Assembly: GCF_000015865.1 (NCBI RefSeq)
Contig: NC_009012.1
Coordinates: 372,001 to 436,000 of the forward strand
Source: Acetivibrio thermocellus ATCC 27405
GTDB taxonomy: Bacteria > Bacillota > Clostridia > Acetivibrionales > Acetivibrionaceae
Direction of reading: 5' to 3'
Length of the DNA stretch: 64,000 bases
The notes under the pieces are model-generated. The model made no database searches. It had not been told where the DNA came from and was given only the letters and a program-made list of their open reading frames with translations. Both the position numbers and the translations under genes were made by a program. This document shows, one piece after another, positions 1 through 64,000 of this stretch (the first letter of the stretch is position 1; each line of letters starts with the position of its first letter).

Positions 1-302
1 TTGTAACCTATATGATTGCCGGAAGCGGTGATAAAACCTCATCGTTATTGGAAGTAAAGAACTCTGAAGGTCTTTTGAGGTATATTTGCAACTTCTATTA
101 CTACATGATAGTTATATTGGCATTTGGTGGCCTTTTGAAGCAGTGTGCTAAAGAGGATAATCCAATCCTTATGGCTTTACTGCTGCTGTTTCTTGGAATT
201 GGTGCTATACATACCGTTGTTGAGGTACATGGCAGGTATCATTATTCATCTATGGCTGTTTTTGCCATACTTGCCGGAATAAACAATTTTAAAATTAAAT
301 AG
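1..302 (+). CDS. C-terminal end of a multi-spanning membrane protein (glycosyltransferase-like), cut by window edge
   Basis: The reading frame is open to the left edge (codons from base 3), so this is the tail of a larger gene. The visible part has three hydrophobic segments: one around the IVILAFGG stretch, one around LLLLFLGIG, and one at the end around SSMAVFAILAG. The GRYHY motif just before the last helix resembles the C-terminus of dolichyl-phosphate-mannose/GT39-type membrane glycosyltransferases. That assignment rests on pattern recognition from a short tail. The stop is TAG at 300-302, followed by about 80 bases before the chemotaxis gene. Confidence 0.5.
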   Translation, partial: VTYMIAGSGDKTSSLLEVKNSEGLLRYICNFYYYMIVILAFGGLLKQCAKEDNPILMALLLLFLGIGAIHTVVEVHGRYHYSSMAVFAILAGINNFKIK

Positions 303-381
303 TAAAAAATCAGACTTGGCACTCCGATAAGTTATATAAGTCGTGCAATACAAAAAATGATTTAAGGAGTTGACTAAGTCT

Positions 382-765
382 ATGCTAAAGAACATGACCA
401 TAAGAACTAAACTGTTGACGATCGTATCCATTACAGTTGTGGCACTTCTGATAGTAACAGTCCTGTCCACCATCACAATCAACGGTATTTTCAAGAGAGT
501 AAAGACCACTATTTTTGATGAGCTTTTCTGGTCGATGTCTATGATTTTAAATGCTGATAGAGATATGTACCAGGCCTATGTGGCAATGAGGGATATTCTT
601 AGTTTAGATGAAAACAGTGAAGAATATGATGAGTTACTTGAGAATTACGAAGAAAATATAGATCAGGTTAAACAACGAATATCTGAGACAAAAGAAATGA
701 TAGAAAAAAAACAGGGAGAATTGGGAGGAGACAAGAGACAGCCAAAGTGGAAGAACAGTTTTTGA
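382..765 (+). pseudogene. N-terminal fragment of a frameshifted methyl-accepting chemotaxis protein
   Basis: This holds the first transmembrane helix (about residues 10-33, rich in I, V and L) and the first part of an extracytoplasmic four-helix-bundle-like sensor region, then stops at TGA 763-765. AAGGAG at 364-369 sits directly against an upstream TTG at 370, so ATG 382 is the better start. The rest of the receptor continues one base out of phase from about 722, where the in-frame peptide contains [17 protein letters not shown] at 701-703 in the downstream frame confines the change to between about 704 and 765. An A8 run (704-711) and T runs (759-763, 767-772) are likely slip sites. It may be a real inactivation or a sequencing error. 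Confidence 0.75.
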
Positions 766-820
766 GTTTTTTGCGTCTTTTGAAAACGATTTTAATGAGT
801 GGATTGCGGAAGGCAGCAAG

Positions 821-2623
821 GTGATTGAGACTAAAGCTGTATCCCAGGTCTGGAACGAGAAATTTGAAGTGGCCAGAAATGACCTGGACATAATTGGGGG
901 ATTGATTGAGCTTAATGCAAAAAATCAAATATCTTCGATTGAACATACAAAAAACAGCATGGTCGTGCAAATAGTGTTAATTGATGTTTTGGCCTTGATT
1001 CTTGCGCTGGCAATTTCATTTATCTTCTTAAGAATTATAGGGAAATCTCTTGGAGAATTGAGTGAAGCAGCTGAGAAAATAGCTTTGGGAGATATAGATG
1101 TCAAACTGGACATTGCTTCGAAGGATGAAATAGGGAAACTTGCCGACAACTTTAAAATAATGACTGATAGTATAAAGGAGAAAGCGGAAGCTGATGAAAA
1201 AATATCTAAAGGATATCTTGATACTGATGTTACTGTCAGATCGGACAAGGATATTTTATCCAGGAGTATGAAAGCCATTATTGAAAATTTGAAACATCTT
1301 GTGGATGAAACGGGAATTCTTACAAAAGCCGCTTCCGAAGGAATGTTGAAAACAAGAGGAAAGGAAGATAAGTTTGAGGGTGGCTACCGTGACATAATTG
1401 TAGGTATTAACAATACCCTTGATGCTGTAAATGCACCTGTTTTGGAAATTCAGGAAGTTTTAAAGAAGGTATCTGAAGGACACTTGAATGTGAAAGTTAA
1501 AGGGGATTACAAAGGGGATTATGCAGAACTTAAGAATGCATTGAACAACACCATTGACACATTGCACTCATATATTGAAGAAATATCCAGGGTACTTACT
1601 GAAATGGCAAAAGGAAATCTGGATGTAAGTCTGTCTGAAAAATATCTGGGTGACTTTGCACATATCCATGAAGCCCTGGACACCATTATTGTATCGCTAA
1701 ACGGAATGATACGTGAAATTTCTGTTGCGGCAGGACAGGTGGCGGCAGGCTCAAGGCAGGTGTCGGATTCAAGCCAGGTTCTGTCCCAGGGAGCTGCAGA
1801 GCAGGCAAGCACTATTGAGGAGCTTACGTGTTCCCTTGAGGAGATTGCAAAACAGACAAAACAGAATGCGGCTAATGCAAGCAATGCGGACAAAATGGCT
1901 CTGACTGCAAAAAACAATGCCATAGAAGGCAATAAAAAAATGAGTGAAATGCTCAAAGCGATGCAGGACATAAATGATGCATCAAATAATATATCAAGAA
2001 TAATCAAGGTTATTGACGACATTGCATTTCAGACCAACATACTTGCACTTAATGCCGCCGTTGAGGCTGCAAGGGCGGGACAGTACGGGAAAGGATTTGC
2101 CGTTGTTGCAGAAGAAGTAAGAAATCTTGCTGCAAGAAGCGCAAATGCGGCAAAAGAGACTACGCAGCTTATAGAGGGTTCCATCCATACGGTTGAGGCT
2201 GGTATGGAAATAGCAACGGATACAGCGAATGCGTTAAATACTATTGTTGAAGAAATCTCAAAAGCGGCTTCACTGGTGCAGGATATATCTGTAGCTTCAA
2301 ATGAGCAGGCTACCGGCATTGCACAGATAAATCAGGGTGTTTCCCAGGTTTCCCAGGTTATCCAGACTAATTCGGCCACGGCTGAACAAAGTGCTGCTGC
2401 AAGTGAGGAATTGTCAAGCCAGGCTGAAGTATTAAAAGAAATGGTAAAAAAGTTCAGACTTAAACCGAACACAAGTCTGCCGGGATATGGGGAAACAGAC
2501 CCTGAGGTTATAAAGTATATGGAAGATGTAATGGAGAAAAAGGAGAACAATAAGAAAGGTAAAAAAACTTTACGAACGGATTTTAACATAGATTTTGACA
2601 ATGAAGATTTTGGGAAATATTAA
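821..2623 (+). CDS. Methyl-accepting chemotaxis protein, main part downstream of the frameshift
   Basis: This 600-residue frame begins formally at GTG 821, with no good ribosome binding site, so it is probably the continuation of the gene starting at 382. It carries the end of the sensor region, the second transmembrane helix (about residues 48-72, [19 protein letters not shown]), a HAMP domain, further HAMP-like repeats to about residue 290, and the signalling domain. The conserved hairpin tip reads [21 protein letters not shown] near residue 405. Function by family: couples ligand sensing to CheA/CheW. Without the first helix the isolated frame would lack proper membrane topology, so activity depends on whether the frameshift is real. 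Confidence 0.85.
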
Positions 2624-2657
2624 AAAACAAAGACTGTAAAAAAAGAATTTTATACAG

Positions 2658-2686
2658 TTGACAAAAAACACATCCCGGCGTAGAAT
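2658..2686 (+). promoter_or_regulatory. Sigma-A promoter of the MATE gene
   Basis: TTGACA at 2658-2663, a 17-base spacer and TAGAAT at 2681-2686 give a near-consensus promoter about 40 bases ahead of the MATE start codon. Expected transcription start is near 2693. Confidence 0.75.
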
Positions 2687-2725
2687 TGGTTGTATGTGAA
2701 ATAATTTTCTGATGGGGAATAGAAA

Positions 2726-4096
2726 ATGCAAAAAGAAACGGCGTCAATAAAAAAGATGAGTGTCTTTGCTCTCACATGGCCGATATTTATTGAAACGCTG
2801 CTGAGAACAATGCTGGGAAATGTGGATACTTTTATGTTGAGTACATATTCCGACGATGCCGTGGGGGCAGTAGGGGTTGTAAGTCAAATAAGTTATATAC
2901 TTATCATGCTGTACAACGTTGTTTCGTCAGGAACACTGGTGCTTATATCCCAGTATCTGGGCGCAAAAAAGAAAAAGGAAGCTTCAGTGGTGGCTGTCAC
3001 TTCAATTGCAGGCAGTTTGATATTTGGTTTGTTTGTCGGATTGGCTGTATTTCTGTTCAGAAGCCAGATATTAACATTTCTTAATTTGCCGCCCGAACTT
3101 ATGGGATATGCTATGACATTTTTGGGAATTGTCGGAGGATTTTCTTTTACCCAGGCATTGATAGCCACTTTGTCTGCAATAATCAGAAGCTATGGCAACA
3201 CCAGGATAACCATGTACATTTCTGTCGGCATGAATATCCTTAATATTATTGGAAACAGTATTTTCCTGTATGGACTGCTGGGGGCGCCGAAAATGGGAGT
3301 GACCGGTGTTGCCATTGCAACTGTAATAAGCCAGGCTGTCGGTGTTGTTGCTATGCTGATTGTAATGCTGACAGGACTTAATCAAAAATTTTCTTTCCGG
3401 GACCTTGTGCCGCTGCCGTGGGAGATTTTAAGGGATATATTGAAAATCGGACTTCCTTCTGCGGGTGAAGGAATTGCTTACGAAGCATCTCAGCTTACCA
3501 TTACCCGTATTATAACGGTATTGGGAAAGGTTGCCCTTACAACCAGGGTATACACTTTAAACATTATGTATTTTGTAATGGTTTTTTCAGTAGCGGTTGG
3601 TCAGGGAACTCAAATTGTTGTAGGCCATCTTGTGGGGGCGGGCGATAATGAAAAAGCATACAAAACATGTATTAAAAGTCTGAGATATGCTGTTGTGGTG
3701 GCAATCATTCTTGCGGGAATTGTTTCGTTCTTTTCGGAGCAGCTTCTTGGAATCTTTACGGATGACCGGGCTATAATTGAAATGGGGAGCAAACTCTTGC
3801 TGATTGCAGTTATTTTGGAGCCGGGAAGAGTTTTCAATATTGTTATAATAAACTCTCTGAGAGCGGCGGGTGATGCCAGATTTCCCGTTATTATGGGTAT
3901 TATATCCATGTGGGGAATAGGAGTGTTGCTGTCATATTTCCTGGGTGTGGCCTGCGGCTTGGGATTGATAGGTGTATGGATAGCCTTTGCCAGTGATGAA
4001 TGGTTCAGAGGGATTGCCATGCTTCTGCGCTGGAGATCCCGCGTCTGGTATAAAATGGCACTTGTAAAAAATCAGAATATTGAAATGCCGGCTTAG
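2726..4096 (+). CDS. MATE-family multidrug/cation antiporter
   Basis: 456 residues with twelve predicted hydrophobic segments in two similar halves, the usual MATE size. The N-terminal FALTWPIFIETLLRTMLGNVD stretch and the DAVGAVGVVSQI region match the NorM/DinF-like clade. The family exports organic cations and other toxic compounds in exchange for Na+ or H+ at the cytoplasmic membrane; the substrate cannot be read from sequence. It is a single-gene unit between its own promoter (2658-2686) and a bidirectional hairpin (4130-4169). Start chosen at ATG 2726, preceded by GGGGAA. Confidence 0.9.
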   Translation: MQKETASIKKMSVFALTWPIFIETLLRTMLGNVDTFMLSTYSDDAVGAVGVVSQISYILIMLYNVVSSGTLVLISQYLGAKKKKEASVVAVTSIAGSLIFGLFVGLAVFLFRSQILTFLNLPPELMGYAMTFLGIVGGFSFTQALIATLSAIIRSYGNTRITMYISVGMNILNIIGNSIFLYGLLGAPKMGVTGVAIATVISQAVGVVAMLIVMLTGLNQKFSFRDLVPLPWEILRDILKIGLPSAGEGIAYEASQLTITRIITVLGKVALTTRVYTLNIMYFVMVFSVAVGQGTQIVVGHLVGAGDNEKAYKTCIKSLRYAVVVAIILAGIVSFFSEQLLGIFTDDRAIIEMGSKLLLIAVILEPGRVFNIVIINSLRAAGDARFPVIMGIISMWGIGVLLSYFLGVACGLGLIGVWIAFASDEWFRGIAMLLRWRSRVWYKMALVKNQNIEMPA

Positions 4097-4129
4097 ATCT
4101 AACCTGTGTCTTGTTGAAAAGAATTGCAA

Positions 4130-4169
4130 AAAAGCTGTGAAAGGAATCAGGTTTCTTTTCACAGCTTTT
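4130..4169. terminator. Bidirectional terminator between MATE and CAP genes
   Basis: A 13-base perfect stem (AAAAGCTGTGAAA at 4130-4142, complement at 4157-4169) with a 14-base loop. It has A-rich sequence on the left and T-rich sequence on the right, so it can serve both converging genes. Confidence 0.8.
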
Positions 4170-4195
4170 GTATTTGGTGTTTTCCCGGGAAATAT

Positions 4196-4813
4196 TTATT
4201 TTTTTATAAACATTTGAGTCCAGTAAAGCCTTCCGTTTGGTCCTTTTGCAAGGCCGACTCCAATTTTTGTGAAAGAAGGACTTAATATATTGTTTCTATG
4301 ACCGGGAGAATTCATCCAGGCATTCATAACATCTCTGGCTGTTTGCTGTCCCATGGCAATGTTTTCGCCAGCGGCAGTAAATTTTATTCCAAAGTCTTCC
4401 ATCATTTTAAAAGGAGAACCGTAAGTGGGGGAAGTGTGGGAAAAATAGCCTTTGTTAGCCATGTCCTCGGATTTGTATCTTGCCACTCTTGAAAGCTGCC
4501 AATTTGCCTTTAACGCCGGAAGCCCTTTTTTTGCCCTTTCCACATTTACAAGCCTTATAACTTCATTTTCCTGCGCCTTTATATCATCAATGTTCGGAAT
4601 ATTAATTTTCTGTCCGGGATAAATGAGGTTAGGGTTTTTAATTTGCGGATTTGCTGCAATTATTTCGCTGATGCCTATTTGATATTTTACAGCAATTTTC
4701 CACATAGTGTCTCCCGGCTTGACGGTGTAAACCTGTGTTTGTGCAAAAACAGTGCTTGTTGTAAATATTGATATTAACAACAAAAGCAATACCAATATGT
4801 TTTTTCTTTTCAT
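4196..4813 (-). CDS. Secreted LysM-CAP domain protein (YkwD-like)
   Basis: 205 residues. A signal peptide (about 1-24, ending TVFAQ) is followed by one LysM domain (about 27-73, YTVKPGDTMWKIA) that binds peptidoglycan and a CAP/SCP domain (about 80-205). The CAP signature is complete: ERAKKGLPAL, SHTSPTYGSP, GENIA and NSPGHRNNIL. This architecture is common in clostridia, either as cell-surface or as spore-coat-associated proteins; the biochemical activity of bacterial CAP domains is mostly unknown. A good ribosome site (GAGGTGATG) precedes the ATG on the minus strand. Monocistronic. Confidence 0.9.
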   Translation of the reverse strand: MKRKNILVLLLLLISIFTTSTVFAQTQVYTVKPGDTMWKIAVKYQIGISEIIAANPQIKNPNLIYPGQKINIPNIDDIKAQENEVIRLVNVERAKKGLPALKANWQLSRVARYKSEDMANKGYFSHTSPTYGSPFKMMEDFGIKFTAAGENIAMGQQTARDVMNAWMNSPGHRNNILSPSFTKIGVGLAKGPNGRLYWTQMFIKK

Positions 4814-4984
4814 AAAAACATCACCTCATGTAATATTTTTTTAATATTACCGGGTTTTTATGTTTTAAATATTATGTAAATAATACCAGGTTTACCTTGA
4901 AATAAAGCAAATAATATAAATATAGTGTTGTAATATTGAAGTCGAATTCTTTTAGGTATATGGAAAATATAGGAAACAACGCGG

Positions 4985-5749
4985 GTGAACGGAATGAAAA
5001 CAAACCAGGTTATTGAGGTGGCTTTAAAAGCGGGAGAAATATTGCTTACCGGGGGAGCGGAAATATACAGGGTTGAGGATACGGTGACAAGAATATGCGG
5101 AAGCTATAATGTCCGGGCCGAGTGTTTTGTGCTTCCGACGGGAATATTCATAACTGTAATCGACAGTGAAGGAAATCCCGTGTCCATTATCCGACGAATC
5201 AGAAAGAGGACCGTAAATTTGGAACAGGTGGAAAAAGTAAATTCTTTTTCAAGAAGCCTTAAAGATCGTACTCTTTCGTATCAGGAGGCCATGGCAGGCT
5301 TAAAAGATATTGCAGCTTTGGATGGATATGGCTATGTGTTAAAACTTATTGTGGCAGGAATTGCTCCTTTTGTATATGCCCTGCTTTTTAGAGGAACGGT
5401 CCTGGAAGCATGTGTGTCTTTTTTAATAGGCATTGTTATATATGCCATAAAAGAAAAAATCACCCAGGCCGGGGTGTTTGAGTTTTTTGAGTATTTTGCA
5501 TCCGGAGTGGCCGCCGGTGCTTTGAGTACCCTGGCGATAAAGCTGTTTCCGTTTATGGATTTATACAGAATTATTATTGCGTCCATTATTATCCTGCTTC
5601 CGGGTCTTGCCATAACCAATGCAATGAAGGATGCTCTTTACGGAGATATTGTGTCAAGCATGTTCAGACTCACCGAGGCAGTTTTTGTTGCCGCTGCGGT
5701 GGGAGTAGGGGTGGCAATAGCACTGTCTGTGGGTTTGCGTTGGATTTAA
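4985..5749 (+). CDS. Threonine/serine exporter family protein, larger subunit (ThrE/DUF1212)
   Basis: About 254 residues. The N-terminal cytoplasmic part has the family motif GGAEIYRVEDTVTRIC and the ECFVLPTGIF strand, followed by five hydrophobic helices from about residue 122. In split ThrE systems this gene (DUF1212/PF06738) pairs with a small DUF3815 membrane protein, which is exactly the next gene, 19 bases downstream. The pair is predicted to export small amino acids or similar metabolites. GTG 4985 or ATG 4994 could start translation; neither has a strong ribosome site. Confidence 0.85.
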   Translation: MNGMKTNQVIEVALKAGEILLTGGAEIYRVEDTVTRICGSYNVRAECFVLPTGIFITVIDSEGNPVSIIRRIRKRTVNLEQVEKVNSFSRSLKDRTLSYQEAMAGLKDIAALDGYGYVLKLIVAGIAPFVYALLFRGTVLEACVSFLIGIVIYAIKEKITQAGVFEFFEYFASGVAAGALSTLAIKLFPFMDLYRIIIASIIILLPGLAITNAMKDALYGDIVSSMFRLTEAVFVAAAVGVGVAIALSVGLRWI

Positions 5750-5768
5750 TTGAGGGAGATGGTGTGTT

Positions 5769-6209
5769 ATGGTGGAAATTTTTCTGGCGTTTTTAGGCAG
5801 TATTTGTCCCGGGGTAATATACAATGTTGAAAAAAGAAATTTAATGTGGGTTGGTTTCGGCGGTATGCTGGGGTGGATTACCTACCGCACATTTAATGAA
5901 ATTACGAAGAGTCTTGTACTTGCATCTTTTTTGGGAGCTGTGATTGTAGGTATTTACAGTGAAAGTGTTGCAAGACTCTTAAAGGCTCCTGCTACGATAT
6001 TTTCGGTGCCCGGAATAATTCCCCTGGTGCCGGGAATAGCTGCATACAGTACTATACAGCATGTTGCCGAGAATCAGTTGTATGAAGCTGCGAGCAAAGG
6101 AATTGAAACGATGTCCGGTGCCGGGGCAATTGCATTTGGAATCTTGCTTGCCTCGGCAGTTTTCAGACTGACAAAAAAGTTGAAAAAAAGAGGACCGAAT
6201 CCATCTTAA
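5769..6209 (+). CDS. Threonine/serine exporter family protein, small subunit (DUF3815)
   Basis: 146 residues with four to five hydrophobic helices. The NVEKRNLMWVGFGGMLGW stretch, the FSVPGIIPLVPG motif and the GAGAIAFGI segment are characteristic of the ThrE_2 half. It is preceded by GAGGGAGATGG and lies 19 bases after the larger subunit, so the two are co-transcribed. Predicted to form one transporter with the upstream protein. Confidence 0.85.
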   Translation: MVEIFLAFLGSICPGVIYNVEKRNLMWVGFGGMLGWITYRTFNEITKSLVLASFLGAVIVGIYSESVARLLKAPATIFSVPGIIPLVPGIAAYSTIQHVAENQLYEAASKGIETMSGAGAIAFGILLASAVFRLTKKLKKRGPNPS

Positions 6210-6254
6210 AGTAATTATTGACTGGCAGAATTCGGTATATTTAAAGTCTTTGTT

Positions 6255-6449
6255 CTATCTATTTCGGTAAAACAGCAAGAGAAATACAAGGATAAAAAAC
6301 AGTATTACCGCTGCTTCATTAAACGGACTGAAACAGCTGGATCTGTCTATTGTGGAAGCTTGGAGAGCTTCGGATGTGTCTCGCGCGGTTTCCTTTTCTT
6401 CCGGAGCTTTACCGGTATCCAATGTTTCCAGTTTGTTTTCTTCGGTCAC
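6255..6449 (-). CDS. Small protein with one C-terminal transmembrane helix, unknown function
   Basis: An acidic, polar N-terminal half is followed by a strongly hydrophobic tail (AAVILFFILVFLLLFYRNR), so it is a tail-anchored 64-residue protein. The formal frame extends to a TTG at 6476, but AAAGGAGGTAAT lies inside that extension, 4-9 bases ahead of the GTG at 6449; GTG 6449 is therefore the start. The hydrophobic tail resembles small clostridial sporulation/YjcZ-type peptides, but I cannot assign it. Confidence 0.65.
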   Translation of the reverse strand: MTEENKLETLDTGKAPEEKETARDTSEALQASTIDRSSCFSPFNEAAVILFFILVFLLLFYRNR

Positions 6450-6535
6450 TTTATTACCTCCTTTTGAACCGCTCAAAAGTGATAACGTCTTATATATAAT
6501 ATAATATTCATTGGATACCGTATTGTTACACTATT

Positions 6536-6982
6536 TTATTCCATCAGACAATTGATTTCTTTGTGGACTTCAGAGGTAAGTTTCATTAAATTGCGCAATA
6601 TCAGCCTGGATTCCGGATTGTCGTTTTTTATTTTGGATTTTGCCACTGCGCAAAAAAAGTAAATCATATTGAGGCTTTCGGTTAATAAAAACAGGGCTTC
6701 GTACTTTGTAAAATACTCAGAACCGATGTCCTCATTAATGGACAATTTCACAAAATCATAATCATCAATCAAATCTGCAAGATACTTTTGCATTGAGTAA
6801 ATATTTTTTCTTGTGTTTCCCGCCAGATATTGTTTGGCGCGCTTATAGCTTTTTTGAAGATTTGGGAGCAGAAAGTTGTAAATGTAATTTCCCATATCCT
6901 TAAGATGAAGCATTTCCAGTTCGTATATTGAGTCCATTCCTGCAAAGTCACAATTAAGACTTAGATTGCTCTGACCGTGCAA
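6536..6982 (-). CDS. Unrecognised 148-residue helical protein
   Basis: The sequence is mostly alpha-helical and soluble, with no signal peptide and no family motif I recognise. It contains a Lys/Tyr-rich central region (about residues 38-75) and a hydrophobic helix with two aromatic pairs near residue 105 (SLNMIYFFCAVAK). Translation should start at TTG 6982, eight bases after AAAGGAG. It may be co-transcribed with the small tail-anchored gene 86 bases downstream. A four-helix-bundle fold is possible but is inference. Confidence 0.65.
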   Translation of the reverse strand: MHGQSNLSLNCDFAGMDSIYELEMLHLKDMGNYIYNFLLPNLQKSYKRAKQYLAGNTRKNIYSMQKYLADLIDDYDFVKLSINEDIGSEYFTKYEALFLLTESLNMIYFFCAVAKSKIKNDNPESRLILRNLMKLTSEVHKEINCLME

Positions 6983-7181
6983 TTATATCACTCCTTTTGA
7001 TTTGATTGTACTTTGAAGATATTTCAAGCTATTACAAAATATTATATTGGAATTTGAACAAATATGACCTTGGAAATCTGATGGATAAAAAAGAAAATGT
7101 GTTAAATGAAGTGTGAATAATAAAATTAGTCAACAATATAATTATACCGCATAATTTAGCAAAAATCAACAAAAAAATTGA

Positions 7182-7193
7182 AATTATATTTTT
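7182..7193. repeat. Left copy of probable IS30 target-site duplication
   Basis: AATTATATTTTT occurs here and again at 8581-8592, immediately flanking the insertion sequence. One end base is ambiguous because of the T run, so the duplication is 11 or 12 bases. Confidence 0.6.
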
Positions 7194-7267
7194 GGTTCGT
7201 TGTAAAATTAAATGCAACAGTAAAATGAAATAAAAAATTGACAACCATAGTGAGAAATCATGTATGA

Positions 7268-8377
<1,110 letters not shown>

Positions 8378-8409
8378 GCCCTTCATCCAAGATATTTTAA
8401 AGCTCATTT

Positions 8410-8466
8410 GAGGGTAGTCAAGGGTAAAGACTTTGTCTTATCTATCGATAACCCTTGACTACCCTC
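8410..8466. other. Long perfect hairpin behind the transposase gene
   Basis: Two 16-base arms (GAGGGTAGTCAAGGGT at 8410-8425 and its exact complement at 8451-8466) enclose a 25-base loop that contains a small inner stem (AAGAC/GTCTT). An outer pair, AGCCCTTC at 8377-8384 and GAAGGGCT at 8492-8499, brackets it. It lies inside the IS element, starting at the transposase stop codon. No T run follows, so it is not an ordinary terminator; it may block read-through or mark a transposition structure. Confidence 0.7.
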
Positions 8467-8580
8467 TGCACTCGCTCAAGATAGTAGTTAAGAAGGGCTA
8501 AAAGATGATGTTGTACTTTAACACCTAAAATTATGGATGATTTCCACTATAGGTGTTGCATTTAATATTGCAATTTACAA

Positions 8581-8592
8581 AATTATATTTTT
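8581..8592. repeat. Right copy of probable IS30 target-site duplication
   Basis: Same 12 bases as 7182-7193, directly abutting the right end of the element (TTTACAA). Confidence 0.6.
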
Positions 8593-8653
8593 CCATGGTA
8601 TTTAGCCTTTTTAGGTGTTTTATAAGAAGGAATGTTTCTAAAAAGGGCGAATA

Positions 8654-8683
8654 TTGACACGAACATAAGTTTTGTTGTATGCT
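8654..8683 (+). promoter_or_regulatory. Sigma-A promoter of the topoisomerase operon
   Basis: TTGACA at 8654-8659, an 18-base spacer and TATGCT at 8678-8683, about 50 bases ahead of the ParE-like start codon. Confidence 0.6.
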
Positions 8684-8736
8684 GAATCATAAGGCACATC
8701 GGTAATTACAAAAATAATGGGAGTGACAGAGAGGCT

Positions 8737-10722
8737 ATGTCAAAAGAAAAGCAGAATAAGGCTGAAAGATATGGAAACACCAGTATAAAATCTCTTAAGG
8801 GTGCAGAAAGAGTGAGACTGCGTCCGGCGGTTATCTTTGGTTCTGACGGTATTGAAGGCTGCCAGCATTCGTTTTTTGAAATACTCTCCAACTCGATAGA
8901 CGAGGCAAGGGAAGGTTTTGGCAAGGTGATTGAAGTTACCAGGTTCAAAGACCGTTCTATCATGGTAAAAGACTATGGGCGGGGAATACCGCTGGATTAT
9001 AATGAAAATGAAAAGCGTTACAACTGGGAACTGGTATTTTGTGAACTCTATGCAGGTGGAAAGTACAAGAACAATTCCGGAGAAAACTATGAATTCAGCC
9101 TTGGGCTGAACGGTCTGGGAAGCTGTGCAACCCAGTACAGCTCTGAGTATATGGATGTCACGGTTTTCAGAGACGGCATGAGGTATGATTTGCATTTTGA
9201 AAAAGGTGAAAATGTTGGCGGCCTGAAAAAGCAGAAATGGGACTATGAAAGCACGGGAACCATTATTAAATGGAGACCGGATTTGGAAGTTTTTACGGAT
9301 ATAAACATACCTCTTGAATATTATACCGAAGTGCTGAGAAAGCAGGCTGTTGTCAATGCCGGTTTGAAATTTATATTATATGACGAAGAATCGGACCGGG
9401 TTTTTGAATACTGCTACGAAAACGGAATTGTGGATTATATAAAAGAGGTTTCGGGGGATAAAGCATTTACGGATATTCAGTATTATGAGACAAGTACAAG
9501 AGGAAGAGACAGGGAAGACAAACCGGAGTACAAGTTAAAGATGCAAATAGCTTTTTGCTTTAACAACGAGGTAAACCTCCTTGAGTATTATCACAACTCC
9601 AGTTTTTTGGAGTATGGGGGTGCTCCCGACAAAGCGGTGAAGAATGCGTTTGTCTATGTTATTGACAAATTTCTCAAATCCCAGGGCAAATACAACAAGG
9701 ATGAGTCAAGAATTACGTTTCAGGATATACAGGACAGTCTTATACTTGTATCAAACTCTTTTTCCACCATTACAAGTTATGAGAACCAAACAAAGAAATC
9801 AATTACCAATAAATTCATCCAGGAGGCAATGACCGAGTTTCTGAAAGAGAAACTTGAGGTTTATTTTATAGAAAATAAAGTTGAATGTACTAAAATTTTG
9901 GAACAAGTTCTGGTGAACAAAAGAAGCAGGGAAACCGCGGAAAAAACCAGGGTCAATATAAAGAAGAAGCTCAGCGGAAATGTCGATATTTCAAACAGGG
10001 TAAAGAAGTTTGTGGACTGCAGGAGCAAGGATGTTAACAAAAGAGAGATTTATATAGTGGAAGGAGACTCCGCTTTGGGCTCCTGTAAACTTGCTCGGGA
10101 TGCTGAGTTTCAGGCTATAATACCGGTCAGGGGTAAAATTTTAAACTGCCTTAAGGCGGACTATGACAGTATTTTCAAGAACGAAATTATTGTTGACCTC
10201 TTGAAAGTGCTGGGGTGCGGTGTTGAGATCAAGTCCAAGCACAACAGGGAGCTCAGTACCTTTGATTTGAACAATCTCAGGTGGAGCAAAATCATTATAT
10301 GTACCGATGCCGATGTGGACGGTTATCAGATAAGGACTCTTATATTGGCTATGCTTTACAGGCTGGTTCCGACTTTGATACAGGTTGGGAAGGTGTTTAT
10401 TGCGGAATCACCGCTGTTTGAAATAAGGACAAAGGATAAAACCTATTTTGCTTATACCGACAAGGAAAAGAATGAAATCGTTTCAAAGCTTAAGGGAAAA
10501 TACACCATACTGCGTTCAAAAGGACTTGGCGAAAATGATCCCGATATGATGTGGCAGACCACCATGAATCCGGAAACGAGAAGGCTTATACAGGTGGTTC
10601 CTGACGATATAAAGAAAACAGAGGAGTTTTTTGACCTTTTCCTTGGGGATAACCTTCCCGGAAGAAAATCCTATATCGAGGAACATGGACACAAATATCT
10701 TGACATGATTGACGTGATGTAA
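8737..10722 (+). CDS. Type II DNA topoisomerase subunit B, ParE/GyrB-like (divergent)
   Basis: 661 residues. The GHKL ATPase domain spans about 20-230 (EILSNSIDEA with the ATP-binding Asn and Asp, then DYGRGIP and a glycine loop LGLNGLGS). A transducer domain follows, and the TOPRIM domain begins near residue 430 (IVEGDSALG with the catalytic Glu, DADVDG with the metal-binding Asp residues). The QKSAR-like loop and much of the rest differ from housekeeping GyrB. With the ParC-like gene 75 bases downstream it forms an A2B2 enzyme. The divergence suggests a second topoisomerase IV-type enzyme rather than the main gyrase. Confidence 0.85.
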   Translation: MSKEKQNKAERYGNTSIKSLKGAERVRLRPAVIFGSDGIEGCQHSFFEILSNSIDEAREGFGKVIEVTRFKDRSIMVKDYGRGIPLDYNENEKRYNWELVFCELYAGGKYKNNSGENYEFSLGLNGLGSCATQYSSEYMDVTVFRDGMRYDLHFEKGENVGGLKKQKWDYESTGTIIKWRPDLEVFTDINIPLEYYTEVLRKQAVVNAGLKFILYDEESDRVFEYCYENGIVDYIKEVSGDKAFTDIQYYETSTRGRDREDKPEYKLKMQIAFCFNNEVNLLEYYHNSSFLEYGGAPDKAVKNAFVYVIDKFLKSQGKYNKDESRITFQDIQDSLILVSNSFSTITSYENQTKKSITNKFIQEAMTEFLKEKLEVYFIENKVECTKILEQVLVNKRSRETAEKTRVNIKKKLSGNVDISNRVKKFVDCRSKDVNKREIYIVEGDSALGSCKLARDAEFQAIIPVRGKILNCLKADYDSIFKNEIIVDLLKVLGCGVEIKSKHNRELSTFDLNNLRWSKIIICTDADVDGYQIRTLILAMLYRLVPTLIQVGKVFIAESPLFEIRTKDKTYFAYTDKEKNEIVSKLKGKYTILRSKGLGENDPDMMWQTTMNPETRRLIQVVPDDIKKTEEFFDLFLGDNLPGRKSYIEEHGHKYLDMIDVM

Positions 10723-10796
10723 GCAAATATTAAGTACTAAAAATGTGAACGGTTCAGTAAAATAAAAATGTGACGGTGGAAAGGTGAAGTAGTGAT

Positions 10797-12980
10797 ATGT
10801 TGACAAACAATTTAATTGAACAGAGAATAGTTGACACTCTTGAAAAAAACTATATGCCCTATGCGATGAGCGTAATTGTTTCGAGGGCAATACCGGAGAT
10901 AGACGGGCTTAAGCCGTCCCACAGAAAGCTGCTTTATACAATGTATAAAATGGGGTTGCTCACCGGCGAAAAAACCAAGTCGGCAAATGTGGTTGGCCAA
11001 ACCATGAAACTTAATCCTCATGGCGATATGGCAATTTATGAGACTCTTGTGAGGCTGACTCGCGGCAACGGTGCTCTGTTGCTTCCGTACGTGGATTCGA
11101 AAGGCAACTTTGGAAAGCATTACTCAAGAGATATGAAATATGCTGCACCGCGTTATACTGAAGTGAAGCTTGACAAAATATGTGAAGAGCTTTTTAAAGA
11201 TATTGACAAGGATACGGTGGACTTTGTTGACAACTACGATGGAACGATGAAGGAGCCAAAGCTTCTTCCCGCCACTTTTCCCACCATTTTGGTAAATGCC
11301 AACCATGGAATTGCGGTGGGAATGGCAAGCAGTATATGCAGTTTTAACCTTGTAGAGGTATGCAATGCCGCTGTCGAGTTTATAAAAGATGAGAACACGG
11401 ATCTTGTCGGAATCCTAAAAGCCCCTGATTTTCCCACGGGAGGACAGCTTATATATAATGAACGGGAAATGAGGGAGATTTACGAAAAAGGCAGAGGAAC
11501 TTTCAAACTTCGGGCAAAATACAGGTATGACAAAGCGAACAGCTGCATAGAAATATATGAAATACCTTATACTACCACGGTTGAAGCTATTATAGACTCT
11601 ATTGCGGACCTTGTAAAAAGCAATAAAATTCGGGACATATCCGATGTCAGGGACGAGACGGATCTGAACGGCCTTAAGATAGCACTGGATATAAAAAGAA
11701 ATGCAGACCCTGACACTCTCATGAACAAACTTTACAAACTCACTCCCCTTGAGGACAGTTTCAGCTGCAACTTCAACATACTGATTAACGGCCGTCCCAT
11801 GGTGATGGGAGTAAGAGGTATTCTTAAAGAATGGGTTAATTTCAGAATGGACTGTATCAAGAGGCAGACCCTTTATGATATAGACAAGAAAACCCAAAAA
11901 CTTCATATTCTTCTTGGCTTGGAGAAGATTTTACTGGACATTGACAAAGCCATTAAAATTATAAGGAACACTGAGGAAGAAGCAATGGTGGTTCCGAACC
12001 TTATGAAAGGTTTTGGAATAGACCAGGCTCAGGCTGAGTTTGTGGCGGAAATAAAGCTTAGAAACCTCAACAAAGAATATATTTTAAAACGAGTGAGCGA
12101 GATTGAAAGTCTGAAGAAGGAAATTGCAGAGCTTAATGAATTATACGGCAGCGAGAAGAAAATAAAAAAGCTTATCATAAAGCAACTGGAGGAGATTGCG
12201 AAGAAATACGGACAGCCCAGACGTACTGAGATTGTTATGGAGGAGCATATTGAAGAGATAACTCATGAACATTTGATAGAGGACTACAATTTGAAGCTGT
12301 TCCTCACAAAACAGAACTATTTGAAGAAGATTCCTCTGACTTCATTGAGAACCAGCCCCGAACACAAGCTCAAAGAGGGAGACTTTATAGTGCAGGAGCT
12401 GGAGACTCACAACAAAGCGGATCTTCTGTTGTTTTCAAACAGGCAAAATGTATATAAAATGAAGATATATGAAATTGAAGACTGTAAAGCAAGCAGCCTT
12501 GGGGAATTTCTTTCAAATGTTTTAAGCCTTGAAGAGGGTGAAGAGATTATTCATATGGTTGCGACGGACGACTACAAAGGATATATGATATTTGGCTTTG
12601 AGAACGGCAAGGTGGCAAAGATAGTGCTTGAAAGCTATGCAACCAAAACCAACAGAAAGAAGCTTGCCAATGCATATAACGGTTTGTCAAGGCTGGTTTA
12701 TATCGGACATATTTTGGAGGATGAAGAACTGGTTGCCTTTAGCAGTTTGAACAAAGTTCTTATTTTCAATACTTCAAATATAAATCCAAAAACAACGAGA
12801 GATTCCCAGGGAGTTCAGGTTTTAAAATCGAAAAAAGGCAGTGTAATGACCCATATAAAGAAAATCAGCGAGGTTTCCTTTACAGACCCTGACTATTACA
12901 GGACAAAGAATATTCCTGCCATAGGTTGCTATCTTAAAGATGAAGATGTTGAAGACAACCAAATAAAACTTGAACTGTAA
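10797..12980 (+). CDS. Type II DNA topoisomerase subunit A, ParC/GyrA-like (divergent)
   Basis: 727 residues. The winged-helix core (residues 20-60, VIVSRAIPEIDGLKPSHRK) leads to the catalytic tyrosine, which by position is Tyr120 in AAPRYTEV. The usual GKYHPHGD motif is NPHGD here (about residue 78), and the quinolone-region sequence is also unusual. A long coiled coil lies around residues 415-475, and the C-terminal third (from about 495) fits a small beta-pinwheel region. It breaks and rejoins the DNA strands passed by the B subunit. Start at the ATG after GGTGAAGTAGTGAT. Confidence 0.85.
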   Translation: MLTNNLIEQRIVDTLEKNYMPYAMSVIVSRAIPEIDGLKPSHRKLLYTMYKMGLLTGEKTKSANVVGQTMKLNPHGDMAIYETLVRLTRGNGALLLPYVDSKGNFGKHYSRDMKYAAPRYTEVKLDKICEELFKDIDKDTVDFVDNYDGTMKEPKLLPATFPTILVNANHGIAVGMASSICSFNLVEVCNAAVEFIKDENTDLVGILKAPDFPTGGQLIYNEREMREIYEKGRGTFKLRAKYRYDKANSCIEIYEIPYTTTVEAIIDSIADLVKSNKIRDISDVRDETDLNGLKIALDIKRNADPDTLMNKLYKLTPLEDSFSCNFNILINGRPMVMGVRGILKEWVNFRMDCIKRQTLYDIDKKTQKLHILLGLEKILLDIDKAIKIIRNTEEEAMVVPNLMKGFGIDQAQAEFVAEIKLRNLNKEYILKRVSEIESLKKEIAELNELYGSEKKIKKLIIKQLEEIAKKYGQPRRTEIVMEEHIEEITHEHLIEDYNLKLFLTKQNYLKKIPLTSLRTSPEHKLKEGDFIVQELETHNKADLLLFSNRQNVYKMKIYEIEDCKASSLGEFLSNVLSLEEGEEIIHMVATDDYKGYMIFGFENGKVAKIVLESYATKTNRKKLANAYNGLSRLVYIGHILEDEELVAFSSLNKVLIFNTSNINPKTTRDSQGVQVLKSKKGSVMTHIKKISEVSFTDPDYYRTKNIPAIGCYLKDEDVEDNQIKLEL

Positions 12981-13043
12981 AAAAGGTCAAACAGGAAAAA
13001 TTATTATTGCTTTTATGAAACGGTTTTGGTAATATATAAAACG

Positions 13044-13082
13044 TAATACAGCTTTGGTTGAATAATTTCAAAAGCTGTATTA
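13044..13082 (+). terminator. Hairpin behind the topoisomerase operon
   Basis: A 12-base perfect stem (TAATACAGCTTT at 13044-13055, complement at 13071-13082) with a 15-base loop. The right side lacks a clean T run, so termination strength is uncertain. Confidence 0.5.
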
Positions 13083-13154
13083 TTATAGAAAAGTTTGGTG
13101 AAAAACCGAACTTATTGTCAGAAAACATAATAATTTTTGAAAGGAGTGGGTCAA

Positions 13155-13514
13155 ATGTATAAAGGGCAAGTGAGGTCACCGGCATTGGTTATAATCCTTT
13201 CAATAGTAACCTGCGGTATTTATGCTTGGTACTGGATTTATAAAATGTCGGAGGAATTGCAGAGAGCTACTGGAAAGTCAACAATAAGTCCCGGCGTGGA
13301 ACTCTTGTTGTGTATTGTAACTTGTGGTATTTATCCGATTTATTGGTTCTATAAATATGGAAAAATGATAACTGAAGCCCAGGAACAGGCAGGATTGAAT
13401 GCTGAAGACAATGCTGTGTTGTATTTGTTGCTTGCTATTTTTGGCTTGGGTGTTGTAAACATGGCTCTTATGCAATCGGCTGTTAATAAAATATGGGAGC
13501 AGGATATAATATAA
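13155..13514 (+). CDS. DUF4234 family membrane protein
   Basis: 119 residues. Two copies of a short motif, VTCGIYAWYWIYK (about 18-30) and VTCGIYPIYWFYK (about 58-70), mark the DUF4234 family of small membrane proteins; a third hydrophobic segment follows (LLLAIFGLGVVNM). The function of the family is unknown. The frame opens at a TTG at 13137, but AAGGAGTGGGTCAA immediately precedes ATG 13155, which is taken as the start. The next gene begins four bases after the stop, so the two are translationally linked. Confidence 0.8.
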   Translation: MYKGQVRSPALVIILSIVTCGIYAWYWIYKMSEELQRATGKSTISPGVELLLCIVTCGIYPIYWFYKYGKMITEAQEQAGLNAEDNAVLYLLLAIFGLGVVNMALMQSAVNKIWEQDII

Positions 13515-13517
13515 GAA

Positions 13518-13856
13518 ATGGGATTGTGCCTTTTTAAGAATTTTTTTGGCATTCCCTGCCCGGGATGTGGAATGACGAGGGCATATTTGAGTTTGATTAA
13601 ATTCGATTTGACATCGGCTTTTTATTATCATCCTCTGTTTCTACTTCCCGGTTTAATAGCTGTGGTTGTTGTTTTCAGAAACAACAGATTTTTGGGACGC
13701 CTGTACAGAAATAATATTTTATGGTGTTGTGTGCTGGCGGTATTTGTTCTTGTGTGGATTGTAAGGCTAGTACTGTTTTTTCCTGACATTCCGCCGATGA
13801 ATTACAATTCACAGGCTTTGATACCGCGGCTTTTGGGATTGTTTAAAATCGAATAA
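13518..13856 (+). CDS. DUF2752 family membrane protein
   Basis: 112 residues with three hydrophobic helices. GIPCPGCGMTRA near the N-terminus is the CPxCGxTR signature of DUF2752. The two conserved cysteines hint at metal or redox chemistry, but the family's function is not known. It directly follows the DUF4234 gene with a four-base spacing; this pairing is frequent in clostridia and suggests a joint role at the membrane. Confidence 0.8.
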   Translation: MGLCLFKNFFGIPCPGCGMTRAYLSLIKFDLTSAFYYHPLFLLPGLIAVVVVFRNNRFLGRLYRNNILWCCVLAVFVLVWIVRLVLFFPDIPPMNYNSQALIPRLLGLFKIE

Positions 13857-13936
13857 TAAAATTTTGAGAACAAAAAACAAAGAAATTTGAGAGCAAAGGA
13901 ACCACAAAATATTTTTGTGGTTTCTTTTACTTTTTC

Positions 13937-13975
13937 CAAACATATGTTTGAATACATATGCAACTGTGGTATAAT
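13937..13975 (+). promoter_or_regulatory. LexA-controlled (SOS) promoter of uvrB
   Basis: CAAACATATGTTTG at 13937-13950 is a palindrome matching the Gram-positive LexA box CGAACRNRYGTTYG with one mismatch. Its right arm overlaps the -35 hexamer TTTGAA (13947-13952), which is followed by 17 bases and TATAAT (13970-13975). Bound LexA would cover the -35 box. The uvrA promoter has the same arrangement. Confidence 0.85.
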
Positions 13976-14018
13976 AAAATGAAGCAACCTTACCGGCAGA
14001 ATAGAGGTGCATGTTTTT

Positions 14019-16001
14019 ATGCATAAATTTAAACTGGTGTCTGATTACAAACCCTGCGGAGATCAACCGGAGGCTATAGATAAACTTGTGGAAGGCATTA
14101 ACAGGGGATACAGGGGTCAGACTCTTTTGGGTGTGACCGGTTCCGGTAAAACATTTACCATGGCCAATGTTATTGAAAGGGTTCAGAAACCCACCCTTGT
14201 GATTGCCCACAACAAGACTCTTGCGGCACAGCTTTGCAGTGAGTTTAAGGAGTTTTTTCCCAACAACTGTGTTGAATATTTTGTAAGCTATTATGACTAT
14301 TACCAGCCGGAGGCTTATATTCCCGCCACCGATACCTATATTGAGAAGGATTCGTCGATAAATGACGAGATTGACAAGCTGAGGCACTCGGCTACTGCTG
14401 CGCTGTTTGAACGAAGGGACGTTATAATAGTTGCAAGCGTTTCGTGTATTTACGGTTTGGGAGACCCGGAAGATTATACTGATTTGATGCTTTCGTTGCG
14501 TCCCGGCATGATAAAGGACAGGGATGAAATAATCAGGAAGCTGGTGGACATTCAGTACGAAAGAAATGAAATTGATTTTAAAAGAGGAAAATTCAGGGTC
14601 AGGGGTGACATACTGGAGATATTCCCGGCTTCATCTTCTGACAAAGTGATACGGGTGGAGTTTTTCGGAGAAGAAATTGATAGGATTACCGAAGTTGATT
14701 CACTGACCGGTGAAATAACCGGAGTATGCTCTCATGTTGCCATTTTTCCGGCTTCCCACTATGCCACGACAAAGGCTAAAATGCAAAGGGCCATAGCTTC
14801 AATTGAACAGGAGCTTGAGGAGCGTGTCAGGGAATTAAAATCCCAGGGAAAACTCCTTGAAGCCCAGAGGCTTGAACAGCGGACAAGGTATGACCTTGAA
14901 ATGATGCAGGAAATAGGGTTTTGCCAAGGTATAGAGAATTATTCGAGACATATAAGCGGAAGAGCTCCGGGCAGTCCGCCTTTTACGCTTATTGATTACT
15001 TCCCGAAGGATTTTTTGCTGATAATTGACGAGTCCCATGTGACCATTCCCCAGATTGGAGCCATGTACAACGGTGACCGGTCGAGAAAGGAATCCCTTGT
15101 GGAATACGGTTTCAGGCTCCCTTCGGCTTTTGACAACAGACCGCTTACGTTTGAGGAGTTTGAGAAAAAAATCAACCAGGTTATATTTGTCAGTGCTACG
15201 CCGGCAAAGTATGAAAGGGAGCATTCGCAGCAGATAGTGGAGCAGATTATAAGGCCTACAGGGTTGCTTGATCCTGAGATTGTTGTGAAACCTGTAAAAG
15301 GTCAGATTGACGACCTGATTGGGGAAATAAGTGAAAGAGTACAGAAAAATCAGAGAGTTATGATTACCACCCTTACCAAAAAGATGGCGGAGGATTTGAC
15401 GGATTATTTGAGGGAGCTTGACTTTAAAGTTGAATATTTGCATTCTGACATTGATACCATTGAGAGAATGGAAATAATACGAAACTTAAGACTTGGAGTT
15501 TTTGACGTCCTGGTTGGCATAAATTTGCTAAGAGAAGGTCTGGATATTCCGGAAGTGTCCCTTGTGGCCATTCTGGATGCCGACAAGGAAGGCTTCCTGC
15601 GTTCGGAGACCTCATTGATTCAGACTATAGGAAGAGCGGCCAGAAATGTTGAGGGAAAAGTCATAATGTATGCCGATACCATTACGGACTCGATGAGAAG
15701 AGCCATTGACGAGACCAACAGAAGAAGAAAGATACAGTCGGAATACAATCAGAAGCACGGTATAACGCCGAAGAGCGTTCAAAAGGGTATAAGGGATGTA
15801 ATTGAAATTACAAAAGTTGCTGAAGAAGATGCAAAGTACTTTATTCGCGGCGACGAGGATTCGATGGATAAGGATGAAGTTTTGGACCTTATTGAAAAAC
15901 TCACCAATGAAATGAAGGCGGCAGCGGCGGAACTTCAATTTGAACGGGCTGCGGAGCTCAGGGACAAAATTGCCGAACTGAAAAAGAAAATAGGAGCTTA
16001 A
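14019..16001 (+). CDS. uvrB: UvrABC excinuclease subunit B
   Basis: 660 residues, the normal family length. Walker A is GVTGSGKT at 38-45; the beta-hairpin that inserts behind the lesion contains [12 protein letters not shown] near residue 93; helicase motifs DESH and QTIGRAARN follow. The C-terminal UVR motif ([18 protein letters not shown]) recruits UvrC. In nucleotide excision repair UvrB receives damaged DNA from UvrA and verifies the lesion. The frame opens at GTG 14007, but AGAGGTG lies at 14004-14009, so ATG 14019 is the start. Expression should be SOS-inducible (box at 13937). Confidence 0.95.
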
Positions 16002-16026
16002 AGAAAAAACAAAATGTTAGTTTCAA

Positions 16027-17073
16027 TTAGTCCAGCACGTATACCACTACTTCCTGCAATCCAAATTTCATGGCTTTGTTGTATATTACCGTTTCGCCCG
16101 GTTTGTCTTCGCCAAAGAAAATATCTATTTTATTGCCCTTGATTAGGCTTCCGGTATCTTCGGCTATGTATATTCCGTCAAGATGGCTGTATGCCACGGG
16201 AAAAGATATGTACACCCTGGTTCCGAGAGGAATGACGGACGGATCCACGGCAACCGTTCTTCCGACTGTGGCGCGTGTTCCGAAGGCTGTAATTCCATAC
16301 GCAGGATGTTCACGGGTTTTGCCGCAGCTTTTATATGAGAGGTCATATGCCGTAGCCGTCATATTGATTATCCTTTTGCACTGGGGCATGATGTCCGCAA
16401 TTTCCACCTTTGTGCGTTTGACTTGGGTTTGGGCAGACTTTGCCTCAGTTGCAGAATTTGATTTGGCGGTCAGTTTCGACCTCGAAACAGGTGTGCTTTG
16501 GGTTTTTGAAGTATTTTTGCTTTCTATGCTTTTTTTAATTTCAGCAAAGGAAATGTTCGCGGTATTCACAGCTGAAACAGAAGCCAGGGCTCCTTCGGTT
16601 TTTGCCGGCATACTTTCTTTGACGAGGCTTGACAATTTTGCACTGTCTGGGGATACCCAGGTGGAACTTGCGAAATTGTGCACATGGCTGGCTGTTTTTT
16701 CTGTGATTGAATTGAGAATGTTGTTACCGGCGCAGGTAAGCAGGAAGGTCATCAATGATCCTGCAGCCACGACTTTCAAATCCAAATCCTTTTTACTAAG
16801 AATTGATTGGCTGCAGCATTTGACCCGCTCCAAAATGGAAGGTGATTTGGAGGATAAAACGGCTGAATCAACTTTCCTTATTATTTCTTCAAGTATTTCC
16901 GGATAGTTTAATTTCAGTTGTGCTGCATTCATGAGAACTTCTTCGAGAATTTCGGGATAATTCAGACTGTTGATTTCCTCTTCCTGGAAATACTCAGACA
17001 GGTATTCCCGGCTGCGGCTATGAACTCTGTTGAGATCCGGGCAGTTAAAAATATTACCTATTGTATTTCCCAT
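16027..17073 (-). CDS. 3D-domain (YabE/YocH-like) cell-wall protein with N-terminal repeats
   Basis: 348 residues. The N-terminal region carries two copies of LNYPEILEE (about residues 37 and 54), then a hydrophobic segment near 100-125 and a Ser/Thr/Ala-rich linker. The C-terminal 3D domain (about 240-348) shows MTATAYD, AVDPSVIPLGTRVYI, AEDTGS and KIDIFF, with the three aspartates that name the fold. 3D domains belong to the lytic transglycosylase-like double-psi barrel group acting on peptidoglycan. The single central hydrophobic helix suggests a membrane anchor with the catalytic part outside. It converges on uvrB with a 25-base gap. Confidence 0.85.
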   Translation of the reverse strand: MGNTIGNIFNCPDLNRVHSRSREYLSEYFQEEEINSLNYPEILEEVLMNAAQLKLNYPEILEEIIRKVDSAVLSSKSPSILERVKCCSQSILSKKDLDLKVVAAGSLMTFLLTCAGNNILNSITEKTASHVHNFASSTWVSPDSAKLSSLVKESMPAKTEGALASVSAVNTANISFAEIKKSIESKNTSKTQSTPVSRSKLTAKSNSATEAKSAQTQVKRTKVEIADIMPQCKRIINMTATAYDLSYKSCGKTREHPAYGITAFGTRATVGRTVAVDPSVIPLGTRVYISFPVAYSHLDGIYIAEDTGSLIKGNKIDIFFGEDKPGETVIYNKAMKFGLQEVVVYVLD

Positions 17074-17432
17074 CTTAATCCCCCCATCTTAAGAGCACTT
17101 TTCCGCAAGCACCTTGTCTATGAGCCTCTGTTTTGTTATCTCTATATTCTATTAAAAAAGAGGTTTGGCATATTCATAAAAATCATGTAAATTCCATAAA
17201 CAACATTGACGGAATGCTGATATATCGGCAAATACGCAGGATAAAAATACAAATTCATATTTCAATAATTATATTATAATACAAAATGGAATCCTTTCCT
17301 AGTACAAAACATAAAAAATCTGGAAATTAATTTACATTTGTTCACAAAAGCGTCTTGGTTGCATAATTGTAAGTGTGTTGACATGGCTGTTTACATCTCT
17401 TCAAAAATGGATAAATATTTATTAAAAAAGTT
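17074..17432. other. Divergent intergenic region between the 3D-domain gene and uvrA
   Basis: A+T-rich DNA with a GGGGGGATTAAG ribosome site for the minus-strand gene at its left edge. I see no further RNA gene or convincing ORF; the short frame at 17338-17541 overlaps the uvrA promoter and is rejected. Confidence 0.5.
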
Positions 17433-17471
17433 CGAACAAATGTTTGAAAACGGAAATATATTTGATATAAT
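17433..17471 (+). promoter_or_regulatory. LexA-controlled (SOS) promoter of uvrA
   Basis: CGAACAAATGTTTG at 17433-17446 is a perfect match to the Gram-positive LexA box CGAACRNRYGTTYG. The -35 hexamer TTTGAA (17443-17448) overlaps its right arm; a 17-base spacer leads to TATAAT (17466-17471). Geometry is identical to the uvrB promoter. Confidence 0.88.
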
Positions 17472-17537
17472 AATAGCTGTTTATAAAAAAAGTGATGGTG
17501 AAATTCCAATTAAATTTAAAATAGAGCAGGTGTTTGT

Positions 17538-20366
17538 ATGAAAAAGGATTATATTGTTGTAAAGGGTGCCAGAGAGCACAATTTGAAAAACATAGATGTC
17601 AAGATTCCCAGGGACAAGTTTGTTGTTATCACCGGACTGAGCGGATCAGGCAAATCATCCCTTGCTTTTGACACAATATATGCGGAGGGACAAAGGCGCT
17701 ACGTTGAGTCATTGTCCTCGTATGCAAGACAGTTTTTAGGACAAATGGAAAAACCTGATGTCGATTATATTGACGGACTGTCGCCGGCCATAGCGATAGA
17801 TCAGAAAACCACAAGCCGCAATCCCCGTTCCACTGTGGGCACGGTTACGGAGATATATGATTATTTAAGGCTTCTTTTTGCAAGAATAGGCACTCCCCAC
17901 TGCTACTTATGCGGAAGGGAAATTTCCCAGCAAACGGTGGACCAGATGGTGGACAGAATTATGGAGTTTGAAGAAGGCACACGGATTCAGCTTCTTGCTC
18001 CTGTGGTAAGAGGAAGAAAAGGTGAGTATCACAAGCTCATAGAAGATATAAAGAAGGAAGGCTATGTCAGGATTAGAGTGGATGGAGAGGTAGTGGATGT
18101 AAATGACCCTGTAAACCTCGACAAGAACAAGAAGCACAATATTGAAATTGTGGTGGACAGGCTGATTGTGAGACCGGGAATTCAGAAAAGGTTGACAGAT
18201 TCCATTGAGACTGTTCTGCGCTTAAGCAACGGCATACTTGTGGTTGATGTCATAGGCGGAAAGGAGATGCTCCTAAGCCAAAACTTTGCATGTACCGAAT
18301 GTAACGTGAGCATGGAGGAAATAACGCCCAGAATGTTTTCTTTCAACAATCCTTACGGTGCCTGTCCCGAATGTACTGGTCTGGGCTCTCTTATGAGGAT
18401 AGACCCTGACCTTGTCATACCGGACAAAAAACTTTCTCTGGCCCAGGGAGCCGTCAGGGCGTCAGGATGGAATATAGCAAATGATGAAAGCTATGCCAGA
18501 ATGTATATAGACGCTCTTGCAAAACATTATAATTTCAGCGTGGATACCCCTGTTGAGGAGCTTCCCCCGCATATTCTTGACATTATACTCTATGGCACCA
18601 ACGGGGAAAAAATTAAAATAGAATATGAAAGGGAAAATGAAAAAGGAACATTCATGGCAAGCTTCCCGGGAATTATAAACAGTATGGAGAGAAGATACAA
18701 AGAGACAACTTCGGAAGTAATGAAGCAGTACTATGAAAACTTTATGAGCAATATACCCTGTCCTGTCTGCAAGGGGGCGAGATTGAAAAAGGAAAGTCTT
18801 GCAGTGACAATAGGCGGCAAAAATATATATGAAGTTTGCTGCTTGTCCATTGGAGAAGCAAAAGAGTTTTTCGCAAATTTAAACCTTACGGAAAGGCAGC
18901 AGCTTATTGCCCGCCAGATCTTGAAGGAAATAAATGCAAGACTGGGATTTTTGGTGGATGTGGGGCTTGACTACCTCACCCTTGCGAGAGCGGCAGGAAC
19001 ACTGTCCGGAGGTGAAGCCCAGAGAATCAGGCTTGCCACACAAATTGGCTCGGGACTTATGGGAGTTATATATATCCTGGACGAGCCCAGCATAGGTCTT
19101 CATCAGAGGGATAACGACAGGCTCCTCAGAAGTCTCAAGAAGCTAAGGGATTTGGGAAATACTTTGCTGGTGGTTGAACATGATGAGGATACAATGTATG
19201 CGTCGGATTACATTATTGATTTGGGACCGGGTGCGGGAAGCCACGGAGGACAAATAGTTGCGGAAGGTACTGTGGAAGAGATTAAACAAAATCCCAATTC
19301 CGTTACGGGAGAGTATCTTAGCGGCAGAAAGAAAATTGAAGTTCCTAAAGAAAGAAGAAAACCCAATGGGAAATGGCTGGAAATTATAGGAGCAAGAGAA
19401 AATAATCTTAAAAATATAAATGTAAGAATACCTTTAGGAGTGTTTACGTGCATTACAGGGGTTTCAGGATCCGGGAAGAGTTCTCTGATAAATGAAATTT
19501 TGTACAAGCGATTGGCCGCCGAGCTTAACAGAGCAAGTGTAAAACCGGGCGAGCATGACTTGATAAAAGGAATTGAGTATCTTGACAAAGTTATAGATAT
19601 CGACCAGTCGCCCATTGGCCGCACGCCAAGGTCCAACCCTGCAACATACACAGGTGTGTTTGATTTTATAAGGGAAATATTTGCAAACACCACTGAAGCA
19701 AAAACCCGGGGGTACAAGGCGGGACGTTTCAGTTTTAATGTAAAGGGCGGCAGATGCGAAGCCTGTGCCGGTGACGGTATAAACAAAATTGAAATGCACT
19801 TTTTACCGGACATTTATGTTCCCTGTGAGGTTTGCAAGGGCAAGCGCTACAACAGAGAGACCCTTGAAGTAAGATACAAAGGAAAAAATATAGCGGAAGT
19901 TCTGGATATGACTGTGGAAGAGGCATTGGAGTTCTTTAAGAATATACCAAGGATACACAAAAAGATAGAAACATTGTATGATGTGGGTCTTGGTTATATC
20001 AAACTGGGACAGTCGTCCACCACTCTGTCCGGAGGCGAGGCTCAGAGGGTAAAACTTGCCACCGAGCTTTCGAGAAAGAGCACTGGAAAAACAATGTATA
20101 TACTGGATGAGCCGACTACAGGCCTTCATATGGCTGATGTGCACAGGCTTGTCGGCATACTTCACAGACTGGTGGAGGCGGGAAATTCTGTAGTGGTTAT
20201 TGAACATAACCTTGACGTAATAAAAACTGCCGATTATATTATTGATTTGGGACCTGAAGGTGGCAGCGGAGGAGGTCTCGTTGTTGCCGAGGGGACACCG
20301 GAAGAAGTGGCAAAGGTTGAAAATTCTTATACAGGACAGTTTTTGAAAAAAGTTTTGTCCACTTAA
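17538..20366 (+). CDS. uvrA: UvrABC excinuclease subunit A
   Basis: 942 residues, full length. Two ABC-type ATPase modules: Walker A GLSGSGKS at 33-40 and GVSGSGKS at 641-648, with signatures [12 protein letters not shown] and [12 protein letters not shown]. Zinc modules are visible as CTECNV...CPECTG and CEACAGDG...CEVCKGKR. UvrA scans DNA for bulky lesions and loads UvrB. Start at ATG 17538. Although uvrA and uvrB are separated by the opposite-strand 3D gene, both have LexA-box promoters, so they form a regulon rather than an operon. Confidence 0.96.
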
Positions 20367-20713
20367 ATGAAGGTTTTAACATTTTTGTATTTATGTTTGA
20401 TTAAGATGACGATATACTTCTTGAAAAGCAGGTATTGTTATTTATTGCAGGTTAAACTCAATTTTTAGCTGAGTTGAGTTTTATGGGCAATGGAATATTG
20501 TTAGACCAAATGCATAAATATGTGTTATACTTGAAACGTGATAATTTTATAATTTTATATGCATAAACCTGGATAATCCATATTTTAATTTTGAGTATTA
20601 TACTATGGAGGTTAAAATATATTTTACCAATAATTTAATTAATTCAATTGGCTCAAAGGCGACGGTTTCGTCCCATTTTGTGCTTCGAGAAAAGTGAAAG
20701 GGATGATTGTGCT
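20367..20713. other. Intergenic region uvrA-clp
   Basis: Contains a weak uvrA terminator (20454-20483) and A+T-rich sequence with a possible -10 TATACT at 20526-20531. The clp frame extends back to TTG 20648, but no ribosome site supports that start. I find no CtsR-type GGTCAAA repeat. Confidence 0.45.
20454..20483 (+). terminator. Weak terminator of uvrA
   Basis: Eight-base stem AAACTCAA (20454-20461) and TTGAGTTT (20474-20481) with a 12-base loop and a short T run. Confidence 0.5.
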
Positions 20714-23125
20714 ATGATGATGTGCTCAATTTGCAAAGAAAATTTGGCTGTTGTTTTTATTACCAAGATAATAAACGGCAAGCAAACCCAGGAAGGTTTG
20801 TGTTTTTCCTGTGCAAAGAAACAGGGAATTCAGCCTATAAATCAAATATTGGAACAAACCGGCATATCCGAAGAAGAAATAGATGGTTTGAACAAGCAGA
20901 TGGAAACGTTTTTTGAAGACATGGATTTTTCCGGTACGAGTGACCCTGAGGGGGGCACAGCCACTGCCAATCCGTTTTTTAATCTGATTAACAAATCCCT
21001 GAACAAGACGATGGAAAGTATGGGATTTAAAAGTTCAAAGGATGAAACGGAGTCCGACGGCAAGACGGACAGGGAAGTTAAGGACGATAAAAACAATACA
21101 AGGACGAAGACCCAGGACAAAAAGATGCCGAAGAAGAAAAAGTATCTTGATACTTACGGCACAAATCTGATTGTCAAGGCTAAAGAGGGAAAAATAGACC
21201 GTGTTATTGGGAGAAACAGGGAAATTGAAAGAGTAATTCAGATATTGAACAGAAGAAATAAAAACAATCCGGTTTTAATCGGTGAACCGGGTGTGGGTAA
21301 GACTGCAATTGCGGAAGGTCTTGCTTTGAGAATCGTTAACAGGGATGTTCCGGTAAAGCTCTTTAACGCCGAGGTTTATGTGCTTGACCTTACAAGCATA
21401 GTAGCGGGAACCCAGTTCAGAGGCCAGTTTGAAAACCGAATGAAGGGTATTATAGAGGAATGCAAGGCTCTGGGAAATATAATACTGGTTATAGATGAAA
21501 TTCATAATATTATGGGCGCAGGAGAGGCCGAAGGAGCCATGAATGCCGCCAACATTTTAAAACCTGCTCTGGCAAAAGGTGAGATACAGGTTATTGGTGC
21601 CACCACCCTTGATGAGTACAGAAAGCACATTGAAAAGGACTCCGCGTTGGAAAGAAGATTCCAGCCGGTGCTGGTGGATGAGCCTTCTGTTGAGGAAACC
21701 ATAGAGATATTGCGGGGTATAAAGGACTATTATGAAAGTTATCACAGGGTTAAAATATCCGATGAGGTAATACGGGCGGCGGTGATTCTTTCCGAAAGAT
21801 ATATCACGGACAGATTCCTTCCGGACAAGGCGATAGATGTGCTGGATGAGGCAGGTTCAAGAGCCAATATTAAAAATGTTGTCCTTTTGGAGTATGAAGC
21901 TTTGAAGGAGGAGCTTAAGAAGGTACAGGAAGAAAAGGAAAATGCGGTTTCGGCGGATTCCATTGAGGACTATCAGAAGGCGGCCGACCTTAAGGTAAGG
22001 GAATGCAAGCTTCTTCAGCAGATAAAAGAACTTGAGCAGAAGAGCAAGGACATGGAACTGACCGTCGATGATATAGCATATGTTATAGAGTCATGGACCA
22101 AGATTCCGGTTCAGAGGCTTACAGAAATTGAAGCCGAAAAACTTCTCAATCTTGAAGAAAGGCTTCATAAAAGAGTCATTGGGCAGCACGAAGCTGTAAA
22201 GAGCGTTGCAAGGGCAATTAGAAGGAACAGGGCTGACTTTAAAAAGAGGAAAAAACCGGCGTCATTTATTTTCGTCGGTCCTACCGGTGTGGGTAAAACG
22301 GAGCTGGTAAAGGCGCTGGCGGTGGAGTTGTTTGGAAGTGAGGAAGCGCTTATCAGGCTTGATATGTCCGAATACATGGAAAAGCATACTGTATCCAAGC
22401 TTATTGGCGCACCTCCGGGTTATGTGGGCTATGATGAAGGCGGCCAGCTTACTGAAAAAGTAAGGAGAAAGCCTTATTCGGTAATACTTTTGGATGAAAT
22501 TGAAAAGGCACACCCGGATGTGTTTAATATGCTGCTTCAAATTTTGGATGACGGAAGGGCAACGGACAGTCACGGCAGAACTGTAAGTTTTGAAAATACG
22601 GTGCTGATAATGACATCCAATGCAGGGACCAGCCTTAAGGCAAGCAGCATAGGTTTTGCAAACGACAACTATATTGCTCTTGAGAATAAAGTCAAGGAGG
22701 TTTTGAAGGAAACTTTCAGGCCGGAGTTCTTGAACAGGGTGGATGAAATTATAGTATTTAATCATCTTACCAAAGATGAACTTAAGCAGATAGTTGATTT
22801 GATGTTCAAAGATGTTGTTGAGGAAGTGGAAAACAAGAAGATGACCGTCAAATTCCAAGACGGAGTTCGGGAGTTCATTCTTGAAAAGGGCTATGATCCC
22901 AAGTACGGTGCAAGGCCTCTTAGAAGGACAATACAGAGGTATATTGAAGACGAGCTTGCAGAAATGTATCTTAAAGGTTTGCTTGCTGAAGGCTGCAGCA
23001 TTGTGGTTGGTGTCAGGGACGGGAACATTGTGTTTAATGTGGAAAAACCGGCGGAAAACGCGGTAGTGGATACGGAGAATTCAACGACCGATAATATGAA
23101 AACAGATAACACAACCGCTGAATGA
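20714..23125 (+). CDS. Clp/Hsp100 AAA+ ATPase (ClpC-like) with N-terminal zinc finger
   Basis: 803 residues. The first 35 residues form a treble-clef-like zinc site with Cys4, Cys7, Cys30 and Cys33, replacing the usual double Clp-N domain. Two AAA+ modules follow: Walker A GEPGVGKT at 190-197 and GPTGVGKT at 522-529, each with Walker B ([19 protein letters not shown]). Between them is a short coiled coil with a UVR-like segment ([12 protein letters not shown]). Predicted unfoldase feeding ClpP or acting as a disaggregase. ATG 20714 follows AAAGGGAT; the frame is open further upstream but without a ribosome site. Monocistronic, ended by a strong terminator. Confidence 0.88.
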
Positions 23126-23146
23126 TTGTTTTGGTATAGTGGCACA

Positions 23147-23189
23147 AAAAAAGCATTTACTTTAGGGACACCTGAGTAAATGCTTTTTT
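23147..23189 (+). terminator. Strong terminator of the clp gene
   Basis: Fifteen-base perfect stem AAAAAAGCATTTACT (23147-23161) and complement (23175-23189), 13-base loop, T6 tail built into the right arm. Confidence 0.9.
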
Positions 23190-23246
23190 ATTGCTTTTTT
23201 ATTAAAAACAAGCATAAATAACAGGATTGCAATAAAAGTGGAATTC

Positions 23247-23276
23247 TTGCTTAATCATTCATTATTATGATAAAAT
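23247..23276 (+). promoter_or_regulatory. Possible promoter of the nucleoid-associated protein gene
   Basis: TTGCTT at 23247-23252, 18 bases, TAAAAT at 23271-23276. The region is A+T-rich, so chance matches are easy. Confidence 0.35.
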
Positions 23277-23406
23277 CGTTATTATTCATAGTTATAAAAT
23301 TATAAAATATATCGGTATTATTTTGAGTATTACCTTTAAAATACTGAGTATTATATTTAAAATACATTATTAAAAATTAGGATAACTGTATGAAAGTGGG
23401 GAATAC

Positions 23407-24438
23407 ATGTTGCCGATAAATGTTAAAAGAGCAATAATTCATGTCCTGGATAAAGAGTCAAGTGAACCCATGCTGAATGAATTTGAACTTGATATTGACG
23501 GCGATGTCCGCTATTTTCTTGAAAAACACATAACCAAGGCTTTGGGAGATGATGAGGCAAGAAAGGCGGTTTTTAAAGACGGCAGGAATATTATTAAAGA
23601 AGTGTGCCAGAAGATTTTTACGGACAATGATTATTTTATCGAGGGCTCACAGGAGATAGCAAGACAGCTCTTTAAGGCCATGAAAACCAACAGCAGTATT
23701 TCGTCCACGGATTTGGTGATTTGTATATACGAGGAAGAGGACGAAGAGAATATTGCCATTTTAAAAATGGACTATACGGTTTCTTTTATCCATGAAGTGG
23801 AGTTTGTGGACAACAAGTTTAAAATATCCATAAAGAAGCAGGATATAAGCCTTCCGGGAGTAAATCAGAGAATCCAGAAGTGTGCCTTTATAAGAGCGGC
23901 ACAGGGAACCGGAGATTATGATTTGATTATACTGGACAATCAAATAAGCAAAAAAAATCAGGATGAACCGGTGGCGCAGTTTTTTCTTGAGACTTTTTTA
24001 GGAGCCGATTTGGTTCTGGACAGTAAAACCTGCACCCGGATTTTCAAAAAAGAAACGGAGAACTGGATACGCAGTAAGGCAAAAGAAGGCGAAACATCTT
24101 TGGAAATTGTCCGGGAATTTGTGAACGATGCAATACGCAATGAGGATGAAATAGATTTGGATTCCTTTTCCAGCAAAGTGTTTTCCGACAAGACTGATTT
24201 AAAAGAAGATTACATAAGCACCATGAGGGAAAAAGGGCTTACCAGTGACAGGTTTGAAGTTGATAAAGAATGGGTGGAGAAAAAGCTTGGCAAAATCAGG
24301 CTCAAAACTGAGAGCGACATAGAAGTGGTAATTGATTATGAACAATATAATGACAGGGAAAAGTTTGAAATTGTAAAAAACCCTGACGGTACGAGAAATA
24401 TAATCATTAAGAATATTATAAGTATAATGGAGAAATAA
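23407..24438 (+). CDS. Nucleoid-associated protein (YejK/NdpA-like, PF04245)
   Basis: 343 residues. The N-terminal INVKRAIIHVLDKESSEP and the AAQGTGDYDLIILDNQ region with downstream QFFLETFLGA are the recognisable parts of the 37-kDa nucleoid-associated family. Members bind DNA in the nucleoid of proteobacteria; in Firmicutes they often occur as single genes of unproven role. The ATG follows GAAAGTGGGGAATAC. It stands alone, 280 bases after the clp terminator. Assignment is moderate because the family is divergent. Confidence 0.7.
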   Translation: MLPINVKRAIIHVLDKESSEPMLNEFELDIDGDVRYFLEKHITKALGDDEARKAVFKDGRNIIKEVCQKIFTDNDYFIEGSQEIARQLFKAMKTNSSISSTDLVICIYEEEDEENIAILKMDYTVSFIHEVEFVDNKFKISIKKQDISLPGVNQRIQKCAFIRAAQGTGDYDLIILDNQISKKNQDEPVAQFFLETFLGADLVLDSKTCTRIFKKETENWIRSKAKEGETSLEIVREFVNDAIRNEDEIDLDSFSSKVFSDKTDLKEDYISTMREKGLTSDRFEVDKEWVEKKLGKIRLKTESDIEVVIDYEQYNDREKFEIVKNPDGTRNIIIKNIISIMEK

Positions 24439-24521
24439 GAGAGAATTTCTGTCTGCAAAAGAATTATATTGCATCTGTTTATCTGTTAATTAAGCAGTTA
24501 TTTCGATAAGGGGGAATTCCC

Positions 24522-25742
24522 GTGAAACGCATATTTTTGCAGTTTGGTTCCGGGTTGGGGCCAATGTCTCGAAGCCTCCCGATTGCCCTGGCTTTGGCTG
24601 AGGCCGGATATGAAATAAAATATTTGGGTTATGACATGGCCAAAGAATATATGAAAAAAGCCGGGATAGAAGAACTGTGCCCTGAGTTCAGCATAAGCGA
24701 TATTAAAAAGGGAAGTCCCAACCCGTACTGGAACACGGCAGAAGAATTCTGGTCGATGATTGGTTATGGCAACATGCCGTGGGTTGAAAGAAAAGTCGAT
24801 GAATTAATAAATTTGTTAAAACAATTTTTCCCCGATTACATACTGTCCGACCTGGGCATTTTAGCATGTCTTGCTGCAAGAATAACGGGAATTCCATTAA
24901 TTGCGATAAACCAGAGCTGTTATCATCCAAATGTAAAATTAAAATGGTGGGAAAACAATTATGAAGCCGAAAACTATAAAGATAAAGACAGTCTTTTAAA
25001 TAAACTGAATGCATTTCTAAAGAAAAAAGGCGCACAGCAATTAAATACTTTTACGGAAATATTTACAGGAAGGCTTACAATCATTCCCGGTTTCTATGAT
25101 TTTGATCCGATACCGAATCTTGAAAAATATAATACCCATTATGTAGGGCCTGTTCTGTATACTCCAAAGGAAAATGTTTCCGAAAAGCTTTTAAAACTTT
25201 TTGACGCCGATCAACCGATAATCTTTTGCTATACGGCAAGGTTCTATGATAATGTGGGAGAAAGCGGGAAAGCAATTTTCGATAATATGATTAAAATTGC
25301 CGATAAAATAGATGCCTCCATTATTATTTCGACAGGGAATAAAAAGGATGAATTGCTTGCCTTGGATATTGCGTCAAAGGAATTGAAAAGCGGCAAAGTC
25401 AGTATCGTTGATTACGTGCCTTTGGATATGGCTTATGAAAAGTCTGACCTGGTGATTCACCACGGCGGTCATGGAAGCTGTCTTGCACAATTTTACTATG
25501 GTGTTCCTTCTGTCATAATACCTACTCATACTGAACGGGAATATAACGCAAGAATGTGTGAAAAACTGCATGTTGGCAAAATGCTCCCCAGAAGAGAATT
25601 AAACAGTGCAAATTTGAAGAATTGCATCAATGATGTGCTAAATGACATTACTTATAAGAAAAGTGTCCGGGATTGGAAAGAGAAAGTGTCCGGTGATTTT
25701 AACAACCTTGATAAAGTGGTAAAACTCGTTGATTCGCTGTAA
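24522..25742 (+). CDS. GT1-family (MGT/UGT-like) glycosyltransferase
   Basis: 406 residues with the two-Rossmann GT-B layout. The C-terminal nucleotide-sugar site is clear: VDYVPLDMAYEKSDLVIHHG followed by GGHGS and GVPSVIIPTHTEREYNA. The N-terminus starts with a glycine-rich loop (FGSGLGPMSRSLPIALALAE). Such enzymes transfer sugars from UDP- or dTDP-sugars to lipids, macrolides or other small acceptors. The acceptor cannot be predicted and no biosynthetic neighbours are present. GGGGGAATTCCC precedes the start codon. Confidence 0.85.
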   Translation: MKRIFLQFGSGLGPMSRSLPIALALAEAGYEIKYLGYDMAKEYMKKAGIEELCPEFSISDIKKGSPNPYWNTAEEFWSMIGYGNMPWVERKVDELINLLKQFFPDYILSDLGILACLAARITGIPLIAINQSCYHPNVKLKWWENNYEAENYKDKDSLLNKLNAFLKKKGAQQLNTFTEIFTGRLTIIPGFYDFDPIPNLEKYNTHYVGPVLYTPKENVSEKLLKLFDADQPIIFCYTARFYDNVGESGKAIFDNMIKIADKIDASIIISTGNKKDELLALDIASKELKSGKVSIVDYVPLDMAYEKSDLVIHHGGHGSCLAQFYYGVPSVIIPTHTEREYNARMCEKLHVGKMLPRRELNSANLKNCINDVLNDITYKKSVRDWKEKVSGDFNNLDKVVKLVDSL

Positions 25743-25760
25743 CTGCACATCCATAAAGTT

Positions 25761-25789
25761 TTGACCTCTATAGTATCCTGCCGTATTGT
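25761..25789 (+). promoter_or_regulatory. Possible sigma-A promoter ahead of sigI
   Basis: TTGACC at 25761-25766, 17 bases, TATTGT at 25784-25789. It could give basal transcription of the sigI-rsgI operon. Confidence 0.4.
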
Positions 25790-25870
25790 TTTTTCTTATC
25801 TCATACATATTGTAACCGACAAGATTTACATAACAACACAAAAATATTCTTTCTGAATGTTTGGATATGA

Positions 25871-25898
25871 ACCCCTCAAAAAAATCATTTGGTGCGTA
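25871..25898 (+). promoter_or_regulatory. Probable SigI-type autoregulatory promoter
   Basis: ACCCC (25871-25875) and an A tract (25878-25884) form the -35 part, and CGTA (25895-25898) the -10 part. Known SigI promoters in Bacillus and C. thermocellum have an ACCCC/A-tract -35 and a CGWA -10. It lies 25 bases ahead of the sigI start codon, as expected for self-activation. Confidence 0.75.
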
Positions 25899-25922
25899 CA
25901 AGTATTGAAGGAGTGAACAGGC

Positions 25923-26672
25923 TTGCATGGGTTGTTTGTAAATAAAAAGAAGAATGACACTGGTTCTACAGCACTTGTTCTTAAAAAGATTCAAAGCGGG
26001 GACACAAAACTTAAGGAAGAATTTATTAAAGACAATGTTCCGTATATTATAAGAACGATTTCAAATATACTTGGGATAGTTGTGGATGACAGAAACAGTG
26101 AGGAATTCAGCATTGGACTTGCAGCTTTTAATGAAGCCATTGACAGATATGATGCCGATAAAAACGGCAATTTCTATACCTATTCTTTTGTAGTTATAAA
26201 AAGCCGCTTATATGATTTTATAAGAAGAAACAGGAAACACAACAATGTTTTGCCTTTTTCATATATTGAAGAATCAACTCGGGTGGACGAAAGATTATTG
26301 ATGTCCGATGCCAGCGGTCAATTCGAAAAAATTGAGGTAAGGCAGGAACTGGTCAGCTTTGAGAAAAGCTTAAAGGAATTTGGAATTTCCCTGGAAGACT
26401 TGGTGTTATCCTCTCCGAAACATAAGGATTCAAGGCTTTTATTGATAAAAATCGCAAGAATAATTGCTGATGATGACAATATGTTCAGAAAGCTGGTCGA
26501 AAAGAAGTACATACCCATGAAAGAAGTATTAAGCCGAATAAAAGTAAATCACAAGACGATTCAGAGGAACAGGAAATTTATAATTGCTGTCAGCCTGATT
26601 TTACGAAGTAATCTATACGATCTCAAAGAGTATGTGCAGGGCTTCGAAAGGGAGGGAAAGTATCATGGATAA
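25923..26672 (+). CDS. sigI: RNA polymerase sigma factor of the SigI family
   Basis: 249 residues. The region-2-like part (about 15-110) includes EEFSIGLAAFNEAIDRYD and GNFYTYSFVVIKSRLYDFIRR, the hallmark of SigI; the C-terminal SigI-specific domain recognises the promoter. TTG 25923 is used as start, nine bases after AAGGAG (25908-25913). The downstream rsgI begins inside its last codons, so the anti-sigma factor is translated with it. In C. thermocellum the several SigI factors switch on cellulosomal enzyme genes when their RsgI partner senses polysaccharide outside the cell. From memory the PA14 partner suggests the pair called SigI3/RsgI3. Confidence 0.92.
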   Translation: MHGLFVNKKKNDTGSTALVLKKIQSGDTKLKEEFIKDNVPYIIRTISNILGIVVDDRNSEEFSIGLAAFNEAIDRYDADKNGNFYTYSFVVIKSRLYDFIRRNRKHNNVLPFSYIEESTRVDERLLMSDASGQFEKIEVRQELVSFEKSLKEFGISLEDLVLSSPKHKDSRLLLIKIARIIADDDNMFRKLVEKKYIPMKEVLSRIKVNHKTIQRNRKFIIAVSLILRSNLYDLKEYVQGFEREGKYHG

Positions 26673-28599
26673 CATAGGAGTAATCATTAAGATAGAAGGA
26701 AACGAAGCCATTGTAATGACCGACGATTGCTCTTTCAAAAAGGTTCCGATAAAAGATGGAATGCATCCGGGGCAAAAAATACTTGTGCCCAATAATGAAG
26801 TTATACAGAAGGAAAATAAAAGCATAAAGCGGATTTCGGCTGTCGCGACCGGCATTGCAGCCGTGTTTTTGATGGTGTTGTCGTTAATATGGATTAACAA
26901 ACCGGGCAGACCGGATGGTATATATGCATATATTGACGTTGATATAAATCCCAGTTTAAACTTCCTGATTGACCGGGAGGGAAAGGTAAAGGCGTTAAAC
27001 CCGTTAAATGATGATGCGCAGGAAATAATCCGTGGTGTTGAGTTTGAGGATATGTTTTTTTCAGAAGCCCTTACGCAGATTATCAAGATATCAAAAGCCA
27101 AAGGTATTATAGATGAAAACAAAACCAATTATGTACTGATTTGTGCAGCTTTGGACGATAATTACAATTTGCAAAGCGACGACAAATCCCGGGCGCAAAC
27201 AGAGTTTGAAGAGTTTTTGGACGGTATTAGGGAAAGTATAGAGAAAGCCTGCGGCAATACGGTAATTCCTCAAACGGTAAAAGTACCGTTTGAATACTTA
27301 AAAATGGCAAAGCAAAATGATGTATCCATGGGAAGGTATCTGGTTTATCAGAAGTTGGAGGACATTGGAGTGAATTTGTCGATAGAAGAGCTGAAATCAT
27401 TGGATATCGATGAAATATTAAAAAAATATGGTGTGGGTTTTGATGAATTGTTCAAAAGTGAGTATACGGAATTGCCGTATGGGACTTTGCAAACAGGAGA
27501 AGATTCTGTTGTGTCTACAGAGGATGTGCCGGTATCGCCGAAAAATGCATTTGAAACGATGGCTGTGCCGACAAATACGCCTTCAATATCGACTAAACCT
27601 TCAGCAACCCCGGCGGAGAATCCGACGCCAAAATTAACGCAGAAACCAACGCCTGTACCGGCAAAAACAGGTGAACGTACAAGCACAACGCCGACACCGA
27701 CACCGGCGCCAACCGTCAGAAACGGTACCGGCAGCGGACTTAGGGGAGAGTATTACAATAATATGGATTTTTCCCGTTTCCAGTTTGTGAGAATTGATCC
27801 CTGTATAGACTTTGACTGGGGTGAAGGCACACCGGATCAATCCATCGGAAAGGATACCTATTCTGTCAGATGGACAGGGAAGGTTGAACCTAGATATTCG
27901 GAAACATACACATTTTATACTGTTACCGATGACGGTGTGAGATTGTGGGTAGACGGAGTGCTGCTCATTGACAAGTGGAAGAGCCAGTCGGCTACTGAAC
28001 ACAGCGAGCAAATTTATCTCGAGGCCGGAAAGAAATATGATATTAAAATGGAGTATTACCAGCATGTCCGGGCTGCTTCGGCAAAACTTATGTGGTCAAG
28101 CAAGAGCCAGCAAAAGGAGATAATACCTTCAAGTCAACTGTATCCTTCCGACGGCCCGCTGCCTCAGAAGGATGTAAACGGTTTGAGTGCGGAATATTAC
28201 GGGGATGCGGAGTTGAAAGACAAGAGATTTACCAGAATAGACGATGCTATAAACTTTAACTGGGATAAGGATTTTCCGGTTGGTGAATTGAAAGACGGAA
28301 AGTTTTCGGTAAGATGGGTGGGAAAAATAGACACCAGATATACCGAAGAGTATACGTTCCATACTGTTGCAAACGGAGGAGTAAGGGTATGGATAAATAA
28401 TGTGTTGATAATTGACAATTGGCAAAATCAGGGCAAAGAAGCTGAAAACAGCGGAAAAATTGAATTAAAGGCAGGAAGGCAGTATGATATTAAAGTTGAG
28501 TATTGCAACTACGGAGAACCTGCATTCATAAAGCTTTTATGGTCCAGTCAAAGACAGAAAAAAGAGGTGGTTCCTTCAAAAAATTTGTTTGCAGATTAA
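26665..28599 (+). CDS. rsgI: RsgI-type membrane anti-sigma factor with tandem PA14 domains
   Basis: 644 residues. Cytoplasmic RsgI N-terminal domain (about 1-50, IVMTDDCSFKKVP), one transmembrane helix (about 57-78), a conserved periplasmic-side domain (YIDVDINPSLNFLIDREGKV, about 90-250), a Pro/Thr-rich linker with TPTP repeats (about 295-350), then two PA14 domains (about 355-490 and 505-644; TDDGVRLWVDG and ANGGVRVWINN). PA14 domains bind carbohydrate, so this is the outside sensor that holds SigI until substrate appears. ATG 26665 follows GGGAGGGAAAG and overlaps the sigI stop by eight bases; an earlier GTG (26632) lacks a ribosome site. Confidence 0.93.
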   Translation: MDNIGVIIKIEGNEAIVMTDDCSFKKVPIKDGMHPGQKILVPNNEVIQKENKSIKRISAVATGIAAVFLMVLSLIWINKPGRPDGIYAYIDVDINPSLNFLIDREGKVKALNPLNDDAQEIIRGVEFEDMFFSEALTQIIKISKAKGIIDENKTNYVLICAALDDNYNLQSDDKSRAQTEFEEFLDGIRESIEKACGNTVIPQTVKVPFEYLKMAKQNDVSMGRYLVYQKLEDIGVNLSIEELKSLDIDEILKKYGVGFDELFKSEYTELPYGTLQTGEDSVVSTEDVPVSPKNAFETMAVPTNTPSISTKPSATPAENPTPKLTQKPTPVPAKTGERTSTTPTPTPAPTVRNGTGSGLRGEYYNNMDFSRFQFVRIDPCIDFDWGEGTPDQSIGKDTYSVRWTGKVEPRYSETYTFYTVTDDGVRLWVDGVLLIDKWKSQSATEHSEQIYLEAGKKYDIKMEYYQHVRAASAKLMWSSKSQQKEIIPSSQLYPSDGPLPQKDVNGLSAEYYGDAELKDKRFTRIDDAINFNWDKDFPVGELKDGKFSVRWVGKIDTRYTEEYTFHTVANGGVRVWINNVLIIDNWQNQGKEAENSGKIELKAGRQYDIKVEYCNYGEPAFIKLLWSSQRQKKEVVPSKNLFAD

Positions 28600-28617
28600 T
28601 ATTGATTTGACGTTAAT

Positions 28618-28653
28618 AAAGGACGGATACTGTTACGGTAACCGTCCTTTTTT
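28618..28653 (+). terminator. Terminator of the sigI-rsgI operon
   Basis: Stem AAAGGACGG (28618-28626) and CCGTCCTTT (28642-28650) followed by further T residues. Confidence 0.85.
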
Positions 28654-28704
28654 GACTTTTATTTAATTATGCCCTTTGATAACTTTGAGAAAACTAATTC
28701 ATGT

Positions 28705-29376
28705 TCAAGAAGTAATTCGCCTTATTTTCTCTAAAATATTCAATATCATTCCGATGAACGAAATAATAATCATTAAAATGGAAATTATAATGCCGGTAAT
28801 TGCCATGCTGTTTTTCGAAGAATTCAGTCCGCTTTTTGCATAGAAAATGGACAGCGTTCCAAACAAAATTCCGCCTACCGGAAAAACACAACCAATCAGC
28901 GACACCAGTCCGAATACAAACCCCATTTGTGCGTTTTTAGACGTATCGTGAGTTTTTACAGGTATCGGTTCCCTACGGATTGCGTTTTGATAATCGGGTG
29001 CCTCGCCGTTTTCAGTTCCTTGAGATTTGTAAGCTTCATCCGGCAAAGGTTGCTCAAGGAGTTTTATCAGGCTGTTGATTTTTTCTTTTAACGCACTTTT
29101 AACTAAAGCTCCAAAGAAGCCTTCCAGGTCCATCTCGCCGGAATAAACGCCGGGGAGCCAGGCAAACTTTATCCATGCTTCAAGGGTCAATACTCCATTG
29201 ACATAAGTTGTTTTGATAAATTGCGGACTGGCAACCCAGCCGTGTCCAAGCTGCCATACGTTTTCGCCATTGTAAACGGTATATTTAAAACCTTCCTTCT
29301 CCATAAAATCTTTGATGATAAAGTTTACAAAATCTTCAGGTTTGTTGAGAACAACCTCTTTTCTAAAACGAGGCAC
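28705..29376 (-). CDS. Membrane protein with C-terminal DUF4190-like region, unknown function
   Basis: 223 residues. The N-terminal 110 residues look like a soluble alpha/beta domain (FIIKDFMEKEGFKYTVYNGE, then TLEAWIKFAWLPG). The C-terminal part (about 145-215) has two to three hydrophobic helices with GFVFGLVSLIGCVFPVGGI and AITGIIISILMIIISF, as in DUF4190-type proteins. GTG start after AAAGGGGGATAAAA on the minus strand. I see no catalytic motif. Confidence 0.7.
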   Translation of the reverse strand: MPRFRKEVVLNKPEDFVNFIIKDFMEKEGFKYTVYNGENVWQLGHGWVASPQFIKTTYVNGVLTLEAWIKFAWLPGVYSGEMDLEGFFGALVKSALKEKINSLIKLLEQPLPDEAYKSQGTENGEAPDYQNAIRREPIPVKTHDTSKNAQMGFVFGLVSLIGCVFPVGGILFGTLSIFYAKSGLNSSKNSMAITGIIISILMIIISFIGMILNILEKIRRITS

Positions 29377-29517
29377 AGATTTTTATCCCCCTTTACACTT
29401 TTTATACAATAATTAACTGACACTTTAATTAAACTAATACTTTTTATACCAAACTGAAGTAAAAAAGTCAACCTGTTGAAAAGGTTTTTCCTGAGGCGTC
29501 AATTTCTTGTCCTGAAG

Positions 29518-30297
29518 TTATTGCGAAGATTGACTTTTTTCTTCTTGCATTTTTTCTTCATACTTTTTCATTATCAGGTTGTATAACGACTTGTTTACCG
29601 TACCGGTAACTTTAATTTTGTTGTCCTTCTGAAACTTTATTACGCTTTTTTTGAGATTGTCTTGAAATTTACCGCTGGGCCAGTCATGAAAATATCCCAG
29701 TTTTTTTAATGCCTTTTGAACTTTTAGGACATCGGACCCTACATCACCGCTTTTTAATTCTTTGAAGGGTCTGTTCTTGTGAACAATGGTAACTATTGTA
29801 CCGTAGGGAACAATATCATACAATTCTTTTGCGTTTTTATTATACATTCGGATGCAGCCGTGGGATGCATTTTGTCTGCCTATGTACCATGGATATTTGG
29901 TTCCGTGTATTCCGTATTGCCCCCAGGGTACGTTAAGTCCCATCCACGAACCTCCAAAATTGCCTCCCCAATCGGATTTGCTTATTATTTTCCATGTACC
30001 TTCGGGAGAAGGGGTTTCAGGCTTTCCACCCGATACCGGATAGGTTTTCAGAAGCACTCCGTCTTTATATAAATACAGTTTTAGTTCGTCAAGATTTATA
30101 TATATATAGTAACCTTTCGTAACCACACTGGTGTTTTCAGTTTCATCCGGCATATCTCCGATGCTTGTATCAAGAAGGTTCTCAGAAGGGTGGAAGTCAT
30201 CGAGAATCAAAATATTGCTCCACAGAGCGTAGAATATAAATATAAATATTAAAAATGTGAGCAAAAAAGCTGTTCTCTTTTTCAAATACATCACCAT
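29518..30297 (-). CDS. L,D-transpeptidase (YkuD) with C-terminal peptidoglycan-binding domain
   Basis: 259 residues. An uncleaved or signal-anchor helix (about 8-30) is followed by the YkuD catalytic domain (about 62-185), which has HGTKYPWYIG and the nucleophile motif SHGCIRM with the active cysteine. The C-terminal PG_binding_1 domain (about 190-250) begins LKSGDVGSDVLKVQKALKKL. The enzyme would make 3-3 cross-links or attach molecules to the cell wall outside the membrane. The gene is on the minus strand, 141 bases from the preceding gene. Confidence 0.92.
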   Translation of the reverse strand: MVMYLKKRTAFLLTFLIFIFIFYALWSNILILDDFHPSENLLDTSIGDMPDETENTSVVTKGYYIYINLDELKLYLYKDGVLLKTYPVSGGKPETPSPEGTWKIISKSDWGGNFGGSWMGLNVPWGQYGIHGTKYPWYIGRQNASHGCIRMYNKNAKELYDIVPYGTIVTIVHKNRPFKELKSGDVGSDVLKVQKALKKLGYFHDWPSGKFQDNLKKSVIKFQKDNKIKVTGTVNKSLYNLIMKKYEEKMQEEKSQSSQ

Positions 30298-30461
30298 ATA
30301 TTATGCTGACTGCTAAATTATATGAATAATGATGCTTGGACTATAATAATATGCTTAAAAAGCCGATAAATAAAATTAGTGGAGAGACCGAAACAGAGTT
30401 GTATGTTCCGCGAATAAAATGTTAAAATTCTATTTGATACAAGTTTTTAGGGGGAAAAAAT

Positions 30462-31106
30462 ATGTCGGATGCTATTAGAGAACAAATAGTGAAAGTAGCA
30501 AAGTTAATGTATGAGAAAGGTATGGTAAACGCTTTTGCCGGAAACCTTTCCGTTCGGGACGGCAACAATGTTTACATTACACCCAGCGGTATATGCAAAG
30601 GTTTTTTAAAGGAAGACATGATTGTGAAAACCGATATGAACGGAAATATACTGGAAGGGATGTACAAGCCTTCGTCTGAAATAAAACTTCATCTCGAGGC
30701 ATACAAGAAAAGGAAGGATATATATTCCGTGGTGCATGCCCATCCTCCTTATACCACTGCGTACGCGGTTGCCAACAAACCTATTGAATCAAAAGCGTGT
30801 GCTGAAATGGTTATTTTTTTTGGAAAGATACCTCTTGCAGCATACGGTACCCCGTCGACAGATGAAATATTTAGCGGTGTCGAAGAATATATTAATGAGT
30901 ACGATGTTATCCTTCTTGCCAATCACGGAATAGTGTCTTTTGGAAGAGATGTCTTTGATGCCTACTTTAAGCTTGAAGCGGCTGAGGATATAGCTAAAAC
31001 TTTGATTTTATCGCGCCTTCTCGGGGGAGAGAAAGACTTGCCGGAGAACAAACTAAAGGAGCTTGATGACATGAGAAAAAAACGTAGAACGGAAGTTTAC
31101 TGGTAA
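30462..31106 (+). CDS. Class II aldolase/epimerase family protein (AraD/FucA-like)
   Basis: 214 residues. The family fold is clear: NAFAGNLSVRDGNNVYITPSG near the N-terminus, the zinc-binding HAHPP near residue 92 and the later NHG motif (about 151). Relatives are L-fuculose-1-phosphate aldolase and L-ribulose-5-phosphate 4-epimerase; the local sequence favours a sugar-phosphate aldolase but does not decide the substrate. AGGGGGAAAAAAT precedes the ATG. No sugar pathway genes are next to it. Confidence 0.85.
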   Translation: MSDAIREQIVKVAKLMYEKGMVNAFAGNLSVRDGNNVYITPSGICKGFLKEDMIVKTDMNGNILEGMYKPSSEIKLHLEAYKKRKDIYSVVHAHPPYTTAYAVANKPIESKACAEMVIFFGKIPLAAYGTPSTDEIFSGVEEYINEYDVILLANHGIVSFGRDVFDAYFKLEAAEDIAKTLILSRLLGGEKDLPENKLKELDDMRKKRRTEVYW

Positions 31107-31151
31107 ATTGGCAAATTTGAGCTTTAAAAATTTGAAATTGGGAGTGGTAGT

Positions 31152-32618
31152 ATGCATTTTATAACTGATTTAATACTAAAATTGGATCCGGCCGGACTAA
31201 CAAGCGTATTTATTATTTTAGCAGTCTTTGTATTCTCCCTGATCATCAATTTGTTTACCCGCGGAAAATATATTGCAATATATAATGATTTGGAGAGAAC
31301 TTGCAGCGCAAAAAATGAGAAATTTGAAACCGATCTTTTAAATAAAATAGTTGAAACGTATAAAAGCGCATCCGTTGGCAACTACAATCATGTTAACACC
31401 CGGGCGATAATTGAAAACTGTTTCAACAGGCAATTAAAAACGTTACTGGTGTGCGAAAGATTTGTAAAGCATACTGCTTTAATACTTGTCGCTTTGGGAC
31501 TTTTGGGCACATTTTTGAGTTTGAGCCTTAATCCTGTGGTCCAATCCGATGTTCTGTCAAATTCTTCTTTTGCCGATTTTCTTAATGATCTGATGCCCTG
31601 GGTGCGAAAAATTGGTGTTGCTTTTACTGCAAGTTTCTTTGGAATGGCATTTGCTGTTTTGTTTGCTTTGGTTAACATAGTTCTAAATGCCGAGGATGCC
31701 CGCAGGAGATTGACGGCGCGGATTGAAGAATATCTTGACAATACTGTGTCACGTATAGTTGCAAAGGATAAGGAAACAGAATACAACATGATGAACAGAA
31801 TACTCAAAGAAACCTTTGCTGAGTTCGGAAAGAGAATAGAGAAATCTCTCAAACAAACGGCTGACGCTTTTGGACAAAAGCTTACCACCGTGGCAATGGA
31901 AGTGGATATCACTTCAAAAACTTTGGATAACACGGTGGACAAATTTGACCGGGTACTTCAGAATTTTGCAGAAAACATAAAGGAATTTAAAGAATTTAAT
32001 GACAACCTTAAAAACAATATTGAAAAAATGGATGGAAACTTTGAAAAGGTTGCACAAGCGCTCAACGATACTTCAAGTATACTTAAAGATACATCAAAAA
32101 CAGTTGTTGACAACTATAATTCCGTTGAGAGTTTTTCAAAGAGCATTAGAAGTGTGTCGGAGGAAATAACCGGCTACAGCGGAAGAATAGTTCAGGATAT
32201 CAGCAATATCGCGGAGGAAGTGAAAGTTTCCGTCTCATCCATAAGAGAACTTGGAGAAGCAATAAGAAACGACCTGGTTGTAAGAACAGAGGAGTTGAAA
32301 GATTATCAGGAAAAATTCAACATCCTTACGTCCAGGCTAAGTGAAGAATTGAACCTTTTGAGGGAGAAAACGGCGGAAGCTTTTGAAAGGAGTCTTGATG
32401 AGAACAGTCAGGTTGTGGCAGAAAAAATTACCAATTACGTCGATAACGTTATGAAAGGAGTTATGGAAATTATAAATGAATTCAAGGAAAATGAAAAGAT
32501 TTTTGCAAAGACGATAGTCATGCTTCCGGAACAGATTACTGCATACAATGAAACCGCAGCCGCCCAAATGAGCAAACAGCTGGACGAGGTAAAAAGGTTG
32601 TTTAGGAAATTTGAGTGA
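31152..32618 (+). CDS. MotA/TolQ/ExbB-like membrane protein with a long coiled-coil tail
   Basis: 488 residues. Three hydrophobic helices (about 15-35, 103-125 and 158-182) surround a MotA/TolQ-type core with ALGLLGTFLSLS and VAFTASFFGMAFAVLFALVNI. From about residue 200 to the end it is a long, soluble, heptad-rich coil with many Asn, Lys and Glu residues. No ExbD/MotB/OmpA-type partner gene is next to it. The family forms proton-driven rotary channels, but the missing partner leaves its role open. GGGAGTGG ribosome site. It follows the aldolase by 45 bases and may share its transcript. Confidence 0.75.
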   Translation: MHFITDLILKLDPAGLTSVFIILAVFVFSLIINLFTRGKYIAIYNDLERTCSAKNEKFETDLLNKIVETYKSASVGNYNHVNTRAIIENCFNRQLKTLLVCERFVKHTALILVALGLLGTFLSLSLNPVVQSDVLSNSSFADFLNDLMPWVRKIGVAFTASFFGMAFAVLFALVNIVLNAEDARRRLTARIEEYLDNTVSRIVAKDKETEYNMMNRILKETFAEFGKRIEKSLKQTADAFGQKLTTVAMEVDITSKTLDNTVDKFDRVLQNFAENIKEFKEFNDNLKNNIEKMDGNFEKVAQALNDTSSILKDTSKTVVDNYNSVESFSKSIRSVSEEITGYSGRIVQDISNIAEEVKVSVSSIRELGEAIRNDLVVRTEELKDYQEKFNILTSRLSEELNLLREKTAEAFERSLDENSQVVAEKITNYVDNVMKGVMEIINEFKENEKIFAKTIVMLPEQITAYNETAAAQMSKQLDEVKRLFRKFE

Positions 32619-32750
32619 CGGATAAACTTTGCATAAAAATACTTTCAACAGGTGTTGCTAAGAATCGGGACGGTTAAATGTTAACAGTCACTCTTCTTAA
32701 TTATATTATATTTAAATAAAAAAGCGGATGTCGGACAGGATGGATCAAAT

Positions 32751-33716
32751 ATGGAAAAAAGACAGGATAATAACGAAATTGAGCGTAGGATATTAAAATA
32801 TGAGCAGTATGTTAAAGAACATCCTAAAAAGGCTTATGGGTATTATTGCCTTGGACGCTTACACATGATGGACGGAAAATACAAGCTTGCAGAAGAATAT
32901 TTTAAGAAGTCCCTTGCCGTTGACGGCAATTATACCTTTTCAATTATAGGTTTGATAGAGGCTTGTGTATTCAGACGAAAGTTTCTGAAAGCTGTGTATT
33001 TGTTCAGTAAGAACCGGCAAAAAATAATAGACAAATATATTTACAGGGTCAAACTGGTGCGGGGAGTCAGCTCCTTCTACAGTAAATCCGGTTTTTTCAG
33101 GACCGAAGCGAAAGACTTTTTATCCCAATTATCTTTGAAAAATTCAATACGTTCTATTAAAAAGCTGGTGGACAGTGAGGCAAACAATATTGTTTTAAAG
33201 CTTATTTTATGTATGTACTATTTAAATTTCGGAGAGAAAAGCTTCTATATTATTCAACTTTTCAAGACATGTATCTACTGGGACGGACTTGAGGACAGTT
33301 TCAGATGGGCGCTGATAAGGCGTCTGTCTGAATTTGGGGAAAAGCTCTATTATGATGCCAACATTGCAAGGAAATTTGCAACAGTTCCTGATGCGAGCTG
33401 TACCGACGAATATGTTGACTTGATTTTCAGCTCGGCGCTGGATAGAGAAAAAGGTGGAAGAATGGCAGACATTTATCGTACTGCCGAGAAATACAATAAA
33501 AATATATCTCCCCGCTTAATATGGAGATATGTTAAATGGAGCAATGAAAACTCATTTTATGATCCATCGGTTTATGACTGCTGCAAAAAGCTTGTGGATA
33601 TGGGATGGATGGATAGCGTTGTTGCAGATACAATGCTTAAATTCAGGGAGAGGAATGCCGTAAAGCTTGGAGACGAAACCGAAAGAGCATTAAGACTTTT
33701 TGGCTACATGGATTAA
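32751..33716 (+). CDS. TPR-containing protein, unknown function
   Basis: 321 residues, soluble and helical. Residues about 18-60 (HPKKAYGYYCLGRLHMMDGKYKLAEEYFKKSLAVD) form a recognisable TPR unit of the AEEYFKKSLAV type; the rest has weaker helical repeats and no catalytic motif. Start at ATG 32751 after CAGGATGG. Its stop codon overlaps the stop of the converging GH3 gene (the four bases TTAA at 33713-33716 serve both). It may work with the upstream MotA-like protein, but 130 bases separate them. Confidence 0.7.
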   Translation: MEKRQDNNEIERRILKYEQYVKEHPKKAYGYYCLGRLHMMDGKYKLAEEYFKKSLAVDGNYTFSIIGLIEACVFRRKFLKAVYLFSKNRQKIIDKYIYRVKLVRGVSSFYSKSGFFRTEAKDFLSQLSLKNSIRSIKKLVDSEANNIVLKLILCMYYLNFGEKSFYIIQLFKTCIYWDGLEDSFRWALIRRLSEFGEKLYYDANIARKFATVPDASCTDEYVDLIFSSALDREKGGRMADIYRTAEKYNKNISPRLIWRYVKWSNENSFYDPSVYDCCKKLVDMGWMDSVVADTMLKFRERNAVKLGDETERALRLFGYMD

Positions 33717-35047
33717 GGGATATTTTGCTCTTCTGCCTTTTGCATGATTTTCACTACTATGTCAGTATGCTCTTGTCTGCCCAATACTTTTTCAGGGTCG
33801 ACGGAGCTTTCTTTATTTGCAAGTATGTTTCTTTCAAATTTTAGAGCGAGAATTCTTTGCAGGGACTGATTTAGCCTTTCTTCCGTTATTTCACCATCTT
33901 TTACGGCTTTGAGAATACCGTTATAGGCTTCTTCAAATGATTCGGGCATGAGTATGATGTCTGCTCCTGCTTTAAATGCCATGACCGCAGCCTTGGAAGA
34001 AGACCAGTAGTTGCTGATTGCCTTCATTTCCATTGCATCGGTTATAATGAGCTTTTCGTGTTTTAACTCATTTCTCAAAAGCCCGCTGAGGATTTCTTCA
34101 GACAGAGTTGCGGGCAGATTGCTGCCGGTAATGTTGGGCATTATGATATGAGCCGTCATTACGCCGTCGGCGCCGGCCTTGATGCCCATTTTAAAAGGTG
34201 TCAGTTCTATTTGGCGAAGCCTTTCAATGTCGTGATTTATTACCACCTGACCAAGATGCGAGTCGTAGGAGGTGTCGCCATGACCGGGAAAGTGCTTTAG
34301 CACGGTGCAGACATTTTGCTCCTGCATACCTTTGGACATCGCCTGTACCATTAAGCCGACTTTATAGGGGTCGGAACCAAAAGATCTGTCTCCGATAACA
34401 GGATTGTCCGGATTTGTATTTACATCGGCCACCGGTGCGAAATTCATGTTAAAGCCAAGGGCAGACAGCTCCGCACCCAGTATCCTGCCTGCCTCATACG
34501 CAAGTTCGGGGTCATCGGCAAGTCCTATTGTCTGGGCGGAGGGTATTTTTGTGGAATGCATTTTCGGATTGTTTCCGATTCTTGCTATTCGCCCGCCTTC
34601 TTCGTCAACAGCGATGAACATGGGAATTTTGCTTGCCTCTTGCATATCACGAATGAGTTTTTGTGTCTGCGGTATGGTGTCTATGTTTTCGCTGAAAAGT
34701 ATTATACCACCGGGATTAAAGTTCTGAATCTTCAGTTTTGTAGAATTGTCCAATACTTTTAACGGGCGTGAAGATTTGCCTTTTCTAAAGGCAACAATGA
34801 AAATCTGTCCGATCTTTTCCTCCAAGGTCATGGAATTTATCAAGTAATTCACTGTTTTCGATTGTTGATTTTCAGTATCTTCAACAGTAGGTGAAGGAGT
34901 CGAAAAAGAAGGCATAGCTGATATCGGTATGGTTGATGCCGAATGCAAACTGTTGGCAGGCGGCGGATTATCGGAACTGCCGCTGCATCCGACACAAGCC
35001 ACAATTAGCATTAAGGTCATTATTAGAATATGAACTCTTTTTTTCAT
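33713..35047 (-). CDS. Glycoside hydrolase family 3 lipoprotein, beta-N-acetylhexosaminidase (NagZ-like)
   Basis: 444 residues from ATG 35047, which follows AGGATGTGTCAT; the longer frame to 35089 has no ribosome site. A lipoprotein signal (MKKRVHILIMTLML..., lipobox VGC) anchors it outside the membrane. The GH3 core has DEEGGRIARIG, the KHFPGHGDT...DSH motif that NagZ enzymes use for the acid/base His-Asp pair, and the nucleophile in IITDAMEM. Predicted to remove N-acetylglucosamine from peptidoglycan fragments during wall recycling. It lacks the second GH3 domain of beta-glucosidases, which supports NagZ. Confidence 0.92.
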   Translation of the reverse strand: MKKRVHILIMTLMLIVACVGCSGSSDNPPPANSLHSASTIPISAMPSFSTPSPTVEDTENQQSKTVNYLINSMTLEEKIGQIFIVAFRKGKSSRPLKVLDNSTKLKIQNFNPGGIILFSENIDTIPQTQKLIRDMQEASKIPMFIAVDEEGGRIARIGNNPKMHSTKIPSAQTIGLADDPELAYEAGRILGAELSALGFNMNFAPVADVNTNPDNPVIGDRSFGSDPYKVGLMVQAMSKGMQEQNVCTVLKHFPGHGDTSYDSHLGQVVINHDIERLRQIELTPFKMGIKAGADGVMTAHIIMPNITGSNLPATLSEEILSGLLRNELKHEKLIITDAMEMKAISNYWSSSKAAVMAFKAGADIILMPESFEEAYNGILKAVKDGEITEERLNQSLQRILALKFERNILANKESSVDPEKVLGRQEHTDIVVKIMQKAEEQNIP

Positions 35048-35218
35048 TATGACACATCCTGATAATTTTTTATATTCGTATTGTATCAATAATTACAGGG
35101 TTTTTCAAATTCTTGCTTTAAAGGATGTGCTAAGCTCTCCAACTATGCTGAGATTCCCGATGATTGGAAATAATTTTGATGTGGGATTTGTAATTACCAA
35201 AGTTTCTGTTAAAATACC

Positions 35219-35247
35219 TTGACATGCGATAAAGTTTTAATTATTAT
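35219..35247 (+). promoter_or_regulatory. Sigma-A promoter of the T-box valS operon
   Basis: TTGACA at 35219-35224, exactly 17 bases, TATTAT at 35242-35247; transcription should begin near 35254, at the 5' end of the T-box leader. Confidence 0.85.
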
Positions 35248-35274
35248 GTTTTTAAAGATTAAATAAAAATAATT

Positions 35275-35583
35275 AAAAGCTAAAAGCGATGAACAGGAGG
35301 AGTAGGCGGCAAACGGCTTAACAGAGAGGGGAAATCGGCGGCTGGAAGTTTCCCTTAAGTATCGAGCTGCTGAAGGTAGCCTGGGAGTTCTGGAGTTGAA
35401 AGGAGGAAGCTTCTAAATTTAAAGCTTCTCTCAGTAGATTTCAGCGGTACAGAGCCGTTATTTCGAAGCTTTATAAGGACAGTTGCGTCTTTATAAAGGC
35501 TGAGCTGCCCATAAATTTATGGGAATTTTGGTGGTAACGCGGAAGACAGTCTTTCGTCCAATTGCTGGATGAAAGACTTTTTT
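35275..35583 (+). promoter_or_regulatory. T-box leader (valine-specific) of the valS operon
   Basis: The leader has the elements of a T-box: a Stem I with the AGTA motif in the specifier loop (GAGGAGTAG, near 35297-35305), arms GCGGC/GCTGC above it and GAAC/GTTC below it, and a candidate specifier GTA (Val) at 35376-35378 followed by a purine. The T-box sequence GGTGGTAACGCGG is at 35530-35542 and a terminator follows at 35548-35583. Uncharged tRNA-Val would pair with the specifier and the antiterminator and allow transcription into valS. Stem pairings were drawn by eye. Confidence 0.88.
35548..35583 (+). terminator. T-box regulatory terminator
   Basis: Stem AGTCTTTCGTCCA (35548-35560) and TGGATGAAAGACT (35566-35578) with one G-U pair, five-base loop and T run. 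It competes with the antiterminator formed by the T-box sequence. Confidence 0.88.
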
Positions 35584-35623
35584 GATATAGGGCTTAAAAT
35601 TTTGCCGGGGAGAGAGCGGTAAT

Positions 35624-35866
35624 ATGATTTTTCTGAAAGTATTGATGTTGTTGTTTCTGATATCCGGTTTTGGTACTGTGTTTGCGGCAAAAGCCATTGT
35701 TCAAAAGTTTAAGCTGGATGAGAGAACAACCTGTGATTTTGAAGATGAGATAACTGAAGAAGAACTTGTGAAATATAAATTTGACAAAGCCGTGCTCAAT
35801 GTAAAAATGGCAGGGATGCTGATAGCATTTCCCGGATTGATATTGTTACTGATTATTTACAGATAG
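35624..35866 (+). CDS. Small two-helix membrane protein between T-box and valS
   Basis: 80 residues with two hydrophobic helices (about 4-24 and 60-79) joined by an acidic, conserved-looking segment (CDFEDEITEEELVKYKFDKAV). GGGGAGAG precedes the ATG. It lies between the T-box and valS and ends 42 bases before the valS start, so it must be under valine T-box control. I do not recognise its function; a link to valine metabolism is inference from position only. Confidence 0.7.
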   Translation: MIFLKVLMLLFLISGFGTVFAAKAIVQKFKLDERTTCDFEDEITEEELVKYKFDKAVLNVKMAGMLIAFPGLILLLIIYR

Positions 35867-35908
35867 ATTTAAAAGTTAGTTCTTAATAAAGTGAGTGGAG
35901 GTTTTGGT

Positions 35909-38563
35909 ATGAGCGAAAAAAATATAGCGAAAACATATGACCCCAAACAGGTTGAAGACAGATTATATGCGGAGTGGATGGAGAAAGGCTATTTTCATGC
36001 TGAAATAGACAAAGAAAAAACGCCTTTCACCATTGTTATTCCACCGCCAAACATTACAGGTCAGCTTCATATGGGACATGCTTTGGATGAAACTCTTCAG
36101 GATATCCTTATAAGATGGAAGAGGATGCAGGGGTATTGCACTCTTTGGCTGCCCGGTACTGACCATGCCAGCATAGCCACAGAGGCAAAAATTGTTGAAG
36201 CCATGGCCAAAGAAGGTATTACCAAAGAGGATATCGGAAGAGAAAAGTTTTTAGAGAGAGCCTGGGAATGGAAGAGGCATTACGGCGGAAGAATCGTCGA
36301 GCAGCTTAAAAAGCTTGGATGCTCCTGTGACTGGCAGAGGGAAAGATTCACCATGGATGAAGGACTTTCCAGGGCTGTAATTGAGGTTTTCGTAAGGCTT
36401 TACAAAAAGGGCCTTATACACAGGGGCGAAAGAATTATAAACTGGTGTCCGAAGTGCAACACTTCCATATCCGATGCGGAAGTTGAATACGAAGAAAAAG
36501 CAGGTCATTTCTGGCATATAAAATATCCTGTCAAAGACAGCGATGAATTTGTGGTTGTTGCTACCACAAGACCTGAAACCATGCTGGGTGATACTGCCGT
36601 TGCCGTACATCCTGAGGATGAAAGATATAAGCATCTTATCGGCAAAACAGTTGTTCTTCCTCTTATGAACAGAGAGATACCGGTTATAGCCGACGAGTAT
36701 GTTGAAAAGGATTTCGGAACGGGAGTTGTTAAAATAACTCCTGCTCATGACCCCAATGACTTTGAATTGGGGCTTAGGCACAATCTTCCGCAGATAAGGG
36801 TTATGAATGATGATGCAACAATGAACGAACTTGCAGGCAAGTATCAAGGTATGGACAGATATGAAGCCAGAAAGCAGATTGTAAAGGATTTGGAAGAACT
36901 GGGCCTGTTGCTTAAGGTTGAAGACCATACCCATAATGTGGGTACTTGCTACAGGTGTGCCACAGTAATTGAGCCGCTGATTTCAAAACAGTGGTTTGTT
37001 AAAATGAAGCCTCTGGCAGAGCCTGCTATAGAAGTGGTTAAAAACGGAACAATCAAATTTGTACCGGAAAGATTCTCAAAGATATACTTTAACTGGATGG
37101 AAAACATTCAGGATTGGTGTATTTCAAGGCAGCTTTGGTGGGGACACAGAATACCGGCTTATTACTGTCAGGAATGCGGCTATATGATGGTTGAAAATGA
37201 AATGCCCGATGTTTGTCCAAAATGCGGAAGCTCCAGAATAGAGCAGGATCCGGATACTCTTGACACATGGTTCAGTTCGGCACTGTGGCCTTTCTCAACT
37301 CTTGGTTGGCCGGATGAAACAGAGGATTTGAAATATTTCTACCCAACGGATGTTCTTGTTACAGGGTATGATATTATATTCTTCTGGGTTGCAAGAATGA
37401 TATTTTCAGCCTTGGAGCATACGGGAAAAGAACCCTTCAAATATGTGTTCATACATGGTATTGTAAGGGATGCACTGGGAAGAAAGATGAGTAAATCTTT
37501 GGGCAACGGTATTGACCCTTTGGAGATAATTGACAAATACGGTACCGATGCTTTAAGATTTGCCCTTACGATAGGAACTTCACCGGGAAATGATTTGAGG
37601 TTCTCCGAGGAAAAAGCTGAATCCAGCAGGAACTTTGCAAACAAGATATGGAATGCATCAAGATTTGTTCTTATGAATTTTGATGACAATCTTGATTTTT
37701 CAAAGGTTGATCCAAATAAATTTACTACTTCCGACAAGTGGATATTAAGCCGGGTAAACAATCTGACCAGGGAAGTTACCGAAAACATGGAAAAGTTTGA
37801 GTTGGGTATAGCTCTCCAGAAAATATATGAATTTATCTGGGAAGAGTTCTGCGACTGGTATATTGAGCTTGTAAAGCCGAGACTTTATGACAAGGATGAT
37901 GAAACAAGACTGGAAGCCCAGTATGTTTTAAATTATGTTTTAGGTACTGCCATGAAACTTCTGCACCCGTATATGCCGTTTATTACCGAGGAGATTTACC
38001 GTCACCTGGTAGTGGATGATGAAAGCATCATGATTTCAAAATGGCCGGTTTACAGGGAAGACTATAATTTCCCTGAGGAAGAAAAGAAGATGAGCCTTAT
38101 CATGGATGCTATAAAGAGCATTAGAAATATACGGGCGGAGATGAATGTTCCTCATTCCAGAAAGGCAAAAGCCATATTTGTCGCGCCCGGCGGCAGCGAA
38201 CAGGATATATTGAAAGAAGGAACGGTATTCTTTGAAAGACTTGCTTCATGTTCGGAAGTTGTTATCCAGCCTGACAAGTCAGGAATACCTTCCAATGCCG
38301 TAGCTGCGATATTGGCAGGGGTTGAAATATTCCTTCCTTTGGAAGACCTTATTGATATTGAGAAGGAAATTGAAAGACTCGAGAAGGAACTTTCCAATCT
38401 TCAGAAAGAATTGGACAGGGTAAACAGCAAACTGGCAAACGAAGGGTTTGTTTCAAAAGCCCCGCAAAAAGTGGTTGAAGAAGAGAAGAAAAAGAAGGAA
38501 AAATATCAGGAAATGTATGATAAGGTAGTGGAAAGACTTAATGGATTAAAAAATAAGAATTAA
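35909..38563 (+). CDS. valS: Valyl-tRNA synthetase
   Basis: 884 residues, typical length. Class I motifs are HMGH at about 54-57 (within [13 protein letters not shown]) and KMSKS at about 526-530; a CP1 editing domain lies between them with [10 protein letters not shown]. Zinc-ligand cysteines are visible in CPKCNTS and CPKCGSS. The C-terminus is the usual coiled-coil arm. It charges tRNA-Val and edits mischarged threonine. The frame opens at GTG 35891, but GGAGG at 35897-35901 places the true start at ATG 35909. Controlled by the upstream T-box; 35 bases ahead of nadE. Confidence 0.96.
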
Positions 38564-38597
38564 TGGAAAGGCATAGATTAGTGTTCAAGGTGGTTTT

Positions 38598-40535
38598 ATG
38601 AAAAACGGTTTTTTCAGAGTGGGAGCGGCTGTTCCCAGATTGAAAGTAGGGGGATGCCGTTACAATTCCGATCAAATAATCGGACTTATTGGAAAAGGAG
38701 AAAAAGCAGGCATACAAATACTGGTTTTCCCTGAACTTTCCATAACGGGATATACATGCGGGGATTTGTTTCACCAGGAAACTTTGCTTGACGATGCCAA
38801 AGTGCAGTTGGGAAGGATTCTGGAGGAGACTAAAAACTCCTCCTGTATATCCCTGATTGGCATGCCGCTGGGCATTGACAATCAGCTTTTTAACTGCGCC
38901 GTTGCAATACAAAAAGGAAGAATACTTGGTGTTGTTCCAAAGACATATGTTCCCAACTACAGTGAGTTTTACGAGCAAAGGTGGTTTTCTTCCGGCAGAA
39001 ACGCTCTGAGGGATACAATTATGCTTTGCGGGCAGGAAGTACCCTTCGGGGATGATTTGCTGTTCGAGGACGAAAAAGGGGAAATGTGCTTTGGAATTGA
39101 GATTTGTGAAGATTTGTGGGTGCCTGTTCCTCCAAGCTCTTTTCAGGCGATGGCCGGAGCGTTGGTTATTTTTAATCTTTCTGCCAGCAATGAAATTGTA
39201 GGCAAATATGAGTACAGAAAGGAACTGGCAAGGCAGCAGTCGGCAAGGTGTATAGCAGGTTATGTTTACACATCTTCGGGCGTGGATGAATCGACCACGG
39301 ATGTTGTTTTCGGAGGTCACGCAATGATCTTCGAAAACGGAAGTCTGCTTTGCGAATCCGAAAGATTTTTGATTGACGAGCAGCTAATTTTTTCTGAAAT
39401 TGATATCCAGAAGCTGATGAATGACAGAAGAAAAAACACCAGCTTTATGGAGCTTTGGAGAGATAACGTAAGAGAGTTCCGGAAGGTGAAGTTTGAAATT
39501 GAGGAATTTGAAGCGGAAAACATAACAAGATATGTGCCACCTCATCCTTTTGTGCCTTCAGACGGGAGCAGCCGTGACAGAAGATGCAGCGAGATTTTTG
39601 CAATTCAGACCTCCGCTTTGGCAAAGAGAATCAGGCATACTGGGCTGAAACGGGCTGTTATAGGCATATCGGGAGGCCTTGATTCCACACTGGCACTTTT
39701 GGTAACCGCTAAAGCTTTTGATTTGCTAAATATCCCTAGAAAAAATATTTTGGCAATTACCATGCCGGGCTTTGGAACTTCCGATGTGACTTATACCAAC
39801 GCCATGGAGTTTATGAAGTCAATGGACGTGGAAATACGGGAAATAAATATTAAGGATGCATGTCTTCAGCATTTTAAGGATATCGGTCACGATCCCAGCA
39901 TACATGACATTACTTATGAAAATGTTCAGGCGAGGGAACGTACGCAGATATTAATGGATATCGCAAACAAGGAAGGCGGTCTTGTAATCGGGACCGGTGA
40001 CCTTTCGGAGCTGGCATTGGGCTGGTGTACCTATAACGGGGATCATATGTCGATGTATGCAGTAAACGCCAGCATTCCCAAGACATTGGTGAGTTTTCTT
40101 GTAAGATGGGTTGCGGACAATATGTTGGAAAGCAAAGCAAAGGATGTATTGTACAGAATACTTGACACTCCTATATCTCCGGAGCTTCTTCCTCCCGATG
40201 CAAAGGGTGAAATTAATCAAAAGACGGAAGATATTATAGGACCTTATGAACTTCATGATTTCTTCCTGTATCATATGTTAAGGTACGGCGCAGCTCCGGG
40301 AAAAATACTGATTCTTGCAAAGAAAGCCTTCGAAGGCAAATACACGGACGATACAATAAAGAAATGGTTAAAGGTATTTGTGAAACGCTTTTTCAGCCAG
40401 CAGTTTAAAAGATCGTGTCTGCCTGACGGGCCAAAGGTCGGTACAATCAGCCTTTCACCAAGGGGAGACTGGCGTATGCCCAGTGATGCCGTTGCAGATT
40501 CGTGGTTGTCTGAATTGGAAAGCATGCAGGAATAA
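38598..40535 (+). CDS. nadE: Glutamine-dependent NAD+ synthetase
   Basis: 645 residues, the length of the two-domain bacterial enzyme. The N-terminal nitrilase-type glutaminase (about 1-290) has the catalytic triad in FPELSITGY (Glu), VPKTYVPNYSEFYE (Lys) and GIEICEDLW (Cys). The C-terminal ATP-pyrophosphatase domain has the P-loop GISGGLDSTLAL. It converts nicotinate adenine dinucleotide to NAD+ with ammonia from glutamine. It starts 35 bases after valS and may be in the same transcript. GGTGG ribosome site. Confidence 0.96.
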   Translation: MKNGFFRVGAAVPRLKVGGCRYNSDQIIGLIGKGEKAGIQILVFPELSITGYTCGDLFHQETLLDDAKVQLGRILEETKNSSCISLIGMPLGIDNQLFNCAVAIQKGRILGVVPKTYVPNYSEFYEQRWFSSGRNALRDTIMLCGQEVPFGDDLLFEDEKGEMCFGIEICEDLWVPVPPSSFQAMAGALVIFNLSASNEIVGKYEYRKELARQQSARCIAGYVYTSSGVDESTTDVVFGGHAMIFENGSLLCESERFLIDEQLIFSEIDIQKLMNDRRKNTSFMELWRDNVREFRKVKFEIEEFEAENITRYVPPHPFVPSDGSSRDRRCSEIFAIQTSALAKRIRHTGLKRAVIGISGGLDSTLALLVTAKAFDLLNIPRKNILAITMPGFGTSDVTYTNAMEFMKSMDVEIREINIKDACLQHFKDIGHDPSIHDITYENVQARERTQILMDIANKEGGLVIGTGDLSELALGWCTYNGDHMSMYAVNASIPKTLVSFLVRWVADNMLESKAKDVLYRILDTPISPELLPPDAKGEINQKTEDIIGPYELHDFFLYHMLRYGAAPGKILILAKKAFEGKYTDDTIKKWLKVFVKRFFSQQFKRSCLPDGPKVGTISLSPRGDWRMPSDAVADSWLSELESMQE

Positions 40536-40538
40536 AAC

Positions 40539-40565
40539 AAGAGGGCTTCACGCCCTCTTACTTTA
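40539..40565 (+). terminator. Terminator hairpin after nadE
   Basis: Stem AAGAGGGC (40539-40546) and GCCCTCTT (40552-40559) with a TTCAC loop and a modest T-rich tail. Confidence 0.65.
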
Positions 40566-40604
40566 TATTATTTACTGTATAATATTCTGCTGTGGTAAGG
40601 ATAG

Positions 40605-40808
40605 TTATACTGCATCTTTAAATTTGGCATTAAGAAAGTTAATATCTCTGTACGCGATATTTATTTCTGCTTTCTTTTTGTCGTTAATTCTTTTAAGCTT
40701 CATAAGATGCAACACTCTCAAGCCTGCTATTGCTCCGGCAATTCCTGCAATTGCTCCGATAAGCACCCCTAGCAGAATTCCAAGACAGAAAGCTAATACA
40801 GAATTCAT
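40605..40808 (-). CDS. Small membrane protein with a glycine-zipper-like helix
   Basis: 67 residues. A Gly/Ala/Ile/Leu-rich helix with regular glycines (LLGVLIGAIAGIAGAIAGL) is followed by a basic, soluble tail (LKRINDKKKAEINI). GGTGGTTTGGT stands just ahead of the ATG. The opposite strand also carries a frame, but it lacks a good start site. Function unknown; glycine-zipper helices often self-associate in membranes. Confidence 0.5.
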   Translation of the reverse strand: MNSVLAFCLGILLGVLIGAIAGIAGAIAGLRVLHLMKLKRINDKKKAEINIAYRDINFLNAKFKDAV

Positions 40809-41155
40809 ACCAAACCACCATTTTTTATAATTTAATATTTTCTATTGTTATTTTTTGTATAAAACAAATTTGGACAAGTTTTTCTATGATAAATTTACAA
40901 TATTTTGAGCTTAAAATCAATCCTTATTTTGTATGGAAAAAGGCAATTATTACAAAAGTGCTGCAAAAATGTAGAATTATGGCTGATTTTCTTATGCTTC
41001 AGTGCAAAAATGTGCATGAAACTGTTTTTGAATCAATTATATATAGGAAAGCATACTAATAATAAAGAAAATACTATTTAATTTTTATGTTATTAGTTGG
41101 ATTAAATCGTGGAATTTGGGAATAATGTTTTTAAAAAAGAAAATAAAAAGAGTAC
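40809..41155. other. A+T-rich intergenic region ahead of the tRNA operon
   Basis: About 350 bases without a convincing ORF, hairpin or RNA gene. Only the tRNA promoter at its right end is clear. Confidence 0.5.
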
Positions 41156-41184
41156 TTGACATTTATGTTATTCTGTCTTAAAAT
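41156..41184 (+). promoter_or_regulatory. Promoter of the tRNA operon
   Basis: TTGACA at 41156-41161, 17 bases, TAAAAT at 41179-41184, about 33 bases ahead of the first tRNA. Confidence 0.85.
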
Positions 41185-41216
41185 ATCGTTGTGCCATCTC
41201 AAGGGGCACTTTAAAT

Positions 41217-41294
41217 GGTGGGTATAGTTCAGTTGGTTAGAGCGCCAGATTGTGGCTCTGGAGGTCGTGGGTTCGAGTCCCACTATCCACCCCA
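41217..41294 (+). tRNA. tRNA-His (anticodon GTG)
   Basis: Cloverleaf with acceptor GTGGGTA/TATCCAC, anticodon loop containing GTG, T loop TTCGAGT and encoded CCA. The extra G at 41217 faces discriminator C at 41291, the histidine identity pair. Confidence 0.95.
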
Positions 41295-41301
41295 CTTATA
41301 T

Positions 41302-41377
41302 AGGGATGTAGCCAAGCGGCAAGGCACCAGACTTTGACTCTGGCATTTCGTAGGTTCGAATCCTGCCATCCCTGCCA
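41302..41377 (+). tRNA. tRNA-Gln (anticodon TTG)
   Basis: Acceptor AGGGATG/CATCCCT, anticodon arm CCAGA-CTTTGAC-TCTGG giving TTG, T loop TTCGAAT, discriminator G and encoded CCA. Confidence 0.95.
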
Positions 41378-41382
41378 TATGT

Positions 41383-41458
41383 GGGCCATTAGCTCAGTTG
41401 GCAGAGCACATGACTTTTAATCATGGTGTCCCGCGTTCGAGTCGCGGATGGCTCACCA
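41383..41458 (+). tRNA. tRNA-Lys (anticodon TTT)
   Basis: Acceptor GGGCCAT/ATGGCTC, anticodon arm CATGA-CTTTTAA-TCATG giving TTT, T loop TTCGAGT, discriminator A and encoded CCA. Confidence 0.95.
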
Positions 41459-41465
41459 ATAATGG

Positions 41466-41503
41466 AAAGACCTTGTATACATGTTGTATGCAAGGTCTTT
41501 TTA
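41466..41503 (+). terminator. Terminator of the tRNA operon
   Basis: Fifteen-base stem AAAGACCTTGTATAC (41466-41480) and GTATGCAAGGTCTTT (41486-41500) with one G-U pair, five-base loop, then T residues. Confidence 0.9.
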
Positions 41504-41581
41504 TATTTCAAAACAAGATTATGGAAAGATATGGATAATTATAAAAACAAATAAATTCATTAAAAGCAAATAAATATATTA

Positions 41582-41608
41582 TTGAAAAAAACTTCTAGAA
41601 AGTATAAT
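41582..41608 (+). promoter_or_regulatory. Possible promoter of the SLH gene
   Basis: TATAAT at 41603-41608 with TTGAAA at 41582-41587; the spacer is only 15 bases, so this is tentative. It overlaps the upstream part of the open frame, which supports the later start at 41675. Confidence 0.4.
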
Positions 41609-41674
41609 ATTATAGTAACCAGTCAAAAAGTATTGATATATGCGTACGAAAACTTAAAAGGAGTGGTAGCAAAA

Positions 41675-44248
41675 ATGAAGAAAATTTGGGGCAGAAAAGT
41701 TTTGGGATTTGCGGTTGGTGTATGCTTACTTTTAACTATGATTTGCCAAAATGTGGCTTTTGTATCGGCAGAACCTGAGGAAAAAACTGTTGTCGTAAAT
41801 TTCGAAGAAAGCTTGAATGAAACTATGTCAAAAACCATTGAAATACTAAATCTTTTTGACATTTCCGAGATTGTTGTCGATAGCGGAAAAGTGTCTTACA
41901 GCAGAGAAGGAGACAAAGTAACGGTTACTGTTTCGGAAGGCGTTTATAGAGTAGGCCCGCATACACAAAATGTTACTTTAACTATAGAGGATGATAAAGG
42001 TATTTTTGATGAGAAAACATCCTATAATGTTGACGGCTATGAAGGAATCCTTACGAAAATAGATTCTGGTTATGATGAGGCAAAAGGACTGTACTGGGTA
42101 AAATATCAAGGTAGTGTAACTAAAGAAAACTGCAAATTTTACCAATATACAGTAACAATCAAATATACGGAAAATGTTCGTCCAGAAGTGTATCTTACTG
42201 AGCCGAAACGAGGCATGATTACTAATGGTAAGATTAATGTTCAGGGTTATGTCAGAGATGAAAACATAGGTGATGAGCTGAAATTGTTCTTTAGCTTTGA
42301 CAGTTACGATGAAAGCATGACAGGAAATCTTCTGAATGAGAATTCCATTATATCCGACGGAACCTGGCAGGAGATAAGCGGAACTATAGATTTATCACCT
42401 TTCAATCTTAAAGACGGCGATCACGACTTTTATTTTTGGGCAGTGGATAAAAGGGGAGTAAGATCGGTTGGCGAGATCATAAGGTTTACGCTTGATACAG
42501 TACCGCCTGAAGCGCCTGTTCTTACTCCGGATAAAACAGAGTCTACGAATCAGAGTGTTGTAGTGTCAGTATATTATCCACCGGATGCTGTAGGCAGGGA
42601 GATAAAGATAAATGACGGACCTTGGATGCCGATAACCGATATAACCAAAAATGATCAGATAATAATGGATGAGAACGGCAAGATAGAGGCAAGGGCAATT
42701 GATGAAGCGGGAAATATTTCAGAGGTGGCGGAACTTGAGATAAAGAATATTGACAAAATTCCTCCGACAGCACCGACAATCAATACAAGTGCTGATGAAA
42801 CTACAGAGCAACCGATTAAGGCGACGATAGTGCCGGGAGTTGATAATGAGTCAGGTGTGGATCGAACCGAATATTGTTTAAGAGGAGCAAGTACAAAAGA
42901 TTGGGAGAAATACGATGAAGGAACCGAAATAACAATAACTGCGTTGGGAGAAACAGAAATTTGTGCAAGAACAATTGACAATGCCGGAAACATCTCCGCT
43001 GAAACAGTTAAGAAAGTTACAATAAAGAAGAAAGAGGACAGTGGCGGTAACAACGGTGGAAGTGGCGGCACAGGCGGAAACAGCGGTAACAACGGTGGCA
43101 GCGGTGGCACAGGCGGAAGCGGTAGTAGCGGTGGAAGCGGAAGTAACAGTGGTGGCGGAAATAATGACGGAAATGGCAACGACGGGAAAAAAGACGATGA
43201 AATACTGCAGCCCGAACCCAATATTCCAGGCGCAGGAGGCAGTCCTGTGGATTTGTCCGTGTTTATAAGTGCGGATAAATCAAAATATGAAGAAGGTGAA
43301 GTAATTACTTTCAATATTACATACAAAAACAAAACCAATGTTCAGGCAAACAACGTTATTGTGAAAGCAGGAATACCGGCAAACACAACTGTTGAGGATA
43401 TAGCCGGAGGTACTCAAAATGGAAATGACATTGAATGGAAAATTGAATCGCTTAAAGCAAACTCTTCAGGCAAGATTCAATACAAAGTCAAGGTGAATTT
43501 GCTTGAGGTGCCGGAAATAAGTTCTTCTGCTACTGCTTCAATAACTGCAAGTGGAACTCTTATTAACAAGGATGACGATGAATCAAGAACTATATTCCTT
43601 CTTTATTCGAACCGTTTTGGTGAAAACTTTCACGGCAAATATATTACAGGCTATGAGGACAATACATTCAGACCGTTGAATAATATAACAAGAGCTGAAG
43701 TGGCAACAATTATGACCAACATTTTGGGATTGAAGCAGGAGGTTGCAGGAGGCAAAACATATACAGATTTGTCAAAGAGCCATTGGGCATATAACAATAT
43801 AATTGCGGTAACCGAAAAAGGTTTGTTCACAGGATATGAAGACGGTTCGTTCCGTCCGGACAACTTTATCACAAGGGCGGAATTTGCTACGGTGCTGGCT
43901 AATTATTTGGGACTTAAGAATGTTGAGCATGATGAGTTGAACTTTGCGGATATCGAAAATCACTGGGCTAAGAACTTTATAGAGGAAATATACAGAGTAA
44001 GATTGATAGAAGGTTATCTGGAAAATGGCTTAAGACTGTTTAAGCCTGACAACTACATAACCAGAAGTGAAGCGGTGACAATAATAAACAAGATGCTGTT
44101 CAGAGGTCCGCTTGAAGGAGCAAAGGTGCCGTTTACCGATGTTGAGGAAGGATACTGGGCTTACGGACATATATTGGAAAGCTCTATAGATCATTACTAC
44201 GTAAGAAATAAAGATCAGAGCGAAACAATAGTAAACAAGAAACAGTAA
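41675..44248 (+). CDS. Secreted S-layer-homology (SLH) protein with Ig-like and DUF11-like domains
   Basis: 857 residues from ATG 41675 after AAGGAGTGGTAGC; the frame opens earlier at TTG 41582 without a ribosome site. Signal peptide (about 1-32, ending FVSAE). Ig-like/bacterial surface repeats cover about 170-450 (EARAIDEAGNIS and CARTIDNAGNIS are repeated). A Gly/Ser/Asn-rich linker spans about 455-510, then a DUF11-type domain (about 525-635). Three SLH motifs from about 645 (ITGYEDNTFRPLNNITRAE and FTGYEDGSFRPDNFITRAE) bind secondary cell-wall polymers. It should be a surface-anchored protein; the ligand is unknown. Confidence 0.92.
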   Translation: MKKIWGRKVLGFAVGVCLLLTMICQNVAFVSAEPEEKTVVVNFEESLNETMSKTIEILNLFDISEIVVDSGKVSYSREGDKVTVTVSEGVYRVGPHTQNVTLTIEDDKGIFDEKTSYNVDGYEGILTKIDSGYDEAKGLYWVKYQGSVTKENCKFYQYTVTIKYTENVRPEVYLTEPKRGMITNGKINVQGYVRDENIGDELKLFFSFDSYDESMTGNLLNENSIISDGTWQEISGTIDLSPFNLKDGDHDFYFWAVDKRGVRSVGEIIRFTLDTVPPEAPVLTPDKTESTNQSVVVSVYYPPDAVGREIKINDGPWMPITDITKNDQIIMDENGKIEARAIDEAGNISEVAELEIKNIDKIPPTAPTINTSADETTEQPIKATIVPGVDNESGVDRTEYCLRGASTKDWEKYDEGTEITITALGETEICARTIDNAGNISAETVKKVTIKKKEDSGGNNGGSGGTGGNSGNNGGSGGTGGSGSSGGSGSNSGGGNNDGNGNDGKKDDEILQPEPNIPGAGGSPVDLSVFISADKSKYEEGEVITFNITYKNKTNVQANNVIVKAGIPANTTVEDIAGGTQNGNDIEWKIESLKANSSGKIQYKVKVNLLEVPEISSSATASITASGTLINKDDDESRTIFLLYSNRFGENFHGKYITGYEDNTFRPLNNITRAEVATIMTNILGLKQEVAGGKTYTDLSKSHWAYNNIIAVTEKGLFTGYEDGSFRPDNFITRAEFATVLANYLGLKNVEHDELNFADIENHWAKNFIEEIYRVRLIEGYLENGLRLFKPDNYITRSEAVTIINKMLFRGPLEGAKVPFTDVEEGYWAYGHILESSIDHYYVRNKDQSETIVNKKQ

Positions 44249-44350
44249 ACAAGGAACGTCAAACAGAAGAGAACGGCGTAGGGGCAATCTTTAGGAAAAT
44301 TCAATTGAAAGATTCTAAAATACAGCTTGCTGAAAATAAACTTATGAAAA

Positions 44351-44386
44351 AATGAGGGACGGTTGTAACAGTCGTCCCTCATTTTT
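44351..44386. terminator. Bidirectional terminator between the SLH gene and prfC
   Basis: Eleven-base stem AATGAGGGACG (44351-44361) and complement (44373-44383); A-rich on the left and T-rich on the right, so it fits both converging genes. Confidence 0.88.
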
Positions 44387-44427
44387 AATAAGAAGACTTA
44401 ATAAAATTTTTTACCTTGTATAAAACA

Positions 44428-46029
44428 TTACAGCAAATCTCTTTTTGCAATGTCCTCAAGTTTCAGCGAAGGATTTTTTTCTTCAGCCCACCGTATGGAC
44501 CATTCGTTTTCAAACAACAGAACATATCTTTCATCCTGGTCATGAACAATCATTGTTGTGCTCGTTAACGTTAAGTTTCTGGGCTCCGTGTCACTGGACA
44601 CAATCCAGCGGGCATGCCTGTGAGGAAGTTTCTGAATTCTTAAATCCACGCCGTACTCGTGCTTGAGTCTGTACTCCAAAACCTCAAGCTGCAGAATTCC
44701 GACAACTCCGACGATAATGGACTCAAACCCTATGTCAATTTGTTTGAAAACCTGTATTGTACCTTCCTCAGAGAGCTGGTTGATACCTTTTATAAATTGC
44801 TTACGTTTCATGGTGTCTACCGGAGTAACTTTGGCGAAATGTTCGGCCGGGAATATTGGGATTCCTTCAAATCTAAGATTGCTGTTGCCTTCGCTTAAAG
44901 TGTCTCCGATGTGGAATATACCGGGATCGAACACACCTATTATATCTCCGGCATAAGCTTCCTCAACAATGGTGCGTTCCTGCGCCATAAACTGTTGTGG
45001 CTGGGAAAGACGCACTTCTTTTCCCTGTTGAACGTGGTAAACTGTCATCCCGCGGGTAAATCGTCCGGAACAGATTCTGATGAAGGCTATTCTGTCCCTG
45101 TGGGCGGGATTCATGTTCGCCTGGATTTTAAACACAAATCCAGTAAACTTGTCCGATTCAGGGTCAACTTCTCCTTCGGAAGACATCTTTATGCCGGGTT
45201 TGGGTGCCAGCTGTAAAAACTCCTCAAGAAAAGGCTGAACTCCGAAATTGGTCATGGCACTTCCGAAAAACATTGGAGTAAGTTCACCCTTCAATATTTT
45301 TTCTTTGTCAAAAGGATCTCCGGCCATATCAAGAAGCTCTATATCTTCACAGAGCTTTTTGTGGTAATGATCTCCGAGAAGGTCTGCAAATATCTTGTCA
45401 TCAACGCTGCCTTTAATTGAGGAGACAACGGTTTGGCCGTGATTGCCGCCTTCAAACAATTCTATCTGGGAAAGCTTTCTGTTGTATACTCCCTTAAAAT
45501 CTCCGTCGGTTCCTATCGGCCAATTCATGGGATAGGAGCGGATCCCGAGGACATTCTCCAGCTCTTCCATGAGTTCAAAGGGGTCCTTGCTGGCTCTGTC
45601 CATTTTGTTTACAAAAGTGAATATGGGAATACCCCTCATTTTGCAAACATGAAAGAGCTTGATTGTCTGTTCCTCAACTCCTTTGGCACCGTCGATTAAC
45701 ATGACCGCGCTGTCGGCAGCCATAAGGGTACGGTAGGTATCCTCACTAAAGTCCTGGTGGCCCGGAGTATCCAGTATATTAATGCAGTAGTTGTTATATT
45801 CAAATTGCAAAACACTTGAGGTAACCGAGATACCTCTCTGTTTTTCAATCTCCATCCAGTCGGATGTAGCATATTTGTTTGCTTTTCTCGCTTTGACCGA
45901 CCCGGCCAGTCTTATGGCACCTCCATACAGAAGGAGCTTTTCCGTTAAAGTTGTTTTACCGGCATCGGGGTGGGATATAATTGCAAACGTCCTTCTTCTT
46001 TCTACTTCGTAACTGATTTTATTTTGCAT
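44428..46029 (-). CDS. prfC: Peptide chain release factor 3 (GTPase)
   Basis: 533 residues, the usual RF3 length. G1 SHPDAGKTT, G3 DTPGHQDFSEDTYR and G4 NKMDR are intact, and domains II and III follow (PVDTMKRKQFIKGINQLSEEG). RF3 recycles RF1/RF2 after translation termination. Start codon preceded by AGAGGTTATGC on the minus strand. Monocistronic. Confidence 0.95.
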   Translation of the reverse strand: MQNKISYEVERRRTFAIISHPDAGKTTLTEKLLLYGGAIRLAGSVKARKANKYATSDWMEIEKQRGISVTSSVLQFEYNNYCINILDTPGHQDFSEDTYRTLMAADSAVMLIDGAKGVEEQTIKLFHVCKMRGIPIFTFVNKMDRASKDPFELMEELENVLGIRSYPMNWPIGTDGDFKGVYNRKLSQIELFEGGNHGQTVVSSIKGSVDDKIFADLLGDHYHKKLCEDIELLDMAGDPFDKEKILKGELTPMFFGSAMTNFGVQPFLEEFLQLAPKPGIKMSSEGEVDPESDKFTGFVFKIQANMNPAHRDRIAFIRICSGRFTRGMTVYHVQQGKEVRLSQPQQFMAQERTIVEEAYAGDIIGVFDPGIFHIGDTLSEGNSNLRFEGIPIFPAEHFAKVTPVDTMKRKQFIKGINQLSEEGTIQVFKQIDIGFESIIVGVVGILQLEVLEYRLKHEYGVDLRIQKLPHRHARWIVSSDTEPRNLTLTSTTMIVHDQDERYVLLFENEWSIRWAEEKNPSLKLEDIAKRDLL

Positions 46030-46590
46030 GATAGCATAACCTCTTACCGTTAATTATTAATTTATTATGTATTATAAGGCAACAATTTATTTTATATTAT
46101 TGCCGCGCGGCATGTCAATAATGACGATAGAAGGGAACGTGCAATATACTTTTTACAGATTGCCAATTCAACCACATATATTTTGTTTTAGCATGCGGAT
46201 TGTTAGTGGGACAATTTCCAAGTTTGGAAATGGTAAAAGAGTAAATCTTCTTGATTCTAGTTAATGTCCTATTTGCGCATTATTTCGAAGCATTTTAGTC
46301 TGTTGTTTGGTTATGCTTTCGAACGACTTAAAGAGATACCTAGGGTACAAAAATATTAATATTTAATAAAGACTGATTATTGAATTCTCGAGATGTGTAG
46401 TGGGTTATTTATGTACCAAGTTGTAGTAAATATTTTCAATTAAGTGACGATAATTTGAATAGAAAAATTCAAAGATTATATCTTTTTGTTTACTTTTAAT
46501 ACTTTGTATGATTATGTTTGATAAATTTGTAAAAGAATTTTGAAAGGCCTTAATTAAAAGAAATTCATATAAATGATGAGGGTGATAAGG
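46030..46590. other. Intergenic region without a supported gene
   Basis: About 560 A+T-rich bases. The short frame at 46067-46264 has no ribosome site or family resemblance. Near 46096-46122 there is a nested inverted repeat, ATTATTG...CAATAAT around the GC-rich palindrome TGCCGCGCGGCA. Nothing else stands out; the prfC upstream region is at its left end. Confidence 0.45.
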
Positions 46591-47015
46591 ATGGCACTTA
46601 CAAAAGAACGTCTTTTGGAAGAAATATCTGAATCTTCGGGGTTTTCAACTGTATTTAATAGTTGTAGTCGAGAATTACAGAATTTGTTGATAAATCTAGT
46701 TATCGAAATTTCAAGATACTCTTGTAACCGAGAAGGGTATGTTAAAAATATGAAAGAAACAAGTATAAGATTTGAAAAACCATATTTAGTTGGAAGAAAA
46801 ATCAAAATTATTGTATGTTAACTTTGCGACCACGATTAAATCAAATTGTAGTAGACGTTAGGACAGACGGTAAGTTTATTAATTCAGAAACTCTTAAACT
46901 AATTAATCTTGGCAATAAATATAATGGAGGATTTGAATGGCATCGCTTTGTTGTTAAAGACGAAAACGAGATTAAGGAAGCAGTAAGATTGATTTCGAAA
47001 TGTTATGAGGGTTAA
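46591..47015 (+). pseudogene. Probable frameshifted DUF5655-like gene
   Basis: The first frame starts at ATG 46591 after GAGGGTGATAAGG and stops at TAA 46819-46821 (76 residues). A second frame with an ATG at 46815 continues to 47015 in another phase. Joined, the pieces read like one DUF5655-type protein: helical N-terminus, a strand region (FEKPYLVGRKIKIIV, then LTLRPRLNQIVVDV) and the typical end (FEWHRFVVKDENEIKEAVRLIS). The change lies near 46800-46820 in an A/T-rich stretch. Family assignment is tentative. Confidence 0.5.
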
Positions 47016-47239
47016 AGCTGGTATTGTTATATTTTTGAAAGAAAAAAATTCTAATAAAATGTATTTCAAAATATATATAAGAAAAGAAAAATGAAAACTC
47101 TTTTTATTTTTCAAAATTTTCAAAGATAATAATAAGTTGATTGCTAGGTAAAAGGTGTTATATAATCAAAAATAGATGAGGTTTATTTGATATTATTGTA
47201 TATAAACAAAAAATTACTTATAGGGGACTTTAAAATCAG

Positions 47240-48076
47240 GTGCTTGAGATAATAAGCTGCAGCAGAAGAACGGACATTCCCGCCTTTTATTATGACTGGC
47301 TTCAGGAATGCCTGAAAAATAAATATGCAGTGGTAAAAAATCCTTACAATAAATCCACTTACATGGTGGATTTATCTTGTGAAAAGGTGCATTCAATTTG
47401 CCTGTGGTCCAAGTCCTTTGCCAATGTACTCAAAGACCCGAAATATTTATCGCTGTACAATTTGTATTTTCAGTTTACAATCACAGGATATTCAAAATTT
47501 TTGGAGCCAAATGTTATTGATACAAACGAGGCAGTCAGGCAGATGGAACAACTGGCTCAAAAGTATTCACCGCGGCAGATTAACTGGAGATTTGACCCTA
47601 TTATTTTTAGTGCGGAGGGAGAAAAGGAACCAACACCGGATAACTTTGAAAGAGCGAGATTAAAAGTATTTGAGAATTTATGCAAAGATATTTCATCCTT
47701 TGGAGTCAATCGCTGTACCATAAGCTTTCTTTGTTTATATAAAAAAGTGGAGCAGAGAATGAAAAAATGCAATTTTACTTATTTTCCGCCTTCACAGCAA
47801 AAGCAAATTGAATTTGTAAGCCGGTTGGTTGAGATTGCTGATAAATACCAAGTTACTATTTATACATGCAGCAGTCCGGTTATTGAATCGGTGCCCGGGG
47901 TGAAAAAGGGACATTGTATAGACGGAGCTTACCTTGAAGAACTATTCGGAAAACGGGCCTCGAGGGCAAAGGACTCCGGACAGAGAAAAGAATGCGGATG
48001 CACCAGGTCAAAAGACATTGGAGGCTATGATAATCAAAGTTGCAGGCATGGATGCGTGTATTGCTATGCAAGATAG
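47240..48076 (+). CDS. DUF1848 family protein (Fe-S, radical-SAM-like)
   Basis: 278 residues. The N-terminal IISCSRRTDIPAFYYDWL and the central ITGYSKFLEPNV and PRQINWRFDPIIF segments are typical of DUF1848. The C-terminus holds a cysteine cluster, CGCTRSKDIGGYD then CRHGCVYCYA, that probably binds a 4Fe-4S cluster. The family is distantly related to radical-SAM photolyase-like enzymes; substrate unknown. GTG start; AGGGGA lies 12 bases upstream. Confidence 0.8.
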   Translation: MLEIISCSRRTDIPAFYYDWLQECLKNKYAVVKNPYNKSTYMVDLSCEKVHSICLWSKSFANVLKDPKYLSLYNLYFQFTITGYSKFLEPNVIDTNEAVRQMEQLAQKYSPRQINWRFDPIIFSAEGEKEPTPDNFERARLKVFENLCKDISSFGVNRCTISFLCLYKKVEQRMKKCNFTYFPPSQQKQIEFVSRLVEIADKYQVTIYTCSSPVIESVPGVKKGHCIDGAYLEELFGKRASRAKDSGQRKECGCTRSKDIGGYDNQSCRHGCVYCYAR

Positions 48077-48214
48077 TTAAATTATGATATATTTAATTGT
48101 AAATATTATAAAGTAGTGAATTTATAAGCAGATGTTATAAAGATATTATTGATAGAAAGAAGAATAAAGGGAATACAGCAATATTGTTAATGTTTTATAA
48201 CGGGAGAGGCTTAT

Positions 48215-48688
48215 ATGGATAAAAAATATACAGAAATAAATTCCAAGGTTATTGATAAATGGGTGGAAGAAGGTTGGGAATGGGGATAGGCTGTTAGCCA
48301 TGAGGTGTTTGAAAAGGCTAAAAATGACGATTGGCATGTGCTTCTGACGCCTACAAAACCTGTGCCAAAGGATTGGTTTTGCGAAATAAAGAATGCCGAA
48401 ATTTTGGGACTGGCATGTGGCGGTGGTCAACAAATGCCCATATTTGCAGCATTGGGCGCAAAATGCACGGTGCTGGATTATTCGGAAATGAAAGATGAGC
48501 AATTGTACCGGGAGTCAATAAAAAATAATTGGGGAATTCAGTTTTCGCATACCATAGAAGAACAAATTGGAGGGCAACTGCGGGCAGGATTTATTCTTAC
48601 GGATATATATCAGGACACAAATGGTTTTGGCAGGCTTCACGAATTCAATGTCCCGACTTATTATGCAACAAGGGCAATTAAAATATAA
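48215..48688 (+). pseudogene. Decayed SAM-dependent methyltransferase
   Basis: ATG 48215 follows GGGAGAGG. The reading frame is interrupted by TAG at 48287-48289 in the sequence WEWG-stop-AVSHE, where intact relatives have a sense codon (Lys would need one base change). After the SAM-binding motif LGLACGGGQQMPIFAALGA and VLDYSE, the protein jumps to the family's C-terminal signature (SHTIEEQIGGQLRAGF, DTNGFGRLHEFNVPTYYATRA). About half of the normal enzyme, including the DMIFHPV-type core, is missing as an in-frame deletion. Two lesions make it a pseudogene. Confidence 0.8.
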
Positions 48689-48776
48689 GAAGCAACTTGA
48701 ACGTCGGTATGAAAACTTGAAGCCGAAAATTATGAAGTAGAAAATATATAGTTTATCACAAGAGGATGTGTTTATA

Positions 48777-49214
48777 ATGGTTGGAGTAGAAATTGATATG
48801 ATTGTGGCGGACAGTTTGAAAGCACTGGAATTGTACGAGAAAATATTTGATATTCAGCGTGTTGAGGCATCCAATCTTCCAAAAGGTGAAAATGAAGTTG
48901 TTTTTACTTTGTACGGAGTGCGCTTTCACATGCTGGACGAAAATCCGGAATTCGGTTTAAAAGCACCGGATCGTGACAGACCTAATACAATTTGGTTTAA
49001 CGTGTCGGTTCCTGATATTAAAGAAACATTTTCAAAGGCGATAAATGCGGGTTGCACAGAGATACAGCCGGCGACCGAAATGCCTGATTACGGATTGTCA
49101 AATGCCATATTTGCCGACCCTTTCGGATATCAATGGATGCTGCATCAAATACAAAGAGAAGTAAGTTTTGAAGAGCGCATTAGGCTTTGGGAGGATTCGC
49201 GCAAAGAAAAATAA
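48777..49214 (+). CDS. VOC (glyoxalase/bleomycin-resistance) superfamily protein
   Basis: 145 residues. Paired beta-alpha-beta-beta-beta modules are visible: VEIDMIVADSLKALELYEKI and the C-terminal FADPFGYQWMLHQI, the latter being the classic DPxGxxW VOC end. PhnB/YraH-like members are common; metal ligands and substrate are uncertain. ATG 48777 is used; an upstream GTG (48768) sits on the ribosome site GAGG. Confidence 0.85.
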   Translation: MVGVEIDMIVADSLKALELYEKIFDIQRVEASNLPKGENEVVFTLYGVRFHMLDENPEFGLKAPDRDRPNTIWFNVSVPDIKETFSKAINAGCTEIQPATEMPDYGLSNAIFADPFGYQWMLHQIQREVSFEERIRLWEDSRKEK

Positions 49215-49696
49215 ATTATTTCTAATATAATAATGCTAAAAATTAAAATGCTAAAATAATATTGAAAATATTTTTGTGAAGCAACCGGAAACGGTGATAT
49301 TGCCTTTTAATGAATACATGGAGATTAGGGACTTAAAACAAGAGTGTTTGGATAGATTTAAAAAATCAAAAGAGTGTTATTATTATCCGGCAGGAGACAT
49401 AAAGTTTTAATATACTCCTGCTTAATTTATATGTGAAAATGTGATAATATGATAATACAAATAGAATTATCGAATGAATAAAATAGATAAAGTATCATGC
49501 TTACAAACATAAGAAACTTGTAGAATAAGCTTGCAGATCAAACAAGTTTGACGCAGAAACTATTTAATTATACAGGAACATCTTGCTTTATTACATTATA
49601 ATATTTAAAAGAGGAATTTTGCTTTTGTTTATAGAATAATTCTATTAAAACTCGAAATAATCAACATAAAATATTGCATAAGGAGTTATAGGAGAT
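49215..49696. other. Intergenic region with a short gene remnant at 49276-49410
   Basis: A 44-codon frame (GTG 49276 to TAA 49408-49410) reads FNEYMEIRDLKQECLDRFKK followed by a YYY-proline segment. It looks more like a coding remnant than chance DNA because hydrophobic and charged residues alternate regularly and it ends cleanly, but I cannot name a family. No ribosome site is present. The rest is A+T-rich. Confidence 0.35.
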
Positions 49697-51370
49697 ATGA
49701 ATGAAAACAATCTAAATATGATTAAAGTGGTATTTCCGGATAACAGCGAAAGAGAAGTGTATGAAGGAATATCTTTGCAGGAATTGAGTGAAAGCTGCAA
49801 AAACCAATATAAATCAACCATTGTGGCGGCAAAGGTTAACAACGATATAAAGGAATTAAGCTATCGTCTTAATGAAAGTTGCCGGGTGGAGTTTATCGAC
49901 CTTACGGATGATGACGGAATGAGGATATATAAAAGAAGCCTCAGCTTTATTCTCATTAAGGCCGTAAATGACCTTTTTCCCGACAGAAAGGTTATAATTT
50001 GCCATTCCATCAGCAAGGGAATTTACTGTGAGGTTAAAGGCGACACACCTCTTACTGTTGAAGAGGTAGACATGATAAAAAACAGAATGAAAGAAATTGT
50101 CAATTTGAAAATTCCTTTCATAAAGAAGATAATGTCTCTTGATGAGGCAAGGGAAGTATTCAGAAAAATCGGAAGAATGGACAGGTTCCGTTCCATAGAA
50201 TACAGAAAAAAGCCCTATGTGACTTTATACGAATGCGATGGGTTCCAGGACTATTTTTATGGATATATGGTGCCTCATACGGGGTATCTGGATAAATTTG
50301 ATTTAAAATATTATCAGCCCGGCCTGATATTGATGAGTCCGGAAAAAACCAGTCCGGATGCTATACCGCAATTCAAAGAGCAAAAGAAGCTTTTCAGCAT
50401 ATTTGCGGAATACAAAAAATGGGGAAAAATACTTGGTGTCGAAGATGTGAGTGCGCTAAATGACATTGTAAAGGAAGGCAAAATAAATGAGCTTATAAGA
50501 GTTGCAGAGGCTTTGCATGAGAAGAAAATTGCGCAGATTGCGGATATGATAGCCTTTAATGAGCATAAGAAGAAAGTCGTTTTGATTGCCGGTCCGTCTT
50601 CATCGGGAAAGACAACCTTTGCCCACAGACTTTCGATACAGCTTAAGGTAAATGGTTTGAGGCCCGTTACCATATCTCTGGATGATTATTTTGTTGACAG
50701 GGAGCTTACTCCCAAGGATGAAAACGGAGAATACGACTTTGAGGCCCTGGAGGCTATTGATATCAAACTTTTCAACCGGCATCTTGCGGAGCTGATAGAA
50801 GGGAAAGAAGTTGACGTTCCGATTTTCAATTTCCCTAAAGGATGCAGGGAAAGCTTTTGCAGGAAGCTTAAGATTGACGAAGACCAGATAATCATAATTG
50901 AAGGCATACACGGATTGAATGAAAAACTGACGGCCTCAATTCCAAAAGAGAACAAATTCAAGATATATGTGAGCGCACTTACCTCAATGAATATTGATGA
51001 GCATAATCGTATACCTACTACGGATACACGAATCATCAGAAGGATTGTAAGAGATTACCAATTCAGAGGCTGCAGTGCGGCAAACACTATAAAACGCTGG
51101 CCTTCTGTAAGAAGGGGCGAGGAGAGAAACATATTCCCGTTCCAGGAAGAAGCGGATGTAATGTTTAATTCAGCGCTTATGTTTGAACTGGGAGTTTTAA
51201 AAACCTATGCGGAACCGCTGCTGATGGAGATAGATTCTTCTGAGCCTGAATATTCCGAGGCAAGGAGACTTATAGAATTTTTGAACAATTTCTTGCCGAT
51301 AGACTCGAAAGAGATTCCTGCAAATTCAATAATAAGGGAGTTTATTGGCGGAAGTTGTTTTTACCAGTAA
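49697..51370 (+). CDS. TGS-domain / uridine-kinase-family fusion protein
   Basis: 557 residues. Residues about 8-70 form a TGS-like beta-grasp domain (IKVVFPDNSEREVYEGISL), followed by a region resembling the ThrRS second additional domain (about 75-190). The kinase domain (about 295-490) has Walker A GPSSSGKTT and the uridine-kinase features SLDDYFVDRELTPKDENGEYD and EGIHGLNE. Known members are annotated as nucleoside kinase or phosphoribulokinase/uridine kinase family. The unusual TGS/SAD front suggests an RNA- or ribosome-related role; this is inference. A clear ribosome site (AAGGAGTTATAGGAG) precedes ATG 49697. Confidence 0.85.
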   Translation: MNENNLNMIKVVFPDNSEREVYEGISLQELSESCKNQYKSTIVAAKVNNDIKELSYRLNESCRVEFIDLTDDDGMRIYKRSLSFILIKAVNDLFPDRKVIICHSISKGIYCEVKGDTPLTVEEVDMIKNRMKEIVNLKIPFIKKIMSLDEAREVFRKIGRMDRFRSIEYRKKPYVTLYECDGFQDYFYGYMVPHTGYLDKFDLKYYQPGLILMSPEKTSPDAIPQFKEQKKLFSIFAEYKKWGKILGVEDVSALNDIVKEGKINELIRVAEALHEKKIAQIADMIAFNEHKKKVVLIAGPSSSGKTTFAHRLSIQLKVNGLRPVTISLDDYFVDRELTPKDENGEYDFEALEAIDIKLFNRHLAELIEGKEVDVPIFNFPKGCRESFCRKLKIDEDQIIIIEGIHGLNEKLTASIPKENKFKIYVSALTSMNIDEHNRIPTTDTRIIRRIVRDYQFRGCSAANTIKRWPSVRRGEERNIFPFQEEADVMFNSALMFELGVLKTYAEPLLMEIDSSEPEYSEARRLIEFLNNFLPIDSKEIPANSIIREFIGGSCFYQ

Positions 51371-51442
51371 ATAAACCGTAAATAAAGCATAAATAAAGTA
51401 TAGATAAAGCATGAATAAACCATAAATAATCGTAAATAACTG
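51368..51442. repeat. Seven phased 10-11-bp A/T-rich tandem repeats
   Basis: The units are TAAATAAACCG, TAAATAAAGCA, TAAATAAAGTA, TAGATAAAGCA, TGAATAAACCA, TAAATAATCG and TAAATAACTG, starting at the stop codon of the kinase gene. The period equals one DNA helical turn, with the A tracts in phase, so the stretch may be intrinsically bent. It stands 60 bases ahead of the DRTGG gene that opens the hydrogenase-linked cluster. Confidence 0.8.
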
Positions 51443-51502
51443 TTAATTGAAAACCATTAATAAATCTTGTTTGATACAAAATGTAAAGGTTAAGGTGTAT
51501 GT

Positions 51503-51856
51503 ATGAAGGCTAGGGAGATTTTAGAAATTTTAAATGCAGAACTTTTGACCGGGGAAGAAAATCTTGACATGGAGTTTAATGCAGCCTGTGGGTCAGACCT
51601 TATGAGCGATGTTATGGCCTATGTCAAAGAAAATGTGGTTTTGCTGACAGGGCTTGTCAATCCTCAGGTGATTAGGACTGCGGAAATGATGGATATAAAA
51701 TTGGTGGTTTTCATCAGGGGAAAGAGGCCCGAGGAGAAGATTATTCAAATGGCAAAAGAAAAAGGGATAGCAATCATGACCACGAACGACCCGATGTTTA
51801 TAGCATGCGGAAAGTTGTACAGTGCAGGTATAACAGAAAGAGGTGTTTGGGATTGA
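51503..51856 (+). CDS. DRTGG-domain protein, first gene of the HydS cluster
   Basis: 117 residues, a stand-alone DRTGG domain (EILEILNAELLTGEENLD, then DVMAYVKENVVLLTGLVNPQ and DIKLVVFIRGKRP). DRTGG domains are found beside CBS domains and in phosphotransacetylases, but their ligand is unknown. Its stop overlaps the start of the HATPase gene (TTGA), so translation is coupled. A second DRTGG gene lies three genes on (53667). The pair in a hydrogenase neighbourhood suggests a small-molecule or Fe-S regulatory role. Confidence 0.85.
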   Translation: MKAREILEILNAELLTGEENLDMEFNAACGSDLMSDVMAYVKENVVLLTGLVNPQVIRTAEMMDIKLVVFIRGKRPEEKIIQMAKEKGIAIMTTNDPMFIACGKLYSAGITERGVWD

Positions 51857-52302
51857 GTGACGGTATAATAAGGAAAAACTTTGTTATACCTGCAAATGAT
51901 TTTACATTGGCCGGGGAAGCATCAAGCACCGTAAAGAAGATGCTTATACAGCTTGGTGCTGATCCACAGAAAATAAAAAAGACGGCCATATCCATGTATG
52001 AGGCTGAATTGAACGCCGTCATTCACGCCAACGGCGGAGTGGCGGAAGTTGAAATTGACAGAAACAAAGTCTTTATACGGATAAAAGATGAAGGACCGGG
52101 AATACCTGATTTGGAGCTGGCAATGCAGGAAGGATATACCACTGCTCCGGACAGTATCCGTGAAATGGGGTTTGGTGCCGGAATGGGACTTCCCAATATG
52201 AAAAGATATGCTGACAAGCTTGAGATAATAACGGAAGTAGGAAAGGGGACTATTGTTGAGATTACCGTGTTTTTAACGGATAATGAGAAAGAGAACCATT
52301 AA
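51853..52302 (+). CDS. HATPase_c (GHKL) protein, anti-sigma/serine-kinase-like
   Basis: 149 residues, a lone GHKL ATPase domain of the RsbW/SpoIIAB type: N box YEAELNAVIHANGG, G1 DEGPGIPDLE and G2 GFGAGMGLPNMKRYAD. No histidine-kinase dimerisation domain is present. The frame extends back to 51805, but AAGAGGTG points to TTG 51853, overlapping the stop of the DRTGG gene. Such proteins phosphorylate or sequester partner proteins; the partner may be encoded in this cluster. Confidence 0.85.
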   Translation: MSDGIIRKNFVIPANDFTLAGEASSTVKKMLIQLGADPQKIKKTAISMYEAELNAVIHANGGVAEVEIDRNKVFIRIKDEGPGIPDLELAMQEGYTTAPDSIREMGFGAGMGLPNMKRYADKLEIITEVGKGTIVEITVFLTDNEKENH

Positions 52303-52320
52303 CGTGTTTGGGGGGATAAG

Positions 52321-53667
52321 ATGAGTCCGTACTTCCACTCGGTGACTCTGGACGAGGTCAAATGTAAAGGTTGTACCAATTGCATAAAAAGATGCCCCAC
52401 GGAAGCAATCAGAGTAAGAAAGAGCAAAGCCAGAATCATAAATGAAAGATGCATAGATTGCGGAGAGTGTATAAGGGTTTGTCCTTATCATGCCAAAAAG
52501 GCGATAACCGACCCTATTGGCCTGATAAATGACTATAAATACAAAGTTGCGATACCTGCCCCTTCCCTGTATGGACAGCTAAAGTCAGCGCCTTCAAGGG
52601 ATCATATCCTCACTGCTCTTAAAATGTGCGGATTTGACGATGTTTTTGAGGTTGCAAGGGCAGCCGAGATTATTACCAGTGAGACTAAAAAAATACTTGC
52701 ACAGCAAAGATTTGAAAAGCCCCTTATATCTTCAGCATGCCCTGCTGTAGTAAGGCTCATACAAGTGAGGTTTCCAAATCTTATCGATAATATATTAAAG
52801 CTAAAGTCCCCCATGGAGGTTGCGGCCAAAATCGCAAAAGATGAAATATCACGAAACAGGAAAATTCGCCAGGAGGACATCGGCGTATTTTTTATTACTC
52901 CCTGTGCCGCAAAAGTGACCAGCATAAAAGCTCCTTTGGACAAGGAGAAGTCCTTTGTGGACGGAGCAATTTCAATTTCGGAAATATATTTAAAAATACT
53001 TTCTGCCCTGGGGAAAATTGATAAACCTGAAAAGCTTTCAAGAGCCGGGTTTGTCGGAGTACGCTGGGCAAATTCCGGAGGAGAAAGCATCGCCCTTGGA
53101 ACGGACAAATTTCTTGCGGTTGACGGTATTCACAATGTAATTGCGATTCTTGAGGAAATTGAGGACGAAAAGCTGGAGGATATAGATTTTGTTGAAGCTC
53201 TGGCATGTCAGGGAGGCTGTCTTGGCGGTCCACTTAACGTGGAAAATATGTATGTTGCCAGAAAAACAATAAAGAAATTTATTGATGATGCAAAAGAAAA
53301 AGGGTTGGAAACGGCGGCAGACGAAAATTGCAATTATGATATTGCCTGGACGGGAAAGGTTGAATACAAACCTGTCATGAAGCTGGACAAGGATTTTGAC
53401 GTGGCAATGAAGAAGCTGGAGACTCTTAATGTCATAAACAGCGGACTTCCCGGACTGGATTGCGGTGCGTGCGGTGCACCGAGCTGCAGAGCCCTTGCGG
53501 AAGACATAGTAAGGGGGAATGCCAACGAGACGGATTGCATATTTAAACTGAGAGAAAAAGTAAGAGACCTTGCATTTCAGATGATGGAGCTGGAAGCAAA
53601 AATGCCTCCTGTGCTGGACAAGGATGAAACTTCGGAAAACAAATCAAAGAAAAGGGGAGAGTTTTGA
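52321..53667 (+). CDS. Putative sensory [FeFe]-hydrogenase-like protein (HydS type)
   Basis: 448 residues. Two 4Fe-4S motifs (CKGCTNCIKRCP, CIDCGECIRVCP; about 15-60) precede a hydrogenase large-subunit domain. The four H-cluster cysteines are present: Cys140 (SSACPAV), Cys195 (TPCAAK), Cys296 and Cys300 (ALACQGGCLGG). The proton-relay cysteine before Cys140 is Ala139, as in the sensory HydS of Thermotoga, and the GGGQP of catalytic enzymes is lost. The C-terminus carries a fourth Fe-S motif, CGACGAPSCRALAEDIVRG (about 380-400). It likely senses H2 or redox state instead of making H2. It overlaps the next DRTGG gene by one base. Confidence 0.88.
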   Translation: MSPYFHSVTLDEVKCKGCTNCIKRCPTEAIRVRKSKARIINERCIDCGECIRVCPYHAKKAITDPIGLINDYKYKVAIPAPSLYGQLKSAPSRDHILTALKMCGFDDVFEVARAAEIITSETKKILAQQRFEKPLISSACPAVVRLIQVRFPNLIDNILKLKSPMEVAAKIAKDEISRNRKIRQEDIGVFFITPCAAKVTSIKAPLDKEKSFVDGAISISEIYLKILSALGKIDKPEKLSRAGFVGVRWANSGGESIALGTDKFLAVDGIHNVIAILEEIEDEKLEDIDFVEALACQGGCLGGPLNVENMYVARKTIKKFIDDAKEKGLETAADENCNYDIAWTGKVEYKPVMKLDKDFDVAMKKLETLNVINSGLPGLDCGACGAPSCRALAEDIVRGNANETDCIFKLREKVRDLAFQMMELEAKMPPVLDKDETSENKSKKRGEF

Positions 53668-53996
53668 TGAAGGTTAAGGAGTTTGCAGAGCAGTTGAAAA
53701 TGGAGATATTAACCGGGGAAAAAGGACTTGAAAAAGAAATAAAGGGTATGTATATATGCGACCTTTTAAGTTGGGTTATGTCTCATGCTGCCAAAGGAGA
53801 TGCGTGGATTACGGTGCATACTCATGTCAATATTGTGGCAGTTGCTCTGATGGCCGACATACCTTGTATTATTATTCCCGAGGGTATTGAAGTGGAGGAG
53901 GCAACTATAAAAAAAGCTGTGGAAGAGGACATTGCAATATTGAGAACATCCAAAACCGCCTATCAAATAGCATGTGAAGCAGGTAAATTATTATGA
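53667..53996 (+). CDS. DRTGG-domain protein, second of the cluster
   Basis: 109 residues, similar in layout to the first (EFAEQLKMEILTGEKGLEKE, then DLLSWVMSHAAKGDAWITVH and DIPCIIIPEGIEV). ATG 53667 follows AAGGGGAGAG; the TGATG overlap with the HydS gene and the ATGA overlap with the PHP gene show one translational unit. The two DRTGG proteins may form a heteromer. Confidence 0.85.
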   Translation: MKVKEFAEQLKMEILTGEKGLEKEIKGMYICDLLSWVMSHAAKGDAWITVHTHVNIVAVALMADIPCIIIPEGIEVEEATIKKAVEEDIAILRTSKTAYQIACEAGKLL

Positions 53997-54703
53997 TAGT
54001 GTACACAGACCTTCATATTCATTCTGCATTATCTCCGTGCTCCGATAATGAGATGACACCCAACAATATTGTCAACATGGCCTTTCTCAAACAGCTTGAC
54101 ATTATTGCGGTGACCGATCACAATTCTGCCGAAAACTGTGTTGCAGTGGTCGAGTGTGCCAAAAAGAGAGGGATTGTTGCGGTTCCCGGAATGGAGCTTG
54201 AAACCAGGGAAGAGGTTCACCTTGTATGCCTTTTTCCGGGTATTGATGAGGCGCTTGACATGCAGAAGATAGTATATAATGCACTCCCGGACATAAAAAA
54301 TCGGGAAGACATATTTGGAGAGCAAATTGTAATGGATGCCGGGGATAATGTTTTAAGGCATGTGGACAGACTTCTTTTGACTGCATCAAATCTTAGCGTT
54401 GAAGATGTGTTCAGCCATGTTGCGGCATTGGGAGGTGTTGTTATACCTGCCCATGTGGACCGAGATTCTTACAGTATTATTTCAAATCTTGGAATCATTC
54501 CTGAAAATCCTGAAATAAAATATCTCGAAATCTCAAAATTCTGCGACAAAACGAAATATCTTGAGAAAAACCCCCATCTTGGAAGATTTAATTTTATCAG
54601 ATCTTCTGATGCCCATTCATTGGGCGACATTCTGGAAAGGGAAAATTCTATTGAACTTGAGGAAATAAGCATAGAATGCCTTATTGAGACGTTAAAAAAG
54701 TGA
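53993..54703 (+). CDS. PHP-domain phosphoesterase
   Basis: 236 residues. The metal-binding PHP motifs are complete: DLHIHSALSPCSDNEMTP near the N-terminus, VTDHNSAEN, the Glu in PGMELETREEVH, PAHVDRDS and SSDAHSLGD. PHP enzymes hydrolyse phosphoesters, including nucleotides or phosphorylated metabolites. As the last gene of the HydS unit it could degrade a signalling nucleotide; this is inference. ATG overlaps the previous stop. Confidence 0.85.
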   Translation: MIVYTDLHIHSALSPCSDNEMTPNNIVNMAFLKQLDIIAVTDHNSAENCVAVVECAKKRGIVAVPGMELETREEVHLVCLFPGIDEALDMQKIVYNALPDIKNREDIFGEQIVMDAGDNVLRHVDRLLLTASNLSVEDVFSHVAALGGVVIPAHVDRDSYSIISNLGIIPENPEIKYLEISKFCDKTKYLEKNPHLGRFNFIRSSDAHSLGDILERENSIELEEISIECLIETLKK

Positions 54704-54859
54704 TAAGGCATTGTTAGACCATATATTGCATATGACATTTCATTAGGATACTGTATACAATTCAACGGTGCCGTTCTGACCTCTTGGATTTCCCGGAAAT
54801 CTTGATGATAAAAGCATTTGAAACTGTCATCAGAACATTAAAAGTAATACTAAAATGTA

Positions 54860-54888
54860 TTGAATAATGTATAAATATTTGATATAAT
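54860..54888 (+). promoter_or_regulatory. Sigma-A promoter of the hydrogenase operon
   Basis: TTGAAT at 54860-54865, 17 bases, TATAAT at 54883-54888. Expected start near 54895, within the Rex-type operator. Confidence 0.8.
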
Positions 54889-54898
54889 TAAGGCGATA

Positions 54899-54916
54899 TT
54901 GTTAAATTGTTAACAT
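54899..54916. promoter_or_regulatory. Rex-type operator at the hydrogenase promoter
   Basis: TTGTTAA (54899-54905), ATTG, TTAACAT (54910-54916) match the clostridial Rex consensus TTGTTAANNNNTTAACAA with a single mismatch at the last base. It begins 10 bases after the -10 box, where a bound repressor would block initiation. Rex releases DNA when NADH rises, which would induce H2 production to reoxidise NADH. Confidence 0.8.
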
Positions 54917-54964
54917 GCGTTTTGAAAGTGAAATCAAACGTCTGGTTAGGGGGTTATTAAAGAA

Positions 54965-55462
54965 ATGAGCGCAAATGGTTGCTGCTGTTGCGGCGGAGTA
55001 GACTCCAGAGAACAAAAACTTAACGAAATAATTGAAAAATACAAAAACACAAAAGGAGCGCTTGTTCCTGTTCTTCATGAAGCACAGGAAGTATATGGTT
55101 ATTTGCCTCTGGAGGTTCAGAAAAAAATTGCTGAAGGGCTTAACATACCTTTGGCTGAAGTTTACGGTGTTGTAACATTCTATACCCAGTTTTCCTTGAA
55201 TCCAAAAGGAAAATATAAAATCCAGGTTTGCATGGGTACTGCATGTTATGTAAAAGGATCCGGAGCTATTTTGGAAAAGCTTAAAGAAAAGCTTGAGATT
55301 GATGTTGGCGAATGCACCAGTGACGGCAAGTTTTCTTTGGAAGCTTGCAGATGTATAGGAGCTTGTGGATTGGCCCCGGTAATAATGATTAACGACGATG
55401 TATACGGCAGACTTGTACCTGATGATATAGAAGGGATAATTGAAAAGTATAAGAAAGAATGA
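54965..55462 (+). CDS. hydC: [FeFe]-hydrogenase subunit HydC (NuoE-like, 2Fe-2S)
   Basis: 165 residues. A Cys-rich start (GCCCCGG) is followed by the NuoE-type thioredoxin-like fold: EVYGVVTFYTQFSLNPKGK, then the 2Fe-2S ligands in CMGTACYVKG and EACRCIGACGLAPV. HydC docks to HydB in trimeric bifurcating hydrogenases and in NADH dehydrogenases. AGGGGG ribosome site 12 bases ahead. Its ATGA end overlaps the HATPase gene. Confidence 0.92.
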   Translation: MSANGCCCCGGVDSREQKLNEIIEKYKNTKGALVPVLHEAQEVYGYLPLEVQKKIAEGLNIPLAEVYGVVTFYTQFSLNPKGKYKIQVCMGTACYVKGSGAILEKLKEKLEIDVGECTSDGKFSLEACRCIGACGLAPVIMINDDVYGRLVPDDIEGIIEKYKKE

Positions 55463-56025
55463 GAGACTTATCTTTGCATTTGATGGATATAGTTCAAAAC
55501 TCGATAGATGCTAAAGCAAGCAAAATCAGCATTTTAATATGTGCTGATAAGAAGTCGGATCTTTTGGAAATTGAAGTAAAAGACAATGGTATTGGAATGG
55601 ACAGCGATTTTCTGAAAGAGGTTGTCAATCCTTTTACCACTACAAGGGACACAAGAAGAGTGGGTCTTGGAATTCCGCTTTTGAAAGCGTCTGCAAAAAG
55701 AGCTTCAGGTGATCTTGAAATTACATCTGAAAAACTCGTCGGTACTACGGTTAAAGCAAGCTTCAAAATATCCCACATAGATCGGCTTCCGTTGGGAAAT
55801 CTGGCTCAGACCATGGAAAGTCTTATTGTTGCACGACCTGACATTGAATACGACCTTACTCTTGACAACAAAAAGGAAAGATTTATTTTCAACTCCTTTG
55901 AAATAAAAAGGAGAATCGGAGAAGTTCCGTTAACTCATTTTGAAGTGCTAAAGTGGATTGGCGAGTATGTAAATGATGGTGTAAAGACTATTTTTGGAGG
56001 GATATTAGATGAAATCCTTGGCTGA
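55459..56025 (+). CDS. HATPase_c (GHKL) protein inside the hyd operon
   Basis: 188 residues. GHKL motifs are intact: N box HLMDIVQNSIDA, G1 DNGIGMD and G2 RRVGLGIPLLKASAKRASG. The C-terminal 80 residues (DRLPLGNLAQTMESLIVARPD) are a separate helical part without a familiar motif. It is translationally coupled to hydC (ATGA) and overlaps the next gene by 17 bases. It resembles the second HATPase of this region (51853) only in the ATPase core. A regulatory kinase of the hydrogenase or of a co-regulator is likely but unproven. Confidence 0.85.
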   Translation: MRDLSLHLMDIVQNSIDAKASKISILICADKKSDLLEIEVKDNGIGMDSDFLKEVVNPFTTTRDTRRVGLGIPLLKASAKRASGDLEITSEKLVGTTVKASFKISHIDRLPLGNLAQTMESLIVARPDIEYDLTLDNKKERFIFNSFEIKRRIGEVPLTHFEVLKWIGEYVNDGVKTIFGGILDEILG

Positions 56026-56377
56026 ATTAGAAGAAATAAGAAAGAGGACTCTTGATCAAATAAATTTGAGGACCAGCAATCATGACATCAGAGTTGTTGT
56101 GGGTATGGCCACATGTGGTATCGCTGCCGGAGCAAGACCGGTTATGAATGCGTTTGTTGAAGAATTAAACAAGAGGAATTTGACCAATGTAGCGGTTACT
56201 ATGACAGGATGTATCGGAATGTGTAAACTTGAACCTATTGTTGAGGTAATTGACAAGGACGGCAGCAAGGTAACATATGTAAAAATGACTCCTGAAAAGG
56301 TTGCCCGTGTTGTTGCTGAGCACATAGTCAATGGAAGGGTATGTACTGAGTATACCATCGCAGAGGCGGACAAATAG
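56009..56377 (+). CDS. Thioredoxin-like [2Fe-2S] ferredoxin
   Basis: 122 residues. The thioredoxin-like 2Fe-2S ferredoxin fold has four cysteines: two in the CGIAAGARPV/TGCIGMCKLE stretches and the pattern expected for NuoE/HydB N-terminal domains. It probably acts as an electron carrier or as an extra docking module between HydC and HydB. It overlaps the HATPase gene by 17 bases and is followed by hydB after 32 bases. Confidence 0.85.
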   Translation: MKSLAELEEIRKRTLDQINLRTSNHDIRVVVGMATCGIAAGARPVMNAFVEELNKRNLTNVAVTMTGCIGMCKLEPIVEVIDKDGSKVTYVKMTPEKVARVVAEHIVNGRVCTEYTIAEADK

Positions 56378-56409
56378 TTAGTTTCGATTTTTGTTAAGGA
56401 GGGTTATAA

Positions 56410-58203
56410 ATGCAATTATATAGAGCACATGTTCTGGTTTGTGGAGGTACAGGCTGTACTTCATCAAACTCCAATAAGATAATCACTGAATTGGAAGAAC
56501 AAATTGCCAGAAACGGTATACAGAATGAAGTAAAAGTTGTAAGAACCGGATGCTTTGGACTTTGCGCCGAAGGCCCGATTATGGTGGTTTATCCTGAAGG
56601 TGCAATGTATACAATGGTCAAAGTTGAAGATGTGAAAGAGATAGTTGAGGAGCATCTGGTAAAAGGAAGAATTGTAAAAAGACTTCTTCCAGGCGGCGGT
56701 GGCAAGGATGAAAAAGCTTCCCTTGAAGGCAATGACTTCTTTGCAAAGCAGCAAAGAATTGCGTTAAGAAACTGCGGTGTTATAAATCCTGAAAATATTG
56801 ACGAATATATTGCTTTTGACGGATATAAGGCATTGGCAAAAGTATTGACTGAAATGACTCCCGAACAAGTTGTTGATGTTATTAAAAGATCCGGTTTGAG
56901 AGGAAGAGGGGGCGGAGGTTTCCCTACCGGACTTAAATGGGAGTTTGCAATGAAACAGGATGCAGACCAGAAATATGTTTGCTGTAATGCCGACGAGGGA
57001 GACCCGGGAGCATTCATGGACAGAAGTGTCCTTGAAGGAGACCCTCATTCTGTAATTGAAGCTATGGCGATTGCAGGTTATGCCATAGGCGCAAATCAGG
57101 GATATGTTTATGTAAGAGCGGAATACCCGATTGCCGTAAAGAGGCTTGGCATTGCCATTCAGCAGGCAAGAGAATATGGACTTTTGGGTAAAAACATATT
57201 TGGAACGGACTTTAGCTTTGATGTTGATATAAGGCTTGGAGCAGGTGCTTTTGTGTGCGGTGAGGAAACAGCTCTCATGACGTCCATAGAGGGACACAGG
57301 GGAGAGCCAAGACCAAGGCCTCCGTTCCCTGCGGTAAAAGGTTTGTGGCAAAAGCCGACTTTGCTGAATAACGTTGAGACTTATGCAAACATTCCCCAGA
57401 TTATTCTGAAAGGTCCCGAATGGTTTGCAAGCATTGGTACTGAAAAGAGTAAAGGTACCAAAGTATTTGCGGTGGGCGGTAAAATTAACAATACAGGTTT
57501 GGTAGAAATTCCTATGGGTACAACTTTGAGAGAGGTTATTTATGACATAGGAGGAGGAATACCGAACGGCAAGAAGTTCAAAGCAGCCCAGACCGGAGGT
57601 CCTTCCGGAGGATGTATTCCTGCAAGCCATATTGATACGCCAATTGACTATGATTCATTAACCCAGTTGGGCTCAATGATGGGTTCCGGCGGACTTATAA
57701 TCATGGATGAAGACACATGTATGGTTGACATTGCAAAGTTCTTCCTTGAATTTACTGTTGACGAATCCTGCGGTAAGTGTCCGCCGTGCCGTATAGGAAC
57801 AAAGAGAATGTATGAGATTCTTGAAAGGATTACTGAAGGCAAGGGAGAAGAAGGGGACATTGAAAAGCTGGAGATGCTTGCAAAGAATATAAAGGCATCG
57901 GCTTTGTGCGGACTGGGTCAGACAGCTCCGAATCCTATTCTCAGTACTTTAAGATACTTCAGGCATGAATATATTGAGCACGTAAGGGATAAGAAGTGTG
58001 CCGCAGGGGTTTGCAAGGCGTTGATGCATTATGAAATAGATGCTGAGAAATGTAAGAGCTGCGGAATATGCGCAAGACAATGTCCTGTAAAAGCAATAAG
58101 CGGAGAAAAGAAGGTTCCGTACGTTATAGATCAGAACAAATGTATCAAATGTGGCGTTTGTATGGAGAAATGTCCGTTCAAGGCCATTTCCAAAAAAGCC
58201 TAA
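56410..58203 (+). CDS. hydB: [FeFe]-hydrogenase subunit HydB (NuoF-like, FMN/NADH site)
   Basis: 597 residues. N-terminal 2Fe-2S thioredoxin-like domain (about 1-95), then the NuoF core: NADH/FMN loop GRGGGGFPTGLKWEF, CNADEGDPGAFMDR, and the 4Fe-4S site ESCGKCPPCRIG. Two further 4Fe-4S motifs lie at the C-terminus (CKSCGICARQCP, CIKCGVCMEKCP). It splits electrons between NADH and ferredoxin in the bifurcating complex. GGAGGG ribosome site. Confidence 0.95.
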   Translation: MQLYRAHVLVCGGTGCTSSNSNKIITELEEQIARNGIQNEVKVVRTGCFGLCAEGPIMVVYPEGAMYTMVKVEDVKEIVEEHLVKGRIVKRLLPGGGGKDEKASLEGNDFFAKQQRIALRNCGVINPENIDEYIAFDGYKALAKVLTEMTPEQVVDVIKRSGLRGRGGGGFPTGLKWEFAMKQDADQKYVCCNADEGDPGAFMDRSVLEGDPHSVIEAMAIAGYAIGANQGYVYVRAEYPIAVKRLGIAIQQAREYGLLGKNIFGTDFSFDVDIRLGAGAFVCGEETALMTSIEGHRGEPRPRPPFPAVKGLWQKPTLLNNVETYANIPQIILKGPEWFASIGTEKSKGTKVFAVGGKINNTGLVEIPMGTTLREVIYDIGGGIPNGKKFKAAQTGGPSGGCIPASHIDTPIDYDSLTQLGSMMGSGGLIIMDEDTCMVDIAKFFLEFTVDESCGKCPPCRIGTKRMYEILERITEGKGEEGDIEKLEMLAKNIKASALCGLGQTAPNPILSTLRYFRHEYIEHVRDKKCAAGVCKALMHYEIDAEKCKSCGICARQCPVKAISGEKKVPYVIDQNKCIKCGVCMEKCPFKAISKKA

Positions 58204-58222
58204 TGGAAGGGGATGTGAAAAG

Positions 58223-59971
58223 ATGCAAATGGTAAATGTTACTATAGATAATTGCAAGATACAGGTACCTGCCAATTATACCGTGTTGGAAGCTGCAAAA
58301 CAGGCTAACATAGACATACCTACTCTTTGCTTCCTCAAGGATATAAATGAAGTAGGTGCCTGCCGTATGTGCGTTGTTGAGGTAAAAGGTGCCAGAAGCT
58401 TACAGGCGGCCTGTGTATATCCGGTGTCCGAAGGTCTTGAGGTGTACACTCAGACACCGGCGGTAAGGGAAGCCAGGAAAGTGACTTTGGAACTTATACT
58501 GTCAAACCATGAAAAGAAATGTTTGACCTGTGTAAGAAGTGAAAACTGCGAATTGCAAAGACTGGCAAAAGATCTGAATGTAAAAGATATCAGATTTGAA
58601 GGTGAAATGAGCAATTTGCCGATAGATGATCTTTCGCCTTCTGTTGTAAGGGATCCCAACAAGTGTGTTTTGTGCAGACGCTGTGTCAGCATGTGCAAGA
58701 ATGTTCAGACCGTTGGAGCCATTGATGTTACTGAAAGAGGATTCCGTACCACCGTATCAACGGCCTTTAACAAACCTCTCAGTGAAGTACCCTGCGTAAA
58801 CTGCGGACAGTGTATCAATGTATGTCCTGTGGGAGCATTGAGAGAAAAGGACGATATTGACAAGGTTTGGGAAGCTCTTGCAAATCCTGAGCTTCATGTA
58901 GTCGTTCAGACGGCTCCTGCAGTCAGGGTTGCATTGGGAGAAGAGTTTGGAATGCCTATCGGCTCAAGAGTGACCGGTAAAATGGTGGCAGCATTGAGTC
59001 GACTGGGCTTTAAAAAGGTATTTGATACAGATACGGCTGCCGACCTTACAATAATGGAGGAAGGTACTGAGCTTATAAACAGGATTAAAAACGGCGGCAA
59101 GCTTCCTTTGATAACTTCCTGCAGCCCGGGATGGATAAAGTTCTGCGAACACAACTATCCTGAGTTTTTAGACAATCTGTCCAGCTGCAAATCGCCTCAC
59201 GAAATGTTTGGTGCGGTTTTGAAATCCTACTATGCACAGAAAAACGGAATTGATCCTTCAAAAGTATTTGTTGTATCAATAATGCCATGTACGGCAAAGA
59301 AGTTTGAGGCTCAAAGGCCGGAGCTTTCTTCAACGGGTTATCCTGATGTGGATGTTGTTCTTACCACAAGAGAGCTTGCAAGAATGATAAAAGAAACGGG
59401 TATTGATTTTAATTCCCTTCCGGATAAACAGTTTGATGATCCTATGGGTGAGGCATCCGGAGCAGGTGTTATTTTTGGTGCCACCGGAGGAGTTATGGAG
59501 GCTGCCATCAGGACCGTCGGTGAATTATTGAGCGGCAAACCTGCAGACAAGATTGAATATACTGAGGTAAGAGGTCTTGACGGTATAAAAGAGGCTTCCA
59601 TAGAACTTGACGGTTTTACTCTGAAGGCTGCTGTTGCCCATGGTCTTGGCAACGCAAGAAAGCTTCTTGACAAAATAAAAGCCGGAGAGGCGGATTATCA
59701 TTTCATTGAAATAATGGCCTGTCCCGGTGGTTGTATAAACGGTGGAGGACAGCCCATACAGCCGTCATCTGTGAGAAACTGGAAAGATATAAGATGCGAG
59801 AGGGCGAAAGCTATTTACGAAGAGGATGAGTCCTTGCCTATAAGAAAATCTCATGAAAATCCAAAGATAAAGATGCTGTATGAAGAATTCTTTGGTGAAC
59901 CGGGCAGTCATAAAGCTCACGAGCTTTTGCACACTCATTATGAGAAGAGGGAAAACTACCCTGTTAAATGA
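58223..59971 (+). CDS. hydA: [FeFe]-hydrogenase catalytic subunit HydA
   Basis: 582 residues from ATG 58223, after AAGGGGATGTGAAAAG; the frame extends back to 58151 without a site. N-terminal 2Fe-2S domain (CRMCVVEVKG), a His-ligated cluster (HEKKCLTC...CEL), two 4Fe-4S sites (CVLCRRCVSMCKN, CVNCGQCINVCP) and the H-cluster domain. Cluster motifs are TSCSPGW (Cys300, with Ser301 where classic enzymes have a second Cys), MPCTAKK (Cys356) and MACPGGC with GGGQP (Cys500, Cys504). Together with HydB and HydC it makes H2 from NADH plus reduced ferredoxin. Confidence 0.95.
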   Translation: MQMVNVTIDNCKIQVPANYTVLEAAKQANIDIPTLCFLKDINEVGACRMCVVEVKGARSLQAACVYPVSEGLEVYTQTPAVREARKVTLELILSNHEKKCLTCVRSENCELQRLAKDLNVKDIRFEGEMSNLPIDDLSPSVVRDPNKCVLCRRCVSMCKNVQTVGAIDVTERGFRTTVSTAFNKPLSEVPCVNCGQCINVCPVGALREKDDIDKVWEALANPELHVVVQTAPAVRVALGEEFGMPIGSRVTGKMVAALSRLGFKKVFDTDTAADLTIMEEGTELINRIKNGGKLPLITSCSPGWIKFCEHNYPEFLDNLSSCKSPHEMFGAVLKSYYAQKNGIDPSKVFVVSIMPCTAKKFEAQRPELSSTGYPDVDVVLTTRELARMIKETGIDFNSLPDKQFDDPMGEASGAGVIFGATGGVMEAAIRTVGELLSGKPADKIEYTEVRGLDGIKEASIELDGFTLKAAVAHGLGNARKLLDKIKAGEADYHFIEIMACPGGCINGGGQPIQPSSVRNWKDIRCERAKAIYEEDESLPIRKSHENPKIKMLYEEFFGEPGSHKAHELLHTHYEKRENYPVK

Positions 59972-60058
59972 GTTTAAAATAAACAGGAAAACTTAAGAAA
60001 ACGGGAAACTATTTCCTGTTGAGAATGTGAAATTAAATGATAAAAAGTGATATAATAG

Positions 60059-60087
60059 GGTCAGGCGTACAGAAGCCTGACCTTTTT
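60059..60087 (+). terminator. Terminator of the hydrogenase operon
   Basis: Eight-base stem GGTCAGGC (60059-60066) and GCCTGACC (60075-60082) with an eight-base loop and TTTTT. A weaker hairpin (AACAGGAAA/TTTCCTGTT, 59982-60020) lies just upstream. Confidence 0.88.
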
Positions 60088-60223
60088 GCAAAATTGTTTT
60101 ATTGGCGCGGCGTATATATACAGCATATATACAATGTAAATTTATACAATCAAATTGTTGATACAATCGAATTATGCGGCTAAAAATTTGCTGCAAAAAA
60201 ATTAATATAAAAGAGGTAGGAAA

Positions 60224-60826
60224 ATGGCAAAACAACTTTGGAAACCGTCTACTATATTAAATCCGGTTCCGGTTGTAATGGTAAGCTGTTGCGGCAGAGA
60301 GGGAAAGCCCAATATAATTACTGTCGCATGGGCCGGAACAATTAATTCAAAACCTCCTATGGTTTCAATATCCATAAGGAAAGAGCGGTATTCCTATAAT
60401 CTAATAAAGGAAAAAGGACAGTTTGTAATAAATCTTACAACCAGAAAGCTGGCATTTGCCGCTGATTTTTGCGGTGTAAAGTCCGGCAGGGATGTTGATA
60501 AGTTTGAAGTTCTCAAGCTGACACAGGAGAAGGCCTCTGTAGTGGATGTACCAATGATAAAGGAAAGTCCTGTGAATATTGAATGCACGGTGAAGGATAT
60601 AATTGAATTGGGCTCTCATGACATGTTCATAGCACAGATTGAAGCCGTAAGTGTGGATGAATCCCTTATTGACAAGAAAGGGAGGCTGTGCATGGAGAAA
60701 GCGGATCTTATATGCTATTCCCATGGAGAATACTGGTCTTTGGAAAAGACATTGGGATATTTTGGATATTCGATAACCAAAAGAAAAGAGGTTTTAAAAA
60801 GGAGATTAAATAAAAAAGACAGGTAA
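60224..60826 (+). CDS. Flavin-reductase-like (flavoredoxin) protein
   Basis: 200 residues. The FMN-binding split-barrel of the flavin-reductase/flavoredoxin family is clear: ILNPVPVVMVSCCGREGKPN, TVAWAGTINSKPPMVSISIR and FVINLTTRKLAFAADFCGVKSG. Its role is probably electron transfer with bound FMN. AGAGGTAGGAAA ribosome site. It lies next to the hydrogenase operon but has its own transcription unit, since the terminator at 60059-60087 separates them. Confidence 0.88.
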   Translation: MAKQLWKPSTILNPVPVVMVSCCGREGKPNIITVAWAGTINSKPPMVSISIRKERYSYNLIKEKGQFVINLTTRKLAFAADFCGVKSGRDVDKFEVLKLTQEKASVVDVPMIKESPVNIECTVKDIIELGSHDMFIAQIEAVSVDESLIDKKGRLCMEKADLICYSHGEYWSLEKTLGYFGYSITKRKEVLKRRLNKKDR

Positions 60827-60854
60827 AGGAGTAAAACCTTTGCCTGTCTTTTTT
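60812..60854. terminator. Bidirectional terminator, flavoprotein/malic enzyme
   Basis: Eighteen-base stem AAAAAAGACAGGTAAAGG (60812-60829) and its near-complement (60837-60854), seven-base loop, A-rich left and T-rich right. It overlaps the flavoprotein stop codon. Confidence 0.9.
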
Positions 60855-60884
60855 ATTTTAGTATCATATATCTTGATTTTAGTT

Positions 60885-62057
60885 TTATATTCTTGCAACT
60901 CCGGTTTTTCTTGCTGCTTCAGCAACTGCTGCAGCAACTGTTTTTCCGACTCTTGGGTCAAATGGGAGCGGAAGAATGAAGTCAGGATTGAGCTCTTCAT
61001 CGCTTACCAGAGAAGCTATTGCTTTTGCAGCGGCTATCTTCATTTCATCATTGATATCTCTTGCTCTTACATCAAGCGCACCTCTGAATATTCCGGGGAA
61101 CGCAAGAACGTTGTTTATCTGGTTCGGGAAGTCGGATCTTCCGGTACCCACTACCTTTGCTCCTGCTTCTTTTGCTTCATCAGGCATTATTTCAGGAGTA
61201 GGATTTGCCATAGCAAAGATAATCGGATCCTTTGCCATGGATTTTACCATATCCTTTGTAACTGTTCCTGGAACGGAAAGACCGATGAATACGTCAGCTC
61301 CCTTGATTACATCTTCAAGAGTACCTTTCTTTTTCTCGAGGTTCGAGATTTTAGCAATCAGGGCTTTTTCACTGTTTAAGTTGTCTCTTCCATCATAAAT
61401 TGCACCTTTGGTATCGCAAAGGATAACTTTCTTAAGCCCCATACTCATGAGCAGTCTTGTTACAGCTATGCCGGCAGCACCTGAACCGTTTACAACAACT
61501 TCTATATCCTCGATTTTCTTGTTGACAAGCTTTAATGCATTGATCATTGCTGCAACAGTAACAACGGCTGTACCGTGCTGGTCATCATGGAATATTGGAA
61601 TGTCACATTCCTCTTTGAGTCTTCTTTCTATTTCAAAGCATCTCGGAGCGGATATATCTTCGAGGTTTATACCGCCAAAGCTTCCGGAGATGAGCTTGAT
61701 TGTCTTTACAATTTCATCTACGTCTTTTGATTTGATACAGAGCGGAAATGCGTCCACATCACCAAACTTCTTGAAGAGTACGCATTTACCTTCCATAACA
61801 GGCATTCCGGCTTCAGGTCCTATGTCTCCGAGCCCTAAAACCGCCGTACCGTCGGTAATAACCGCTACCAGGTTCCAACGTCTTGTATATTCATAAGAAA
61901 GATTAACATCTTTCTGAATTGCAAGACATGGTTCTGCAACACCCGGTGTATAAGCAAGCGACAACTCTTCCTTGGTTGAAACAGGTACCTTGTGTATAAC
62001 CTCAATTTTACCCTTCCACTCACCGTGAAGCCTTAGTGATTCTTTTCTGTAATCCAT
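60885..62057 (-). CDS. NAD(P)-dependent malic enzyme
   Basis: 390 residues, the short bacterial form. SLAYTPGVAEPCLAI, NLVAVITDGTAVLGLGDIGP, HDDQHGTAVV and the Rossmann VVNGSGAAGIAV identify it. It oxidatively decarboxylates malate to pyruvate. It follows mdh on the minus strand by about 50 bases, so both are probably one transcript. In C. thermocellum this pair belongs to the malate shunt, which turns NADH into NADPH while converting phosphoenolpyruvate to pyruvate; cofactor choice is inference. Confidence 0.94.
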   Translation of the reverse strand: MDYRKESLRLHGEWKGKIEVIHKVPVSTKEELSLAYTPGVAEPCLAIQKDVNLSYEYTRRWNLVAVITDGTAVLGLGDIGPEAGMPVMEGKCVLFKKFGDVDAFPLCIKSKDVDEIVKTIKLISGSFGGINLEDISAPRCFEIERRLKEECDIPIFHDDQHGTAVVTVAAMINALKLVNKKIEDIEVVVNGSGAAGIAVTRLLMSMGLKKVILCDTKGAIYDGRDNLNSEKALIAKISNLEKKKGTLEDVIKGADVFIGLSVPGTVTKDMVKSMAKDPIIFAMANPTPEIMPDEAKEAGAKVVGTGRSDFPNQINNVLAFPGIFRGALDVRARDINDEMKIAAAKAIASLVSDEELNPDFILPLPFDPRVGKTVAAAVAEAARKTGVARI

Positions 62058-62109
62058 TTGATTCTACCTCCAAATTATATTATTAAATATCTGCGATATT
62101 AATGCACAA

Positions 62110-63066
62110 TTATAAATTCTTAACTTCGTTCAATACTTTTTTAACCTGCTCCGCTGAGAATCTTAAAGCTTCTTCTTCTTCAGGAGTCAGATTAAATTGG
62201 AGAACTTCCTGAACACCTTCGGAATTTACGATGGATGGAAGGCTTATTGCAACATCTTCTATTCCATACATGCCGTTTATAACGGTTCCTACGGTTCTTA
62301 TTGTATTCTGATTCTTAAGGAGTGTTTCAACTATTGTGTTGATTGAAACTGCAATACCATAGTATGTTGCACCTTTGTTCTTGATAATGGTTGCACCCGC
62401 AGTTTTAACATCTTCAGCGATTTTTTTCTTGTCTTCTTCTGTGAAATTGCATTTCGGATCATCGATATATTCGTTGATATTTTTACCGGCGATATGTGTG
62501 CAGCTCCACAACGGAAGCTGTGAATCACCGTGTTCGCCTATTATGTAGCCGTGTACATTCTTTACGTCAACGCCCAATTTTTCGCTTAACAAGTATCTGA
62601 ATCTGATACTGTCAAGTACGGTACCTGAACCTATAACTTTTCCCACAGGGAGGCCTGACCATTTTTGGATCATATAAGTTATAATGTCAACAGGATTGGA
62701 TACTACAAGTATTACACCATGGTTGTAATACTTCATGATGTTTTGAGTTACTTCTTTTGCAATCATAACGTTTTTCTTTGCAAGGTCAAGACGTGTTTCA
62801 CCAGGTTTTCTGTTGGCTCCGGCCGTGACTACGATAACATCACAGTCTTTAACGTCGGAATAATCACCGGCATACAATGACATCTGTCCCATAAATGGAA
62901 GACCGTGGTTAATATCCATAGCCTCGCCTATGGCTTTTTCCTTGAAAACATCGATGAGAACAAGTTCATTTGCGGTTTGCCGCAAAGCCATTGTGAAGGC
63001 TGCAGACGCACCTACAAAACCAGCACCAATGATTGCAACTTTTGACCTACTTTTTACCATTTCCAT
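62110..63066 (-). CDS. mdh: Malate dehydrogenase (LDH-type fold)
   Basis: 318 residues. The LDH/MDH family has the N-terminal GAGFVGASAAF dinucleotide loop and GEHGDSQLPLWS with the catalytic His. In the substrate loop the sequence is AGANRKPGETRLDL: the position that is Gln in lactate dehydrogenases is Arg, which marks malate/oxaloacetate specificity. It reduces oxaloacetate with NADH. The start ATG follows AAAGGAATGGT. First gene of the mdh-malic enzyme unit. Confidence 0.93.
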   Translation of the reverse strand: MEMVKSRSKVAIIGAGFVGASAAFTMALRQTANELVLIDVFKEKAIGEAMDINHGLPFMGQMSLYAGDYSDVKDCDVIVVTAGANRKPGETRLDLAKKNVMIAKEVTQNIMKYYNHGVILVVSNPVDIITYMIQKWSGLPVGKVIGSGTVLDSIRFRYLLSEKLGVDVKNVHGYIIGEHGDSQLPLWSCTHIAGKNINEYIDDPKCNFTEEDKKKIAEDVKTAGATIIKNKGATYYGIAVSINTIVETLLKNQNTIRTVGTVINGMYGIEDVAISLPSIVNSEGVQEVLQFNLTPEEEEALRFSAEQVKKVLNEVKNL

Positions 63067-63500
63067 ACCATTCCTTTCAATTACCCAGTATATTTAACGG
63101 TTAGTTCGTTTATAAATTTGAGATTAATTCTTTAAATTTTAACTGTGAACCCGGTTCACAGGTATTATCATTAATTTCAGTATATGTGTTTAATAAAAAT
63201 TAGTGAAAATTTGCAACTGCAAGCATTTAAAATTGTAAACGATAAATAAATCCAGGCAACAAATTTCCCCCATTTTAAATAGCCCAGTTAAACACATTGA
63301 TAACATTTTAACATTATTTTATATCTGCGTCCATAACTGAAAAAGGGAAATCCATTACTTTATGAAATCAAATTTTGAAGTTATCAAGAAATTATGACGA
63401 TTTTCTCCGTGGCATGCAAGATTTCGCGATATTTCATTCGTTTATATTAATTTTTTATGAAAACTGCGGTTTGGGCTGACAATTGCGATGGAAGTTTCAA
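63067..63500. other. Regulatory region ahead of mdh, no supported gene
   Basis: A+T-rich DNA between two divergently transcribed genes. It holds a perfect 19-base palindrome (63143-63161); no convincing ORF or RNA gene was found. Several weak minus-strand -10 candidates exist but none is decisive. Confidence 0.5.
63143..63161. promoter_or_regulatory. Perfect palindrome upstream of mdh, possible operator
   Basis: CTGTGAACC-C-GGTTCACAG is a perfect 9-1-9 inverted repeat about 77 bases upstream of the mdh start. The GAACC...GGTTC core with a CG step resembles LacI/cre-type operators. The binding protein is unknown. Confidence 0.65.
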
Positions 63501-63530
63501 TTAGACTTTTTGTCAAATATTATGTATAAT
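63501..63530 (+). promoter_or_regulatory. Possible promoter of the last gene
   Basis: TTAGAC (63501-63506), 18 bases, TATAAT (63525-63530), about 65 bases ahead of the ATG at 63595. Confidence 0.45.
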
Positions 63531-63594
63531 AATATTATCTATAATAATGTATGAAAAAATTGTCCTAAGATGGAAGACGGGGGTGGTTTCATAT

Positions 63595-63948
63595 ATGGTT
63601 AAATATCTGAAGAGGCAGGAAGAGTTGGTAGAAGAAGCTCTCTCAAAGGATAACTGTTCTGACTGGGAAAGTTTGAGAAATTATCATAAGTCCCAAATTG
63701 AATTTTTGCAGCATGAGAGACTTGTACATTTATTGGTAACATTGTCTTTTGGGTTTTTCTTTCTTATATCCGTTCTTGCCGCCGCGGTTTCGGAAAAATT
63801 TGAAATATTGCTTGTTTCCCTTCTTTTGTTGGTACTTTTGATACCTTATATTGCCCATTATTACAAACTGGAGAACGGAGTTCAGAGGCTTTATGAGCTT
63901 TATAACAAAATTGATGAAAAATGTGTAAGGAAAAACAAGACCGCCTGA
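63595..63948 (+). CDS. Small two-helix membrane protein, unknown function
   Basis: 117 residues from ATG 63595, which follows GGGGGTGG; the frame opens at ATG 63547 without a ribosome site. A charged N-terminal helix (about 1-38) leads to two adjacent transmembrane helices (about 43-63 and 68-88, LLVSLLLLVLLIPYIAHYY) and a basic C-terminus. No family is recognised. Confidence 0.7.
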   Translation: MVKYLKRQEELVEEALSKDNCSDWESLRNYHKSQIEFLQHERLVHLLVTLSFGFFFLISVLAAAVSEKFEILLVSLLLLVLLIPYIAHYYKLENGVQRLYELYNKIDEKCVRKNKTA

Positions 63949-63966
63949 GTTCTCACCCAGACGGTC
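63939..63966 (-). terminator. Probable terminator of a minus-strand gene beyond the right edge
   Basis: Imperfect 12-base stem GACCGCCTGAGT (63939-63950) and ACCCAGACGGTC (63955-63966). The A-rich sequence on its left becomes a T tract on the minus strand. On the plus strand no T run follows, so it does not terminate the gene at 63595. Confidence 0.6.
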
Positions 63967-64000
63967 GGTATTGGCAGTTTCACTTTCGTTAGTCGATGTT

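What the first reader, a model, noticed from the sequence alone, without database searches (positions are those of the whole stretch)
51503..54703. Five-gene HydS-centred sensing module next to the bifurcating hydrogenase
DRTGG, HATPase, HydS-like hydrogenase, DRTGG and PHP phosphoesterase form one unit; four of the junctions overlap or nearly touch. Two DRTGG domains and a lone GHKL ATPase flank a hydrogenase domain that keeps all four H-cluster cysteines but has Ala at the proton-relay position. A sensor (HydS), an ATPase or protein kinase and a phosphoesterase together look like a signalling pathway for H2 or redox state. The ligand of DRTGG and the PHP substrate are unknown. Parts of the set are known in clostridia, but how they work together is, to my knowledge, not described.
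Basis: partly seen in the sequence, partly recalled or inferred. Interest (0 to 1): 0.75.

Follow-up and report, generated by a model that had tools for sequence, protein, structure and literature searches.

The report
Swappable-sensor switch for hydrogen enzymes
Beside a hydrogen-making enzyme, this bacterium carries a small, widely conserved set of signalling-type genes whose sensor is usually an altered hydrogenase but in some relatives is a different, nucleotide-type sensor, which suggests a plug-in control unit for how anaerobes handle surplus electrons.

Summary
In detail: DRTGG-A, a SpoIIAB/RsbW-like ATPase (K), a group D (M2e) HydS, DRTGG-B and a PHP protein form one unit. It is strongly conserved: of 121 non-duplicate group D HydS loci with both flanks, 101 have all five genes, and K lies upstream of HydS in 129 of 131. 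In 398 sampled genomes HydS and a DRTGG-A-type protein co-occur in 156, with 5 HydS-only and 12 DRTGG-only. Natural fusions A~K, K~S, S~B and PHP~HATP2 suggest a physical assembly and add a sixth member, HATP2, the ATPase encoded inside the hyd operon.

HydS is not the fixed centre. In 8 loci of 6 genomes it is absent and K carries a tandem CBS domain; one such locus still sits on hydABC, others beside Rnf. Best reading: a plug-in kinase module with an interchangeable sensor (H-cluster or CBS) that tunes ferredoxin/NAD enzymes. The biochemistry is untested. A Ser invariant in both DRTGG types (145/145, 135/135) is the candidate phosphosite.

Group D HydS upstream of hydABC is already in print; in my searches the DRTGG/PHP set, fusions and CBS swap were not found. 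PHP is dispensable; AlphaFold fusion models do not settle interfaces.

The parts
51503..51856 (+). DRTGG-A (117 aa); conserved D32-x-x-S35 and T49
   Evidence: Pfam PF07085 36.6 bits; alignment A2; S35 145/145, D32 143/145
51853..52302 (+). K: SpoIIAB/RsbW-like GHKL ATPase, probable protein kinase (149 aa, TTG start); no HisKA domain
   Evidence: Pfam HATPase_c 48.1 and HATPase_c_2 42.5 bits, no HisKA; best NCBIfam model spIIAB, under its cut-off; only SpoIIAB in PDB at E<=1e-6; E50, N54, D79, G81, G83, G106, G110, G112 153/153
52321..53667 (+). HydS, group D/M2e [FeFe] hydrogenase (448 aa): 2x[4Fe-4S], H-cluster domain, C-terminal 4-Cys FeS, Ala139 at the proton-relay position
   Evidence: probably the Cthe_0335 of PMC3561251 Table 6 (match of name to gene inferred from order)
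53667..53996 (+). DRTGG-B (109 aa from ATG 53667; TTG 53664 possible)
   Evidence: Pfam PF07085 33.0 and Hpr_kinase_N 31.1 bits; alignment A3; S36 135/135 (counted from the TTG start)
53993..54703 (+). PHP-domain phosphoesterase (236 aa) with the full metal-ligand set H8 H10 D42 H43 E68 H76 H154 D206 H208
   Evidence: Pfam PF02811 37.1 bits; the nine positions invariant in 125 or 127 sequences (the ligand roles are recalled)
54883..54888 (+). -10-like TATAAT of a possible separate hyd-operon promoter (-35-like TTGAAT at 54860)
   Evidence: consensus match only (24 found in the region, 21.6 expected)
54899..54916 (+). Rex-type operator TTGTTAAATTGTTAACAT just below that box
   Evidence: one mismatch to the recalled consensus, 0.05 expected per window
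54965..55462 (+). NuoE-like 2Fe-2S subunit of the bifurcating hydrogenase
   Evidence: Pfam PF01257
55459..56025 (+). HATP2: second GHKL protein, proposed sixth member of the module
   Evidence: Pfam HATPase_c 56.1 bits; follows PHP directly in variants without HydS; fused to PHP in L170, L173, L185
56009..56377 (+). 2Fe-2S ferredoxin-like subunit (Fd2)
   Evidence: label from sequence, gene order and relatives, not scanned with Pfam
56410..58203 (+). HydB (NuoF-like, FMN and NADH site)
   Evidence: Pfam Complex1_51K 155.5 bits
58151..59971 (+). HydA (group A-type catalytic subunit; ORF as listed, true start probably about 58223)
   Evidence: weaker match to the HydS profile at this place

Best explanation
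The five genes plus HATP2 encode a physically coupled, plug-in signalling module. Its core is a SpoIIAB/RsbW-type GHKL protein (K) working with one or two small DRTGG proteins. A sensor feeds K: usually HydS, which would read H2 and/or ferredoxin redox state at an H-cluster without the normal proton relay; in some lineages a tandem CBS domain fused to K, which would read adenine nucleotides. K then changes the state of the DRTGG proteins, most simply by phosphorylating the invariant Ser in D-x-x-S; PHP, where present, reverses or trims this. The output reaches the ferredoxin/NAD+ machine encoded alongside (HydABC, or Rnf in variants), perhaps through HATP2. SHOWN by sequence: conservation, gene order, fusions, sensor swap, intact catalytic residues, predicted folds. 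INFERRED: direct contact, direction of signalling, phosphorylation, ligands, target.
For: Co-occurrence 156 both / 5 HydS only / 12 DRTGG only / 225 neither of 398 genomes. K upstream of HydS in 129 of 131 and DRTGG-B downstream in 117 of 128 non-duplicate loci. Fusions read in sequence: A~K in 7 loci of 3 families, K~S in 2 genera, S~B in 2 genera, PHP~HATP2 in 3 genera. Sensor swap: A - CBS2~K - B - PHP - HATP2 without HydS in L102, L104, L107, L110, L115, L226; in L226 this stands in front of hydABC itself. CBS pair and HydS together in 3 genomes (L179, L228, L229). For the 5 loci with K-S and no DRTGG nearby, A-B-PHP-HATP2 lies elsewhere in the same genome, 5 of 5. All 21 variant genomes tested keep [FeFe] hydrogenases, so HydS loss is not loss of H2 metabolism. 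RnfC lies within about 10 kb of the module in 9 of those 21; no rnf genes were found in the flanks of the 35 named HydS loci, 24 of which reach 8 kb on both sides. A predicted A~K fusion finds SpoIIAB and the DRTGG protein AF1212 as nearest folds of its two domains. K's Glu50, Asn54 and G-box residues are 153/153; the D-x-x-S Ser is 145/145 and 135/135.
Against: No STAS protein, sigma factor or known substrate is among the eight proteins scanned at the locus. A module-type PHP is absent from 7 genomes that keep HydS. DRTGG-A is missing close to HydS in 12 of 131 loci (one of these, L060, has it further upstream behind an interrupted CBS-K gene, L228), and K in 2 of 131 (L162, L166), where S-B precedes Fd2-NuoE-HydB-HydA. 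Some of the DRTGG-A-type genome hits at 1e-15 are really DRTGG-B (for example G005, G018, G136, G162). AlphaFold models of two natural fusions give good domains but no settled orientation (pTM 0.63 and 0.74). The invariant Ser may be structural. The sampled genomes are related, so counts are not independent events; the K tree (138 columns) does not prove how often CBS was gained or lost. Rex-type sites already offer redox control of hydABC transcription.
Confidence: 0.5

Rival explanations
1. Transcriptional control: K is an anti-sigma-type factor, or acts on a response regulator, and HydS releases it so that hydABC or other redox genes are transcribed.
For: Closest solved relatives of K are SpoIIAB, then RsbW in the fold search. 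In the four f86 genomes read (G126, G156, G182, G256) K-S lies next to an OmpR-type response regulator and a HisKA-type histidine kinase, and in G368 next to an OmpR-type regulator.
Against: No sigma factor, STAS antagonist or DNA-binding domain among the eight proteins scanned at the window locus. 116 of 121 HydS loci have at least one DRTGG close by; the other five are the ones seen in the regulator context. A Rex-type site stands before hyd.
Confidence: 0.2
2. Assembly or maturation factor: the ATPases, DRTGG proteins and HydS act as a scaffold or chaperone that builds or activates HydABC rather than sensing anything.
For: HATP2 is encoded inside the hyd operon; in f30 a bare S-B pair leads Fd2-NuoE-HydB-HydA.
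Against: The module also stands without hydABC within the fetched flanks (L006-L010, L018, L023, L034, L036) and near Rnf, which has no H-cluster. A CBS pair is an odd substitute for a maturation scaffold.
Confidence: 0.15
3. Second-messenger pathway: PHP makes or destroys a nucleotide that the DRTGG or CBS domains bind.
For: PHP residues fully conserved; nearest solved PHP relatives, all weak, are a 5'-3' exoribonuclease, endonuclease Q and phosphoesterases. The CBS/DRTGG region of a pyrophosphatase was crystallised with AMP and Ap4A (title in the reference list of PMC13039410).
Against: The module's PHP is lost from 7 genomes that keep HydS and a DRTGG. Neither window DRTGG has the literal DRTGG residues.
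Confidence: 0.1
4. Loose operon companionship: the genes share expression but no mechanism.
For: Single members are dispensable in some lineages.
Against: Four different neighbour fusions, and the same set kept together at loci without hydABC nearby.
Confidence: 0.05

Closest known systems
Group D (M2e) [FeFe] hydrogenase, TamHydS and Cthe_0335
   Same: Same kind of protein: no PAS, C-terminal FeS cluster, proton-relay Cys replaced, encoded upstream of bifurcating HydABC; PMC8163306 (passages) names a histidine kinase-like ATPase next to it.
   Different: That paper names the other neighbour an AraC-family regulator; in 117 of 128 loci with enough downstream sequence a DRTGG-B gene lies there, so the label is probably a misannotation (inference; the TamHydS locus itself was not identified by name). 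The words DRTGG, HATPase and PHP do not occur in that paper's text (term search).
Group C sensory HydS with SpoIIE-type phosphatase, e.g. the second sensory hydrogenase of this genome (L223)
   Same: Sensory-type hydrogenase beside a second hyd set, with a protein phosphatase gene (SpoIIE).
   Different: Longer protein (571 aa frame). PAS domains are named for this type in PMC3561251 but Pfam found none at 1e-5 here. PP2C-type gene instead of SpoIIAB-like kinase plus DRTGG and PHP.
SpoIIAB/RsbW partner switching
   Same: Best sequence and fold relatives of K; general-base Glu and ATP boxes kept (roles recalled).
   Different: No STAS partner or sigma factor among the proteins scanned; DRTGG proteins stand where the antagonist would be; the sensor is a hydrogenase or CBS pair.
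CBS-DRTGG regulatory region of family II pyrophosphatase; N-terminal domain of HPr kinase
   Same: DRTGG fold (2ioj, 3l2b); DRTGG-B scores above the Pfam cut-off for Hpr_kinase_N; CBS and DRTGG occur together.
   Different: Here the DRTGG are separate small proteins with an invariant D-x-x-S that AF1212 does not clearly share. The HPr kinase structure hit (1ko7) has rmsd 18.9 and is not a clean match.

Membership tests
Group D/M2e [FeFe] hydrogenase | Two N-terminal [4Fe-4S] motifs, H-cluster Cys, C-terminal 4-Cys FeS | tested here: met
   8 N-terminal Cys 148/148 rows (includes two group C rows and duplicates); H-cluster Cys 141/141, C-terminal Cys 140-141/141 (includes the two group C rows)
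Group D/M2e [FeFe] hydrogenase | No PAS domain | tested here: met
   No PAS match at E<=0.1 in the window protein
Group D/M2e [FeFe] hydrogenase | Proton-relay Cys replaced | tested here: met
   A139; no Cys in 139 group D rows
Group D/M2e [FeFe] hydrogenase | H2 conversion or sensory behaviour | not testable with these tools
   Needs purified protein
SpoIIAB/RsbW anti-sigma kinase | GHKL fold with ATP boxes and general-base Glu | tested here: met
   (fold of a relative)
SpoIIAB/RsbW anti-sigma kinase | Curated spIIAB cut-off of NCBIfam | tested here: not met
   62.5 bits against 135
SpoIIAB/RsbW anti-sigma kinase | STAS antagonist and sigma factor encoded with it | tested here: not met
   None among the eight proteins scanned at the locus
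Two-component histidine kinase | HisKA/DHp phosphoacceptor domain | tested here: not met
   K has HATPase matches only
DRTGG domain (PF07085) | Pfam gathering score and fold | tested here: met
   36.6 and 33.0 bits against 25.2; 2ioj TM 0.79 for a relative of DRTGG-A
DRTGG domain (PF07085) | Literal DRTGG residues | tested here: not met
   Not present in either window sequence
PHP phosphoesterase | Nine-residue metal site (recalled) | tested here: met
   Invariant in 125 or 127 sequences; Pfam 37.1 against 26.4
PHP phosphoesterase | Substrate | not testable with these tools
   No curated NCBIfam model reached its cut-off

The most novel reading that the evidence does not exclude
A new class of bacterial phospho-switch in which two small DRTGG proteins replace the STAS partner of a SpoIIAB-like kinase and a PHP enzyme replaces the PP2C phosphatase. 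Its sensor is interchangeable (a proton-relay-less hydrogenase reading H2/ferredoxin, or a CBS pair reading adenylates), and it gates the cell's ferredoxin/NAD+ machines, HydABC or Rnf, at protein level.
Probability: 0.22. Interest if true: 0.85.

Novelty: new variant of a known kind. Interest (0 to 1): 0.62.

Why it matters
How a sensory [FeFe] hydrogenase passes on its signal is an open question stated in print (PMC8163306, passages). The conserved partners, the natural fusions and the exchange of HydS for a CBS pair name a likely receiver (K with DRTGG) and give ready-made single-chain proteins for biochemistry. If right, it explains how anaerobes match electron disposal (H2, ethanol, Rnf ion pumping) to redox and energy state, which bears on biofuel strains.

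Tried and rejected
Histidine-kinase reading of K: rejected, no HisKA domain. Loss of HydS as a mere loss of H2 metabolism: rejected, 21 of 21 variant genomes keep [FeFe] hydrogenases. HydS as a dead H-cluster protein: not supported, no row of 141 lacks an H-cluster Cys, though split or decayed copies under 350 model positions were left out. Structured RNA at window 49000-60500: none at Rfam gathering scores. Promoter and terminator scans were at chance level. AlphaFold of natural A~K and K~S fusions to find interfaces: domains good, orientation unsettled. K tree for the number of sensor swaps: 5 changes for CBS and 7 for HydS, but starred branches force as little as 1 for CBS-only; suggestive only (94 of 152 K domains used: 24 with another state or an A~K fusion, plus the first 70 of 108 left after an 85% identity filter). 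PHP as an essential member: rejected. Literature: seven searches ran (one search was malformed). Calusinska et al. 2010, which I take (by recall) to be the reference that PMC3561251 cites for the kinase neighbour, is not held, so an earlier gene map of the whole unit cannot be excluded.

Rows dropped before counts: L038-L041 (ferredoxin-only hits); two group C hits in L031/L032 (they are still in the 148 rows and the 141, where they are the two rows with Cys at 139); HydS hits spanning under 350 model positions, among them the split or decayed ones of L105, L114, L151 and L117; loci with short flanks. On rechecking I replaced my earlier Ser counts (201 and 172, where the two DRTGG profiles shared sequences) by counts with each sequence given to its best profile (145 and 135).
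Full report
WHAT IS THERE. The window lies in a one-contig genome of 3,843,301 bases. From its size and gene order I take it to be Clostridium (Acetivibrio) thermocellum ATCC 27405 (recalled; no call names it). In PMC3561251, Table 6 (passages), Cthe_0335 is a group D M2e sensory hydrogenase and Cthe_0340-0342 a bifurcating one; the gene order here fits (inference). Gaps are -4, +18, -1 and -4 bases. The family search found two DRTGG domains in the genome, both here.

THE PROTEINS. K is a bare GHKL domain. Its best curated model is spIIAB, well under its cut-off (62.5 of 135 bits). Its only PDB relatives at E<=1e-6 are SpoIIAB, and a predicted model of a natural A~K fusion finds SpoIIAB, then RsbW among others, as its nearest folds, with the DRTGG protein AF1212 (2ioj) at TM 0.79. 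There is no HisKA domain. E50, N54, H58 and the G boxes are invariant or nearly so over 153 sequences; that E50 is the general base is by analogy with SpoIIAB (recalled). HydS has all 16 cluster Cys; in 139 group D rows the H-cluster Cys never vary and the proton-relay position is A 101, S 32, T 3 and single others, never Cys. PHP keeps all nine recalled metal ligands in 125 or 127 sequences. DRTGG-A and -B share D-x-x-S; with each sequence given to its best profile the Ser is 145/145 and 135/135 and the Asp 143/145 and 135/135. A Ser at that place is not clearly shared by AF1212.

CONSERVATION. A genome-contig scan gave 39 loci, 35 of them real HydS in Bacillota records. Of the 35, 29 have all five genes on the same strand in order; two are cut by contig ends and four (L028-L030, L035) have only DRTGG-A, K and HydS. 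In two of the 29 an extra gene-sized gap lies inside the unit (L019, L026), and in L003 the PHP frame is split. In a 398-genome sample of the phylum, HydS (E<=1e-50) is in 161 and DRTGG-A-type (E<=1e-15) in 168: both 156, HydS only 5, DRTGG only 12, neither 225. The sample is phylogenetically related, so the Fisher value (2e-88) overstates independence, and some hits at 1e-15 are DRTGG-B. I then read the neighbourhoods of part of the hits: 30 loci, 20 regions, 80, and some. After removing duplicates and two group C hits there are 138 group D HydS loci. K is upstream in 129 of 131, DRTGG-A in 119 of 131, DRTGG-B downstream in 117 of 128, PHP in 109 of 128, and all five in 101 of 121.

FUSIONS. 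Open frames that carry two neighbours: A~K in L069, L070, L071, L122, L189 (f99), L128 (f48), L187 (f78); K~S in L224 and L225 (two genera of f115); S~B in L125 and L137 (two genera of f44); PHP~HATP2 in L170, L173, L185 (three genera of f23); HATP2~Fd2 in L133. So A, K, S and B are linked in a chain of fusions, and PHP to HATP2. HATP2 is the second GHKL gene, which in the window lies in the hyd operon (55459-56025).

SENSOR SWAP. In 8 loci of 6 genomes (L102, L103, L104, L106, L107, L110, L115, L226) HydS is absent and K carries an N-terminal tandem CBS domain. Pfam confirms two CBS stretches in L102, L104, L106, L110 and L226, and in the HydS-bearing L179 and L229; L103, L107, L115 and L228 rest on my own CBS profile. 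Six of the eight read A - CBS2~K - B - PHP - HATP2; L103 and L106 read A - CBS2~K - Fd2, followed by RnfC. In L226 the CBS form stands in front of a full hydABC set without HydS. Three genomes have CBS2~K and HydS together (L179, L228, L229). In G387 and G304 a HydS locus (A-K-S) and a CBS locus (A-CBS2~K-B-PHP-HATP2) coexist. All 21 variant genomes tested keep [FeFe] hydrogenases. RnfC lies within about 10 kb of the module in 9 of these 21 (G117, G321, G039, G150, G037, G009, G159, G036, G340). No rnf gene, apart from the resemblance of HydS itself to RnfB, was found in the flanks of the 35 named HydS loci; 24 of them reach 8 kb on both sides.

SPLIT MODULES. Five K-S loci with both flanks have no DRTGG beside them (L061, L126, L160, L161, L181). 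Their genomes (G156, G126, G256, G182, G368) each carry A-B-PHP-HATP2 at another place (L193, L111, L113, L112, L116). There K-S adjoins an OmpR-type regulator, with a HisKA histidine kinase in the four f86 genomes. In L028-L030 and L035 the locus is A-K-S and the module-type PHP lies elsewhere in the genome. In G390, G252, G276, G343, G178, G233 and G388 only weak, partial PHP matches are found, or none, so PHP is dispensable. In f30 a second HydS locus is S-B-Fd2-NuoE-HydB-HydA without K or A.

REGULATION IN CIS. A Rex-type operator with one mismatch to the recalled consensus lies at 54899-54916, just below a -10-like box before the hyd operon (0.05 expected per window). Boxes with at most two mismatches occur within 300 bases upstream of NuoE in 17 of 103 loci (0.8 expected) and of DRTGG-A in 6 of 160 (1.05 expected), among them a perfect one in L006. 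The expectation there is from letter shuffles, and close relatives, the window's own locus included, are counted. Module and hyd operon may therefore have separate promoters, and Rex is an independent redox input.

MECHANISM. The steadiest pair is DRTGG plus K; what varies is the input (HydS or CBS pair) and the neighbour served (HydABC or Rnf). The simplest reading is a kinase whose activity is set by a sensor and whose small partners are the DRTGG proteins, with HATP2 and, where kept, PHP in the return path or output. Direction of signalling, phosphorylation, ligand and target are inference. The AlphaFold models of the A~K and K~S fusions have good domains (pLDDT 87 and 89) but pTM 0.63 and 0.74, so they show no settled interface.

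WHAT IS KNOWN. That sensory hydrogenases, M2e included, usually lie upstream of trimeric bifurcating hydrogenases, often separated by a histidine/serine kinase, is in PMC3561251 (passages). [quoted passage not shown] The 2026 study of TamHydS does not mention operon, DRTGG, kinase, PHP, gene cluster or phosphatase (term search in its text). A figure legend in PMC12003927 lists valS, fpgS, spoIIAB and rsxB beside hyd genes (passage). Only one held paper has both DRTGG and hydrogenase, and its DRTGG passage is about another protein, DVU3031. The older survey (Calusinska 2010) is not held.

VERDICT. A real, widely conserved and modular unit built of known domains. The sensor exchange and the fusion chain are the new and testable points; the biochemistry is open.

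Noticed in passing
window 55459-56025: HATP2, a second GHKL protein inside the hyd operon, has Asp instead of Glu at the place of the general base (D10, 103/104) and follows or fuses to PHP in relatives.
   Followed up: partly
window 54899-54916: Rex-type operator at the hyd promoter; similar boxes upstream of DRTGG-A in L006, L009, L010, L012.
   Followed up: yes
L223 5985-12943 (G000:C1 about 535-542 kb): The same genome has a second sensory-type hydrogenase (571-aa frame) followed by a SpoIIE-type phosphatase gene and another NuoE-HydB-HydA set.
   Followed up: partly
L126 434-2377, L192 534-2450: In two f86 genomes a roughly 640-aa protein with partial HydS and Fe_hyd_lg_C similarity follows K-S; it looks like a further, unusual hydrogenase-like protein.
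   Followed up: no
L162, L166, L171 (L230-L232): HydS copies in f30 with S-B directly before Fd2-NuoE-HydB-HydA, without K or DRTGG-A.
   Followed up: partly
L117 10071-11427: Only fragments of HydS and PHP remain beside an intact hydABC set, K missing; looks like a decaying module.
   Followed up: no
L105 8161-9575, L114 10076-11454: HydS split over two open frames in G001 and G091; frameshift or assembly error not resolved.
   Followed up: no
L228 5092-7655: A CBS2~K gene appears interrupted by an opposite-strand 395-aa frame between DRTGG-A and K, a possible insertion.
   Followed up: no
L119 11637-12584: Multihaem cytochrome gene between an A-K pair and the rnf genes in f47.
   Followed up: no
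window 49697-51370: TGS/uridine-kinase-like gene upstream of the unit, also directly upstream in L003-L005 and a little further off in L008-L010.
   Followed up: no
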